Of a stretch of 49,998 nucleotides of DNA, positions 1-49,998 are shown piece after piece. The notes under the pieces are model-generated. The model saw nothing but the letters and a program-made list of their open reading frames with translations, searched no databases and was not told where the DNA came from. The stretch comes from Bacteroidia bacterium (GTDB lineage: Bacteria > Bacteroidota > Bacteroidia > JAIBAJ01). The first letter of the stretch is position 1. Each line of letters begins with the position of its first letter. Location of the stretch: contig JAIBAJ010000012.1 of the NCBI GenBank assembly GCA_019695265.1, forward strand, positions 1 through 49,998, written 5' to 3'. A program made the translations under genes and the position numbers.

Positions 1-360
1 TTTGCTTGTTCCCTTTTCTCCGCCAGACTGAATTTTTGACCCTTAGTTTCCTTGATGTTATTCTTGTAAAATCCAATTCAAACTCCAGGTAAACTTCCTA
101 CCCTATTTTTGCTTTTGTTTTGGAACATTTTTTCCAAATAATTTAACTCATGTTCCGAACAACATTCATCCTATTCTAAAAAAGAATAAAGCCATTAACC
201 CCCAATTGGCAATAGTCATTTTAAACCGATTTTCCAGTCAAGTATTGGTGAGGCTTTCAGGGTTATTAGATGTTAAAGATTTCCTAAGCAATAGCGATAG
301 CAAAGCTGCAATTCGTAAAATCGCCATAGTTGATTAATTTTTGCACTTCCCCTATTAGAA
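1..360. other. Non-coding left edge
   Basis: No gene with a usable start codon and recognisable product is seen here. The stretch is AT-rich. One plus-strand frame stays open up to a TAA near base 336 but has no ATG start and no family resemblance, so it is not called. The structured repeat follows directly. Confidence 0.5.
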
Positions 361-510
361 AGCACTGCCCCTTCGGGCAGGGATAGAGCAGGTTACCCCA
401 CAGGGCCGCGTGGCGATAGCAGCGGACCGAGGAGTAACAGCGATAGCCCGGCCATGAGCCTTGCCTCTGCCGATATGGAACCTAAATAGTATTGCGAATG
501 GGCCCGCATA
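361..510 (+). ncRNA. Structured intergenic RNA element, copy 1 (flavo-1-like)
   Basis: The core reads GGGATAG, an inner arm GTTAC (392-396), CCCACAGG, a variable hairpin, CGAGGA, the partner arm GTAAC (434-438) and GATAGCCC. It ends in a tail closing with GGGCCCGCAT. The inner pair GTTAC/GTAAC differs from the GTAG/CTAC of other copies but still pairs. It lies just beyond the 3' end of fabI, which runs towards it. The match to the Rfam flavo-1 motif is inferred from memory of that family. Confidence 0.7.
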
Positions 511-573
511 ATTCAAAAAAAAAGCGAGAAACAAGCCCGAAAACCTGATTCCCTCTCGTACAAAAGCAGCTAC

Positions 574-1386
574 TTATTCTCCTAAACCTTCTAATACAGC
601 CGGATTTATGCCCATGGAAGAAAAACCTCCGTCGTGGAAAAGATTTTGCATCGTTACCATGCGGGTATAGTCACTAAACATCATCACGCAATAATTAGCA
701 CAATCGTCGGCTGTGGCATTGCCCAAAGGTGACATTTTATCGGCATAACCAAAAAAATCGGAAAATCCCTTAACTCCACTTCCGGCAGTTGTTTTGGTCG
801 GACTCTGTGAAATCGAATTTACCCTTACCCGTTTCTTGGTACCATAATGATATCCAAAACTACGGGTAATACTTTCCAAAATGGCTTTGGCATCGGCCAT
901 ATCATTGTAGTCCGGAAACACCCTTTGTCCGGCAATATAACTTAAAGTTAGCACTGAACCCCAATCGTTAATAGCATCCAATTTCATGGCAGTTTGCAAA
1001 ACCCGGTGCAGGGAAAGAGCCGATATGTCTAATGTTTTATGAAAAAAATCATAATTGGTATCGGTGTACTCACGTCCTTTTCGAACATTGAGCGACATGC
1101 CTACCGAGTGCAAAACAAAATCCAATTTACCACCCAGGATTTCCATGCTTTGGGTAAAAAGCTTTTCCAAATCCTCGTTAAGGGTAACATCGGCCGGAAT
1201 AATTTGAGCATTGCATTGTTGGGCTAACTCATTCATGGTTCCCATGCGAAGTGCAACAGGTGCATTGGTCAAGGTAAAGGTTGCACCCTCTGAATGAGCC
1301 TTTTGCGCCACTTTCCAGGCGATGGAGTTGGAATCAAGGGCACCAAAAATGATTCCTCGCTTTCCGGATAGGATATTGTTTGCCAT
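574..1386 (-). CDS. fabI: Enoyl-[acyl-carrier-protein] reductase (NADH) FabI
   Basis: Performs the last reductive step of each fatty-acid elongation cycle, trans-2-enoyl-ACP to acyl-ACP, in the cytoplasm. The 270-residue short-chain-dehydrogenase fold shows the FabI triad Tyr150, Tyr160 and Lys167, with the same spacing as E. coli Tyr146/Tyr156/Lys163. The N-terminus (SGKRGIIFGALDSNSIAW) is the FabI-type variant of the Rossmann nucleotide-binding loop. Length is normal. The start is fixed by this conserved N-terminus. A TAnnTTTG promoter box ends only four bases upstream of the ATG, so the message may be leaderless. A MITE-like element abuts that promoter. The gene stands alone; its neighbours are a structured RNA element downstream and tRNA-Asp upstream on the other strand. 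Confidence 0.96.
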   Translation of the reverse strand: MANNILSGKRGIIFGALDSNSIAWKVAQKAHSEGATFTLTNAPVALRMGTMNELAQQCNAQIIPADVTLNEDLEKLFTQSMEILGGKLDFVLHSVGMSLNVRKGREYTDTNYDFFHKTLDISALSLHRVLQTAMKLDAINDWGSVLTLSYIAGQRVFPDYNDMADAKAILESITRSFGYHYGTKKRVRVNSISQSPTKTTAGSGVKGFSDFFGYADKMSPLGNATADDCANYCVMMFSDYTRMVTMQNLFHDGGFSSMGINPAVLEGLGE

Positions 1387-1390
1387 GCGA

Positions 1391-1398
1391 CAAAGGTA
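1391..1398 (-). promoter_or_regulatory. fabI minus-7 box TACCTTTG
   Basis: On the minus strand TACCTTTG matches the Bacteroidota TAnnTTTG box exactly. Its G is four bases from the fabI ATG, putting the expected transcription start at or next to the A of the ATG. The first two bases of the box belong to the TAA target duplication of the adjacent MITE. No clear minus-33 TTG is seen upstream, where the sequence is now element DNA. Confidence 0.6.
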
Positions 1399-1399
1399 A

Positions 1400-1536
1400 T
1401 ACCAATTTTAATTTATAAATAGTACGAAGGCTTTTATAAATTTAGATTGGTAAGTACCGAGGATACAATATGTTAGGCCAATTTTTTTAAGATAATTAAT
1501 ACATAAAATTGGACTAAACATAATGTCCATTCGGTA
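1400..1536 (+). mobile_element. MITE-like element, copy a (137 bp)
   Basis: Starts TACC and ends GGTA as short imperfect terminal inverted repeats, and is flanked by TAA on both sides (1397-1399 and 1537-1539). Inside are two long hairpins: one from CCAAT to ATTGG (about 1402-1450) and one from about GTTAGGCCAAT to ATTGGACTAAAC. It is nearly identical to the copies at 28775 (inverted) and 41790. There is no coding capacity. The 3-bp TNA duplication recalls IS5-related transposases, which is an inference. Confidence 0.75.
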
Positions 1537-1592
1537 TAATTTTTGTTTGGAATTAGAAAATTGAGAAAAGACGAAAAAAAATCAAAAAAAAG

Positions 1593-1623
1593 TTTGGTTG
1601 TAAGAAAAAAGCTACTACTTTTG
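1593..1623 (+). promoter_or_regulatory. tRNA-Asp promoter
   Basis: A perfect minus-7 box TACTTTTG (1616-1623) lies 17 bases before the tRNA. TTTG at 1593-1596 sits 19 bases upstream and fits the minus-33 element. Confidence 0.75.
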
Positions 1624-1640
1624 CACTCCCATTAAGGAAC

Positions 1641-1714
1641 GGTTCGGTAGTTCAGCTGGTTAGAATACATGCCTGTCACGCATGGGGTCGCGGGTTCGAG
1701 TCCCGTCCGGACCG
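1641..1714 (+). tRNA. tRNA-Asp (anticodon GTC)
   Basis: A complete cloverleaf can be drawn by eye. The acceptor arm GGTTCGG pairs with CCGGACC (1707-1713), with G as discriminator. The anticodon loop CTGTCAC carries GTC. The T arm is CGGG TTCGAGT CCCG. The 3' CCA is not encoded. It has its own promoter and a following terminator, so it is an independent single-tRNA transcript. Confidence 0.97.
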
Positions 1715-1715
1715 C

Positions 1716-1748
1716 AAAAGCCTAATACATTCAATGTGTTAGGCTTTT
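1716..1748 (+). terminator. Rho-independent terminator after tRNA-Asp
   Basis: A 14-base arm (1716-1729) pairs with 1735-1748 across a five-base loop, with one G-T pair, and the right arm ends in a T run. The left arm begins with A residues, so it may also serve the converging minus-strand genes. Confidence 0.85.
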
Positions 1749-1820
1749 TGCTTTTAATCCCTCCCCTTTTTCCTTGGATTGAATTTATTGTCCAATTTCA
1801 CCTGTTTTTCTTCTTCTTCC

Positions 1821-2537
1821 CTACTCCACCGACCATACCCTAAAATTCCGGTAACGGAAATTTGTCCACTTCATCTGTCTCCAACCTATCTTACCCCCTC
1901 CTAAAGCTTGTTCATCCTTCCAATCAATCACCACCCGATCGTCTACAAAAAACTGAATTTTCCCACCATGTTTTACCAACCTGCATCGATGCACTTCTTT
2001 GGATCGCTTTGGGATACCTTCCCGCAACGATTGTACCTTCTTAAATCCTTTGTTCTTGCGTAAATTAGCCTTTACCCTGCCCCACTCCCTCGGATTATTC
2101 GCATAATAACTAAGGTGGTAATTGTTGATATCGCCTTGGGTATATTGCTTAAAAACTCCCGTTCTACCTGCCAACTTTTCTGAAAACAAATCTTCTCCAT
2201 GAAGTCCGGTTGCTGCAAAAAACACAATGCATAACCCAGCCTCCGGATGCAAATTCTGAACCTCCCACTCTGCAATAAAATCGGCCGGGAACTCCTGTGG
2301 ACACCAAAATACAAAATGCCCCGACTCACCGGGAGAATACAGTTGCAACCAAGCATCCCGTACATTCCATCTTCCCTGTCCTTCCATGCGCCATTCCTGA
2401 AGTTTGGTTGTATCCATTAAATCCAATTCATACTCCAGTTTTCCTTTCTTAATGCTTTGACCAAAACTTGCATTCAAGAAAATAGCCCAAACTAACAAAG
2501 TACAAACCGGGTAAAAAAATAAGTCTCTACCAGTCAT
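1821..2537 (-). CDS. Secreted DUF1961 (YesU-like) family protein
   Basis: A 238-residue exported protein. Residues 1-26 form a signal peptide (MTGRDLF then a hydrophobic core, ending near NASFG). The rest resembles the DUF1961/YesU family, a concanavalin-like beta-sandwich often found near polysaccharide-degradation genes. Typical blocks are the central GHFVFWCPQEFPADFIAEW and the terminal WTNFRYRNFRVW. A sugar-binding or lyase-like role is only inferred. The start at 2537 gives an ATGA overlap with the upstream reductase, a sign of translational coupling; an in-frame ATG at 2558 would put extra polar residues before the signal peptide. It is the last gene of a three-gene minus-strand set. 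Confidence 0.72.
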   Translation of the reverse strand: MTGRDLFFYPVCTLLVWAIFLNASFGQSIKKGKLEYELDLMDTTKLQEWRMEGQGRWNVRDAWLQLYSPGESGHFVFWCPQEFPADFIAEWEVQNLHPEAGLCIVFFAATGLHGEDLFSEKLAGRTGVFKQYTQGDINNYHLSYYANNPREWGRVKANLRKNKGFKKVQSLREGIPKRSKEVHRCRLVKHGGKIQFFVDDRVVIDWKDEQALGGGKIGWRQMKWTNFRYRNFRVWSVE

Positions 2538-3076
2538 TCCTGTTTTTTTAAATTCCATTCCAAATTAATCAGGCCTGTTTCAAAAACCTGAGTACGCACC
2601 AATTCCCAATCACTTGAAACTGAATGTGGACTAAACAATGGTATACCATCACCAATCATGCGAGGTACGATGGTTAGATGAAGGTGGTCAACCAATTGAT
2701 TCTTTATCAACAAACTATTCAATTCTCCGCCTCCAACCAACCAAATATCCTTTTCATTTTTTGTTTTAACCGACTTAATTAAATCTACAATTTCAGAACC
2801 AATTAAGGTAGTTTGAGGGGTAGAAATCGGATAATTTGAGTTGGAACTAACTACATATGTTTGGTAGGATTCATATGGCCATTCAATGCCAAATTTCAGC
2901 AGTTCTTCATACGTTTTCCTGCCCATTACCAGGGTATCTATTCTTTCCAAAAGTGCCTGGTAACCATAATCTCCAACTTTCGGATTCGGAATCGAAGTTA
3001 ACCAATCCAAACTGCCATCCTTTCTGGCAATATATCCATCCAAACTTTTGGCTATATACAAAATTACTTTTCCCAT
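2534..3076 (-). CDS. Dihydrofolate reductase / RibD C-terminal-like reductase
   Basis: A cytoplasmic protein of about 180 residues of the RibD C-terminal/DHFR-like family (YyaP/YwjB type). The N-terminus MGKVILYIAKSLDGYIA matches the family start, followed by DGSLDWL, the NADPH-region motif DTLVMGRKTYE and the second signature DIWLVGGGELNSLLIK. Many relatives are small NAD(P)H-dependent reductases of unknown substrate, and it is not the housekeeping folA. An ATG three codons upstream (3085) is possible, but 3076 fits the family better. It follows the membrane-protein gene by 16 bases and overlaps the DUF1961 gene by four. Confidence 0.82.
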   Translation of the reverse strand: MGKVILYIAKSLDGYIARKDGSLDWLTSIPNPKVGDYGYQALLERIDTLVMGRKTYEELLKFGIEWPYESYQTYVVSSNSNYPISTPQTTLIGSEIVDLIKSVKTKNEKDIWLVGGGELNSLLIKNQLVDHLHLTIVPRMIGDGIPLFSPHSVSSDWELVRTQVFETGLINLEWNLKKQE

Positions 3077-3092
3077 AGTATGCAATCTTAAT

Positions 3093-4718
3093 CTACGAAT
3101 TATCCTTGGTTACTTTTTTTTGCAATGTCAATATACAAGCTAAAAAAACCGAAACGTACATCAACGGACTCAAGCTATGCATATACCTCGGGAAGCCTAA
3201 GGTATGCAAAAAGCCAACGCTGAGGTAGTACAAGAGTATGGCCCCAAAAATAGAACTTCCCCACCAGGGCAATTGGCCTTTCCAAACTGCCAATCCAAGG
3301 TAAATCAATGAAATCAAAAACAACACTTGCAAAGGAATACATATAAGCAAAAAGAAGGCATCCATCACCCAAGGCCTATTCAATACAACCAATTGTCCTG
3401 GCTTATACCCCATGTTTTGAAGCAAAATCTCCTGCTCCACCCGACTCGACTCAAACGATTGTTCGTATTTTAAATGAAACGGAAAACCCAAAAAATTTTG
3501 ATAGGTAATAAGCATGGCATATACATTTTCCCTTACCATCTTTTTGGCCAAAGACCAAGGCCTCTGAACTACCAATTTAGTGGCCCAACCATAAAAGTAA
3601 TTATTATACGCCGAATCACTTTTGGCAGCAAGCTCTTTCGACGAAATACTTTCCATTTTCCCTTGCGACAACCTGGCGCATTTCGAATTAAAATAAGCGT
3701 ACAAATCCTTACCCGATAACTCGTACTGTAGTTTATCCAAGTTATATCCCAAAGCCTTGTAATAAGCACTTCCGCCTCCTTTCTCCTGTAAAACCAGGTG
3801 CATATCACGTTTAAAAAAAGTGGTATCAAAATCAGCTTCAACCCAATTCCCTTGTTCTACCAGGTCTAAAACAGAAGTAACCTGACTATACACCAATTGC
3901 CTCATTGCAAAAGAACGACCAACAGTATCAAATTTTCTACTCAAATAAATCTCAGGGTAAACCACTAAGACACTGACTATCAATGACAAAACAAAAAAAA
4001 CTATTCGGTACCACCCCAAGCGCTTCTCCTTCCAAATTTCCCTGGCCAACACCAGGCCTATACAGCCGAATGAAAGCATAAACCTTGGATGTAACAAAGC
4101 AAGTAACACAAGAAAAATAATTAATAACCAGGCTATTAACCATTTCAATCCGGGCGATTCTGCCAAATCGTATTTCAGCAATCCTGAAATTAAAACCAGT
4201 AAACTAGCCATTCCCAATCCTTCCGGCCTTAGGCAATGTTCATAAAGATAAATATTTCCATCCCAGGCCATCAAAAGTATCAACAACAGCAGCATGGTTC
4301 TTGCAATTGGCAGCAATCCCTTATCCAGCTTGGTTTCTAACCATTCGTCCATGCTGTGGTAAAACAGAACTAAACTTCCCAATGCAATGGTCATTTGAAC
4401 CAAAGCTACCACAAATAAATTCTTAAAAATGGTCCAGATTCCTAATAAAAACAAGGGATACACATAGGATCGACCGTAAACATGGTCGGGTTGGCCTTGA
4501 AGCAGAAAATTCAGTGCCGGACTTGCATATCCGGTTGAATCGGGGTCCAGCAACAAGGTATGAGGTTGCAACAGTCTAAGCAAGATTCCAATTCCCAAAA
4601 CCCCTATCAATAGTAGGTTACGACGGGCATTCAGCAATTCCGGCAGATTTCTAAGTTTCTCCAAACCTCGATATTTTGTTTTCCATTCGCAAGGTATGAT
4701 TTTCGCTCCATTCAACAA
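3093..4718 (-). CDS. Polytopic membrane protein, GT-C (family 39-like) glycosyltransferase candidate
   Basis: A 541-residue integral membrane protein with about ten hydrophobic segments and one large extracytoplasmic region around residues 270-400. After the first membrane segment comes a loop with Asp-Pro-Asp (LLLDPDSTGYASPALNFL), the position of catalytic acidic residues in GT-C enzymes that use lipid-linked sugars. The YPLFLLGIW and YEHCLRPEGLG blocks also fit that group. Substrate and exact family cannot be given. It begins a tight minus-strand set with the reductase and DUF1961 protein. The N-terminal 35 residues are polar, so a later start is possible. Confidence 0.65.
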   Translation of the reverse strand: MLNGAKIIPCEWKTKYRGLEKLRNLPELLNARRNLLLIGVLGIGILLRLLQPHTLLLDPDSTGYASPALNFLLQGQPDHVYGRSYVYPLFLLGIWTIFKNLFVVALVQMTIALGSLVLFYHSMDEWLETKLDKGLLPIARTMLLLLILLMAWDGNIYLYEHCLRPEGLGMASLLVLISGLLKYDLAESPGLKWLIAWLLIIFLVLLALLHPRFMLSFGCIGLVLAREIWKEKRLGWYRIVFFVLSLIVSVLVVYPEIYLSRKFDTVGRSFAMRQLVYSQVTSVLDLVEQGNWVEADFDTTFFKRDMHLVLQEKGGGSAYYKALGYNLDKLQYELSGKDLYAYFNSKCARLSQGKMESISSKELAAKSDSAYNNYFYGWATKLVVQRPWSLAKKMVRENVYAMLITYQNFLGFPFHLKYEQSFESSRVEQEILLQNMGYKPGQLVVLNRPWVMDAFFLLICIPLQVLFLISLIYLGLAVWKGQLPWWGSSIFGAILLYYLSVGFLHTLGFPRYMHSLSPLMYVSVFLACILTLQKKVTKDNS

Positions 4719-4769
4719 CTCTCAAAAACAAGTCCAGCCTTTTACCTTAAACTTAAATGAATCATAAGC

Positions 4770-4842
4770 AGGATTCCTAATCCTAACTACTTGATTTAAT
4801 TGGTTTTACCCCGAGTTAAGGCATTTCTAATGCGTAATCTTG
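4770..4842 (+). repeat. Mosaic repeat R3, short copy
   Basis: Begins GGATTCCTAATCC, continues AACTACTTGATTTAATTGG, reaches TTTTACCCCGAGTTAAG and ends CATTTCTAATGCGTAATC. The same blocks in the same order recur at 43873-44004 and, inverted, at 45470-45737, but with more sequence in the middle there. This copy looks like an internal deletion derivative. Confidence 0.6.
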
Positions 4843-4895
4843 AATTAAAAATCGTCTATAACTGATTAATTTTTAGAGCAATATATTTTTTATTA

Positions 4896-5046
4896 GGCGG
4901 GTCCCATTCGCAACGAAGGAAATTGCAAGCCATAAAATTCTGCATGCTCATGGTCGGGCTATTCGTTTCAAGTCCTCGCCGCCCGGGCTAAAGCCACGGC
5001 CGTCTGTGGGCTTTCCACTGCTATCCCTACCCGACCGAACCCCAAC
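4896..5046 (-). ncRNA. Structured intergenic RNA element, copy 2 (flavo-1-like)
   Basis: Read on the minus strand: CGGGTA, GGGATAG, AAG then CCCACAG, a hairpin, CGAGGA, CTT, then GAATAGCCC, with a tail ending GGGACCCGCC. The AAG/CTT arm pairs. It lies in a divergent gap between the membrane-protein gene and pdhA, so it is not simply a shared 3' end. Confidence 0.68.
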
Positions 5047-5192
5047 CTGTGGTATTTCAAAAGTGGAGTTATCGAATCCAATCCAAAATAAAAAAAACTT
5101 GCAAAGGCTACAGAAACTACCACTGCCAAAGCTATTCACAATACATGGTGAACAGCAAGTGTGAAACTTACACTTTCTATTCCCAATTCCCC

Positions 5193-5200
5193 TACTTTTG
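5193..5200 (+). promoter_or_regulatory. pdhA minus-7 box TACTTTTG
   Basis: An exact TAnnTTTG match 18 bases before the ATG at 5218. It lies inside the upstream extension of the reading frame and so argues against the ATG at 5161. Confidence 0.7.
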
Positions 5201-5217
5201 CTGTTGAAAATCAGACT

Positions 5218-6213
5218 ATGGGAAAGACAACTTTCAGTAAAGAACAATACTTAAAATGGTACGAGGAAATGCTACTCTACCGCAAGTTTGAAGAAAAATC
5301 AGGACAACTTTACATTCAGCAGAAAATACGAGGATTTTGCCACCTGTATATTGGACAGGAAGCATTGGTAGCCGGGGCTTCCAGTGTTATCCGACACAGT
5401 GATAACATGATTACCGCTTACCGCGATCACGTTCATCCAATTGCAAAAGGGGTTAGTCCACGAGAAGTAATGGCCGAATTATTTGGAAAAATTACCGGTT
5501 GCTCCAAAGGAAAGGGTGGCAGTATGCACATGTTTTCGAAGGAACATCGCTTTTTTGGCGGACATGGTATTGTGGGTGCTCAAATTCCAATGGGTGCAGG
5601 TATTGCCTTTGCAGATAAATACAGCGGAAACGACAGCGTTACCCTTTGCTACATGGGAGATGGAGCAGTTAGGCAAGGTGCATTTCACGAAGCATTAAAC
5701 ATGGCTATGACTTGGAAATTACCGGTTATATTCATTATTGAAAACAACAACTATGCAATGGGAACTTCGGTGGAGCGAACTTCCAACATAACCGATTTAT
5801 ACAAGTTGGGGCATGCCTATGAAATGCCTTCTTTTGCTGTGGATGGTATGACCGTTGAAGCGGTGCATGAGGCTATAGCAGAGGCAACCGACCGGGCCAG
5901 AAAAGGTTTGGGTCCAACCTTATTGGAAATGAAAACCTACCGTTACCGAGGACACAGCATGAGCGATCCGGCCAAATACAGAACCAAGGAGGAAGTGGAG
6001 GCTTATAAAGCACAAGATCCTATACAAAAAGTTCTGACAACCATTTTAGAAAATAAATGGGCCGGGGACGAAGAATTAGAAGCAATTCAAAAACGAATAA
6101 TCGACGTGGTAGAAGACTCCGTAAAATTCGCAGATGAATCACCATATCCTGATCCAAGCGAACTCTTTGTGGATGTATATGTAGAAAATGATTACCCTTA
6201 TTTAAAAGATTAA
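5218..6213 (+). CDS. pdhA: Pyruvate dehydrogenase E1 component, alpha subunit
   Basis: The 331-residue alpha chain of the thiamine-diphosphate-dependent E1, which decarboxylates pyruvate and acetylates the lipoyl group of E2. The TPP/Mg motif is clear (MGDGAVRQGAFHEALNMA through IENNNYAMGT), as are the RDHVHPIAKG and GKGGSMHMF blocks and the phosphorylation-loop region RYRGHSMSDPAKYR. The start at 5218 is chosen because the promoter box lies downstream of the earlier ATG and MGKTTFSKEQYLKWYEEM is the usual N-terminus. The E2 gene follows by 20 bases. No E1 beta or E3 gene is in the window, so the complex must be completed from elsewhere. Confidence 0.95.
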   Translation: MGKTTFSKEQYLKWYEEMLLYRKFEEKSGQLYIQQKIRGFCHLYIGQEALVAGASSVIRHSDNMITAYRDHVHPIAKGVSPREVMAELFGKITGCSKGKGGSMHMFSKEHRFFGGHGIVGAQIPMGAGIAFADKYSGNDSVTLCYMGDGAVRQGAFHEALNMAMTWKLPVIFIIENNNYAMGTSVERTSNITDLYKLGHAYEMPSFAVDGMTVEAVHEAIAEATDRARKGLGPTLLEMKTYRYRGHSMSDPAKYRTKEEVEAYKAQDPIQKVLTTILENKWAGDEELEAIQKRIIDVVEDSVKFADESPYPDPSELFVDVYVENDYPYLKD

Positions 6214-6233
6214 TAAAACCAATTTAAGACAGT

Positions 6234-7505
6234 ATGGCTGAAATAGTTAAAATGCCAAAACTCAGCGACACCATGACCGAAGGAGTGGTAGCAAAATGGC
6301 ATAAGAAAGTGGGCGACCCGGTTAAATCTGGCGAATTACTTGCCGACATTGAAACCGACAAAGCCACCATGGAATTTGAGTCTTTTCAGGATGGAGTATT
6401 ATTACACATTGGGGTTTTGGAAGGCAAAGCAGCTCCGGTTGACAGCATATTAGCCATTTTAGGGAAAGCCGGAGAAGATATTTCCGAATTGTTAACCCAG
6501 GCTCAAACACCACCACCAAGCATTGAAACTCCTGCAACCCCGGAAGCAAAACCTAACAAACCTGAGCCTGTTGTTGCTCCGGAACCGGTTGCCAAAACAG
6601 CGCCGGTTCAAACTAAAGAAACTACTTCCAATAGTGTTACAGTTTCAACCCATACAAGTAGCGATCGATTAAAAGCTTCTCCATTAGCCAAAATGTTAGC
6701 CCAGGAAAAAGGAGTAGATGTTAATCAGATAAAAGGAAGTGGTGATGGCGGAAGAGTAATTAAACGGGATATTGAAAACTTCCAAACCGGAAATAAAACC
6801 ATTATACGAGAAGAGAAATATACCGAAGTAATGGTTTCACAAATGCGTAAAACTATTGCCAAACGACTAGCGGAAAGCAAATTCAGTGCGCCTCACTTTT
6901 ATTTAACAGTCTCCATCGATATGGAGGCAGCAGCGCAGGCAAGAACCATTTTAAATGAAGTAAGTCCGGTAAAACTATCTTTTAATGATTTGGTAATCAA
7001 GGCCTGTGCCTTAAGTTTAAAAAAACATCCGGCCATTAATTCATCCTGGTTGGGAGATCGAATCCGATACAATGAACATACCCACATTGGAGTGGCTGTT
7101 GCAGTAGAAGATGGATTATTAGTACCGGTTGTTAGGTTTGCCGATTCCAAATCTTTATCAGAAATTTCTGCCGAAGTAAAGGACTTAGGAAAAAGAGCCA
7201 AGGAGAAAAAACTTCAACCTGCTGATTGGCAAGGAAATACCTTTACAATTAGCAACTTGGGTATGTTTGGAATAGAAGAATTTACAGCCATTATTAACCC
7301 GCCGGACGCTTGCATTTTAGCCGTTGGAGGAATACACCAGGTTCCTGTGGTAAAAAACGGATCGATTGTACCAGGACAGCTAATGAAAGTAACTTTAAGT
7401 TGCGATCATCGGGTGGTGGATGGTGCCACCGGAGCCTCCTTTTTACAAACCTTGAAACGTTACCTTGAAAATCCCATTTTGTTGGTTGGAGAAGGTTCCA
7501 TTTAA
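6234..7505 (+). CDS. pdhC: Pyruvate dehydrogenase E2, dihydrolipoyllysine acetyltransferase
   Basis: The 423-residue core of the pyruvate dehydrogenase complex, moving acetyl from lipoate to CoA. One lipoyl domain spans residues 1-76, with the lipoylated Lys43 in ETDKATME. A Pro/Ala/Thr-rich linker follows (about 90-145), then a peripheral subunit-binding domain (about 148-183, SPLAKMLAQEKGVD to GGRVIKRDIENF) and the catalytic domain ending in SCDHRVVDGATGASFL with the active-site His. A single lipoyl domain is within the normal range. It is co-transcribed with pdhA and followed by a terminator. Confidence 0.95.
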   Translation: MAEIVKMPKLSDTMTEGVVAKWHKKVGDPVKSGELLADIETDKATMEFESFQDGVLLHIGVLEGKAAPVDSILAILGKAGEDISELLTQAQTPPPSIETPATPEAKPNKPEPVVAPEPVAKTAPVQTKETTSNSVTVSTHTSSDRLKASPLAKMLAQEKGVDVNQIKGSGDGGRVIKRDIENFQTGNKTIIREEKYTEVMVSQMRKTIAKRLAESKFSAPHFYLTVSIDMEAAAQARTILNEVSPVKLSFNDLVIKACALSLKKHPAINSSWLGDRIRYNEHTHIGVAVAVEDGLLVPVVRFADSKSLSEISAEVKDLGKRAKEKKLQPADWQGNTFTISNLGMFGIEEFTAIINPPDACILAVGGIHQVPVVKNGSIVPGQLMKVTLSCDHRVVDGATGASFLQTLKRYLENPILLVGEGSI

Positions 7506-7544
7506 AGTCGGTAAATTTAGACTAAACACCTAGAAAAACATGAC

Positions 7545-7573
7545 AAAAAGCAGGATTTAATTCCTGTTTTTTT
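7545..7573 (+). terminator. Rho-independent terminator after pdhAC
   Basis: AAAAAGCAGGA (7545-7555) pairs with TCCTGTTTTTTT (7562-7573) across a short loop, ending in seven T residues. It separates the pdh genes from the NifU-like/kor block. Confidence 0.75.
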
Positions 7574-7626
7574 GCATCTTTGCATAAACGTAAATAAGCC
7601 TACACCTAGAACCTATAAAGCTAATT

Positions 7627-7878
7627 ATGAATGATTTAGAAAGCCGTGTTTTATCAGCCTTGGAATCACTTCGTCCGTTTTTGGTAAACGATGGTGGAGA
7701 TATAGAGTTTATAGAAATAACTCCGGAGTTGGTTGTGAAGGTTAGACTTTTGGGTGCATGTTCATCTTGTAGCATGCGGCATATGACTATGAAAGCCGGT
7801 GTTGAAGAAACAATCAAGAAGGCAGCTCCAGAAATCAGTGCAGTTGAATCTGTTCCGGAAGACTTATTTACCATTTAA
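7627..7878 (+). CDS. NifU C-terminal-domain (Nfu-type) iron-sulfur protein
   Basis: An 83-residue protein consisting only of the NifU C-terminal domain. It carries the CxxC pair (ACSSCSM, residues 42-45) that holds a bridging 4Fe-4S cluster in Nfu proteins, plus the NDGGDIEF block. Such proteins deliver clusters to apo-enzymes. Its stop codon overlaps the next ATG by one base (TAATG), so it is coupled to the ferredoxin oxidoreductase, an enzyme that may need a 4Fe-4S cluster. A dedicated delivery role is inferred from this linkage. A near-consensus box CATCTTTG lies at about 7575-7582. Confidence 0.88.
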   Translation: MNDLESRVLSALESLRPFLVNDGGDIEFIEITPELVVKVRLLGACSSCSMRHMTMKAGVEETIKKAAPEISAVESVPEDLFTI

Positions 7879-9746
7879 TGAACGTAGCTGACATGAATAA
7901 AACAATAGAATTAAAAAAGGATGTCACCATACTTTTTGCCGGTGACAGTGGAGATGGAATTCAATTAACCGGAACCCAATTTACCAATACCAATGCCTTG
8001 TTTGGAAACGATTTAAGTACTTTTCCAAACTTCCCGGCCGAGATTCGTGCCCCACAAGGTACCTTAGCCGGTGTATCCGGATTTCAGTTGCACTTTGGCA
8101 GTATCGAAATTTATACCCCCGGCGACGATTGCGATGTTTTAGTAGTTATGAATGCCGCTGCATTAAAAGCTAATTTAAAGCAATTAAAACAAGGCGGGGT
8201 TATTATTGCAAACATTGATGGATTTGATCCTAAAAACCTCAAATTATCCAAATATCCGGATGGAGTAAATCCTTTGGAAGATAACTCATTAGCTAATTAC
8301 AAGGTATTTAAATTAGACATTACCAAAATGACTAAGGCAGCCTTGGCAGATAGCGGATTGGGAATTAAAGAAATAGATCGAACCAAAAACATGTTTGTTT
8401 TGGGATTTATTCTATGGATGTATAACCGTTCTTTAGACAACAGTTTAAATTACATTAAAGAGCAATTCAAAAAGAAACCGGAAATTGTAGAGGCTAATAC
8501 CAAGGTACTCAAGGCAGGTTACCATTTTGGAGAAACCAGTGAAACCTTTATGACCCGCTACCAGGTGGAAAAAGCCACCATGAAACCCGGAACTTATAGA
8601 AACATTATGGGGAATCAGGCTACGGCCTTAGGATTAATTGCGGCGGCCAAAAAGGCAGGCTTGCAATTATTTTATGGAACCTACCCTATTACACCGGCAT
8701 CAGACATTTTGCACGAACTATCCAAACACAAAAAATTTGGAGTAAAGACCTTTCAAGCCGAAGATGAAATAGCTGCAGTTGCATCGGCAATTGGAGCTAG
8801 CTTTGGTGGAGCTTTAGGCGTTACAGCATCATCAGGACCCGGTATTGCACTGAAAGGAGAAGCCATTGGTTTAGCCCTCATGTTGGAATTACCTCTGGTA
8901 TTGATAAATGTACAACGTGGCGGGCCTTCCACCGGACTTCCAACCAAAACGGAACAAGCGGATTTATTACAGGCAATTTATGGTCGAAACGGCGAATCAC
9001 CTGTGGCAGTAATTGCAGCCCAATCTCCATCCGATTGCTTTGATACCGTGATTGAAGCAACCCGATTAGCAGTGGAACACATGTTACCTGTGTTCTTTTT
9101 ATCAGATGGATATATCGCCAATGGTGCAGAACCCTGGAAATTTCCTCAATCGTCTGAATTACCAACCATCAAACCGGTATTTGCTACCATCAATTCTAAA
9201 ACTGAAGATGGTAAATACTTACCTTACAAACGTGATGAAAAATTAAGTCGGGAATGGGCCATACCCGGTACTAAGGGACTCGAGCACCGAATAGGTGGAA
9301 TTGAAAAAGAACATGAAACGGGTAATATTAGTTACGATCCGGCAAACCATGAATTTATGGTTAAAATGCGCCAGGCAAAGGTGGATAAAATTGCTGATTA
9401 TATTCCGCTACAAACCATTGACAGCGGAGGAGCAAAAGGAAAATTACTGATTGTTGGCTGGGGAAGCACGTATGGTTCCATCACCGCAGCAGTTAAACAG
9501 GCACTGGCTGAGGGTTTGGAAGTATCTCATGTTCATATTAAGTACCTTAACCCTTTCCCTAAGAACCTGGGTGAAATTCTCAATAACTTTGATAAAATAA
9601 TTGTACCGGAAATGAACAATGGACAATTAGTAAGGTTATTACGTGATAAATATTTAGTGCCAGCCCAAGGTTTCAATAAAATAAAAGGTATTCCATTTAC
9701 AGCCAAAGAGATTAAAGATAAAATTGACGAAGTATTGGCTAATTAA
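7878..9746 (+). CDS. korA: 2-oxoacid:ferredoxin oxidoreductase (2-oxoglutarate type), alpha subunit
   Basis: A 622-residue fused gamma-alpha subunit of a 2-oxoacid:ferredoxin oxidoreductase, most like the 2-oxoglutarate (Kor) enzymes that form succinyl-CoA, CO2 and reduced ferredoxin. Residues 12-215 are the gamma domain (AGDSGDGIQLTG). Residues 240-620 are the alpha part, with the YPITP motif at 269-273 and the GIALKGEAIGLALMLELP region. The start overlaps the NifU-like stop by one base; an internal ATG at codon 6 is an alternative. The beta subunit follows after 11 bases. Substrate assignment between 2-oxoglutarate and a branched 2-oxoacid rests on overall resemblance. Confidence 0.9.
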   Translation: MNVADMNKTIELKKDVTILFAGDSGDGIQLTGTQFTNTNALFGNDLSTFPNFPAEIRAPQGTLAGVSGFQLHFGSIEIYTPGDDCDVLVVMNAAALKANLKQLKQGGVIIANIDGFDPKNLKLSKYPDGVNPLEDNSLANYKVFKLDITKMTKAALADSGLGIKEIDRTKNMFVLGFILWMYNRSLDNSLNYIKEQFKKKPEIVEANTKVLKAGYHFGETSETFMTRYQVEKATMKPGTYRNIMGNQATALGLIAAAKKAGLQLFYGTYPITPASDILHELSKHKKFGVKTFQAEDEIAAVASAIGASFGGALGVTASSGPGIALKGEAIGLALMLELPLVLINVQRGGPSTGLPTKTEQADLLQAIYGRNGESPVAVIAAQSPSDCFDTVIEATRLAVEHMLPVFFLSDGYIANGAEPWKFPQSSELPTIKPVFATINSKTEDGKYLPYKRDEKLSREWAIPGTKGLEHRIGGIEKEHETGNISYDPANHEFMVKMRQAKVDKIADYIPLQTIDSGGAKGKLLIVGWGSTYGSITAAVKQALAEGLEVSHVHIKYLNPFPKNLGEILNNFDKIIVPEMNNGQLVRLLRDKYLVPAQGFNKIKGIPFTAKEIKDKIDEVLAN

Positions 9747-9757
9747 ACTCTATTCCT

Positions 9758-10786
9758 ATGACAGAAATTACAGCAACATCCACTGCCTATACCTCCAAAG
9801 AATTAGTAACCGACCAGGACGTGCGGTGGTGTCCGGGTTGTGGCGATTACTCTATTTTAAAACAAGTACAAACCGTAATTCCGGAATTAGGAATTCCAAA
9901 AGAACAATTGGTTTTTGTATCAGGAATTGGATGTTCAAGCCGATTCCCATATTATATGGAAACCTTCGGAATGCATAGTATTCATGGACGAGCTACAGCC
10001 ATTGCCAGCGGTTTAAAAGCTGCCCGTCCAGACCTAAGCGTTTGGTTGGTAACCGGGGATGGAGATGCACTTTCCATCGGAGGAAATCACCTTATCCATT
10101 TATTGAGAAGAAACTTTGATGTAAATGTACTTTTATTCAATAACCAAATTTATGGATTAACTAAAGGACAGTATTCACCTACTTCTGAAAAAGGGAAAGT
10201 GACCAAGTCCTCTCCTATGGGAGCGATTGATCATCCTTTTAATCCACTGGCATTATGCCTGGGTGCAGAATCCACCTTCATAGCACGAAGCATGGACCGT
10301 GACCCGATTCATCTTCGTACCATTCTAAAACGTGCAAATCAACACAAAGGCACTTCTATGGTTGAAATCTACCAAAATTGCAATGTATTTAATGATGGAG
10401 CCTTTGAAGTATTTACAGAAAAATCTTCCAAAGCTGAAGAAACCTTGTTTATAGAACATGGTCAACCATTGGTTTTCGGTGCAAATAAGAATAAAGGAAT
10501 AAAGTTGGATGGATTTAAACCAACCATTGTTGAGTTGGAAGGGAATTCAGTGAACGATTTGTGGATTCATGACGAAACTGACCGTGTAAAAGCTTCCATA
10601 TTAACAAGATTCTTTGATGATCCGGCAAAAGAAGGACATTTACCCAGACCTTTTGGAGTTTTCTATACCGAAAATCGTTTCACCTACGAAGAAGCAATGG
10701 AACAACAATTGCAAGAATCTTTGTCAAAAGGTGAAGGCGATTTGGATGCCTTACTGCGTGGAAATAACACCTGGACTGTAGCCTAA
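9758..10786 (+). CDS. korB: 2-oxoacid:ferredoxin oxidoreductase, beta subunit
   Basis: A 342-residue TPP-binding partner of the preceding alpha subunit. It has the WCPGCGDY motif (residues 24-31) and a [15 protein letters not shown]/Mg motif from residue 100, followed by [16 protein letters not shown]. Further cysteines (GIGCSSR near 59) can complete a 4Fe-4S ligand set, as in other beta subunits. Length is normal. It is co-transcribed with korA and trmD follows 16 bases later, so a housekeeping tRNA-modification gene shares the transcript. Confidence 0.92.
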
Positions 10787-10802
10787 TTCCTTCGAACCAG
10801 GA

Positions 10803-11477
10803 ATGAGAATAGATATTATTTCAGTTATTCCCGAGTTGCTTGAAAGTCCTTTTTCGCATAGCATCGTAAAGCGTGCCAGAGAAAAAGGAATTGTTGAAAT
10901 TCAGGTACACCAATTAAGAGATTATACCCCCTATAAGCATAAACAGGTGGATGATTATCCATTTGGTGGTGGCGCAGGAATGGTATTAATGCCCTTACCT
11001 TTAGCAAATTGTATTGAAAGTTTGACAAAGGAAAGAGTGTACGATGAAATCATTTTTGTTACACCGGATGGAGTTACTCATAACCAGGCTTTAGCTAATC
11101 GCTTATCTACGCTCACTAATATTTTGGTAATTTGCGGCCATTACAAAGGAATAGACCAACGAATTAGAGAGAAATATGTGACTTTGGAAATTTCAATTGG
11201 AGATTATGTTCTAAGCGGTGGGGAATTGGCAGCGGCAGTGCTTTGTGATAGCATAGTTAGATTAATTCCCGGTTCGATCGGTGATGAAACATCTGCCCTT
11301 AGCGATTCATTTCAGGATAACTTATTGGCACCTCCCGTTTATACTCGTCCGGCAGATTTTGAAGGTATGAAAGTACCGGATGTTCTATTAAGCGGCCACC
11401 AACGCAAAATTGATGAATGGAGGCATGAACAATCGGTAGAACGAACTAAGATCCGCAGACCTGATTTGTTGGAATAA
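10803..11477 (+). CDS. trmD: tRNA (guanine-37-N1)-methyltransferase TrmD
   Basis: A SPOUT-family methyltransferase of 224 residues that makes m1G37 in tRNAs reading CNN codons and so prevents +1 frameshifting. Family blocks are [39 protein letters not shown] (knot and SAM loop) and the signature [16 protein letters not shown]. Length is typical. It ends the pdh-side plus-strand block; its TAA stop lies in the left half of a perfect palindrome. rpsP, rimM and rplS, its usual partners elsewhere, are not adjacent. Confidence 0.95.
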
Positions 11478-11508
11478 GCTTATTCCAAGTTCAATTTTTT
11501 TTTTGAAA
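11469..11508 (+). terminator. Palindrome and T run after trmD
   Basis: Bases 11469-11488 form a perfect 20-base palindrome (TTGGAATAAGCTTATTCCAA) that contains the trmD stop codon. A run of ten T follows at about 11495. It fits a terminator and may act on both strands, since minus-strand genes converge here. Confidence 0.6.
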
Positions 11509-11511
11509 TCC

Positions 11512-12330
11512 TTACTTTAATTTTTGCCTTTTGGCGAGTTGCACCATATTTCCATAAACCGGATCGAAATACCAAACTAAAACATTTACATACAATTCAT
11601 CTACATTCCATGAATTATCCAAGTTAGTATTAATTGAAAAATTACCTGTTTGATTTACATTCAAAGAATTGGCAACTAATTGTCCATTGTATTCAGTTAA
11701 GCATTTCCTTAATACATCATCATGAACATTGGGTTTAAAACTCAAATCTCCAACTTGGGGTGATGAAATGTTGTTTTCAGTAATCAAAACAGAAAAAAAC
11801 ACTTTGGTAGGAAAACTATAAATCGATTTATAATCAATTGAAATTTCCAATAAACTGGAAGTGATGGTAGGGTTTATAACCATAGTCATTGCCGGTTCGA
11901 TGTTTTCTTGGGTCCAATCTAAAATTACCTGTTGGCTAAAAGCACTCAATCCGGTATAATTCAAGCCTCCCAATTGTCCATTGTATGCAAAATAAACATA
12001 AGGTAAAGCGAACAAACTATCTTTTGGAACCTGAATGGAATAAAAATCTGCTAGTCCTTGGCTCCAGGAATTGCTTAATGGATCTACCTTCCCATTGGAT
12101 TCGTTTAAATGGCAATTAATAATAACTGCATTGGGATTTCTTAATCGCAACGAGTCCATGGCGGGTTTACCTTGCTTTCCTGAAATGCTATCCCAGGTAG
12201 CAGTGAAACAATAGAAAACAGGTTGCATTTCTGCCGCCGGGAAAGTTGGATTAGTATCCCCCGAAGTTTCATCCTTCTTGCAGGAACTCAAGCATAATAC
12301 GAGTAAAAATAAACCGGTAATTTTGTACAT
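11512..12330 (-). CDS. Omp28-related outer-membrane lipoprotein
   Basis: A 272-residue lipoprotein: signal peptide with lipobox LSSC then KKDE, so predicted to be acylated at Cys16. The mature part resembles the Omp28 family of Bacteroidota: a thioredoxin-like N-terminal half and a beta-rich C-terminal half with the block LITENNISSPQ then VHDDVLRKCLTEYNG. In the family the early motif usually has a WC..C pair; here the corresponding segment CFTATWDSISGKQG lacks the CxxC, so redox activity is unlikely. Function in the family is unknown. It lies nine bases downstream of another lipoprotein gene and probably shares its promoter. Confidence 0.65.
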   Translation of the reverse strand: MYKITGLFLLVLCLSSCKKDETSGDTNPTFPAAEMQPVFYCFTATWDSISGKQGKPAMDSLRLRNPNAVIINCHLNESNGKVDPLSNSWSQGLADFYSIQVPKDSLFALPYVYFAYNGQLGGLNYTGLSAFSQQVILDWTQENIEPAMTMVINPTITSSLLEISIDYKSIYSFPTKVFFSVLITENNISSPQVGDLSFKPNVHDDVLRKCLTEYNGQLVANSLNVNQTGNFSINTNLDNSWNVDELYVNVLVWYFDPVYGNMVQLAKRQKLK

Positions 12331-12339
12331 AACTATGAA

Positions 12340-13524
12340 TTAAAATAAACTCTTGCGATAAAACTCCATTCGTTTAATTCCATCCGAAAAGGAAGCATAC
12401 ACATACTTCTGAGTAAATCTCAATCGCAACAAATTTCCTTTGGATGAATTAGTTGGAACATAAAAAGGAGTTTCAGTTCCGTCCATAGCCATTGTAAATG
12501 GTTGTTGATCTGTTGCATTGGAAGTTGGAAAAACATACAACTTTCCATTTCTAAAACCCTTAATTTCATAGTTTTCATCAGGAGGTAAGGATTTATTCTC
12601 CAAAACCGGTGTAAGCACATTGGTTGTCATATCCAACTGATAGAAGCTTATATCCTGGTCCGTATTTGGATTAAATTTATTCTTTATAAAAACCAGGTTT
12701 ACTATGTTTCCATGTTTTTCAACATAAGTCTTACATAGGAACTTATTGTAAAAAAGGGGTGGATCATGGCTAATTAAGAATGTATCAAGGGTTTGGTTAC
12801 CACGAGCCACACCTATCCAATTGCCATCATTGCTTGGGTAAAAATAGCCTGTATAAATACTTTGGCTTCCTTGAGTATCATAGTTTTCCGAATCAAAAAA
12901 ATAGTCAATGTTGTACATGGCTGAAAGTTCAGAGGTCAATAAAAACTGTGGCTCATCGCTTTGATTTAAGGTGCTATAAGGCCAGAAGGAAGTTTCAGAA
13001 ATGGTTCTAAGCAAATGGTTCTTTACCAGGAATGTTCCCAAGTTATTGCCACCTGTAATGAAATAGCTTCGTTCTCCACCGCTTTTGTTCAGTTCATAGA
13101 AATACTTATCCGTTGTATGCCATGATTGTAAGGCAAAATTCTCGTGGTCAAAACAAAATTGCATGAAATTACCCCAATCAGGTCCGGTTTTTTCAGGTGG
13201 AGTTATTGTTTCAGTTAGTTTTCCTCCTTTAAAATTAAGCATATACCACTTTTTCCTATCCGGAGGATTATCAATGGTGGATTGAGTCATAACCAAGGCT
13301 CTTGTATTATCCAAATACTCCTCAACTATAAATTCTTCCGGGTTAGCATAATAGGCAGGTGCATCTGCTTCTTCGAATGCTCCTACATATTCAAACCCTT
13401 TTAAATCGGAGACAAATTGGTAGGAATCTGAATTCGTATTATCGGTATTGTCCTTTTTGCAAGAGGTAACAAAAAGCAAGGTAATCAGAGGAAAAATCTG
13501 AAAGGTTCGGTTGAGGATAGACAT
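12340..13524 (-). CDS. Hypothetical lipoprotein
   Basis: A 394-residue lipoprotein with signal peptide and lipobox VTSC followed by KKDN. No family is recognised. The mature protein is rich in Tyr, Phe and Asn, with many short predicted beta strands; a beta-propeller-like surface protein is possible but not shown. It is the first gene of a two-gene unit with the Omp28-like lipoprotein. A strong promoter lies immediately upstream (minus-7 TACATTTG, minus-33 TTTG), which fixes this start. Confidence 0.8.
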   Translation of the reverse strand: MSILNRTFQIFPLITLLFVTSCKKDNTDNTNSDSYQFVSDLKGFEYVGAFEEADAPAYYANPEEFIVEEYLDNTRALVMTQSTIDNPPDRKKWYMLNFKGGKLTETITPPEKTGPDWGNFMQFCFDHENFALQSWHTTDKYFYELNKSGGERSYFITGGNNLGTFLVKNHLLRTISETSFWPYSTLNQSDEPQFLLTSELSAMYNIDYFFDSENYDTQGSQSIYTGYFYPSNDGNWIGVARGNQTLDTFLISHDPPLFYNKFLCKTYVEKHGNIVNLVFIKNKFNPNTDQDISFYQLDMTTNVLTPVLENKSLPPDENYEIKGFRNGKLYVFPTSNATDQQPFTMAMDGTETPFYVPTNSSKGNLLRLRFTQKYVYASFSDGIKRMEFYRKSLF

Positions 13525-13538
13525 AAAAATGAATTCCT

Positions 13539-13570
13539 CAAATGTACTTAATCAAATGAATTAAGACAAA
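13539..13570 (-). promoter_or_regulatory. Promoter of the lipoprotein pair
   Basis: Minus strand: a perfect TACATTTG box (13539-13546) with TTTG at 13567-13570, 20 bases upstream, as the minus-33 element. The ATG is 14 bases from the box. Confidence 0.75.
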
Positions 13571-13687
13571 GTTTGAAATTATTCCTACCAGGCAATACCA
13601 ATATATTATTCCCAAGCTTTTGGTAATAATGGACAAATAATGGAAAGGTGAAATTTGGGGGAAAACCGGGTTTGGGATACAGAAAAT

Positions 13688-13840
13688 GTTGGGTTTTGTA
13701 TCGGGTAGGGATAGAAGTGGATAGCCCACAGGAACCCGCAGCCTTAGCGGAGGGTGACGAGGACTAGGAACGTATAGCCCGGACCTGAGCCTAACAAAAT
13801 CTAGTTTAAAATGCTACAGTTGTGCGAAGGTACCCGCATA
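13688..13840 (+). ncRNA. Structured intergenic RNA element, copy 3 (flavo-1-like)
   Basis: Plus strand: CGGGTA, GGGATAG, TAG then CCCACAGG, a hairpin with CCCGC and GCGGAGGGT arms, CGAGGA, CTA, then GTATAGCCC, and a tail ending GGTACCCGCAT. The TAG/CTA arm pairs. It is antisense to, and downstream of, the secreted-protein gene at 13900-14541. Confidence 0.7.
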
Positions 13841-13899
13841 AAAATAACAAAAAAAAAGTCCGACCGGAAAAGCCGAACTTATTCAAACCTTCTAATTTT

Positions 13900-14541
13900 T
13901 TATCTGTTAAAGCAGCAGCGGTAGGTGTTTTGGGTTGTAACAGCAGCTTCACCGGAGCTTTGGCAATTGGTAGTACCAACCACTTTGGCATTAGAAGCAC
14001 CTGTAGCATCATCGACCCACTCGCTATTACCTGTCATGTTGCTGATAAGCAAGGTACCTGCACTAGGACAGGCATTGTACCATTCTGCCCAAGTACAAAG
14101 GTGAGCCGGAGTTCCATTTACACCAAAGGTTCCACAATTTTGGACTGCATTAAACCAGGTATCAGCAGTTTGTTCGTTGTTTAGGATGCAATACGATTGG
14201 TTAACTGCAACAAAATTTGTAGGACAAGCCAGGATAGGAAATTGAACCCAAACCGGCGGACTAGAAAGTGATGAAGAACTATTATACCAGAATTGATTTA
14301 CATCGGTATTGTAAACCAACAAGCCAGGTGAGCATTGGCCAAAGGTGGAGAAAATTGCATTGATAGCGGTAGTAGCCAAACGAGGAACCAACATACCTCT
14401 ATCGGTTGCAGTTACTTCTAACACGGCATCTACTTGAGGAGTAGTGGTACCAACACCTACGTTACCGGAAGTGTTAATTTGGGCATTAACCTGAATAGTC
14501 AGGGAAAGCATTAAGAAAGAACCAAGTACAAGTTTTTTCAC
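13900..14541 (-). CDS. Secreted Cys-rich protein with phage-tail-fibre-like N-terminal segment
   Basis: A 213-residue exported protein with a signal peptide ending at VNAQ. Residues 22-85 carry the phrase VGVGTTTPQ, VLEVTATDRGMLVPRL, GLLVYNTDVNQFWYNS, a segment common at the start of many Bacteroidota surface proteins that resemble tail-fibre or adhesin head regions. The C-terminal half has about nine cysteines and ends YRCCFNR, suggesting a disulfide-stabilised compact domain. No T9SS sorting domain is seen. The binding target is unknown. A perfect minus-7 box lies 23 bases upstream. Confidence 0.75.
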   Translation of the reverse strand: MKKLVLGSFLMLSLTIQVNAQINTSGNVGVGTTTPQVDAVLEVTATDRGMLVPRLATTAINAIFSTFGQCSPGLLVYNTDVNQFWYNSSSSLSSPPVWVQFPILACPTNFVAVNQSYCILNNEQTADTWFNAVQNCGTFGVNGTPAHLCTWAEWYNACPSAGTLLISNMTGNSEWVDDATGASNAKVVGTTNCQSSGEAAVTTQNTYRCCFNR

Positions 14542-14564
14542 TTTTTAGAAATTACAGAGGGGAA

Positions 14565-14572
14565 CAAAGGTA
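14565..14572 (-). promoter_or_regulatory. Minus-7 box TACCTTTG of the Cys-rich secreted protein
   Basis: Exact TAnnTTTG match on the minus strand, 23 bases before the ATG at 14541. Confidence 0.65.
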
Positions 14573-14633
14573 AGTGTTCTTTGAAAAAATCCAAATTTAT
14601 CGAGAGATTCCCCTATTTTTTTTTAATACCGTA

Positions 14634-16013
14634 TTACAAGCCATATTCAGAAACCAGCCAAACAAATGCAGCCATGGATGCTGCCCCATTTTTCAGGTCC
14701 ATTTCATCGATATTTTCAAACACGTCCGTATTGGAATGGTGGTAATAAAAGTACTTGGATGGATCGGGAATAAAACCAACGGAAACACATTTTTTGGCTT
14801 CGACCAGGTGTTCAATATCAGATCCACCACCTTCATGAGGCCAATGAGTTAGACCAAAAGGGATAAAATACTTTTTCCAGGAATTCACTTTGGCGTAAAA
14901 AGATTCATTTGCCCCTTCGATACCAAAACCAAGAGGTTTACCGGCGCCTTCATCGCTTTCAATAGCCATTAAATGCAGTTCACCCGGAGAACCAAAATCT
15001 ACATACGACTTTCCTCCTCTTCCACCATTTTCTTCATTCATAAATGCTACTACCCGGATGGTACGTTTAGGTTTAATACCCAATTGATTAAATAAATAGA
15101 TAATTTCCATCGATTGAACAACTCCTGCCCCATCATCGTGTGCTCCTTCTCCTACATCCCAGCTATCCAAGTGACCGCCTACGGTAATTATTTCATTTGG
15201 AAATTCTGTGCCGGTAAGTTCGGCAATGACATTATAGGAAGGCGAGTCGGGAAAAAATTTACATCCTGAAAAAAGGAAAAGCTTGTCTTTTGGGTTAGCC
15301 TCCAGATGCTTTTTTAGAATTCCTGCATCCAAGGTGCTAATGGCGAAGCATGGAATTTTGGGTAAGCTATCATTGTATCGCATGGTTCCGGTATGAGGGT
15401 AATCGTCGGTACGAGTGCACATGCTTCGAACAATCGTTGCAACTGCACCATACCTTGCAGCTTCTGCCGGTCCTTTCCAACGATAAGCAACGGCCTTGCC
15501 ATAAGATGAAAATGCATTTTCAACAGTTGAATCCATCACAACCGTATAGAAAACGATTTTACCTTCTATTCCGGCTTTACCAAGTTTTTTTAACTGATCA
15601 AAATCCTCCACCATCACCACCTCGGCTTCGATACCATCCTTCCCTGTTTCAACAGAACCGCCTAAAGCCAGAACATCGAGTGGGATAGTTTGATGAGCTG
15701 ATTTAATTACGGCAACCTCAGGCCTACCCCTTTCCCAATGAGGCACCATACAAGCTTGTTTACTTACCCGGTTGGGTTGTAATTTCTGCATTTCTGCTTC
15801 TGCCCAATTCACTGCCTTTTCTGCATTGGGTGAACCACTTAACCGATGTCCGACTTGCTTGCATAGACTTCGAAGCAGGGAATAACTTAACCCTTTTGAT
15901 TTTTCAAATTCAAAAAATTTTCCAATCAAGATGGAATCTTTGTTTTGGGCAAGGAGAGGCATCCAAAACAAAAGGCTGAATCCAAAAAGAATCCAGCCTT
16001 TTTTTAAGAACAT
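14634..16013 (-). CDS. M28 family zinc peptidase (carboxypeptidase Q-like)
   Basis: A 459-residue secreted metallopeptidase with a signal peptide (MFLKKGWILF to LLAQ) and a co-catalytic di-zinc M28 domain. Metal ligands visible in order are His281 and an Asp near 293 (GGHLDSWDVGEGAHDDGAG), Glu327/328 (NEENGG), Asp354 (ESDEG) and a late His (GGSDIEHL). The PA-type insert at about 120-250 is as in plasma carboxypeptidase Q relatives. A dipeptidase or aminopeptidase role in peptide scavenging is inferred. The start at 16013 is preferred over 16031, which overlaps the upstream gene and weakens the signal peptide. It lies directly downstream of the C25 protease gene, likely one operon. A hairpin falls in its first codons. 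Confidence 0.88.
   Translation of the reverse strand: MFLKKGWILFGFSLLFWMPLLAQNKDSILIGKFFEFEKSKGLSYSLLRSLCKQVGHRLSGSPNAEKAVNWAEAEMQKLQPNRVSKQACMVPHWERGRPEVAVIKSAHQTIPLDVLALGGSVETGKDGIEAEVVMVEDFDQLKKLGKAGIEGKIVFYTVVMDSTVENAFSSYGKAVAYRWKGPAEAARYGAVATIVRSMCTRTDDYPHTGTMRYNDSLPKIPCFAISTLDAGILKKHLEANPKDKLFLFSGCKFFPDSPSYNVIAELTGTEFPNEIITVGGHLDSWDVGEGAHDDGAGVVQSMEIIYLFNQLGIKPKRTIRVVAFMNEENGGRGGKSYVDFGSPGELHLMAIESDEGAGKPLGFGIEGANESFYAKVNSWKKYFIPFGLTHWPHEGGGSDIEHLVEAKKCVSVGFIPDPSKYFYYHHSNTDVFENIDEMDLKNGAASMAAFVWLVSEYGL
15970..16005. other. Hairpin inside the start of the M28 gene
   Basis: AAAAGGCTG (15970-15978) pairs perfectly with CAGCCTTTT (15994-16002) across 15 bases, within the first 15 codons of the M28 peptidase. 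On the plus strand it is followed by seven T; on the minus strand by TTTTGTTTTGG. It could act as an attenuator between the C25 and M28 genes, but could also be chance. Confidence 0.35.
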
Positions 16014-16020
16014 ATTATTT

Positions 16021-19000
16021 TTATTCAACACTTAATTTGTGAGTTATTTGTTGTTCACCATTGGATAAATTTAGGTGATAAAGACCTTTAGCCAATTCAT
16101 CTAAATTAATTTCCATTGTTTCTGTTGATGCGTGATAGTTTGAATATACCAATTCACCTAAGGTATTGATTAAGGAAACTTGCACAGATTTCCCTTGGAA
16201 TCCTTGGGTTTTAATCCAAACTTTGGATTGTGCAGGATTAGGGAAAACAAGCAAGGAAATAGCTTCAGATAAGGTATTAATTCCTATGGATGAATCTTGA
16301 ACTGCTTGTGGCAAAAGAATATTATCTAAATAAACAGCATCATCTAAATCGGAATAGTAATTATCCTTTTCATATACCCATTTAAAGGTTTTTTGTCCGG
16401 CAGAAACGGCATAGGCCTTTCTGGACCAAGCCGTGTTACCGGTCCATTGATTTTGCAAGGAATTGTTGATATAGAATTTTAGGAAATCATAATCTTGCTC
16501 GCAACTGGTTTTAAAGAAAAATGCAACGCTATCAGAAGAAGCCACATTAATTGACAATTGCATAACAGAAGTTTGACTATCTCCGATGCTTCCCGATTTT
16601 GAACAGGTATTACCTTCATATGGTTGGTAAGAAGTGGTAATCCAGGGAGAACTTCCACTAAAGGTCCAGGGGAATTTGGAGAAATCTTGACTTTCGAAAG
16701 TTTCCAGAATTTGGTTAACCGGAATACTGAATTGGAAGGTATCGCCATAAGGTCCGGAAGCAGCAACAAAAGTGAAATTAGCATAGGCATTCACAGGTGC
16801 ATTTGCATCGACAGAAACCTGGAAAGTATAATTATCCTGATTAGACACATTTATCGGATTTCCGGCTACTGAATTATTCAAAATATGAACAAAACTGCTT
16901 AAAGAAGTTAATGTTCCAAATACCTCCTGCGAATTACTTCCTCCCAAATTACTTACTTCGATGTTAATATCGGCTGTTTCATTACTTTCCAGAACCTGAT
17001 TAATGGAACCATTGGTTTCAATTAAGAAATCATCAGTTACAGATAAAACCGGAGCTAAAATGGTAACCTGAACTGTAAAGTGCCAGGAATTACCTAGTCC
17101 GTCGGTGCAGGTTACCAACATAGGAGCTTGGTGATTATTAGGGACGAAAGTGGCAATTTTTATTCCAAAAGCATCAATTAAACCGGTAGTTGCCCCGGCA
17201 GAAATATCACCGAAATTGGCTGTATTATCAAAAATAGTAACATAAGGATCAGAGGTAGAAAGGGTGGCGGTTACATTGGCAGTTGGGGCATTTCCAATAT
17301 TTTCCAAATCAAAAGAAAGACGAAGAGAATCGTTGTAATGAGCCACTTGTTGTCCATTTCCATTGAGGTCAGCAAGTAACCAATTGTTGTTTCCAACATA
17401 AGGTCCGGTGTTAGGAATAACAGTTACTCCACCTAAATAGGGTTTGGTATTAAACGAGAAACCGACAACTTCCAAACTGTCGGTAGTGGCAATAGGTTCA
17501 AAAGATAAGGTAACAGTTCCGCCATTAATTGTTCCTGTTGCCAGCACATTTCCGGCTTGAGTAACAGACACTACAGCTCCTTCCACATTACCATTCATGG
17601 TAATTGAAGATGTTCCTATTGGGGTTGTTCCATCATGTGTAAGAACAAGTGGAGTTGGCACTGCTGTTTTAATCATGGTAGTTGGATCACCAAAAATAAC
17701 CCAGGTGGCAGTCATTTCGTCCCCTCCTTGGCCATAATCATCGTTCATTTTCATTAAGCCATTGTTCGCTATACAACCAAAATTTTTAGGTGTAAATCCT
17801 GCATATTGCTCGGTAATAATATCCACCATTTCATCTTGTGCACTCATTGGAGGATTCCAACTTTGGTTAATGGTAGACATCATGGCATCAATGGCCCCTG
17901 CCGGATTACCATTGTCATCCGTAGCACGAATCCAGCTTTCTCCAAAGCAAGTCATATCAGTAAAATTTCCGTTAACACAACCAACTGAAACAAATACAGG
18001 GTATTTATCTACATTGTTCAATTGATTGACCTGGGTAATGCTGTAATTGGTAGTAACAATCAAATCTTCACTTCCATGTCCGGTATAATTCACATAAGAA
18101 ACTCCATTTTCAAGGATAATGCCTAAATCGTTGAAATTAGGGTTTCCGGCAGCATCGTTTCCTCCTTGAGATCCATCATATAATTCATAAGCATGCGTAA
18201 AGGTATAACTAGTCATTTTACCTGCAATCACACGTTCATGTTCATAATCATACTCATTGTCGTCGCCTGGACCTTGATCAGAGCCAATGCAAACCGTTTC
18301 ACTATACCAGTTGCCATTGTCCTGAGGAAATTTTTCATAGCGTATTACCCGTTGCACCATGGTATTTAGTTGATCCACATTTTCAGCGGAGAATCTTCCC
18401 ATAAACAATTCCGGGTACCAATCATTTCCATCAATCATAGCATAATAATTATCACTATATCCATAATTGGTATTAAAGGCAGGAATTTGTTGATGATCGC
18501 CTACGAGCAAAACATATCCAATATTTTCATTTTGATACTGATCTTGGATATATTGGTCCATGGCATTCGCGCTACCAAGGGTTGCATAGTCGGTTAGTTT
18601 AACTGTATAACCGATTTGTTGTTTCCAAAGGATAAACGGAGCCAAGGTCTGAAAATAGGAATTAGGCGCAATGATTAAAAGTTTATCTCTCTGACCTACA
18701 TTGTTATACTTTGCCTGGGAAAAGTTTACAAAATGCCTGTTAAACGCGCCTGCAAAAGATTTAGTAAGTGAAGGCTTATGAAAATCTTGGCCATTCGGAT
18801 AAGAATAGCTTACCAGAACCCGAATGGAGGAATAAACTTTTAATTCCTTAGAAACCGGATTATACTGAATGGGATAGAAATTTAAACACAGCCCCTCGAT
18901 CGATCTTAATACATAGGAATGACCTATTTCGGCTGCCTGTGAAGGATAAAATTCATTGGATTGGTAGGCTGGTCCAAATTCATATGGCAAGGTTTCCGGT

Positions 19001-19347
19001 TGAATATTCCTTTTAATATTTCCTTTAGAAGGTGCCAACAGGTAATTTTGGTAGGTTGTTGACTGTTCCGCAACAATTTGAACATGGGCAATTGCTTTAT
19101 TCGGAATGGCTATGGAAACTGCCTTGGTTAAAACCTGAGGTGCAGCTTTTTTTAAGACTGGTACAGTTTGTGGAACAGAAGGTAATACTGCCATACCTTG
19201 ACTTGTTTCAACAGTTCTGAAAGTGGGGGAAGCAAACTGAACTTCTAATTCAGTATAGTCGCTACCATCATGAAAAACAGTTTGAGCATACAAACTAAGA
19301 TTAACAAGGAATAGAGCAAAAAAAACAGGTAAAATTCGGGAGTGCAT
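16021..19347 (-). CDS. Gingipain-type C25 cysteine protease with T9SS sorting domain
   Basis: A 1108-residue secreted protease. Signal peptide 1-21; prodomain to about 215; peptidase C25 domain about 220-560 with the catalytic dyad His424 (YTGHGSEDL) and Cys457 (VSVGCVNGNF) and the acidic strand end GDH at 284. Beta-sandwich segments follow, with a MAM/jelly-roll-like region near 880-1010. The final 75 residues are a T9SS type A sorting domain (VFPNPAQSKVW, then GLYHLNLSNG, then KLSVE). It is expected to cross the outer membrane through the Por/Gld secretion machinery and be anchored or released. Close relatives include gingipain R and the T9SS sortase PorU; the terminal sorting domain argues against PorU. 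It probably shares a transcript with the M28 peptidase. Confidence 0.92.
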   Translation of the reverse strand: MHSRILPVFFALFLVNLSLYAQTVFHDGSDYTELEVQFASPTFRTVETSQGMAVLPSVPQTVPVLKKAAPQVLTKAVSIAIPNKAIAHVQIVAEQSTTYQNYLLAPSKGNIKRNIQPETLPYEFGPAYQSNEFYPSQAAEIGHSYVLRSIEGLCLNFYPIQYNPVSKELKVYSSIRVLVSYSYPNGQDFHKPSLTKSFAGAFNRHFVNFSQAKYNNVGQRDKLLIIAPNSYFQTLAPFILWKQQIGYTVKLTDYATLGSANAMDQYIQDQYQNENIGYVLLVGDHQQIPAFNTNYGYSDNYYAMIDGNDWYPELFMGRFSAENVDQLNTMVQRVIRYEKFPQDNGNWYSETVCIGSDQGPGDDNEYDYEHERVIAGKMTSYTFTHAYELYDGSQGGNDAAGNPNFNDLGIILENGVSYVNYTGHGSEDLIVTTNYSITQVNQLNNVDKYPVFVSVGCVNGNFTDMTCFGESWIRATDDNGNPAGAIDAMMSTINQSWNPPMSAQDEMVDIITEQYAGFTPKNFGCIANNGLMKMNDDYGQGGDEMTATWVIFGDPTTMIKTAVPTPLVLTHDGTTPIGTSSITMNGNVEGAVVSVTQAGNVLATGTINGGTVTLSFEPIATTDSLEVVGFSFNTKPYLGGVTVIPNTGPYVGNNNWLLADLNGNGQQVAHYNDSLRLSFDLENIGNAPTANVTATLSTSDPYVTIFDNTANFGDISAGATTGLIDAFGIKIATFVPNNHQAPMLVTCTDGLGNSWHFTVQVTILAPVLSVTDDFLIETNGSINQVLESNETADINIEVSNLGGSNSQEVFGTLTSLSSFVHILNNSVAGNPINVSNQDNYTFQVSVDANAPVNAYANFTFVAASGPYGDTFQFSIPVNQILETFESQDFSKFPWTFSGSSPWITTSYQPYEGNTCSKSGSIGDSQTSVMQLSINVASSDSVAFFFKTSCEQDYDFLKFYINNSLQNQWTGNTAWSRKAYAVSAGQKTFKWVYEKDNYYSDLDDAVYLDNILLPQAVQDSSIGINTLSEAISLLVFPNPAQSKVWIKTQGFQGKSVQVSLINTLGELVYSNYHASTETMEINLDELAKGLYHLNLSNGEQQITHKLSVE

Positions 19348-19410
19348 ACAAGTAATTTTAAGTTTGGCTAAAATACTAAGTTTTTGGAAATAAATACACT
19401 ACCATTGTTT

Positions 19411-20223
19411 TTAAGGAAATGTACTAATCCTGATTTTGTTGGAATTCGGCAATAAGAGCAAGGTATAATTTTGATGAGGATATAGATAAATCAACTCTTT
19501 TTCCATTTGAAAGTCATCCATTTTCAGAGCAAGCCTGGCTTCACTAAAAAAGAAGTCTTTCGCAGTCATAGGAGCCAATTGAACAGAGAACCAATTATAT
19601 CCATCCTGGCTCAATTGGAAATGCAAAGTTTGATTGGAAATATTTTGAATTGGGTAAGAATTAAGTGACTTCCCTAACATTTGCAAATCTTCATCTACCC
19701 ACGCTGCTACTTGCAGTTGAATAAATAACTCCTTATTCATAACGGGACTTAAAACGCCGAGCCATATTTTTGAGCCAGGGCAATCTTTTGCAGAAAACTC
19801 AACAGCCTTACAAGCTTTAGTCCACCTAAATCCTTTTGAATAATTTTCTAATAAGGAATCAACCTTGTTAATTTCCGGCTTAATGGTCGTTGAAAAAAAA
19901 TCAAATTGTCCACTTTCATAGGTTTGATAATCCTGATATTCAGGTTTAGAATTTAATTTCTTCAACAAGCCTGGTGTACCTGGCAACTCATCTTCAAAAA
20001 TCTCTAGCTTTACAGCATAAGCTAAACTACCCGCCGGTAAATCAATTTCATAAATGGCTAGTTGTAAAGAATCTGAAACATTTACCGTTTGCAGAATTTC
20101 ACTACGAAAATAAACCTCCTGCCAGGTTTGAGCAGAAATGGTTGAATAAAGCAAAACAAAAACAATAAAATATGGGAATAGGATTGTATATTTGAAGTTA
20201 AATCTCCTTGGTCTTTCACCCAT
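19411..20223 (-). CDS. Hypothetical secreted protein
   Basis: About 270 residues with an N-terminal signal peptide (hydrophobic core FPYFIVFVLLYSTI, cleavage near SAQ). No domain is recognised. The mature part is mixed alpha/beta with two cysteines near residues 145-155 that may form a disulfide. The start at 20223 puts a short basic n-region before the core; the ATG at 20235 adds four residues and cannot be excluded. The gene lies 63 bases upstream of the C25 protease in the same direction and could be a partner or simply a neighbour. Confidence 0.7.
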   Translation of the reverse strand: MGERPRRFNFKYTILFPYFIVFVLLYSTISAQTWQEVYFRSEILQTVNVSDSLQLAIYEIDLPAGSLAYAVKLEIFEDELPGTPGLLKKLNSKPEYQDYQTYESGQFDFFSTTIKPEINKVDSLLENYSKGFRWTKACKAVEFSAKDCPGSKIWLGVLSPVMNKELFIQLQVAAWVDEDLQMLGKSLNSYPIQNISNQTLHFQLSQDGYNWFSVQLAPMTAKDFFFSEARLALKMDDFQMEKELIYLYPHQNYTLLLLPNSNKIRISTFP

Positions 20224-20304
20224 ATTAATTGGCATTCATTTATTATTCGCCAAAGAAAAACAAAATTCTACTGACAAAAATCATACTCTTAATTTCATCT
20301 GTCA

Positions 20305-20312
20305 TATTTTTG
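20305..20312 (+). promoter_or_regulatory. Minus-7 box TATTTTTG of the universal stress protein gene
   Basis: Exact TAnnTTTG match 27 bases before the ATG at 20340. Confidence 0.6.
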
Positions 20313-20339
20313 CAATAATAACCAACCGATATTTGAGCC

Positions 20340-21239
20340 ATGGAAACATTTAACATCAAGAAAATATTGGTACCAACCGATTTTTCAGAAACTTCAATGA
20401 AGGCATTAAGTTATGCCATTGAGTTAGCCAAACGCACCCAATCTGAAATCACCATTTTGAATGTCGTGGAATCACTTTTGGCTACTAATAATCCAAGTTT
20501 TGTATCGGTGCCCAATAGTGCTGAATACGAAGAAGTAGTTTTAGAAGCTTGCAGAACAAAATTGGCCGAATTAGCATACTCCAAAGCAGAACCTGATTTT
20601 CCACCCTTTCAAACCATGGCGGTTTTAGGAAGAACTTACTTGGAAATTGTTAGATGCAGCAAGGAACTATCCATAGATTTAATTGTGATGGGAACTCACG
20701 GAGTTTCAGGTATTCGTGAATTTATGGTGGGTAGCAATGCCTACCGGGTTGTAAGTGAGGCAGATTGTCCGGTTTTAACCATTCAATCTACTTTAAAAAA
20801 TGGCATTTTCAATAAAATACTTCTTCCATTTAATGACCGTCAACATTCCAGAGAAAAAGTAAGGTATGCTTTAAGACTAGCCCAAATTTACAATGCATCA
20901 GTTCACGTGCTTGGAGTAGATGAGGAAGGAACTCAAAAGGATACTTATAAAATTTCTAAAGAAGCTGAACAGATAAAAGCCGTTGCTGATTCAAAAGGTA
21001 TTGCCTGTACGGTTGAAGTGGTTTCCGAAAATTACTATTCCAACTCTTTGTTAAACCATGCCATGGAAACCGGAGCAGATTTAATTGTAGAAATGAGAGG
21101 AATGGACAAATTGAATATTACAGAGTATTTTCAAGAGTCATTGGAAAAGAGTTTGGTAAACCATTCCCCCATTCCTATTTTGACTATTAAAGCCAATTTT
21201 AATCCGGATGCAGTTAACCTGCATGGTTACGGTTGGTAA
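20340..21239 (+). CDS. Universal stress protein, tandem UspA domains
   Basis: A 299-residue cytoplasmic protein with two UspA folds. The first (residues 5-150) begins KKILVPTDFSETSMKALSYA and contains the nucleotide-loop-like phrase VMGTHGVSGIREFMVGSNA, close to the ATP-binding G-2x-G-9x-G-S/T motif. The second (about 155-285) begins NKILLPFNDRQHSREKVRYA, and its loop is degenerate (VEMRGMDKLNITEYFQES), so only the first domain is likely to bind ATP. Tandem Usp proteins are common in Bacteroidota and respond to starvation or redox stress. It has its own promoter, and the gap beyond its stop holds repeat DNA. Confidence 0.9.
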   Translation: METFNIKKILVPTDFSETSMKALSYAIELAKRTQSEITILNVVESLLATNNPSFVSVPNSAEYEEVVLEACRTKLAELAYSKAEPDFPPFQTMAVLGRTYLEIVRCSKELSIDLIVMGTHGVSGIREFMVGSNAYRVVSEADCPVLTIQSTLKNGIFNKILLPFNDRQHSREKVRYALRLAQIYNASVHVLGVDEEGTQKDTYKISKEAEQIKAVADSKGIACTVEVVSENYYSNSLLNHAMETGADLIVEMRGMDKLNITEYFQESLEKSLVNHSPIPILTIKANFNPDAVNLHGYGW

Positions 21240-21307
21240 TTAGGTTTAAATTCAAGTATAAAAAACCAAGTCAAATCATTAACATCTAAAACCTTATGGT
21301 TATTGGT

Positions 21308-21361
21308 TAAAGCCAGATTGCGTATTAGAAATGCATAAACGAGTTAAGAATTTGTAAATCA
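21308..21361 (-). repeat. Mosaic repeat R3, partial copy
   Basis: Holds a 39-base stretch (21323-21361) identical to 45479-45517, preceded by GCCAGATTGCG, which matches the CGCAATCTGG end of the other copies. The other half of the repeat (AACTACTTGATTTAATTGG) is not found nearby. Confidence 0.65.
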
Positions 21362-21447
21362 GAATTGGCTAAGTTAAAATCCCCGACTTAAGTTGAGTAT
21401 CCCGTAAAAGTCAATTGGCTGGGTAAAATTATTTTTTTATACTTTGT

Positions 21448-21605
21448 ATGCGGGCCCCCTCCGCCTAACTTTTTTTTGCAAAAACCTATTACATCTTGCA
21501 CGGCGTTCGGGTCACGCTATCGGCTGTAGTCCTCGTCCACCTAGGCTATCGCCGTAGGTGTACTGTGGGCTACTTGCCTCTATCGTTGCCCGAGGTGCAA
21601 CCTCC
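21448..21605 (-). ncRNA. Structured intergenic RNA element, copy 4 (flavo-1-like, ACG/CGT subtype)
   Basis: Minus strand: CGGGCAACGATAGAGG, GTAG then CCCACAG, a hairpin with CACCTA and TAGGTG arms, CGAGGA, CTAC, GATAGCGT, GACCCG, then CGCC pairing with a distal GGCG, and the tail GGCGGAGGGGGCCCGCAT. It lies between convergent genes (universal stress protein and TPR protein). Confidence 0.75.
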
Positions 21606-21701
21606 TGATTTTATAACAATTTCATTTGATAACTAGTCTAAAACTATATTGAATTTTTTTCACTTTTATTCGAAGAATAGTCAAATAAAGTCTGAAAAAA
21701 T

Positions 21702-22784
21702 TTATTTCCAATATTGAAGACGATACACTTTATTTTCCGAATCCACTTTCATAGGATTATCAGAAAACCAGGCTAGAAACTCCGTAAATTTAGCTTGATT
21801 TTTCTCGTACCAGGTTGCCATAAACTGTTGATCCCCTTCCTGAAATAACCAATAATTATACATCTCGAACTTTCCTTCATCCTTCATTTTTTTGAGGTAT
21901 GCAAAGAGTGCATTAGGGAAAGCCTTTTGACGGTTTTCATTGAACCAATCGGTTAAAAAGTTATTGCGATAATTAGCCAAAACCCCCAGATTGAAATTTT
22001 TCTGAATGGTATTTTGACTCATACATTCCGTAAAAGTTTGTTCAAAGGTGCGTGTAGCTTTAGGTTTTATGAGGGTTCCGGATTTTGCCTCCGCTTTAAG
22101 CCACATTTGAGTTAGTTGAAGGTATTTAGCCGTATCAGGTTTATTTACGAAAGCATCCTTATACAAATCAAACAACAACATTCCCATATCGATGGTTCGA
22201 TCCGTATTACGTTCAATATTCATAAACATTTCGCCATAAACCATTACCCATACCTTTTCTGAACTTTGGTTATAAAGCTTTGCTGCCCAATAGTAGTTTG
22301 AAGCATAAGATGGATCGGTTTTTATTCCTTTCTCAAAATATTCCAAAGCTATTTTGTAATTCTTATTAAACATTTCTACCAAGCCCATTTCCATCAACAT
22401 TTCTCCTGAATTTGGAAATGCTTTTAAACCAAGTCGATAGGTTTCAATGGCTTTCAACCTCTCCCCTTTTAATTCATAACAATTCCCTAATAACTTATAA
22501 GTATTCGAATTAGCATTACCTGATTTAATAAATGCCTCTAAATTGGAAATGGCTTCCGGATATTGTTTCTTTTTGTAAAATAAATAAGCTTCTACATATT
22601 TTAAATCCAGGTTTTGAGGGTCCAGGCTTTTGGCTTCTCTAATTTTTGAAGAAGCTTCTGCCAGCTTCCCCTCCTCCATCATTTTTATTCCTTCCTCATA
22701 AAGTTTTCTGGCCTTAGCCGGATTATCTTGGGAAAAAACAAATGCAGTAAGAAATAGAAATAAAATAGTAAAAGTAATCCTCAT
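21702..22784 (-). CDS. Secreted TPR-repeat protein
   Basis: A 360-residue protein with a signal peptide (ITFTILFLFLTAFVFSQ) and about five tetratricopeptide repeats over residues 22-185 (for example AYLFYKKKQYPEAISNLEAF, ALEYFEKGIKTDPSYASNYYW). The C-terminal half is helical, rich in aromatic and Lys residues, and unassigned. It is probably a periplasmic protein-protein scaffold. Its ATG overlaps the meaB stop by four bases (ATGA), so it is translationally coupled to the GTPase, although the two proteins should act in different compartments. Confidence 0.85.
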   Translation of the reverse strand: MRITFTILFLFLTAFVFSQDNPAKARKLYEEGIKMMEEGKLAEASSKIREAKSLDPQNLDLKYVEAYLFYKKKQYPEAISNLEAFIKSGNANSNTYKLLGNCYELKGERLKAIETYRLGLKAFPNSGEMLMEMGLVEMFNKNYKIALEYFEKGIKTDPSYASNYYWAAKLYNQSSEKVWVMVYGEMFMNIERNTDRTIDMGMLLFDLYKDAFVNKPDTAKYLQLTQMWLKAEAKSGTLIKPKATRTFEQTFTECMSQNTIQKNFNLGVLANYRNNFLTDWFNENRQKAFPNALFAYLKKMKDEGKFEMYNYWLFQEGDQQFMATWYEKNQAKFTEFLAWFSDNPMKVDSENKVYRLQYWK

Positions 22785-23761
22785 GGTTTTTTAGTAGAGT
22801 AGCGTTGGGTTAAAAATTCATTTACAACTTGTTGAGCTTCCAATGATGTGATAATATCTGGACGATTTTTTGCGAATTCCCTATACGTTTCAGACGATAA
22901 GAAAGCTTGGTTTAAGGCTTCCTCTAAAACTTTTACCGACCAAAAAGTATTCTGTTCCAAACGCCGATTGTTCAAATAACCGCTCAACTTCATTTGTTGA
23001 AAAAAGGTTTCAATCTGCCTCCAAATAGCCTCCATTCCGGTATGATCTAAAGAGGAACAAGAAAGGATTGGGGTTATCCATCCATTATCTGCGGCTCTGA
23101 ATAAATGAATGGCCTGGGCAATTTCAGTTCTGTATTGTTTGGCTTTCAATAAATTATCTCCATCTGCTTTATTGATTACAAACAAATCCGCCATTTCCAT
23201 AATTCCTCTTTTTATTCCCTGCAAATCATCACCGGAGCCGGTAACCAGCAACAAAACAAACATATCTGTTAAGTATTGAACGGCAGTTTCATTTTGGCCA
23301 ACGCCAACCGTTTCTATTAAAACAACATCATACCCTGCAGCTTCACAAAGCAACATGGCTTCTCTTGTACGTCTGGCAACTCCCCCCAATTCTCCTCCAC
23401 TTGGAGAAGGCCTGATAAAGGCTGATGGATTTCGGGATAGTTCTTCCATCCGGGTTTTATCGCCTAAAATGCTTCCTTTGGAAATTTCTGAACTGGGATC
23501 AATACTTAAGACAGCAACTTTTTTGCCCAAACCACAAAGCAAGGTTCCCAAAGAATTAATGAAAGTGCTTTTGCCAGCACCTGGAGCACCGGTAATGGCA
23601 ATCCTTAATGAATTACCGGTTTTAGTAATTACCCGGTGAAGAATCTCTCCAGACACTTGTTGGTGTTCCAACCTGGTACTTTCAGCAAGGGTAATGGCCC
23701 TGGCCAAAGCAACTCGATTGCCTTGCAGCAATTCATTTACTATGGTGTTGGTATCTTGCAA
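22781..23761 (-). CDS. meaB: Methylmalonyl-CoA mutase-associated GTPase MeaB
   Basis: A G3E-family metallochaperone GTPase of 326 residues that protects and reloads adenosylcobalamin-dependent methylmalonyl-CoA mutase. The Walker A motif is GAPGAGKST (58-66). Other marks are DPSSEISKGSILGDKTRME, IETVGVGQNE (switch/Walker B region), NKADGDN (the guanine-specifying motif) and the C-terminal dimerisation arm. It implies a B12-dependent mutase in this organism, but no mutase gene is in the window. A perfect promoter box lies 17 bases upstream. Confidence 0.95.
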   Translation of the reverse strand: MQDTNTIVNELLQGNRVALARAITLAESTRLEHQQVSGEILHRVITKTGNSLRIAITGAPGAGKSTFINSLGTLLCGLGKKVAVLSIDPSSEISKGSILGDKTRMEELSRNPSAFIRPSPSGGELGGVARRTREAMLLCEAAGYDVVLIETVGVGQNETAVQYLTDMFVLLLVTGSGDDLQGIKRGIMEMADLFVINKADGDNLLKAKQYRTEIAQAIHLFRAADNGWITPILSCSSLDHTGMEAIWRQIETFFQQMKLSGYLNNRRLEQNTFWSVKVLEEALNQAFLSSETYREFAKNRPDIITSLEAQQVVNEFLTQRYSTKKP

Positions 23762-23777
23762 GTCGATGAAGGAAGAG

Positions 23778-23785
23778 CAAAGATA
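23778..23785 (-). promoter_or_regulatory. meaB minus-7 box TATCTTTG
   Basis: Exact TAnnTTTG match on the minus strand, 16 bases before the meaB ATG; no clear minus-33 TTG. The rest of the gap to 24062 shows nothing recognisable. Confidence 0.65.
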
Positions 23786-24062
23786 TTCGCGACCACCTCC
23801 ATCCTACCCCGGCCATACTTTACTAATTAACAAACCAGGGTGAATAAAGCCAGTTAAAAGAAAAACAACCTTAAATTGAATTGATTTGAAACCTGTTTTC
23901 CAATCCAAACATCTTTATTAAGGTATGAATCCGATATTTTTGGGGCATAATTTCCATAAATCGTCCCAAATACAAATTGAATTTTAATCATTTAAAAATC
24001 TTTAAAATCCATCCGTTCATTCCTCAAGGATCTTCCATACACTATTTTTCAACAATAACTTT

Positions 24063-24222
24063 CAGGGCTTGCACCCTCGGGCAACGATAGAGGTAAGTAG
24101 CCCACAGGCGCTCGCAGCCTTTTGGCGGAGAGCGACGAGGACTACAACCGATAGCGTGACCCGAACGCCCAAGAACATGGTTGGGATTTGCCCCAATAGT
24201 GGTTGGCGGAGGGGGCCCGCAT
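24063..24222 (+). ncRNA. Structured intergenic RNA element, copy 5 (flavo-1-like, ACG/CGT subtype)
   Basis: Plus strand: CGGGCAACGATAGAGG, GTAG then CCCACAGG, a hairpin with CGCTC and GAGCG arms, CGAGGA, CTAC, CGATAGCGT, GACCCG and the tail GGCGGAGGGGGCCCGCAT. The apical arm sequence differs from copies 4 and 6 but still pairs. It is antisense to the flanking minus-strand genes. Confidence 0.75.
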
Positions 24223-24238
24223 CCTTTAAATTATAATT

Positions 24239-24760
24239 CTAATCTTCTAAATCATCCATCGGAACATCGTTGTTACCGCGGCGATTAGGTTTGCCATGGT
24301 TGCCTTGTTTAGGGTGCTTACCATGGTGGCGAGCCTGTTTCATAAAGGCCTTCCGATTCGAATCAAAAAGTATGCGTTGCTCCTCGTTCAATAATTTACG
24401 AAATTCCAAAAACATCCATTCCCGCTTTTTTGCCAAATTGGTTTTCAATTGACCAATTTCATCCATTAGGGCGGAAATTTGGTTAAAATCAGGATTGGCG
24501 GCAGTGCGAAGGGTTTGCAAATGCGCTTCTTTTTCGCGCAATTCATTTTTAAGCGGCAAGGCTTGCTTCATTAATTGCAAATGCAGGTCCTTCATTTTTT
24601 GTTTCTGTTCCGGACTTAATTGATTATCAGCCGCATCAACTGCAGGAGGTGGAGGAGGCAAAGGGGTTTGAGTGGCTGGATTTCGAAGAGCAGGAGTTGG
24701 TCCCTGAGCCAAAGTTTGAAGACTTAACCCACAAAGAAGGATAAATGCAAGATGTTTCAT
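24239..24760 (-). CDS. Periplasmic Spy/CpxP-like protein
   Basis: A 173-residue exported protein with a signal peptide (MKHLAFILLCGLSLQTLAQ), a Pro-rich linker (PLPPPPPAVD) and a long alpha-helical region with an LSPEQKQKMKDL segment and a later LLNEEQRILFD. These two LTxxQ-like turns and the helical Lys/Glu/Gln-rich body resemble the Spy/CpxP/ZraP group of periplasmic chaperones or metal sensors. The C-terminal tail is His/Lys/Gly/Asn-rich (HHGKHPKQGNHGKPNRRG), suited to metal binding. The start at 24760 is set by the signal peptide; the reading frame extends upstream to 24817 without it. Function is inferred from shape only. Confidence 0.72.
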   Translation of the reverse strand: MKHLAFILLCGLSLQTLAQGPTPALRNPATQTPLPPPPPAVDAADNQLSPEQKQKMKDLHLQLMKQALPLKNELREKEAHLQTLRTAANPDFNQISALMDEIGQLKTNLAKKREWMFLEFRKLLNEEQRILFDSNRKAFMKQARHHGKHPKQGNHGKPNRRGNNDVPMDDLED

Positions 24761-24820
24761 GGTATTTTTTTTCAACTTGGATAGGCAGAAAGGTTTTTGG
24801 TTTAACACAGCATTCAAAAA

Positions 24821-25318
24821 TTACGTTAATTCCATAATGAACTCCTGAAAATCAGGAAATTGAACCAGAAGTTCGGACCTATCGCCCATTTCGAAATCGT
24901 TGAAATCGAAACCGGGAGCAACTGTACAACCAACCAGGCTAAATCCATTGGGTACAGTGCAGCGAGAGCCAAACCAACTTCCGGCTTGAATAACCACATG
25001 AAATTTTTCACCTTTTTCGATTCGGTTACCCAGTTTGTGAATAATCAGTTGATTTTGGGTATTTAATTCGATAATTTCCAAGCTGTTACCTGCATAGAAA
25101 TGCCAATGTTCTTCAGAAGCAATTCGGTGAAGTTTAGAGCATTGTCCAAATTCCAATAAAAAATAAATATGTGTACTGGCCACCCGATCACCAGTAAATC
25201 GTTCAGGCAATGCATCTGACGGAAGAAGCAAATCGCTTCTAAAGCTTTCCTTATAATAACCACCTTCCACATGGGCAGTTAATTCGAGTTGTTGGATATA
25301 ATCTTTTGCTGTTAACAT
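24821..25318 (-). CDS. DUF985 cupin-family protein
   Basis: A 165-residue cupin of the DUF985 family. Motifs are LELTAHVEGGYYKESFRS at the N-terminus, the sugar-phosphate-isomerase-like THIYFLLE, HRIASEEHWHFYAGNSLEI (cupin motif 1, two His and a Glu) and VQAGSWFGSRC then VAPGFDFNDFEMGDRSEL. Family activity is not firmly known. The start at 25318 matches the family N-terminus, while the frame runs on upstream without homology. The gene is transcribed divergently from the GT4 gene through a small symmetric promoter region. Confidence 0.88.
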   Translation of the reverse strand: MLTAKDYIQQLELTAHVEGGYYKESFRSDLLLPSDALPERFTGDRVASTHIYFLLEFGQCSKLHRIASEEHWHFYAGNSLEIIELNTQNQLIIHKLGNRIEKGEKFHVVIQAGSWFGSRCTVPNGFSLVGCTVAPGFDFNDFEMGDRSELLVQFPDFQEFIMELT

Positions 25319-25322
25319 GGCA

Positions 25323-25367
25323 GTGCAAATTAAAAGCTTTGGATGGAATTTTAAATTTACTTTGCAC
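25323..25367. promoter_or_regulatory. Symmetric divergent promoter region
   Basis: GTGCAAA (25323-25329) and TTTGCAC (25361-25367) are perfect inverted repeats. Each half contains a near-consensus minus-7 box: TTAATTTG on the minus strand (25326-25333) for the DUF985 gene and TTACTTTG on the plus strand (25357-25364) for the glycosyltransferase gene. Each differs from TAnnTTTG at one base. The geometry places both transcription starts within about ten bases of the proposed start codons. Confidence 0.5.
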
Positions 25368-25373
25368 ACTGCC

Positions 25374-26522
25374 TTGGATAAAAAAATCCACATACTGTAT
25401 TTATGCTCTTGGTTTCCGAACAAGTATATCCCTTTTCTTGGAAATTTTGTAGAGAACCATGCCTTTAGTATAGCGAATACTTGTACTGTAAGCTGTTTGT
25501 ATGTAAGGGCCAATTTGGAACTTAGTGAACAGGTTTACCAGGTAGACTACAGGCGAAAAGAAGGAGTGGATGAATGGGTGGTTTATTACCGGAATAGCAA
25601 TAACATATTGGTAAAAACCTGGAGGTATATTCAATCCCATTATTTGGGAAGAAAGCTAGCCATTGCCAGAAATGGAAAAGTCGATATCCTTCATTTACAC
25701 GTAATCAAGCCGGCAGGTTTTATTGCTTATTTATGGAACATGGCTCAAAGAATTCCTTTCATGGTCACCGAACATTCCACGGCTTATTTAGAAATGAATC
25801 GGGAAAAGATGGGATTTACGGAAAGGTATTTAGTAAAAAAGGTTTTAGAACAGGCCCAATTAGTGACGGTTGTTTCGGCGCATTTGGGTGAAAATTTGAA
25901 AGCATTCGGGAAAATAAAAAAGATGGAAGTTTTGAACAATGTGGTAGATAGCCAACACTTTTTTCCGGATGATAAGAAGGATGATAGCTTCTTTACGTTT
26001 ATCCATATTTCAACTTTGGTAGAAGAACATAAAAATGCCGGAGGGATTATTCGTGCCTTTTCCAAGCTAACTAAGGAAGTCAACCATACCAGGTTATGGA
26101 TTATTTCAGATGGGGATTTTTCCTATTGCAAACACTTAGCCCAAACCTTGGAATTAAGCGAAAAGATCAGCTTTATGGGTCCGTTGGAGTCGATGGAAGT
26201 AGCCGAAAAACTAAGGCAAAGCCATTGTTTAGTTTTATTTAGTAATTATGAAAACATGCCGGTGGTAATCAGTGAAGCCTGGATGTGCGGAATACCGGTG
26301 ATAAGCAGCGATGTTGGAGGAATTAGGGAACATGTTAAACCAATCAACGGATTGTTGATTAAGCCTGGAGATGAAGAAGGCTTGTTGCAGGCCATGAAGC
26401 GAATGATAGAGGATAAAAACAAGTACGATTCAGCTCAAATTTCGGAAGGAGCCAAGAAAGAATTTTCGAGCTTAGCAGTTGGAATAAAATTGAAAAAATA
26501 CTATTTGGATATTTTGGGTTAA
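25374..26522 (+). CDS. Glycosyltransferase family 4
   Basis: A GT-B-fold retaining glycosyltransferase of about 382 residues. N-terminal domain: ILYLCSWFPNKYIPFLGNFVENHA, then HLHVIKPAG and TEHSTAYLEM. C-terminal nucleotide-sugar domain: FIHISTLVEEHKNAGGIIRAF, and FSNYENMPVVISEAWMCGIPVISSDVGG with the EX7E motif. It probably builds surface polysaccharide or glycan; donor and acceptor are unknown. The start is uncertain. An ATG at 25317 overlaps the divergent DUF985 ATG head to head and lies upstream of the likely promoter, so the in-frame TTG at 25374 (giving DKKIHILYLCSWFPN) is preferred here. Confidence 0.85.
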   Translation: MDKKIHILYLCSWFPNKYIPFLGNFVENHAFSIANTCTVSCLYVRANLELSEQVYQVDYRRKEGVDEWVVYYRNSNNILVKTWRYIQSHYLGRKLAIARNGKVDILHLHVIKPAGFIAYLWNMAQRIPFMVTEHSTAYLEMNREKMGFTERYLVKKVLEQAQLVTVVSAHLGENLKAFGKIKKMEVLNNVVDSQHFFPDDKKDDSFFTFIHISTLVEEHKNAGGIIRAFSKLTKEVNHTRLWIISDGDFSYCKHLAQTLELSEKISFMGPLESMEVAEKLRQSHCLVLFSNYENMPVVISEAWMCGIPVISSDVGGIREHVKPINGLLIKPGDEEGLLQAMKRMIEDKNKYDSAQISEGAKKEFSSLAVGIKLKKYYLDILG

Positions 26523-26561
26523 ATAATTCCTAACCCTAGCTTAATTTTTCAATGATTTTGA

Positions 26562-26569
26562 TACATTTG
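26562..26569 (+). promoter_or_regulatory. Minus-7 box TACATTTG of the Asp-box T9SS protein gene
   Basis: Exact TAnnTTTG match. It lies inside the 5' extension of the reading frame (ATG at 26552), so it supports the start at 26594. Confidence 0.7.
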
Positions 26570-26593
26570 CCCATCCCGAATTTTAATATTTCA

Positions 26594-28507
26594 ATGAAAA
26601 AACAATTACAACTTTTAACTCTTGCAGCATTAGGCCTTACCTTAAGTGCCGGAGCGCAAACAGCAAAAATGAAAATGCTGGACAAAGCCAGCAGAACCGG
26701 TAATACCAAAAAGGTAACAACCGTTAAGCGAGTATATACCGGAAATGAGCAAGTTGTTGGCCATGGAACACCAACTGCAACCAACAAAAGTGCAGCATTT
26801 TTGCCTGAAACTACCATTGCTAATACCACCTACGATTTACAATCCAATTCATCGGTGGCTAATCGTTTTTTAAGAGATGAAAATGGGAAGATGGTATATG
26901 TTTTCACCTATTCACAAGAACTTTCTCCTTACAGCGACAGAGGAACAGGTTATGTAAGCAATTTGGATGGAACCTGGTCAGGACAACCGGACGGGAAAAT
27001 TGAAACCAGCAGAACCGGATGGCCTAATGTTACCTGGAATGCAAATGGAGCTGAGACCGTTTTATCGCACAATACTGTGGCCGAAGAATTGGAACTTTGC
27101 AGCCGCCCTACCATTGGTTACGGCAGTTGGACAGAAAGTACCACCACTTTGCCAAGCCCAATAGCAACCGGTAACTGGTGGCCTAGAATGGTTTCGGGTG
27201 GTGCTGACAATAATTCATTGCATGCCTTATCTATTACTTACCCGGTTGCATCGGGAGGTACCTTACACAATGGATTAGATGGAGCATTACTTTATAGCCG
27301 TTCAACCGATGGCGGTGCAACCTGGGATAAAGTGAACGTTCAAATTCCAGGAATGGATACCACTAAATTTAAAGGTTTTGGAGGTGATTCCTATGCAATG
27401 GATGCTAAAGGAAATACCATCGTTATTGTTACCGGAGACTTGATGGATGATGTGGTTTTATGGAAATCTACCGACAATGGTGACACCTGGACTTCACAAG
27501 TTATTTACGACATGATGCTTCCTGAACCTTATGATTTTGGTCCGGCTATTTCAGATACTAACGCAGATGGTATTGCTGATACCTTAATTGGAACAGGAGG
27601 TTCTTTAGCTGTTTTGCTTGATAACAATGATAAAGTTCATTTGTTTTTTGATATTCAACGAATTTTTGATGATACCGTATCCGATCAGGGATATTTTACC
27701 AGTTTCCCTTATGCTAATCCAGGTTTGGCTTATTGGACTGAAAACTATCCAGATTCTTTAAGAATTATTGGTGACATTTTGGACCTAAATGGAAGTGGTG
27801 CTATTGAATTCTTTGCTGACGCTGATGGTAATGGAGCAGATGAATTTGGACGTTATGGAAATACAGGTTTGGTTAGTCAGCCTTCTATTTCGGTTGATGG
27901 AAATAATACCGTTATTGTTTCTTACTCTGCCTTCATTGAGAGAGGATTTAATGACTATTTAAAAGCTTACCGTCATACCTACCTTAAAAAATCAACCGAT
28001 GGTGGCTTAACATGGTCTGATCCAACTGATATTTACAACGATACTTTATCGGAGTGTGTTTTTGGTATTTTGGCTCATAATTCAGATTCTGAAGCTCATT
28101 TGGTTTACATGAGAGACGGTGCTCCCGGTCATGGAGTTCCTCCAACCAATGGTGGAGATCCAGATCCTGATAATGGTTATGGAGATTTTATTTATGTTGC
28201 TTTACGTGTTTCAGAAATTGGACTTCCAATCGGAATTGATGAAAAAACCAGTAACTTTAATCAGTTTGTAGTTTACCCTAACCCAAGCAATGGATTAGTA
28301 AATTTACAATTGTCAAATAAAGTTTCAGGAAAACTTAATGTTGAAGTACTTAATGTTTTAGGTCAAACTGTTTTCACCTATTCTAGTGAAAACCCTTCAA
28401 CCTCCCATTATACTCAAATGGATATGAGCAATCTTTCAGCCGGTTTTTACGTGGTAAAAGCTGAAATGAACGGAGAACAAATTTCCAAAAAGCTTCAAAT
28501 AAAATAG
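26594..28507 (+). CDS. Secreted Asp-box (BNR/sialidase-like) protein with T9SS sorting domain
   Basis: A 637-residue exported protein: signal peptide (MKKQLQLLTLAALGLTLSAGAQ), a beta-propeller-like body with three Asp-box motifs (STDGGATWDKV, STDNGDTWTS, STDGGLTWSDP), and a C-terminal T9SS type A sorting domain (FVVYPNPSNGLVNLQLS, then LSAGFYVVKAEMNG, then KKLQIK). Asp boxes are structural and do not prove sialidase action; no sialidase arginine triad could be identified. Acidic runs (DTNADGIADT, DADGNGADEFG) look like calcium-binding loops. The start is chosen from the signal peptide and promoter position. It is monocistronic, with a strong terminator. Confidence 0.87.
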   Translation: MKKQLQLLTLAALGLTLSAGAQTAKMKMLDKASRTGNTKKVTTVKRVYTGNEQVVGHGTPTATNKSAAFLPETTIANTTYDLQSNSSVANRFLRDENGKMVYVFTYSQELSPYSDRGTGYVSNLDGTWSGQPDGKIETSRTGWPNVTWNANGAETVLSHNTVAEELELCSRPTIGYGSWTESTTTLPSPIATGNWWPRMVSGGADNNSLHALSITYPVASGGTLHNGLDGALLYSRSTDGGATWDKVNVQIPGMDTTKFKGFGGDSYAMDAKGNTIVIVTGDLMDDVVLWKSTDNGDTWTSQVIYDMMLPEPYDFGPAISDTNADGIADTLIGTGGSLAVLLDNNDKVHLFFDIQRIFDDTVSDQGYFTSFPYANPGLAYWTENYPDSLRIIGDILDLNGSGAIEFFADADGNGADEFGRYGNTGLVSQPSISVDGNNTVIVSYSAFIERGFNDYLKAYRHTYLKKSTDGGLTWSDPTDIYNDTLSECVFGILAHNSDSEAHLVYMRDGAPGHGVPPTNGGDPDPDNGYGDFIYVALRVSEIGLPIGIDEKTSNFNQFVVYPNPSNGLVNLQLSNKVSGKLNVEVLNVLGQTVFTYSSENPSTSHYTQMDMSNLSAGFYVVKAEMNGEQISKKLQIK

Positions 28508-28521
28508 ACTAAAGTTCGTGT

Positions 28522-28566
28522 AAAAAAAAGAGGCTGTCCTTAGTTTAGGACAGCCTCTTTTTTTTT
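28522..28566 (+). terminator. Strong Rho-independent terminator
   Basis: AGAGGCTGTCCT pairs perfectly with AGGACAGCCTCT around a six-base loop (28541-28546), flanked by A and T runs. It ends the Asp-box protein gene. Confidence 0.92.
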
Positions 28567-28774
28567 GATAGCTATTTTAAACCCGGATGCCAAATGAAGT
28601 TAAACTTCTTTAGGAATTTGAGTTAAACTAGCATACGTTGAGAAATAGTCTAAAACTATTTGAAGAATTACATTGGTATATTCCGATGCGAAAGCTGTAT
28701 AAACCCGGTTGGTGAATTAGTATTGCACATTTGGACTAATGGCATCCTCTAATGAGCTCGCCTCCTGAATATAA

Positions 28775-28911
28775 TGCCGAATGGACAAAATGTATAGTCC
28801 AATTTTATACTTAAATTTTCTTGAAAAAATCGGACTAACATTTTGTATCCTCGGTACTTACCAATCTAAATTTATAAAAGCCTTCGGACTATTTATAAAT
28901 TAAAATTGGTA
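28775..28911 (-). mobile_element. MITE-like element, copy b (137 bp, inverted)
   Basis: The inverse of the elements at 1400 and 41790, flanked by TAA at 28772-28774 and 28912-28914. The terminal bases are TGCC and GGTA (one change in the terminal repeat). The gap from 28567 to 28771 before it shows no gene; it carries AT-rich fragments only. Confidence 0.75.
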
Positions 28912-28928
28912 TAAAATAAACTGATAGG

Positions 28929-29083
28929 TAGCGCCTCGGGCAACGATAGAGGCAAGTAGCCCACAGGACCCCTACGGCGTTAGCCTAGGGGGACGAGGAC
29001 TACAGCCGATAGCGTGACCCGAACGCCCAGGCAGGTTATTTTGGGAATTATAAAAAAGCTAGTTGGGCGGAGGGGGCCCGCAT
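28929..29083 (+). ncRNA. Structured intergenic RNA element, copy 6 (flavo-1-like, ACG/CGT subtype)
   Basis: Plus strand: CGGGCAACGATAGAGG, GTAG then CCCACAGG, a hairpin with CCCCTA and TAGGGG arms, CGAGGA, CTAC, CGATAGCGT, GACCCG, then CGCCCA pairing with TGGGCG in the tail, ending GGAGGGGGCCCGCAT. It lies 17 bases after MITE copy b, between convergent genes. Confidence 0.78.
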
Positions 29084-29136
29084 ACAAAGAATTTATAAAC
29101 CTGACATTATCCTTCCGGTTGACTTTATAGCCAAAC

Positions 29137-30012
29137 CTATTTAAGCAAAATATAATTCTTATTCTCCCCAATTTTTTTGCCTAATACTTTTTCGATGTAG
29201 TAAAGTACTTTCTTATGCCATTGTTTAATGTGTACCCCAGGTTTTAAACCCGAAGGAACCGTATATTCCTCTACCCTTTTTTTATAAACATCCGGATGAG
29301 TTCCTTGAAAGATTTCCAACACATCAATTTTAGAATAATCGAATTCTGATTGATTGCCTACATGTTTTTTCACCCATTCATCATTATGCCAAAGTGTATG
29401 AAAGTACTTTTGTTTGTCTTGCTGTTTGTCGGGTGACTTAACCCAGCTATAATGGTGAACACGAGCATTTGCCCTTTTCACTTTCAGCTTTTGTCCATTT
29501 TTAAATCTAAAACCTTGAGAATCTTTGTATGGAATAATATCCGGGTTGTTTCGGATAATCCGAATTTCATTTTTATACCACTTACGGCCACTTGCCACCA
29601 GGGAATAATCGCCATAAAAATGAGTATACGAAAACAGCAAACCATCCACTTTGGAATTACCTAAATTATCCTGCATGGCCTTATTAATGGCAGGATAATC
29701 TTCCTGATGAAAGCATTCATCTGCTTGGATGCAAATGAGCCAATCAGCTTTAGGATTAACCAAATTTTTCGCTTTTTGGGTTTCAACGGCCAATACTCGA
29801 CCGCCTTCCCGAATACTATCATCCCACACCGAATCATGGATTTTTAGTTTCGGCGAATTTATTTCTTCAATAATTGAACGAGTGCCATCATCTGAGTTTC
29901 CGACCAAAACTATTAATTCATCAACCAATGGCAGCAGCGAAAGTATAGCTTCCCGAATAGGGTAATCGAACTTTACGGCGTTGCGAATGAAAGTAAAACC
30001 GGATACAAACAT
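29137..30012 (-). CDS. Glycosyltransferase family 2-like protein
   Basis: A 291-residue GT-A-fold protein. The N-terminus FVSGFTFIRNAVKFDYPIREAI, then DELIVLVGNSDDGTRSII, is the nucleotide-sugar-binding beta-alpha unit with its acidic motif. WLICIQADECFHQEDY stands at the DxD/metal position. The C-terminal region, with RVHHYSWVKSPDK, is typical of family 2 transferases of the WaaE/KdtX type. Substrate is unknown; a surface-glycan role is inferred. It ends next to structured element copy 6. A terminator upstream separates it from the small lipoprotein gene. Confidence 0.83.
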   Translation of the reverse strand: MFVSGFTFIRNAVKFDYPIREAILSLLPLVDELIVLVGNSDDGTRSIIEEINSPKLKIHDSVWDDSIREGGRVLAVETQKAKNLVNPKADWLICIQADECFHQEDYPAINKAMQDNLGNSKVDGLLFSYTHFYGDYSLVASGRKWYKNEIRIIRNNPDIIPYKDSQGFRFKNGQKLKVKRANARVHHYSWVKSPDKQQDKQKYFHTLWHNDEWVKKHVGNQSEFDYSKIDVLEIFQGTHPDVYKKRVEEYTVPSGLKPGVHIKQWHKKVLYYIEKVLGKKIGENKNYILLK

Positions 30013-30025
30013 GGTGGAAAAAGCT

Positions 30026-30058
30026 AAAAAAAAAGGCTATCCGATAAGGGATAGCCTT
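30026..30058 (-). terminator. Terminator of the small Ala-rich lipoprotein gene
   Basis: On the minus strand AAGGCTATCC (30049-30058 complement) pairs with GGATAGCCTT (30033-30042 complement) around a six-base loop and is followed by nine T residues. It lies 20 bases after the lipoprotein stop and just before the GT2 start. Confidence 0.88.
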
Positions 30059-30077
30059 GCGAAATTTCAACTAGAAA

Positions 30078-30302
30078 TTAGTGAGCAGCCGGAGCAGCAG
30101 CAGCGGCAGTAGAATCAACATGGGCAGTATCAGCAGCAGCTGCATTTTCAGCGCCTGTGATAGAATCCATACGTGCTTGTTCAGCAGCAATAATTGAATC
30201 TTGTTTTGCCTTGTTAGCAGCTTCAACATCTTCTTTGGATGGACCACAAGCAACTAAAGAAGCCATAGAGGCAACAAGGGCAAGAGCAAATACTTTTTTC
30301 AT
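30078..30302 (-). CDS. Small Ala-rich lipoprotein
   Basis: A 74-residue lipoprotein: signal peptide MKKVFALALVASMASLVAC with the acylated Cys followed by GPSKEDVE. The mature 55 residues are Ala/Asp-rich and helical (EAANKAKQDSIIAAEQARMD), ending in an Ala-Pro tail. No family function is known; such small lipoproteins are abundant envelope proteins in this phylum. The start at 30302 is set by the signal peptide and by a perfect promoter box at 30339-30346, which lies within the upstream reading-frame extension. It has its own strong terminator, suggesting high expression. Confidence 0.85.
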   Translation of the reverse strand: MKKVFALALVASMASLVACGPSKEDVEAANKAKQDSIIAAEQARMDSITGAENAAAADTAHVDSTAAAAAPAAH

Positions 30303-30338
30303 TTTTTTGTTTAGATTGGGGGTTATTAAAAACGGATG

Positions 30339-30346
30339 CAAAAGTA
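30339..30346 (-). promoter_or_regulatory. Minus-7 box TACTTTTG of the small lipoprotein gene
   Basis: Exact TAnnTTTG match on the minus strand, 36 bases before the ATG at 30302. Confidence 0.7.
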
Positions 30347-30457
30347 ATTAAAATATGCGTTTGAAAAACAAAAAAAACATGTCCCTTGATTTTGGAAATA
30401 AGCCTTAGAATAGGTTTATAATTTTATTACATGGATCTATTTATAGTAATACCTATT

Positions 30458-30612
30458 ATGCGGGCCCCCTCCGCCCAATCATCTTTTGGCTTAACCCAAA
30501 ATAAATTGCATGGGCGTTCGGGTCACGCTATCGGCTGTAGTCCTCGGCCCACTTGGCTGGCGCCGCGTGTGCCTGTGGGCTACTTGCCTCTATCGTTGCC
30601 CGAGCTGCAACC
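30458..30612 (-). ncRNA. Structured intergenic RNA element, copy 7 (flavo-1-like, ACG/CGT subtype)
   Basis: Minus strand: CGGGCAACGATAGAGG, GTAG then CCCACAGG, a hairpin, CGAGGA, CTAC, CGATAGCGT, GACCCG, CGCCCA pairing with TGGGCG, and the tail ending GGAGGGGGCCCGCAT. It lies between the serB-serA fusion and the small lipoprotein gene, all on the same strand. The remaining gap from 30613 to 30790 shows nothing recognisable. Confidence 0.76.
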
Positions 30613-30790
30613 TCATCCTGTTGTAAATAAACCAATTAGTCATGGTATCTAGATGTTCGCTACCAAATTGTTAATTCAAGAAATCTCCTTGAATTTCGCT
30701 CGCTTAAATGAAAACCTAATTATGATTACCCAATGTTCTGCAAGTTCTAATTTGAAGCTTATACCCGGTTATAACTATGCCAAGGCTGAA

Positions 30791-32620
30791 TTAATACAAT
30801 ACTCGGAATCGAATAGTGGCCGCAACCTTTTTCAATTCTTCCAAAACATGGGAATCGTACTGTTTATTGATATCCGTAACAAGATAACCCACCAGGTTGT
30901 TGGTAGATAAGTATTGTTGGGAAATATTTAAACGGTGTCTGGCGAAAGTGCTGTTTATTTCGGCAAGTACCCCGGGAACATTTCGATGAATATGGAGAAG
31001 GCGGTGAGCATGAGGAAAGGTCTTCAAATCCATTTCGGGCAAATTCAAGCTGGAATTGGAATTTCCGGTATTGATATAAGAAATTAATTTTTGTGCCATT
31101 TCCTTAGCAGCCAAAAACTTGGTTTTTGTTGTTGAAATGGATTCCTGAAAGCTGAAATCCAAGGGAAAATTAATGGACAATTGTCTCATTTTCTCCCAAC
31201 CTTCCGGAAGTTGAGCATCCATGCAAGCTTGTATACATTTCTGTGTTTGGAATAAGTGAACCACAATGGCATAAGGTATGGCTTTAAAACCGCCGGAGCA
31301 AATAAGACTAAACCTGGTTTTTGATTGAAAATTTGATTTTTTCAATTCAGGGTACTTCTCGTTTGAATGCCTGCAAAGCACTACCACATCGGAATGAAGT
31401 AGCGATTTAAAACTTTCCAACCTCCCTTCCACATGGTTGGGATACACCTTTTCTGAATCCCAAACCATCACCTCTACTCCTAGCCCAACTAACTTCTGAT
31501 ACAGCCATTTTCCTTCACTTCCCATTCCGGAAATACCCACCTTAATTTCATCCAAGAATTTCCCTCCTTGTTCTCCCGATTTGGCAATTTTTAGGATTTT
31601 ATACAAATCATATTCTGCTCTTCCTATGGCTTCTGCTTCCGGTGTGTGGAAGACTGCAGTACCTCTCAGGCTTAAATCGGACAATCCTTCCTCACCGGCA
31701 CTTCCTGCAATTCCCAGGCATAGCAATCGTTTAGCCGTTTGAACTTCCACAGCGTTTAGCAAGGAACTTTCCTTTAGACACAAAACAGTAGATTCGGAAA
31801 GGGCGGAAGTCAAACTTTCTTTATTGAAATACTTCACTTGATATCCTTCCTCCAAAAACATTTGTTCTGCAATAGGATGCAGACCGTTTTCCAATAACAC
31901 TGAAATTCGATTCTTGGGATAAGAAATACTACCTTGAATTTTGTTCAGATATAAAAATTCATCGAAACTAGGAGTAATATGATCGGCAGTTGAAAGAATC
32001 TTTTGTCGGGTAATATTCTCGGTATAGGCAAAAAATTTATGTGCAATACCGGCTTCCCGCATCTGATAATCGCTGTAACCATCACCGATAACATAAATAT
32101 TGCCTTGCAGGTTTAACTTCTTTAACTGGTAAATTTTACCATCCGGTTTCGACAATTCATTTTCATCATCAAATCCCACAATTTTCTTTTGATCATCCAG
32201 CTTAAAAGTATTGGCATAAATTCGCTCCGATGGAATACCTAAAGGCTTTAAAATAGGATCAATAAACTCCTTAAAACCTGCCGATATGACAATAATTTGT
32301 TGCCCATAATCTTTAAAGAACCGTTGGTTTCTCTTCACTGAACCTGAAATCTTTTTTTTGAGTCTGTTCACTAAAATATCGAGGTGTTTTTCTTCAGCCC
32401 CCAATAAAGCGATTCGTCTTTTTAATGATTCAGTGAAACTAATTTCTCCATCAATCCCCAAGTCCGTAATATGCTTGATTTCATGGAGAATTTGGTTTCT
32501 TTTAGGATTCCCTTTTAATGAGATTTCGCCTAATTCCTCAAATGCCTCTACCTGGGTAAGGGTGCTATCAAAATCAAAAACAAAGGTGATATCTTCTAGT
32601 TGCTTCTTTCGGCTTGTCAT
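30791..32620 (-). CDS. Phosphoserine phosphatase fused to a degenerate phosphoglycerate dehydrogenase
   Basis: A 609-residue fusion. Residues 10-225 are an intact HAD phosphoserine phosphatase: DFDSTLT with Asp16/Asp18, the Ser113 region VISAGFKEF and GDGYSDYQM at 179-187. Residues 235-530 align with D-3-phosphoglycerate dehydrogenase, and 535-609 are a well-kept ACT domain (HAHRLLHIHRNVPGVLAEIN, ending IRFRVLY). In the dehydrogenase half the usual active-site blocks are lost. The CIGTNQ segment is CLGIAGSAG (301-309); the Arg-bearing NxSRG strand is LICSGGF (439-445); the Glu of the DVFPEEP block and the His of PHIGGST are not recognisable (QLPEG, SFQESIST). The start at 32620 fits the phosphatase N-terminus; a further 101 codons upstream look non-coding. 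The product can probably hydrolyse phosphoserine, but the dehydrogenase step is doubtful. Confidence 0.85.
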   Translation of the reverse strand: MTSRKKQLEDITFVFDFDSTLTQVEAFEELGEISLKGNPKRNQILHEIKHITDLGIDGEISFTESLKRRIALLGAEEKHLDILVNRLKKKISGSVKRNQRFFKDYGQQIIVISAGFKEFIDPILKPLGIPSERIYANTFKLDDQKKIVGFDDENELSKPDGKIYQLKKLNLQGNIYVIGDGYSDYQMREAGIAHKFFAYTENITRQKILSTADHITPSFDEFLYLNKIQGSISYPKNRISVLLENGLHPIAEQMFLEEGYQVKYFNKESLTSALSESTVLCLKESSLLNAVEVQTAKRLLCLGIAGSAGEEGLSDLSLRGTAVFHTPEAEAIGRAEYDLYKILKIAKSGEQGGKFLDEIKVGISGMGSEGKWLYQKLVGLGVEVMVWDSEKVYPNHVEGRLESFKSLLHSDVVVLCRHSNEKYPELKKSNFQSKTRFSLICSGGFKAIPYAIVVHLFQTQKCIQACMDAQLPEGWEKMRQLSINFPLDFSFQESISTTKTKFLAAKEMAQKLISYINTGNSNSSLNLPEMDLKTFPHAHRLLHIHRNVPGVLAEINSTFARHRLNISQQYLSTNNLVGYLVTDINKQYDSHVLEELKKVAATIRFRVLY

Positions 32621-32793
32621 TGAATCAAGGTATGGATGGTTAAAAAACCTACACCCATAGCTCCAACCAAGGTGGTATGGTTTCGGTAATTTCGTTGGTG
32701 GTAAAAAAATCTTTCGCCCACAGGTTCTTTCGGGTTTAACTAATACAGAATCGTTTTTGAACTCCAAGTCAAAATAGTACGATTTTAGAATGG

Positions 32794-32801
32794 CAAAGGT
32801 A
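32794..32801 (-). promoter_or_regulatory. Minus-7 box TACCTTTG upstream of the serB-serA fusion
   Basis: Exact TAnnTTTG match on the minus strand. It predicts a leader of about 170 bases (32621-32790) before the ATG at 32620, long enough for regulation, though no riboswitch was recognised in it. It argues against translation starting at 32923. Confidence 0.55.
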
Positions 32802-32850
32802 GAATGGTCTAAGCTTTGCTTGTTCTGATTATCTTGAAAGTAGTTGACAA

Positions 32851-34146
32851 TTAACCAACAATTTTTGGCTTGAAATCCAATATGGCCCGATATATTAATT
32901 GAAGTTGATCCTGGGTTATACAATAAGGAGGTACTACATACACCGTATTGCCAAGAGGCCGCATCAGAATGGACTTTTCCAGAAAGTAATTATACAATTC
33001 ATTGCGTAATTCGCTTAAATAACCGGGCTCACCTTGGGCCTTATAATCAATAGCCAACACTACTCCCATCCTTCGAATGTTTTGAATGGAAGGATAATCG
33101 CTAAGTGGAGTATTGTTCTGAAAGTTCAAATGACTTTCTTCTATCATTTGAATAGCCGCTTGGCAGGAGTCTTCCAGGAATAAATCCAAACTTGCTAAGG
33201 CGGATACACAGGCCAAAGGATTTGCCGTAAATGAATGCCCATGAAAAAAGGTTCTAATATTAAGCCCCTCCAAATCCTTCGATAAGTTCTTTTGCTCTTT
33301 GAAAGCTTGATGAATACGTTCAATACATAAAGTAACACCAAGGGGCAATGCTCCGCCGGTTAATCCTTTCGACAAACAAATTATTTCCGGTTGATTTTTA
33401 AGGTAATCGATGGCGAAATTGGATCCGGTGCGTCCAAAACCGGTAAACACTTCATCGGCAATGCATATAACCTCATTTTTTTGCGCAATTTCAAGAATGG
33501 AATCCAACCAGGTTGCTGAATGCATCTTCATTCCGGAAGCTCCTTGAATCAAGGGTTCAAATATGAAGCAACTGTATTCTCCGCTGGCAAATAATGCTTG
33601 GGCTTTTTGGATAGATGATTCGTGGATTGGTAAATATTCCACTTCAAACAAAAAAGGTTGAAAAGCCTGTGTGAATATGGAACGCTCTCCAACACTCATG
33701 GCACCAAAAGTATCTCCATGGTAAGAACCTTCCAAAGCCAATACCTTTTTCTTTACCTTTCCCAAATTGTACCAATATTGAAAGCTCATTTTCAAGGCAA
33801 CCTCAATGGCTGTGCTTCCATTATCAGAATAAAAAATCTTGGAAAAATGACCGCGAAATAATCCAAGTAATCTTTCAGCCAACTGAATGGCAGGTTGATG
33901 AGTAAAGCCTGCAAACATCACATGTTCGAGCTTTTGGGCTTGTTCAAATATTTTTTGGGCAATATATGGATGGGAATGTCCGTGCAAATTAACCCACCAA
34001 GAACCCACTGCGTCTAAAATAGCCCTTCCTGATGAATCAAAAAGAAATACACCATTGGCTTTTTCAATAAGTAATGGAGATTCTGAATCCGTTACTGCCG
34101 TATACGGATGCCAAACCATAGCCTTATCCTTCTCCAAAAAACCCAT
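32851..34146 (-). CDS. bioA: Adenosylmethionine-8-amino-7-oxononanoate aminotransferase BioA
   Basis: A class III PLP aminotransferase of 431 residues that makes 7,8-diaminononanoate from KAPA, using S-adenosylmethionine as amino donor, in biotin synthesis. Diagnostic phrases are MVWHPYTAV at the N-terminus, GSWWVNLHGHSHP, YSDNGSTAIEVALKM, GSYHGDTFGAMSVG, ADEVFTGFGRTG and the PLP lysine in CLSKGLTGG; the late GHSFTANPLAC is also typical. Other bio genes are absent here. It sits 20 bases after a small lipoprotein gene, and two genes after a biotin-dependent carboxylase subunit. Confidence 0.95.
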   Translation of the reverse strand: MGFLEKDKAMVWHPYTAVTDSESPLLIEKANGVFLFDSSGRAILDAVGSWWVNLHGHSHPYIAQKIFEQAQKLEHVMFAGFTHQPAIQLAERLLGLFRGHFSKIFYSDNGSTAIEVALKMSFQYWYNLGKVKKKVLALEGSYHGDTFGAMSVGERSIFTQAFQPFLFEVEYLPIHESSIQKAQALFASGEYSCFIFEPLIQGASGMKMHSATWLDSILEIAQKNEVICIADEVFTGFGRTGSNFAIDYLKNQPEIICLSKGLTGGALPLGVTLCIERIHQAFKEQKNLSKDLEGLNIRTFFHGHSFTANPLACVSALASLDLFLEDSCQAAIQMIEESHLNFQNNTPLSDYPSIQNIRRMGVVLAIDYKAQGEPGYLSELRNELYNYFLEKSILMRPLGNTVYVVPPYCITQDQLQLIYRAILDFKPKIVG

Positions 34147-34166
34147 CCAATACGGGATGAAATCAA

Positions 34167-34610
34167 TTATGGTTGAATTCCAAAAGCTCTAATAAAGCCT
34201 TTTTCATTGCCATTTTGGTCAATTGCAACTACTTTAATGGAACAAATTGAATTCACATTCGGAGCAATTAATCCGGTATCAATATCCAGGGTTTTACTGG
34301 CCGAATACCAGGAACCTACAAATAATTTGCTTAAGCTATTGCTATCAACTACTTCCACATAAATGGAGTCTAATCCAACATCATCGGTAATATTAACCAT
34401 TAATGGAATGTATGAACCGGATTGGTAAGAACTGTAAATTTTGTAAAGCTGTCCGTTAATAATGGTATCTCTCGCAGGTGGAGGTGATACAATGGTAACC
34501 TCCGGAGCAATTAAATCGGAAGGAACGGACGGTTCATTTTTTGAACAGGAAGCAATTAACCCTAGTCCTGCAATAGCAACAAAAGATGAGTATAGTATGT
34601 TTTTTTTCAT
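34167..34610 (-). CDS. Small lipoprotein, possible Ig-like fold
   Basis: A 147-residue lipoprotein: signal peptide MKKNILYSSFVAIAGLGLIASC with the acylated Cys followed by SKNE. The mature protein has the pattern APEVTIVSPP, then MVNITDDVGLDSIYVEVVD, then IKVVAIDQNGNEKGF, which resembles an immunoglobulin-like sandwich of the cadherin/DUF4625 sort. No function is known. The start at 34610 is set by the signal peptide; an ATG at 34649 overlaps the carboxylase gene. It lies between the carboxylase and bioA genes in one orientation, with gaps of 19 and 20 bases. Confidence 0.75.
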   Translation of the reverse strand: MKKNILYSSFVAIAGLGLIASCSKNEPSVPSDLIAPEVTIVSPPPARDTIINGQLYKIYSSYQSGSYIPLMVNITDDVGLDSIYVEVVDSNSLSKLFVGSWYSASKTLDIDTGLIAPNVNSICSIKVVAIDQNGNEKGFIRAFGIQP

Positions 34611-34629
34611 AATCGGTTGGGTGTGTAAT

Positions 34630-36219
34630 TTACATTCTAAAGACACCAAATTCCTTGGAGCCTAAAGGTTGTTCTGAATAGATAATGGATAAACAAAATT
34701 TGAGATAGTTTCGGGTCTGTCTGGGATCAATAATTCCTTCGTCCCAAATTTGACCACTTGCGAAATAGGCATTGTTTTGCTTTTCAGCCTCAGCAACCAT
34801 GTATTGTTTCATTTGTTTACCTTGTTCCTCATCGTAGGTATAACCGCCTTTGGCTGCTGCTTCTCTGGCAATAATCTCCATCACTCCCGAAAGTTGATCA
34901 GGACCCATTACTGCAATTTTGGAATTTGGATAGGTAAATAAAAACCTTGGCTTATAAGCTCTTCCGCACATAGCATAATTTCCGGCACCATATGAAGAAC
35001 CAACAATAATTGTTATTGCAGGAACCTTGGAGTTGGAAACAGCATTGATCATTTTAGCCCCGTGTTTTATAATTCCTTCTTCCTCGTATTTTTTGCCAAC
35101 CATAAATCCGGTAATGTTTTGAAGGAAAAGCAATGGGGTATCATTTTGATTACATAATTGAATAAACTGGGCTCCTTTATTGGCAGATTCAGAAAACAAT
35201 ACACCATTGTTGCCTATAATCCCGATTTTGTAGCCACCCACATTGGCAAAGCCACATACCAAGGTATTACCATATTCGGGTTTAAACTCATGAAATTCCG
35301 AGCCATCCACAAAACGCATAATTAGTTCCTTGATATTAAAAGGAGTTCGTGGATCTGCACTTACAACGCCCAATATTTCTTCTGAATCATAAATTGGCTC
35401 ACTGTAAGTTTGCAAATTAACAGGGGCTTCTCCTAAATTGGCCATGATGTCTCTCGCAATACGAATAGCATCTGCTTCGTCTTGAGCCAAATAATCCGAA
35501 ACTCCTGAAACCCTGCTATGCATTTCTGCACCACCTAAACTCTCGTCATCCGTAATTTCATTGGTGGCCATTTTTACTAAGGGTGGACCGGCTAAAAAAA
35601 CTTTGGCTTGTTGCTTTACAAAAATGGTATAATCACTCATTCCTGGAATATATGCACCGCCGGCTGTGGAGTTGCCAAATACAACAGAAATAGTTGGAAT
35701 ATTTTGGGCCGAACGCCTAGTGATTTCTCGAAAGCTGGAACCACCATAATTGAAAATTTTGGCCTGATCAGGCAAGTTAGCTCCTGCCGACTCAACCATA
35801 TTAATGGTGGGTAATTTATTCTCCAATGAAATTTCAGCCAATCGCATACTCTTTTGCAACGTGGTGTAATCAATGGCTCCTCCTTTGATGGTTCCTATAT
35901 TGGCAGTAACCATACACAATCGTCCGGATACATAACCTAAACCTGCTACCAAAGTACCACCTAAACAAAAATCATCGGTTCCCCAACCTGCTAAAGGCAT
36001 CAACTCCATGAAAGGTGAATCCGGGTCTAATACCAATTCAATTCGCTCCCTCGCCAGAAGTTTTCCCTTTGCCTTAGTTCGTTGAATATATTTTTCCTCT
36101 CCTTGAAATTGCGATTTCCGCATCCATTCAGCCAGCTCAGCAACTTTTTGCTTCATGGCTTCATAGTTCGATTTATAAGAAGGTGAGTTGGTATTTAGCT
36201 TGGTTTTAAGAACAGACAT
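34630..36219 (-). CDS. Acyl-CoA carboxylase, carboxyltransferase subunit (methylcrotonyl-CoA type)
   Basis: A 529-residue biotin-dependent carboxyltransferase with two crotonase-like halves. The N-terminal half has the acyl-CoA pocket (ESAGANLPDQAKIF, GNSTAGGAYIPGMSDY, FLAGPPLVKMAT). The C-terminal half has the carboxybiotin site (LFLQNITGFMVGKKYEEEGI, GSSYGAGNYAMCGRAY, VMGPDQLSGVMEI). The SAGANLP and GAGNYAMCGRAY phrases are closer to methylcrotonyl- or geranyl-CoA carboxylase beta chains than to propionyl-CoA types, which suggests leucine breakdown. The biotin carboxylase subunit is not in the window. A near-consensus promoter box TATCTTCG lies at 36236-36243. It heads a run with the lipoprotein and bioA genes. 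Confidence 0.9.
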   Translation of the reverse strand: MSVLKTKLNTNSPSYKSNYEAMKQKVAELAEWMRKSQFQGEEKYIQRTKAKGKLLARERIELVLDPDSPFMELMPLAGWGTDDFCLGGTLVAGLGYVSGRLCMVTANIGTIKGGAIDYTTLQKSMRLAEISLENKLPTINMVESAGANLPDQAKIFNYGGSSFREITRRSAQNIPTISVVFGNSTAGGAYIPGMSDYTIFVKQQAKVFLAGPPLVKMATNEITDDESLGGAEMHSRVSGVSDYLAQDEADAIRIARDIMANLGEAPVNLQTYSEPIYDSEEILGVVSADPRTPFNIKELIMRFVDGSEFHEFKPEYGNTLVCGFANVGGYKIGIIGNNGVLFSESANKGAQFIQLCNQNDTPLLFLQNITGFMVGKKYEEEGIIKHGAKMINAVSNSKVPAITIIVGSSYGAGNYAMCGRAYKPRFLFTYPNSKIAVMGPDQLSGVMEIIAREAAAKGGYTYDEEQGKQMKQYMVAEAEKQNNAYFASGQIWDEGIIDPRQTRNYLKFCLSIIYSEQPLGSKEFGVFRM

Positions 36220-36469
36220 CCTATGTTTCTTGGTGCGAAGATAAAACTCTATGCTATTATTTCAGTGATATTCTTGAAAAAGTCCGAAACTATTTTACAA
36301 TGGCTAACTTGTCCCAATTAGTTTATGGCTGTAGCTTACCATTTTACATCTTGAATCAAGAATCTCCTTTTTACCTTTCGACACCATTCCGCCATACAAG
36401 GAATTAGCCAAACTCGAATTCAATACCGGAAAGAATAAAAAAATTCGAACCGGTCCTTCGACTAGTATC

Positions 36470-37000
36470 CTAAAAATAGGTCGCTATCTCTTCTTTTATG
36501 TAATCAATAGCTATTTGAGTAGGCAACTTTTCTATCTTGGAACTTGCCTCTAGTATTAATTGACCCAGTTCTGTTCCACTTGCCTGATCATTAAGTTTCC
36601 CTGCCGACAAATTCACCAGCTTTACCATTTCTTCCTTGGCATTCCTGGTTAACTCCCAGGCATTTGACCCCATATAAATTTGTTGACTCAGATTATGCTC
36701 AAATTCCTGACGGATAGTTCGGGTTAATTCTGCCTGCAACATCCTGGCCGACATTCCGGGTTTGCTAACCCTAAGCAATATATTAGCCGGACTAATCCGC
36801 TCTAAAAACAATACAATTCGCTCATAGGCCTGCAACCGAATCGGAGTCATGTCCTTTTGGTTATTCATTTTCAACTCCAATGCCTTCATGCGGTTTTGGC
36901 TGTCCATAAACTGCTTCAAAGTCAATACAGAGGTAACAAACACAATTAAGGATGGAAGTATGTAACGAAGAATATCAGATAAGAAATCGGTTGAGTTCAT
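36470..37000 (-). CDS. DUF7935-like membrane-anchored protein
   Basis: A 176-residue protein with one N-terminal membrane segment (ILRYILPSLIVFVTSVLTL), then a coiled-coil/helical cytoplasmic part. The phrase MTPIRLQAYERIVLFLERI and the following helical body match a conserved Bacteroidota family of unknown function (DUF7935, from memory). The start at 37000 is chosen because a perfect promoter box (37019-37026) lies so close that a start at 37021 would be upstream of the transcript. It stands alone. The 250-base gap downstream to 36219 shows no feature except the carboxylase promoter. Confidence 0.75.
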   Translation of the reverse strand: MNSTDFLSDILRYILPSLIVFVTSVLTLKQFMDSQNRMKALELKMNNQKDMTPIRLQAYERIVLFLERISPANILLRVSKPGMSARMLQAELTRTIRQEFEHNLSQQIYMGSNAWELTRNAKEEMVKLVNLSAGKLNDQASGTELGQLILEASSKIEKLPTQIAIDYIKEEIATYF

Positions 37001-37018
37001 TTGTTTATAGATAGGTTG

Positions 37019-37026
37019 CAAAAGTA
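37019..37026 (-). promoter_or_regulatory. Minus-7 box TACTTTTG of the DUF7935-like gene
   Basis: Exact TAnnTTTG match on the minus strand, 18 bases before the ATG at 37000. Confidence 0.68.
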
Positions 37027-37063
37027 ACGGAAAGAACTCATCTCCGGTATACTATAAATAGAA

Positions 37064-37789
37064 CTAATCGTATAATTCAAATTTAATGACCGATTTATCA
37101 TAACCCATTTCCATTAAATTATGCTTGGCTTGCATAATCATTTCCTTCCACCCACAGAGGTAAAAATGAGCAGGTTCTTTATGATGAAACAATTCTTGAT
37201 AAACCCCATGAACATACCCTTTTCTCCCTTGCCAATCTCTTTGCCTCGATAATACCGGGTGGTAATAAAAACACGGACATTGGGCTTCAAACGCTTCCAT
37301 TTCCTTTCGATAAAGAATATCACTTTCCCAGCGACAACCGAAAATTAAATGAACCTGAAAATTGGGATTATGTAAATTCCTACTCAACATATAATTAAGC
37401 TGGGACCTAAATGGAGCTATACCCGTTCCAGTACAAATAAAACAGAGATGAGAATCAATTGACTCCGGAATAGTAAACTTACCCAAAGCTTTTGAAACTT
37501 TAATTGGACTGCCTATCCGAATATCCTTTTCAGAAAATAAATAATTGGTACCTAAACCTCCTTCTTTCAAAACTATTACCAACTCAATTACATTGCTGCC
37601 ATCGGGCGCCGATGCTATAGAATAACTGCGGGTATTTATTTTTGAACTCAATGGCAAATCCAGCATCACAAATTGTCCCGGCTTAAAATCAAAGGTGGAA
37701 GCCTCTCCCACTTCAATAAAAAACCGTTTCACATTCGGTGCCTCGTCCTGAATATCTACAATTCTTGATTGGTAAAAATCATACGCCAT
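37064..37789 (-). CDS. Ferredoxin/flavodoxin-NADP reductase-like oxidoreductase
   Basis: A 241-residue FAD- and NAD(P)-binding reductase of the ferredoxin-NADP reductase superfamily without a fused 2Fe-2S domain. The FAD site is RSYSIAS (with the FKPGQFVMLDLP strand), the isoalloxazine/NADP region is FICTGTGIAPFRSQL, then LIFGCRWESDILYRKEM, and the C-terminal YLCGWKEMIMQAKHNLMEMGY is typical. It moves electrons between NADPH and a ferredoxin or flavodoxin, and could interact with the ferredoxin-linked KorAB enzyme, although the genes are far apart. The start is the family N-terminus. Confidence 0.88.
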   Translation of the reverse strand: MAYDFYQSRIVDIQDEAPNVKRFFIEVGEASTFDFKPGQFVMLDLPLSSKINTRSYSIASAPDGSNVIELVIVLKEGGLGTNYLFSEKDIRIGSPIKVSKALGKFTIPESIDSHLCFICTGTGIAPFRSQLNYMLSRNLHNPNFQVHLIFGCRWESDILYRKEMEAFEAQCPCFYYHPVLSRQRDWQGRKGYVHGVYQELFHHKEPAHFYLCGWKEMIMQAKHNLMEMGYDKSVIKFELYD

Positions 37790-38208
37790 GTGAGGTAAAG
37801 GTAAGTAAGATTTTTAACATTTCCGCTACCTGTAAATTATTACCCCAAAAGGGTCATAGAAACCATTCTCCCTGATCTTCAAGACCAATACCTACCCGGT
37901 TTCCGTGAAAGAAAATTGGAATGAAAATCTAACTAGCATTTCACGGGATTAAACCCAAATTATCATTAGAAATCGGATTGAAGCCTTCAAATGCAGTAAA
38001 GACAAGGGCTTCAGGTTGATTTTTGGGTGAAGGAATAGTGAACTATTTTGAAGTCAAAAAATGTTCTTAAATCCTTGTATTTGAAGCAGTTGGAAGCTGG
38101 AATAGATTTCTATTATTGAATTTGGGTTAAATTTATCCCCAAATTTCAACATCCCTCCTACCCTATCCATTTTTATCCTTGCTTTGTCATCCATTATTTT
38201 ACCCTTCC
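37790..38208. other. Divergent gap with inverted repeat
   Basis: No gene is seen. CCGTGAAA (37913-37920) and TTTCACGG (37939-37946) are perfect inverted repeats 18 bases apart. This could be an operator or hairpin between the reductase and purT genes. A weak box TATCCTTG lies about 30 bases before the purT start. Confidence 0.3.
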
Positions 38209-39378
38209 ATGCACAAAAAAATACTTCTTTTAGGCTCCGGTGAACTGGGCAAAGAATTCGTCATTGCCGCTCAACGCCTGGGACAATTTGTTATTGCAGT
38301 TGATTCATACCCCAACGCTCCTGCTATGCAAGTTGCCAATACCTTCGAAGTTATCGACATGCTGCAAGGGGATCAATTGGACCAAATAGTGGCTAAACAC
38401 CAACCCGATATCATTGTTCCGGAAATAGAAGCCATTCGAACCGAACGCTTGTACGAATATGAAAAAAATGGTATCCAGGTGGTACCTAGTGCCCGTGCTG
38501 CTAATTTCACCATGAATCGCAGAGCTATTCGAGACCTGGCCGCAAATGACCTTCAACTGAAAACTGCCCGATTCCAATATGCCACCACCCTATCCGATTA
38601 CCAAAAAGCTGTGGAATATGTTGGACTGCCTTGCGTTGTTAAACCATTAATGAGTAGCAGCGGAAAAGGTCAAAGCACCGTTAACCATCCCAACGATATT
38701 GATCAGGCTTGGGAATACGCCTCCAACAACGCCCGAGGCGACCTGAAAGAAGTTATCGTTGAACAGTTTATCCACTTTCATACCGAAATTACCTTATTGA
38801 CCATCACCCAAAAAAATGGCCCAACCTTGTTCTGCCCTCCCATCGGTCACCGACAAGAAAAAGGCGATTACCGCGAAAGCTGGCAACCTTGCCCAATCTC
38901 CGACCAACACCTAGCTCAGGCCCAAGAAATGGCATCCAAAGTTACCAATGCCCTCACCGGTTTCGGAATTTGGGGAGTTGAATTCTTCCTCGCTAACGAA
39001 GGTGTTTATTTCTCCGAACTATCCCCTCGTCCGCACGATACCGGGATGGTAACTCTTGCCGGAAGTCAGAATTTCAATGAATTTGAACTCCACCTCCGGG
39101 CCATTCTAAACCTGCCTATTCCTGAAATAAAACTCGAAAAAGCCGCTGCCAGCGCTGTAGTATTGGCAACCGACTCCAACCCCAACCCTCCTCAAATCAA
39201 CGGACTCAACATGGCCTTGCAATACTCCAATAGCGACGTTAAAATATTTGGGAAACCATCCACCCGCCCCAATCGCCGAATGGCCGTAGCACTTACCTAC
39301 GATGCCATTAACTCTGATGTAAACGCCCTCATTCAAAAAGCTCAACAAATAGCTGCTGAAATTAAAGTCAATGCGTAA
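38209..39378 (+). CDS. purT: Formate-dependent phosphoribosylglycinamide formyltransferase PurT
   Basis: An ATP-grasp enzyme of 389 residues that makes formyl-GAR from GAR, formate and ATP in purine synthesis. It opens [25 protein letters not shown] and shows [16 protein letters not shown], the ATP-grasp loop [58 protein letters not shown] and the C-terminal GRRMAV-type turn ([10 protein letters not shown]). It replaces or backs up the folate-dependent PurN. The start at 38209 is the family N-terminus. The condensation-like acyltransferase gene begins three bases after its stop. The coding strand is clearly C-rich compared with genes at 5-11 kb. Confidence 0.95.
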
Positions 39379-39381
39379 AGC

Positions 39382-40677
39382 ATGGTTCTTCCAATTCAAT
39401 TACCAAATCAATACCCAGTCAACAGCACCGATTATCTGCTTCTGCTTTTCCACAAACAACTGCGCAAACAAGGTAAAACAGGAAATGTGGTACGAACCGT
39501 ATTGTATTTCGACGGTACCATCTCCCTAACTCAACTCCAAAACCTGGTCCACCAAAACCAACTGCTTTCCTCCCTAAATTCCTACCGGGTTCACGAATCA
39601 TTTCCGGGTAAACCAAGCTGGTGGAAACTTGGCCCTTCCCCCCTTCCGGTAAGCGTTTCCGAGTGCTATTCTCCATCCAATTCCATCCCAACCGAAATCC
39701 TTCAATTGAACCTCGACCCCTGGGGAGATGGACTTATCCACCTTCACCTGCTCAACCTTCCCGAATCCAAACAGGCTCTCGTGGTTTCGGTTAACCATTG
39801 TTTTACCGATTACCGAGGTGTGCAAGAATTGGTTCAACTTATCCTTCAACCCTCTCATCCCCTCAACCCTAACCTGGTTTCCAAGCCGGATATCGAACTT
39901 CCTTTTTGGCCCAAATTAACCAATAGCCTAAAAATCGTTGGGTTTATGTTAAGGTCAATCACCTCAACCATTGCTACCATCGGCAATCGTAAACTGGGAA
40001 AGGAGTTCCAAACCAAACGCATTCTTTTTTCGGAGTCTCAATCCCAAACCATCGATCAAGATATTCAATCCAAAGGTCTTTCCTTATTACCCAATGTCTA
40101 CTTTCTCGCCAAAACTATTTGGTCCTTTCATACTCAAATCGGATTTAAACAGGGTAACCTTCTCTGGTTAAGTATTCCCATCGATTCCCGAAAAAAAGGT
40201 GCACCCGCAAGTATTCTAGGCAATAACCTCTGGTTTATGTTTTATCAAATTCCTCTTTCCATTCTCTCAAAAGGGTTTCCGGAATTGGTTCAACAATTGC
40301 AACAACAAACATTGGATCAATTAAGACTCCAACTTCCTCAAAAATATGCCATTATGGCTTCCTGGTGGAAAGCTTTACCCCATAGTTTCTACCGCATTTT
40401 TGTTAATATGCCAAGCCGGGGACGCATTTCTTCCTTGTCTTTTTCCAATTTGGGCAACTGTTTCCCCAACTTAAATAACGTGTTGGGCCATCCAATTATC
40501 GGTATCGAAAATATTCCTTCCAACCCTTCACCTCCGGGAATAGGTATCGTAATTATGAAATGGAACAACCAATATGCGATCAACCTCACTTGGGAAAAAA
40601 ATCTGCTTTCTAATTCCGAAGTTGAGGCAATTATCAATCAACTTTCCAATTTGCATCTGTCTTGCGGTTTAGATTAA
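39382..40677 (+). CDS. Condensation-domain-like acyltransferase
   Basis: A 431-residue stand-alone protein with the outline of the CoA-dependent acyltransferase superfamily (non-ribosomal peptide condensation, PapA-type, wax-ester synthase). The key catalytic motif HxxxD is seen as VNHCFTDYRGVQEL, His139 and Asp143. The overall layout fits: an N-terminal half ending near residue 170 and a C-terminal half with a GNNLWFMFYQI segment (about 280-290) resembling the GN(x)F strand. No DFGWG motif is clear and no carrier or adenylation domain is adjacent. Acyl donor and acceptor are unknown. It starts three bases after the purT stop, so it is co-expressed with a purine enzyme. Confidence 0.65.
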   Translation: MVLPIQLPNQYPVNSTDYLLLLFHKQLRKQGKTGNVVRTVLYFDGTISLTQLQNLVHQNQLLSSLNSYRVHESFPGKPSWWKLGPSPLPVSVSECYSPSNSIPTEILQLNLDPWGDGLIHLHLLNLPESKQALVVSVNHCFTDYRGVQELVQLILQPSHPLNPNLVSKPDIELPFWPKLTNSLKIVGFMLRSITSTIATIGNRKLGKEFQTKRILFSESQSQTIDQDIQSKGLSLLPNVYFLAKTIWSFHTQIGFKQGNLLWLSIPIDSRKKGAPASILGNNLWFMFYQIPLSILSKGFPELVQQLQQQTLDQLRLQLPQKYAIMASWWKALPHSFYRIFVNMPSRGRISSLSFSNLGNCFPNLNNVLGHPIIGIENIPSNPSPPGIGIVIMKWNNQYAINLTWEKNLLSNSEVEAIINQLSNLHLSCGLD

Positions 40678-40693
40678 TTTTATGTTCTTTTGG

Positions 40694-40853
40694 GTGCGGG
40701 CTGCCCTTAGCCAACAAACCGTTTCAAGCCACCGTAATTGGGTAATGGCTAAGGTCACCGGGCTTTCGCGAGTAGTCCTCGGTCTGCTCCGTTATCACTG
40801 CGCATTCCTGTGGGCTACTTCGCTCTATCCCTGCCCGAAGGTCCGTGCTTTCT
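40694..40853 (-). ncRNA. Structured intergenic RNA element, copy 8 (flavo-1-like)
   Basis: Minus strand: CTTCGGGCAGGGATAGAGCG, GTAG then CCCACAGG, a hairpin, CGAGGA, CTAC, GAAAGCCC, with a tail ending GCAGCCCGCAC. It has GTAG/CTAC like copies 4-7, but the GGG/CCC outer pair of the other subtype, and so mixes the two types. It is antisense to both flanking plus-strand genes. Confidence 0.7.
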
Positions 40854-40986
40854 ACACAGGGTAGTAAACTATTCATTAAGCTTTCCGTATTTAATTTCTA
40901 TTCATTCACTAACCTTAAGTAAACACTTTCCTAACCGAATATCCCAATATTTCTTAAGAAACTAAAAACCAGATAAATTTCAAAAA

Positions 40987-41014
40987 TTGAAATCAGGTTA
41001 ATTGCCTAACTTTG
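40987..41014 (+). promoter_or_regulatory. Promoter of the secreted beta-sandwich protein gene
   Basis: TTG (40987-40989) and an exact minus-7 box TAACTTTG (41007-41014) spaced 17 bases apart. The box lies inside the upstream reading-frame extension, so it supports the start at 41053. Confidence 0.72.
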
Positions 41015-41052
41015 TTTTCATCAACCCAATAAACCACACCAATACACCCAAA

Positions 41053-41628
41053 ATGTTAAAACCAATTGTAAAATCATCCTTTGTTTTTGCTTCTGCTATT
41101 GCCTTATTTTCATTTACCTTGCCAAGTAACTGGTTTAAAGCAGGAAGTTCACCCAAAAGCTATGAAATGGGCTTGGTAAAAGGCCTGGGATCCAATGGAA
41201 GCAATGCTGCTACTATTAAATCCATTGATAAAAACATTAAAGGCTTCGGAACCTTAATGCAAGAATGCAAGGCCGATAAATTTTTAGGTAAACGTGTAAA
41301 AATGACTGCCTTGGTTAAATCCGAAAACGTAAAACAATGGGCCGGTTTATGGCTTAGGGTCGACCAAGCCAGATCCCAACAACCACTTGCTATGGATAAT
41401 ATGTTTAATCGTCCCATCAAAGGCAATACCGATTGGAAAAGCTACGAAATCGTTCTTGACATTCCGGCCAATGCCACTCAATTAGCCTATGGTGCCTTGC
41501 TTCATGGAACAGGACAAATTTGGTTCGACCAAGTGCAATTTGAAATTGTACCTAACACCACCTCTACTACCAACACCACAGCCAGCCCGGTTAATCAGGA
41601 GCCGGTAAACCTTGGATTTGACGAATAA
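41053..41628 (+). CDS. Secreted galactose-binding-like (beta-sandwich) protein
   Basis: A 191-residue protein: signal peptide MLKPIVKSSFVFASAIALFSFTLP, then one domain with the pattern YEMGLVKGLGSNGSNAATIK, FGTLMQECKADKFLGKRVKM, WAGLWLRVDQ, MDNMFNRPIKGNTDWKSYEI, then YGALLHGTGQIWFDQVQFEI. The strand pattern suggests a carbohydrate-binding-module-like jelly roll; the same domain is known to me fused to AraC/GyrI-type regulators. The end is a Thr/Asn-rich tail. Ligand unknown. It is alone on its transcript, but a GyrI-like protein gene lies 1 kb downstream. Confidence 0.75.
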   Translation: MLKPIVKSSFVFASAIALFSFTLPSNWFKAGSSPKSYEMGLVKGLGSNGSNAATIKSIDKNIKGFGTLMQECKADKFLGKRVKMTALVKSENVKQWAGLWLRVDQARSQQPLAMDNMFNRPIKGNTDWKSYEIVLDIPANATQLAYGALLHGTGQIWFDQVQFEIVPNTTSTTNTTASPVNQEPVNLGFDE

Positions 41629-41789
41629 GTAGCTCATACCTTAAATGCTTGCTACAACCGGCAACTTTACCGCTTATTGGATCGAAAAAAATCCTGCCAC
41701 TTCGAAAAACAGTACCATCCTAATGCTTCCTGTTGTTTTGGGGTAGCAACCATCTTTACGGCTAGTTAATCGCATGGATGGATAAGTTA

Positions 41790-41927
41790 TACCAATTTTA
41801 ATTTATAAATAGTCCGAAGGCTTTTATAAATTTAGATTGGTAAGTACCGAGTATACAGAATGTTAGGCCAATTTTCTCAATAAAAATTAATACCTAATAT
41901 TGGACTAAACATAATGTACATTCGGTA
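41790..41927 (+). mobile_element. MITE-like element, copy c (138 bp)
   Basis: Flanked by TTA at 41787-41789 and 41928-41930, with TACC and GGTA ends. Nearly identical to copy a, with the same two hairpins. It fills the middle of the 410-base gap between two plus-strand genes; the rest of that gap shows no feature. Confidence 0.75.
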
Positions 41928-42038
41928 TTAACCGATTAAAAAAAGCTTGTTCCTACCAACCAATACCTGAATACCGGTTTAATTACCAACTACCACTTCC
42001 CTATTCCTTCACCACATCACCTTCAAAAACCCAATTGC

Positions 42039-42614
42039 TTGATTAAATTAAAACAACTCGGCCCTTTGGCCTTCCTACTTACCTTCCTGCTTGGTGTAGG
42101 CTGTGGGAGGAAATCCACCCAAGCCCCGGCAGAAAAGCCGGTATCAACAGATAATAACCTAGAACTTACCAAATTATATACCCAAGCCATTTCAGAATTC
42201 ATAAAAGCAGAATATAAAAAGGATCAAACCCGGTTCGACACCCTATTCTTTGGTAAACATACCTATGGGCAAGCCGACGATTTCCCACCAATAAAGCTTC
42301 CATCCAGTATTGAAAACACCCACATTCAACTCATTAGTACCGAACAAGGTAATAGGTTACAATCCAGAACCAAACCCTTGGTTTACATCAACTTGATGGG
42401 TTGGGTAACACCCGAAAAGGCTGAATTTTTATTTGTGGTTTTTTCCAATGGTTTTGCACATCAGTATGACTATTACATTCATTTCATAAAGCCGGTCAAC
42501 AATAAAGAATATCAACTAGAAAAAATTGAATGGGAAAATTTCAAACAGCCTCTGCAAAGCAAGCCCAAACGCTTAGGCATTTTCAGAAATGGTGAATATT
42601 GCATCGAACATTAA
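42039..42614 (+). CDS. Hypothetical lipoprotein with TTG start
   Basis: A 191-residue lipoprotein read from TTG at 42039: IKLKQLGPLAFLLTFLLGVGC, with the acylated Cys followed by GRKS. No ATG is available before the signal sequence, so a TTG start is required. The mature part is alpha/beta (YTQAISEFIKAEYKKDQTRFDTLFFG, then KAEFLFVVFSNGFAHQYDYYIHFI). No family is recognised. It precedes the GyrI-like gene by 15 bases and is probably co-transcribed with it. Confidence 0.75.
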   Translation: MIKLKQLGPLAFLLTFLLGVGCGRKSTQAPAEKPVSTDNNLELTKLYTQAISEFIKAEYKKDQTRFDTLFFGKHTYGQADDFPPIKLPSSIENTHIQLISTEQGNRLQSRTKPLVYINLMGWVTPEKAEFLFVVFSNGFAHQYDYYIHFIKPVNNKEYQLEKIEWENFKQPLQSKPKRLGIFRNGEYCIEH

Positions 42615-42629
42615 CACAAACATTTGAAC

Positions 42630-43106
42630 ATGCATCCTGAACTAATTAATAATCCCGAAATAAGACTCATCGGATTAAAAACTACTATAAGTTTGGCTCA
42701 AAACAGAATAGCAGAACTTTGGCAGAATTTTATGCCTCAAAAACAATTCATTTCCAATCCTCTCAGCAACGATTTGTATTCAGTAGCAGAATATCCTCCC
42801 CATTATTTTTCGGCTTTTAACCCAAACATTGAATTTCACCGCTGGGCTTGTTTGCAGGTTAACAATTTCGATTCCATTCCTCCCCGGATGGAAAGTCTAA
42901 TTATTCCTGCAGGAAAGTATGCCGTTTTTCACTACCAAGGTCTTTCCAGCGATACCTCCATTTTTCAATACATTTACCAAGAGTGGCTCCCGGCTTCCAA
43001 CTACATCCTTCGCCAAAGTCCGCACTTCGAGGTATTGGGCAATCAATACAAAAACAATGATCCCAATTCCAAAGAAAGTATTTGGATTCCCATCCAGGAA
43101 CGCTAA
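42630..43106 (+). CDS. GyrI-like / AraC effector-binding-domain protein
   Basis: A 158-residue stand-alone GyrI-like small-molecule-binding domain. Marks are LIGLKTTISLAQNRIAELWQNF at the N-terminus, YSVAEYPPHYFSAFNPNIEFHRWACLQV, IPPRMESLIIPAGKYAVFHYQG (the SHV-like core strand) and the end SKESIWIPIQER, typical of the E-x-W-x-P terminus. Such proteins bind or hydrolyse hydrophobic ligands or inhibit gyrase; no DNA-binding domain is present. A TTG two codons upstream is possible. It follows the lipoprotein gene closely. Confidence 0.85.
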   Translation: MHPELINNPEIRLIGLKTTISLAQNRIAELWQNFMPQKQFISNPLSNDLYSVAEYPPHYFSAFNPNIEFHRWACLQVNNFDSIPPRMESLIIPAGKYAVFHYQGLSSDTSIFQYIYQEWLPASNYILRQSPHFEVLGNQYKNNDPNSKESIWIPIQER

Positions 43107-43182
43107 ACAAATAAACTCTACCAGGTTAAAATTTAGTTCTGTACCACTGCTGCGAATAAACAAAAATCCTACCTTTCTTGCC

Positions 43183-43716
43183 ATGAAATCAAATAAAATT
43201 GAACTTGGAATAATAGGATTATTCCTGGTATTTCTTATCTTCAAACGTTTACAGGTCCCCGGTGGTCCCATTCTCGTTACCATCAGTTCTGCTTCATTAG
43301 CTACCTTTTATCTGATCAAAGCTTTTGGGTCTTTTAAAACCATGAGCCAAGAAAAAACTGCATCCTTCGGAAATTTCTTTTTCTATTTATTAACCGCCCT
43401 TTGCCTGTTTAGCCTTCTTTTTCAAGTCATGTTTTGGCCTGGTGGACCTTTGCTCAGTTATAGAATTCTCCAATTGACGTGCATTATTATCCCAATTTTG
43501 TATATCGCTTCCCTTTCCAAGGGCTCAAAAAACTTACCCTTGCTATGGAATTCAGTCAGGCAATCCATTCTTCGCCTACTAGCCTACCTAAGCATAGTAT
43601 TATTATTAACCCTGCTTCCCACTCCAATCAAAATCAAACTATTTTCCTCCAACCCGGAAAGAGATCTTCAAAAAATCGAAAGTTTCAATGCTCCGGTAAA
43701 TAGTAATCCTCATTAA
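43183..43716 (+). CDS. Small DUF4293-like integral membrane protein
   Basis: A 177-residue protein with four hydrophobic segments (LGIIGLFLVFLIF, ILVTISSASLATFYLI, FFFYLLTALCLFSLLFQVMF, then LLAYLSIVLLLTLL) and a short charged tail. No motif identifies a function; four-helix proteins of this size (DUF4293 type) are frequent in this phylum. The start at 43183 is chosen because the long upstream frame overlaps the GyrI-like gene and has a different, low-complexity composition. A near-consensus box TACCTTTC lies at about 43170-43177. Confidence 0.65.
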   Translation: MKSNKIELGIIGLFLVFLIFKRLQVPGGPILVTISSASLATFYLIKAFGSFKTMSQEKTASFGNFFFYLLTALCLFSLLFQVMFWPGGPLLSYRILQLTCIIIPILYIASLSKGSKNLPLLWNSVRQSILRLLAYLSIVLLLTLLPTPIKIKLFSSNPERDLQKIESFNAPVNSNPH

Positions 43717-43872
43717 AATATCAAACTGTAAACTATTCCTTTGTCCAACCAAGGTATCTTTGGAATACTACTAAATTCCACATGCAATATTCCGGGTTAA
43801 AGAAATTATTTTGATTTGGAGAAGTAATTTTAATAGCTATAAAATACTTTTTTTGAACCTAATTTAATAGGT

Positions 43873-44004
43873 AGGAGAATTGAAAATCTGAACTACTTGA
43901 TTTAATTGAGGTTACCCCGAATTGGATTTTGTTTTCATTTTTCATAAGTTATTGAAATACAAACCCTTATTTCGTTTGTACATTTCTAATGCGCAATCTG
44001 GGTT
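43873..44004 (+). repeat. Mosaic repeat R3, middle-length copy
   Basis: Shows the AACTACTTGATTTAATTG block, GGTTACCCCGA, about 60 bases absent from the copy at 4770, then TTTCGTTTGTACATTTCTAATG and CGCAATCTGGGTT. It lies in a 540-base gap with no gene; the rest of the gap is AT-rich, with a near-consensus box CATCTTTG about 25 bases before the SGNH gene. Confidence 0.6.
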
Positions 44005-44260
44005 GAAACCATTTACCTGGTAATTTTTACCTCCAATTCCACCCATGTTTGCTAAATTCTATTTAACTAAGTCTAACCTAAAATTCAGCCACCCATTCCT
44101 TTCCGGTTAATGTTTTATTTCATTTTATTTATTGACCATGGTATCAGAAAATTACACCGAATGAACCAGCTATTCAAAAAACCCGGCAGCTACCCCAAAT
44201 CCACTTGTTTTAACCCAACGAAATTCTCATCTTTGCTCTTTAGATAACCAAAGGCTAAGT

Positions 44261-45316
44261 ATGCGAAAAAACATCTTCCTAACTTGTTTTAGCATTGTGA
44301 TTTCGTTACTGGGTATCGAATTAGCCATCCGTTTAACCGGAAAATTCAAAACCTATACCGAATCCACCGGAAAAAGCTATACCAGTTATTGGGGTTTTCA
44401 ATCGCCGGGTTGGTACTGGACCCATACACCCAATACCACCTACCTCGAAAAGAATTCAGAATTTAGCTACCAAAACAAGTACAACTCCTTCGGTCACCGG
44501 GAATTGGAACCGGTTCGCCTGTTTAATACAAACTCCTGCAGAGTAGTGGTGCTGGGCGATAGTTATGTGGAAGGCGTTGGTGTACCATATGATAGCAGTT
44601 TAACCAGGTTCCTCGATAATTTCGCTTCCCGGGATTCTATTCCTGTCCGCTTTTACAACGCAGGCGTGGCAGGCTCCGATCCATTTTACAGCTATTCATG
44701 GCTTCGCGACCACCTTACAAGCCTGCATCCTAATCTGATTATTGTTGCCATTAACCCTTCAGACTACAGTGATTATGTATTTAGAGGTGGATTCGAACGT
44801 TTTCATTCCGATGGAACAACCCGATTTAAGGAAAAACCCGGAATTGAATTTTTCTTTAGGTATTCCCATATTGTCCGCCTTCTGATGTCGGCAAACGGAT
44901 ATGCAGGAGAAACATTTTTAAGGGTTGAAGATTATATTCAGGCACAGGAAAAAGCCCATTTGGCCTTCCTGGCCCTTGCCGATAGTTTTAAAACTCTTGC
45001 CACTAAATCCAATACAAATCTGGCCTTTTTTCTCCATCCAAACCGAATTCAAGACCTCTGCAATACCAATTTCAATTCCAAAGTTGTGATGACCCAATTG
45101 GAATATGATCTGCAAAAGCAACACTGCAAGGTATTCAATGTATACCACCCAATGGACAGCCTTATCCAAGAGAACAATATGCTTCAATTCGGTTATCCTA
45201 TCGACGGACACTACAATGCAACCGGATACCAATTAATGGCTCAACAACTCTACCTGCAGCTACTTGAAAACAAAATGATTTCCAAAGAGCATAGCTGCAA
45301 ATCAGTAACAGACTAA
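44261..45316 (+). CDS. SGNH/GDSL-family hydrolase, membrane-anchored or secreted
   Basis: A 351-residue protein with an N-terminal hydrophobic segment (IFLTCFSIVISLLGIELAI) and an SGNH fold. Block I is VVVLGDSYVEGVG with the nucleophile Ser101, a Gly-bearing block II lies near YNAGVAGSDPFYSY, block III is IIVAINPSDY with Asn, and the catalytic acid and base are Asp315 and His317 (PIDGHYNATGY). Members of this group deacetylate or acylate cell-surface sugars; the precise substrate is unknown. Length and motif order are normal. It is flanked by long gaps full of repeats. Confidence 0.85.
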   Translation: MRKNIFLTCFSIVISLLGIELAIRLTGKFKTYTESTGKSYTSYWGFQSPGWYWTHTPNTTYLEKNSEFSYQNKYNSFGHRELEPVRLFNTNSCRVVVLGDSYVEGVGVPYDSSLTRFLDNFASRDSIPVRFYNAGVAGSDPFYSYSWLRDHLTSLHPNLIIVAINPSDYSDYVFRGGFERFHSDGTTRFKEKPGIEFFFRYSHIVRLLMSANGYAGETFLRVEDYIQAQEKAHLAFLALADSFKTLATKSNTNLAFFLHPNRIQDLCNTNFNSKVVMTQLEYDLQKQHCKVFNVYHPMDSLIQENNMLQFGYPIDGHYNATGYQLMAQQLYLQLLENKMISKEHSCKSVTD

Positions 45317-45469
45317 TTGCTAATAAAACCAATCCATAACCTGATTTTTTGAATCTTACCCACAAAAAATCAATCCAATTCCGATTCTAAAATTCCACTC
45401 TATTATCCAACTTTTGGGTTGAACAGATATCTTCATCAAATTTATTCTTACAAAACTGGTTATTCAACC

Positions 45470-45737
45470 CAGATTCCATATTAGAAATGCATAAACGAGT
45501 TAAGAATTTGTAAATCAATTTTTTTGTACAAAATAGTAATACCGATAGCAAATTTGTAATAGTCCAATTATGCTTCGCATTAATTTGCCTAAACACCTTT
45601 TGCATCGGCATTTACCACTGTAATGTTCAAACTAGTTTTTGGACTATTTTTCAAATAACATTGATATTACAACTTCTTCCCGAAATGCTTCGGGAGGGGT
45701 AAACCCAACTAAATCAAGCAGTTCGGATTTGAAATCC
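45470..45737 (-). repeat. Mosaic repeat R3, long copy with nested insertion
   Basis: In minus orientation: GGATTTCAAATCC, AACTGCTTGATTTAGTTGGG, TTTACCCC (complement of 45696-45737), then a middle holding a decayed MITE-like copy, then the 39-base block shared with 21323-21361 and AATATGGAATCTGGG. Block order matches the copies at 4770 and 43873. Confidence 0.6.
45540..45666 (-). mobile_element. Decayed MITE-like element, copy d
   Basis: TACC start and GATA end, flanked by TAA (45537-45539) and TTA (45667-45669). Inside, GTCCAATTATG, ATTAATTTGCCTAAACA and GGACTATTTTTCAAAT correspond in order to blocks of the intact copies read inverted. It is about 10 bases shorter and many bases have changed, so it is an older insertion. 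Confidence 0.5.
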
Positions 45738-45774
45738 TTCTATTGATTAATTTGGGTTCAAAGAACAGCTTTTG

Positions 45775-45932
45775 GGGTTTGCACCCGCGTGAGGGATAGA
45801 GCAGGCTACCCCACAGGCCACCGCAGCCTTAGCGGAGGTGGCCGAGGAGTAGCAGCGATAGCCCGACCTTGGCGCCTCCACCGAAAGAAAACAAATGCTA
45901 CTAATCTAGCACTTCATTTCTAAATACCCGCC
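45775..45932 (+). ncRNA. Structured intergenic RNA element, copy 9 (flavo-1-like)
   Basis: Plus strand: GAGGGATAGAGCAG, GCTAC then CCCACAGG, a hairpin with CCACCGC and GCGGAGGTGG arms, CGAGGA, GTAGC, GATAGCCCGACC. Both inner arms differ from copy 1 (GTTAC/GTAAC) by a compensating change. The tail ends near AATACCCGCC. It lies upstream of the repeat-protein gene, on the same strand. Confidence 0.74.
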
Positions 45933-46046
45933 AAGGGCACGCCCAAATTCTCAAATTTAAACTACTGAGGTTCAATATTTTCCTAACCATATGAAATTAA
46001 AAAAAGCCCGAATTGCAAATAAAACCTACATTTACTCTAATTACCT

Positions 46047-47447
46047 ATGCTAATGATGATTCCATTTCGTACCCTGTTTACTATATTAATTGGTCTGTTG
46101 CTGGTTACTCAAAGCTTTGCCCAAGGCATTTGTAACGATCCGACAGCTATCAATTTTATGCAACCCGGTCCTTGTATATATGCCAATCCAATTGCAGGAT
46201 GTACCGACCCGTCTGCTCTTAATTTTAACCCTGCAGCAACCATTGACGATGGCTCTTGTGTTTATTCAGGAACACCAGGATGCACCGACCCCGCTGCCCT
46301 GAATTACAACCCCAGCGCAACCCTTGATGATGGCTCTTGTCAGTATGCTGTTTATGGTTGCACTGACCCTAATGCATTGAATTACAACCCTTCTGCCACC
46401 AATGACGACGGCACTTGCCAATACCCGATTTATGGCTGTACCGATCCTTCTGCCCTAAATTACAACCCAAGCGCTACCTTCGACGATGGCTCCTGCCAAT
46501 ACGGTGGAGGAATCTGGGGATGTACCGACCCCTCCGCTCTTAATTACAACCCTGCTGCTACCTACGACGATGGTTCTTGCCAATACCCACTCTACGGCTG
46601 CACCGATGCCTCCGCTCTTAACTACAATCCCAGTGCAAACGTAGATGATGGGTCTTGCCAATATCCAATTTACGGCTGCATGGACCCTATTGCCATCAAT
46701 TACAATCCTAGCGCCACTAACGACGATGGCTCCTGCCAATATGGTGGAGGAACTTTTGGTTGTACCGATCCGACTGCTATTAACTACAACTCCTCGGCCA
46801 ATTACGACGATGGTTCTTGTATTTATGCCATTTACGGCTGCACCGATCCTTCTGCTATCAATTATTACCCTGATGCCAATGTAGACGATGGTTCCTGCCA
46901 ATATGGAATTCCGGGTTGTATGGACCCATTTGCCATCAATTATGACCCGAATGCCAGCTACGACGATGGTTCTTGTATTTATGGACCAATTCCGGGTTGC
47001 ATGGATGTGAATGCCATTAATTACAATCCCAGCGCTAACCTAAGCGACAATTCCTGCATTTATACAGTTGATTGTAACGGCGATTCCCTGGGTACGGCAT
47101 ACCTGGATGATTGCCAAATTTGTGTTGGCGGAAATACCGGTCAATTGCCTTGTATTCCAATCGGCATGCCCAATCACCCCTTCCGTAAGGCAGTTCTGGA
47201 AATTTATCCCAACCCTTCTAATGGTTTAGTATGGGTTCAATGGCCACAAATGGAAGCCGGAAATGTGGAAATTCGCTTGCTTGACCTGGTTGGCAAAGAA
47301 GTACTTCAACTAAACAAAGAAGTAAAAAAAGGCTTGCCCCTTCAGTTGGACCTAAGTCTTGAAAATGGAATTTATCAAGTACAAATATTTATTCAAAACA
47401 ATCATCAAAAGCTCTTGTACCTCGGCAAAGCGGTACTTAAAAAGTAG
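46047..47447 (+). CDS. Secreted Cys-rich tandem-repeat protein with T9SS sorting domain
   Basis: A 466-residue exported protein. Signal peptide MLMMIPFRTLFTILIGLLLVTQSFAQ, one imperfect repeat, then eleven repeats of 25-28 residues of the form GCTDPSALNYNPSATxDDGSC followed by an aromatic residue. Each has two Cys and an acidic DDGSC turn, so each probably forms a small disulfide- and calcium-stabilised unit. After a Cys-containing linker (CNGDSLGTAYLDDCQICVGG) the end is a T9SS type A sorting domain (EIYPNPSNGLVWVQW to GKAVLKK). A surface adhesin or filament role is inferred. Nearby in-frame ATGs at 46053 and 46056 are alternatives. A near-consensus box TACATTTA lies at 46027-46034. Confidence 0.9.
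   Translation: MLMMIPFRTLFTILIGLLLVTQSFAQGICNDPTAINFMQPGPCIYANPIAGCTDPSALNFNPAATIDDGSCVYSGTPGCTDPAALNYNPSATLDDGSCQYAVYGCTDPNALNYNPSATNDDGTCQYPIYGCTDPSALNYNPSATFDDGSCQYGGGIWGCTDPSALNYNPAATYDDGSCQYPLYGCTDASALNYNPSANVDDGSCQYPIYGCMDPIAINYNPSATNDDGSCQYGGGTFGCTDPTAINYNSSANYDDGSCIYAIYGCTDPSAINYYPDANVDDGSCQYGIPGCMDPFAINYDPNASYDDGSCIYGPIPGCMDVNAINYNPSANLSDNSCIYTVDCNGDSLGTAYLDDCQICVGGNTGQLPCIPIGMPNHPFRKAVLEIYPNPSNGLVWVQWPQMEAGNVEIRLLDLVGKEVLQLNKEVKKGLPLQLDLSLENGIYQVQIFIQNNHQKLLYLGKAVLKK
46197..47063 (+). repeat. In-gene tandem repeat array (11 units of 75-84 bp)
   Basis: Eleven in-frame units encode GC[TM]D..A[LI]N[YF]NP.A...DDGSC. DNA identity between units is high in places (TACAACCC, GACGATGGCTC), but synonymous changes are spread through, so the array is not a very recent expansion. 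Confidence 0.85.
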
Positions 47448-47536
47448 TTTTCTAGTTGACGGTTCATTTATTGCCACCAAGATTCCACCACCCGAGAAAG
47501 GAGTCATTGACAAAAAGACTACAGGCAGCTATTTTT

Positions 47537-48241
47537 CTAAATTCTGCCTTGGGCTAATTTTTCAAAATAATCCTTTTCTATTAATTCCGGACGGTTTAAT
47601 CCTTGTTTAATCCAATGAATCAATAGTTCGGCTTTTTCATCTTCGGGCAATGACCAATTCAGGTCCGATTGCCTCAATTGTTTGGTTAATTCGTACAAAC
47701 TTAAAGCGGCACTAACTGAAATATTGTAGCTTTCGGTAAATCCATGCATAGGAATAACCACAAACTCATCAGCCATTTCATGAACAATAGGACTAATTCC
47801 TTCCTTTTCAGTTCCAAAAACTAAGGCTAATTTGCCATTCAAAGGCAATTGATCTATTCGGCAACTTCGGGTATGCGGAGTGGTAGCAACAATGCGATAA
47901 CCTTGCTGCTTAAGTTGATTTAGGCAATCAGCAGTATTGTTATCCTTACCCCGATAACGGTGCAATTGAAGCCATTGAGCCGAACCTAGTTCCACATCAG
48001 GATTAAGGTCGAATTTATTTTTGTTTTCTACAATGTGCACGGTTTGTATTCCCATACAATCGCAGGTTCGCAAAACAGCCGAAGTATTTTGAGTTTGGTA
48101 AATATCTTCTAAAACCACCGTAATATGGTTGGTTCTATCGTTTAAGACCTTATTCATTAAGGCAAAACGCTTTTCGGAAATAAATTGACTCAGGTATAGA
48201 GCATAAGCCTTTCTTTCATCCATAGTAACACACTTATCCAT
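47537..48241 (-). CDS. trmH: SpoU/TrmH-family RNA 2'-O-ribose methyltransferase
   Basis: A 234-residue SPOUT methyltransferase. Motif 1 is [21 protein letters not shown], motif 2 is [19 protein letters not shown] and motif 3 is [25 protein letters not shown], with the knot residues Glu/Ser/Asn in place. The short N-terminal extension and C-terminal helix are like TrmH, which makes Gm18 in tRNA, rather than the larger RlmB. The start at 48241 overlaps pth by eight bases; an ATG at 48223 would avoid this. It is the last gene of a minus-strand unit with pth and the barrel gene. Confidence 0.8.
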
Positions 48242-48794
48242 TAAACTGATTCATAGTCATGTTGATGCCAACAAGGGCAAAACTTTTAACGGCTTCTGCT
48301 GATTTTAAAATTCGTTCTTGCAAGGTTTTTTGCTCTTCTTCATTCCATTTACCCAACACATAATCTACTTGCCTTCCTTTAGCAAACGAATTACCAACCC
48401 CAAACCTTAATCGGGCATACTGATCCGTAAGCAAGGTTGCCTGAATATTCTTTAGACCGTTATGCCCTCCATCACTTCCTTTACCTTTCAAACGTATTGT
48501 TCCAAATGGCAAGGCCAAATCATCGGTAACAACCAATAAGTTTTCGATGGCTATTTTTTCGTGATTTAACCAATATTGTACGGCCTTTCCGCTCAAATTC
48601 ATATAGGTTGAAGGCTTCAACAAAAGCAAGGTACGTCCTTTTACTCGAATGCTGGCAATGGATCCTAAGCGGTCTACTGAAAATCTAACACCTTCAGAAT
48701 GAGCCAACTGATCTACAATATTAAAACCTATGTTATGTCGGGTGTTTGCGTATTCATCTCCAATATTTCCTAAGCCAGCAATAAGGTATTTCAT
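48234..48794 (-). CDS. pth: Peptidyl-tRNA hydrolase
   Basis: A 186-residue enzyme that frees tRNA from prematurely released peptidyl-tRNA. With the start at 48794 ([20 protein letters not shown]) the catalytic His is residue 20 and the substrate-binding Asn residue 10, the same numbers as in E. coli Pth; an ATG at 48806 would shift these by four. Other family blocks are [49 protein letters not shown] and FGVGNSF. Normal length. It is 27 bases downstream of the barrel gene and overlaps the trmH start. Confidence 0.95.
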
Positions 48795-48821
48795 TTTGCA
48801 AAGCAAGGAAAAAAACTAAGA

Positions 48822-49925
48822 CTAAGGCGTTTTGGTTTCTGACTTTTGAAAAGTATCCAATTCCTGAAAGTCCTCTTCGGTCAAATCAAACTTATCGATT
48901 GCATCAATATTCAAGGGTTGAACATCCAAATTAATGCTACCAACGTCCAATTGTCCGAAATCGATCAAATCATCATCTATCCAGGTGGATAAGCCATCGA
49001 GTTCACCCGAAGGTTTAGATTTTGGCTTACGTTTAATTGGAGGAACTTTTCCGAACCTATAACCAATTCCAAGGTTGATGTAAGGCGCCGGAGCTATTTT
49101 GGAATCAAAGTATTTGTTTTCCGTTCGATCTAAACCTGCACCGATATCATTTTTCTTGTTTAAAGGAGTAATGGTAATTTTCCTCAGGCAAAGAATTCCG
49201 GCTTCAAAACTAAAATTAAACTTTCCTTTGATATATTGCAAATAACTGGCTCCTACTTTATACTCCCTTCTTCGCAAAATTACCTGGTCAGACAGAGTTC
49301 CGAGATCAGCCTTGGCATTTCCAAAATTGGAGACTCCACCGTTGGGTTGCATAAAAAAGCGAATCATATTTTGTTTTCCAGGGGTCCAATTTAGGTTTGC
49401 ATTAAATGGGAAATTGATGTTTAAAAGCACTTTGGGTGACATTCTCCAGTTAATACCGAAAATAGGCAATGGAATACCTCTTCCCAGTAGAAAGGTGTAA
49501 ACCGTTCCCACTCTTAGGGCAACCTTAGAGGAAAGGCTGTAGCGCCATTGAATATAGCCTGTATAGCGAACAGTTGGATTGGATAGTGTAAAATTATCTT
49601 CGTTACAATAGCCGAAAATCCCGGTAGTAATCGCCGATTTTTTTCCATTGAACCAAAAATAATTGAGCCCCAGATTCAAATTTATTAAAGGATGACTCCA
49701 ATACAAAGGAGAACCGATTGTTTGAATTTTAGAATAAGAACCACCCAAATTCAAACTTAATTGATGAATTATTGGTTTTTCGAACTCCTCAGGATATTTG
49801 AATTTCCCAAACAAAGGCATGAAAAAATTACCCGATAATTGTCCGAAACTTGCCAGTATTTTGGTTTTTTCGGAGTAATAGACAAATTTCAGGCTGTAAA
49901 ATAGACGATGGCTTCTAATAGACAA
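48822..49925 (-). CDS. Outer-membrane beta-barrel-like protein, 5' end uncertain
   Basis: A reading frame of about 367 codons with alternating beta-strand patterns ending in aromatic residues (LINLNLGLNYFWFNG, YTGYIQWRYSLSS, APYINLGIGYRFGK), then an acidic C-terminal tail of about 70 residues (TWIDDDLIDFGQLDVGSI). It resembles outer-membrane barrel proteins of the DUF6268 kind, which is a weak assignment. The frame as given opens with TTG inside a 22-base direct repeat, and no signal peptide precedes the barrel, although such proteins need one. The true start may be missing, frameshifted by the duplication, or beyond the window. The downstream order pth-trmH is tight, so it is probably a shared operon. 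Confidence 0.55.
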   Translation of the reverse strand: MSIRSHRLFYSLKFVYYSEKTKILASFGQLSGNFFMPLFGKFKYPEEFEKPIIHQLSLNLGGSYSKIQTIGSPLYWSHPLINLNLGLNYFWFNGKKSAITTGIFGYCNEDNFTLSNPTVRYTGYIQWRYSLSSKVALRVGTVYTFLLGRGIPLPIFGINWRMSPKVLLNINFPFNANLNWTPGKQNMIRFFMQPNGGVSNFGNAKADLGTLSDQVILRRREYKVGASYLQYIKGKFNFSFEAGILCLRKITITPLNKKNDIGAGLDRTENKYFDSKIAPAPYINLGIGYRFGKVPPIKRKPKSKPSGELDGLSTWIDDDLIDFGQLDVGSINLDVQPLNIDAIDKFDLTEEDFQELDTFQKSETKTP

Positions 49926-49937
49926 ATTTCAGGCTGT
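49876..49937. repeat. 22-base direct repeat at the 5' end of the barrel gene
   Basis: TAATAGACAAATTTCAGGCT plus GT occurs at 49876-49897 and again at 49916-49937, offset by 40 bases. The offset is not a multiple of three. In the outer copy the matching frame hits a stop codon. Confidence 0.85.
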
Positions 49938-49998
49938 TTATTTTCTTTTATAGATTGGCTTGTTATTAGAATTGATTTTATTTGCCGAGTCTGTATAA

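Follow-up and report, generated by a model that had tools for sequence, protein, structure and literature searches.

A SerB-SerA fusion whose dehydrogenase half has decayed, and the recurrence of such decay in the class Bacteroidia: a probable phosphoserine phosphatase, possibly controlled by serine

What remains of a fused enzyme of serine biosynthesis when one of its two catalytic halves decays, and why the remainder should be kept, is the question raised by a gene found in a stretch of 49,998 nucleotides of a Bacteroidia bacterium (contig JAIBAJ010000012.1), hereafter the window. The gene, whose features are collected in Table 1, belongs to the SerB-SerA fusion family, as indicated by the succession of a HAD domain, a SYPKNRI junction, a 3-phosphoglycerate dehydrogenase (PGDH) and an ACT domain, and by full-length orthology (alignment A1); the fusion-family profile matches the 609-aa protein with 810 bits over positions 3-633. 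Its neighbours within the window encode a class III aminotransferase and a carboxyltransferase, neither of which is a serine-pathway gene, and no close-range flanking gene was shared with the intact relatives checked.

Table 1. Features of the fusion gene, in positions of the window
Feature	Position	Strand	Residues and remarks
Whole gene, SerB-(decayed SerA)-ACT	30791..32620	-	609 aa; ATG at 32620, stop at 30791-30793; open frame
HAD-IB phosphoserine phosphatase domain (by homology)	31958..32584	-	residues 13-221; D16 nucleophile, D18, S113, K162, D180, D184
Remnant of the N-terminal substrate-binding part of PGDH	31631..31924	-	residues 233-330; starts at the conserved SYPKNRI
Remnant of the NAD-binding part of PGDH	31106..31630	-	residues 331-505
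Surviving Rossmann beta-alpha-beta unit	31457..31540	-	residues 361-388, VGISGMGSEG...GLGVEVMVWD
ACT domain	30794..31009	-	residues 538-609; serine-contact residues H545, N547, N565 (alignment to 1psd/1sc6)

The HAD-IB domain scores above cut-off (Pfam PF12710, residues 14-187; NCBIfam TIGR01488, 68.4 against 45; residues ~13-189), all four HAD motifs are present (FDFDST at 15, with the DxDST nucleophile, S113, K162 and GDGYSD at 179), and a PDB sequence search with residues 13-221 retrieved the phosphoserine phosphatase-like 3kd3 (4.3e-28). When columns conserved in at least 95% of the intact SerB-SerA fusions are taken as reference, the window protein keeps 50 of 50 in this half, and a previous sequence-only reading, according to which every HAD motif was preserved, proved correct from D16 through D184. 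The equivalog model TIGR00338 gives about 69-72 bits (68.7), under its cut-off of 144.15, a threshold not reached in any of the 48 tested genomes with a fusion. A search of the organism's own genome with SerB models found no match besides the fused gene, and in the 23 other genomes that carry a decayed fusion the matches were likewise confined to the fusion gene. The 609-aa protein is likely to be the phosphoserine phosphatase of this organism, the substrate of its HAD domain being assigned by homology.

In the PGDH part, only 16 of 35 reference columns are kept in the N-terminal portion and 18 of 83 in the NAD-binding portion. Mean identity to the intact fusions is 56% for the HAD domain, 31% and 21% for these two portions, and 53% for the ACT domain, while pairs of intact fusions at similar HAD identity are about 65-66% identical in the dehydrogenase. 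Both Pfam domains score below their cut-offs (PF02826, NAD-binding, 22.0 against 25.1; PF00389, catalytic, 15.2 against 24.6), where an intact fusion scores 174 and 118 bits, and the NF008759 score is 146.6 against a required 404. In type II PGDH, the substrate is bound by cationic residues (Arg53, Arg134' and Arg235 of the human enzyme), and His282 is catalytic (PMC6300728). Across the intact fusions R285, K366, R465, E494 and H517 (numbering of one of them, L011) are invariant, and their equivalents in the window protein are K283, a deletion, a gap or Gly, E473 and Gln492. Because residues 456-510 contain no histidine at all, the loss of the catalytic His is independent of the alignment, and an alignment artefact was rejected as its cause. 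The N-terminal remnant reads LKESS in place of IRSKT and has no CIGTNQ; the NAD-binding remnant has lost the GxWDK stretch and PHIGGST, and has SGG where SRG is expected. The earlier claim that CIGTNQ, the substrate Arg, the Glu block and the His block are missing holds for all four, with the reservation that E473 still aligns with the catalytic Glu, while the statement that the Rossmann strand survives solely as VGISGMGSEG was too narrow: G362, G365, G367, G370, G381, V384 and D388 are all kept, and the survivors of the NAD domain cluster in its first beta-alpha-beta unit with the GxGxxG...D fingerprint retained. Compared to an active type II PGDH, the protein lacks the cationic residues and the His and falls short of the Pfam cut-offs, and it does hold an ACT domain with its serine contacts.

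It could be argued, from E473 and the nucleotide fingerprint, that the dehydrogenase half still functions through rearranged catalytic residues. However, with the substrate Arg, Lys and Arg and the catalytic His all replaced or deleted, as the alignment with intact fusions confirmed, with NAD-domain identity down to 21%, and with a separate intact SerA in the genome, we consider this highly improbable. In agreement with the previous reading of this half as non-catalytic, dehydrogenase catalysis has almost certainly been lost from the 609-aa protein.

AlphaFold2, run with the same 19-sequence alignment on the window protein and on an intact fusion as control, returned a pTM of 0.48 for the former versus 0.78 for the latter, and pLDDT values of 34-53 at residues 421-500 versus 75-96 where the control has the corresponding blocks of the NAD domain; the HAD (pLDDT mostly 80-95 in the window protein) and ACT domains were modelled confidently in both. 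A shallow alignment as the sole reason for the low confidence was rejected on the strength of that control. As a divergent query profits less from 19 sequences, however, the low values are better read as loss of a recognisable fold pattern than as disorder. A Foldseek search with the window model placed E. coli PGDH (1yba/1psd) and Ser33 on top, followed by phosphoserine phosphatases, and a PDB sequence search with residues 231-609 returned type II PGDHs, the match coming mostly from the last hundred residues. These data also bear on whether the surviving Rossmann strand could still bind NAD(H) or another nucleotide, so that the phosphatase would be tuned by redox state or nucleotide as well as by serine. 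The GxGxxG motif and the acidic residue that closes strand 2 are in fact kept in three of the five families with decayed fusions (f1, that of the window, f11 and f25), where catalytic residues are lost, and simple counting puts the chance of finding all four fingerprint columns among the 18 of 83 kept at about 0.002. Against this, the glycines also serve the fold and act as anchor points of the alignment, no confident fold was obtained for the second half of the domain in the window protein, and the domain was thrown out altogether in the other two families (f41 and f14). Nucleotide binding is, in our opinion, improbable.

The ACT domain, which the sequence-only reading had called well kept, indeed keeps 26 of 28 reference columns and matches PF22629 above cut-off (46 bits, residues 541-604). 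Its residues H545, N547 and N565 align with H344, N346 and N364 of E. coli PGDH, where L-serine is held at the ACT interface by H344, N346 and N364' (PMC6300728). This triad is invariant in the intact and decayed fusions examined wherever the region could be aligned, and as the intact fusions have it too, its retention in decayed forms could partly be inheritance.

The loss of a dehydrogenase would be tolerable if the cell had another one, and the suggestion that a second serA be sought in the genome was borne out: a separate SerA of 320 aa with intact motifs (contig G000:C38) adjoins a DUF1015 gene; both 2-hydroxyacid dehydrogenase domains are present in it, and ACT is absent. With this enzyme and an ordinary SerC encoded on a different contig (G000:C6), the dehydrogenase of the fusion could be dispensed with. 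Another intact-looking 2-hydroxyacid dehydrogenase of ~320 aa is also encoded in this genome (L002, G000:C119). As type III PGDH lacks an ACT domain and is not regulated by serine (PMC6300728), and the fusion keeps its H-N-N triad, the serine-type ACT sits here on the phosphatase and not on SerA. More generally, an ordinary SerA was found in 23 of the 24 genomes with a decayed fusion versus 24 of the 45 with an intact one. Per genome this association is significant (Fisher p=0.0003), even though the fourteen genomes of f41 and the five of f11 are non-independent samples in that count; per family it is 5 of 5 versus 6 of 10 (p=0.23). The 23 genomes have an ordinary SerC as well. The exception, G368, is 98% complete and has neither SerA nor SerC detectable; since the two genes lie a short distance apart in its congener G239, a single assembly gap or a single deletion could account for both absences, and the organism might alternatively be a serine auxotroph. 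In G014, which lacks an ordinary SerA, a different SerC-like aminotransferase lies immediately downstream of the fusion, an arrangement shared by two further loci (L044 and L045).

Our comparison was made at the level of the class, the order-level set containing only the window's own genome. Class-level genomes and named contigs yielded intact SerB-SerA fusions, about 626-636 aa long, from ten families of the class and from named Bacteroidota, Chryseolinea among them, in line with the sequence-only reading, which had noted intact fusions in Bacteroidota. A search of named contigs with P0001 yielded 7 loci, all intact where the gene was complete, L044 and L045 being partial or gapped. One intact, Bacteroidota-like fusion (L043) sits in a record titled Candidatus Roizmanbacteria, which could reflect a mis-binned contig or horizontal transfer. 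Among the entries listed, the sole bare HADs of the family were those of G055, G213, G240 and G288, each beside an intact SerA-ACT gene. These genomes belong to genus g52 of family f12, where HAD and SerA-ACT are two adjacent genes (L022/L035 at G055:C6 in the first of them); the fusion occurs in genus g12 of that family, and the two-gene state could be a secondary split or ancestral. No description of a SerB-SerA fusion or of its decay was found in the literature searched, and the passages found in the GapMind and gap-filling papers make no mention of it; the oomycete fusion, which joins steps one and two of serine synthesis, was set aside as a different one.

Decay of the dehydrogenase is not peculiar to the window. 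A profile survey of 395 genomes of the class found decayed fusions in its family, f1, and in four others, and this recurrence, as well as the excision of the Rossmann domain in two of the families, goes beyond what had been claimed for the locus. In f11 (five genomes) the protein is full-length, has Tyr in place of the substrate Arg and lacks the His, and in the single genome of f25 (L015) both substrate Arg residues are Gly while His and Glu are kept. The L015/L051 gene (G024:C162:6603-8495, minus strand) has lost CIGTNQ and keeps 77 of 83 conserved columns of the NAD domain, apparently an early stage of decay. In f41 (fourteen genomes; L023, L086-L098) and f14 (three genomes; L021, L024, L115, L116) the Rossmann domain has been excised to leave HAD, a stub and ACT, the complete genes encoding about 424-446 aa. 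HAD motifs and ACT are retained in the decayed fusions of all five families, and no decayed fusion without ACT was listed in the class survey. In one f14 genome (G056; L024, L050), assembled as a single contig, frameshifts or splits affect the fusion, SerA and SerC alike, a pattern that points to sequencing errors and not to a biological cause.

In a tree of the HAD and ACT domains the five decayed groups sit apart, and a single origin of all decayed forms was rejected by the AU test (p=0.0001), as were pairings of the window group with f11 (0.008), f41 (0.002) and f25 (0.028). Because groupings of the window with f14 and of f11 with f41 were not rejected (0.42 each), we count at least three independent losses, conservatively, rather than the five that the best tree suggests. 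Between closely related decayed proteins dN/dS was 0.12-0.22 in the dehydrogenase body versus 0.04-0.05 in the HAD domain, with dS near saturation; selection on the body is relaxed, and yet, with the same saturation in mind, dN/dS stays well below 1.

An assembly artefact or an existing pseudogene was rejected as the origin of the decay, as the frame is open and the same type of decay is found in other genomes. A gene merely on its way to becoming a pseudogene, with neutral decay of the dehydrogenase, the remainder to follow and no special regulation, would agree with a dehydrogenase part that evolves far faster than in intact fusions and with an NAD-binding half without a confident fold. It would not agree with the conserved columns of HAD (50/50) and ACT (26/28), with the gene being the only SerB match of its genome, or with some 285 eroded codons free of stops, for which the chance is about 1e-8 with random codons of the same base composition, even though an open frame would be needed in any case to reach the ACT domain downstream. 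We consider this fate very improbable. Less easily dismissed, albeit still unlikely, is the possibility that the phosphatase needs the ACT domain just for dimerisation or stability, with no regulation by L-serine and the dehydrogenase remnant as filler. Pairs of ACT domains do form dimer interfaces (PMC6300728), and the dehydrogenase body was dispensable in f41 and f14; the serine-contact residues themselves, however, and not the fold alone, are invariant in the decayed proteins examined.

Our preferred reading, to which we give somewhat better than an even chance, is that the protein is a phosphatase attached to a dead SerA body, in which the ACT domain senses serine and slows the phosphatase, feedback having moved from SerA to SerB. 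The protein descends from a bifunctional fusion of SerB with a type II, ACT-bearing SerA, whose dehydrogenase then almost certainly lost catalysis; HAD and ACT have stayed under strong constraint, and the dehydrogenase body would persist as a mere spacer or dimer scaffold. ACT domains from two subunits would pair and bind L-serine at their interface through H545, N547 and N565', and their movement, relayed by the remnant, would slow the phosphatase at high serine, shifting feedback from step 1 (SerA) to step 3 (SerB). Such a relocation is favoured because the ACT domain was kept even though a stop after the HAD domain would have been easiest, and because mycobacterial SerB2 offers a precedent. 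Against the reading stand the TIGR00338 score under its cut-off, the presence of the triad in intact fusions too, and G368, whose decayed fusion is accompanied by neither SerA nor SerC. From fusion ancestry, catalytic loss, a kept HAD domain and serine site, a SerA without ACT, a single SerB match and recurrence, all of which can be read directly off the genes, we infer phosphatase activity, serine binding and the direction of control. As for the earlier proposal that serine sensing through ACT controls the phosphatase, the domain and its triad are indeed kept in every decayed relative examined, which supports it, and the control itself would be the further step. Whether the class as a whole tells the same story we regard as evenly balanced: feedback may have been relocated at least three times from the first to the last enzyme, with the SerA body inactivated or excised where a second SerA is present and the orphan ACT turned into a switch for the phosphatase, and, jointly with this, the families may represent stages of erosion, from Arg to Gly (f25), through full-length dead proteins (f1, f11), to excision (f41, f14).

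If regulation is true, these fusions would offer a graded natural series from an enzyme domain to a regulatory linker, its intermediates still extant and a spare SerA being the permissive condition, and would mean that feedback control can travel along a core amino-acid pathway. A caution for annotation also follows, as decayed fusions are matched by PGDH profiles and might be labelled SerA, even though they very likely do not make phosphohydroxypyruvate.

Compared to known systems, the window protein is closest to the intact SerB-SerA(ACT) fusions of Bacteroidota (L040 of Chryseolinea serpens and L011), with which it shares domain order, whole-length orthology at 36-47% identity, and the HAD and ACT motifs, whereas the PGDH active site, intact there, is lost and eroded here. 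E. coli SerA, a type II PGDH (PDB 1yba/1psd), represents the source of its C-terminal two thirds and has the ACT serine triad in common with it, but the catalytic and substrate residues are lost here and no confident fold was predicted for the NAD-binding half. The type III SerA of the SerC-SerA pair with DUF1015 known from the class, for which no serine feedback is known as it lacks ACT, supplies with SerC steps 1 and 2 in the window's genome, where the two genes lie on separate contigs. A SerB of 413 aa in the same class (L030) has, by eye, an ACT-like extension at its N-terminus and HAD at its C-terminus. Mycobacterial SerB2 is an ACT-bearing phosphoserine phosphatase with L-serine as feedback effector (PMC10564941); its two ACT domains are N-terminal and it does not descend from PGDH, whereas the window protein has a single C-terminal ACT derived from SerA and, going by residue conservation, a putative serine effect. 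By analogy with SerB2, the sole serine-binding ACT found in the pathway would now control the phosphatase.
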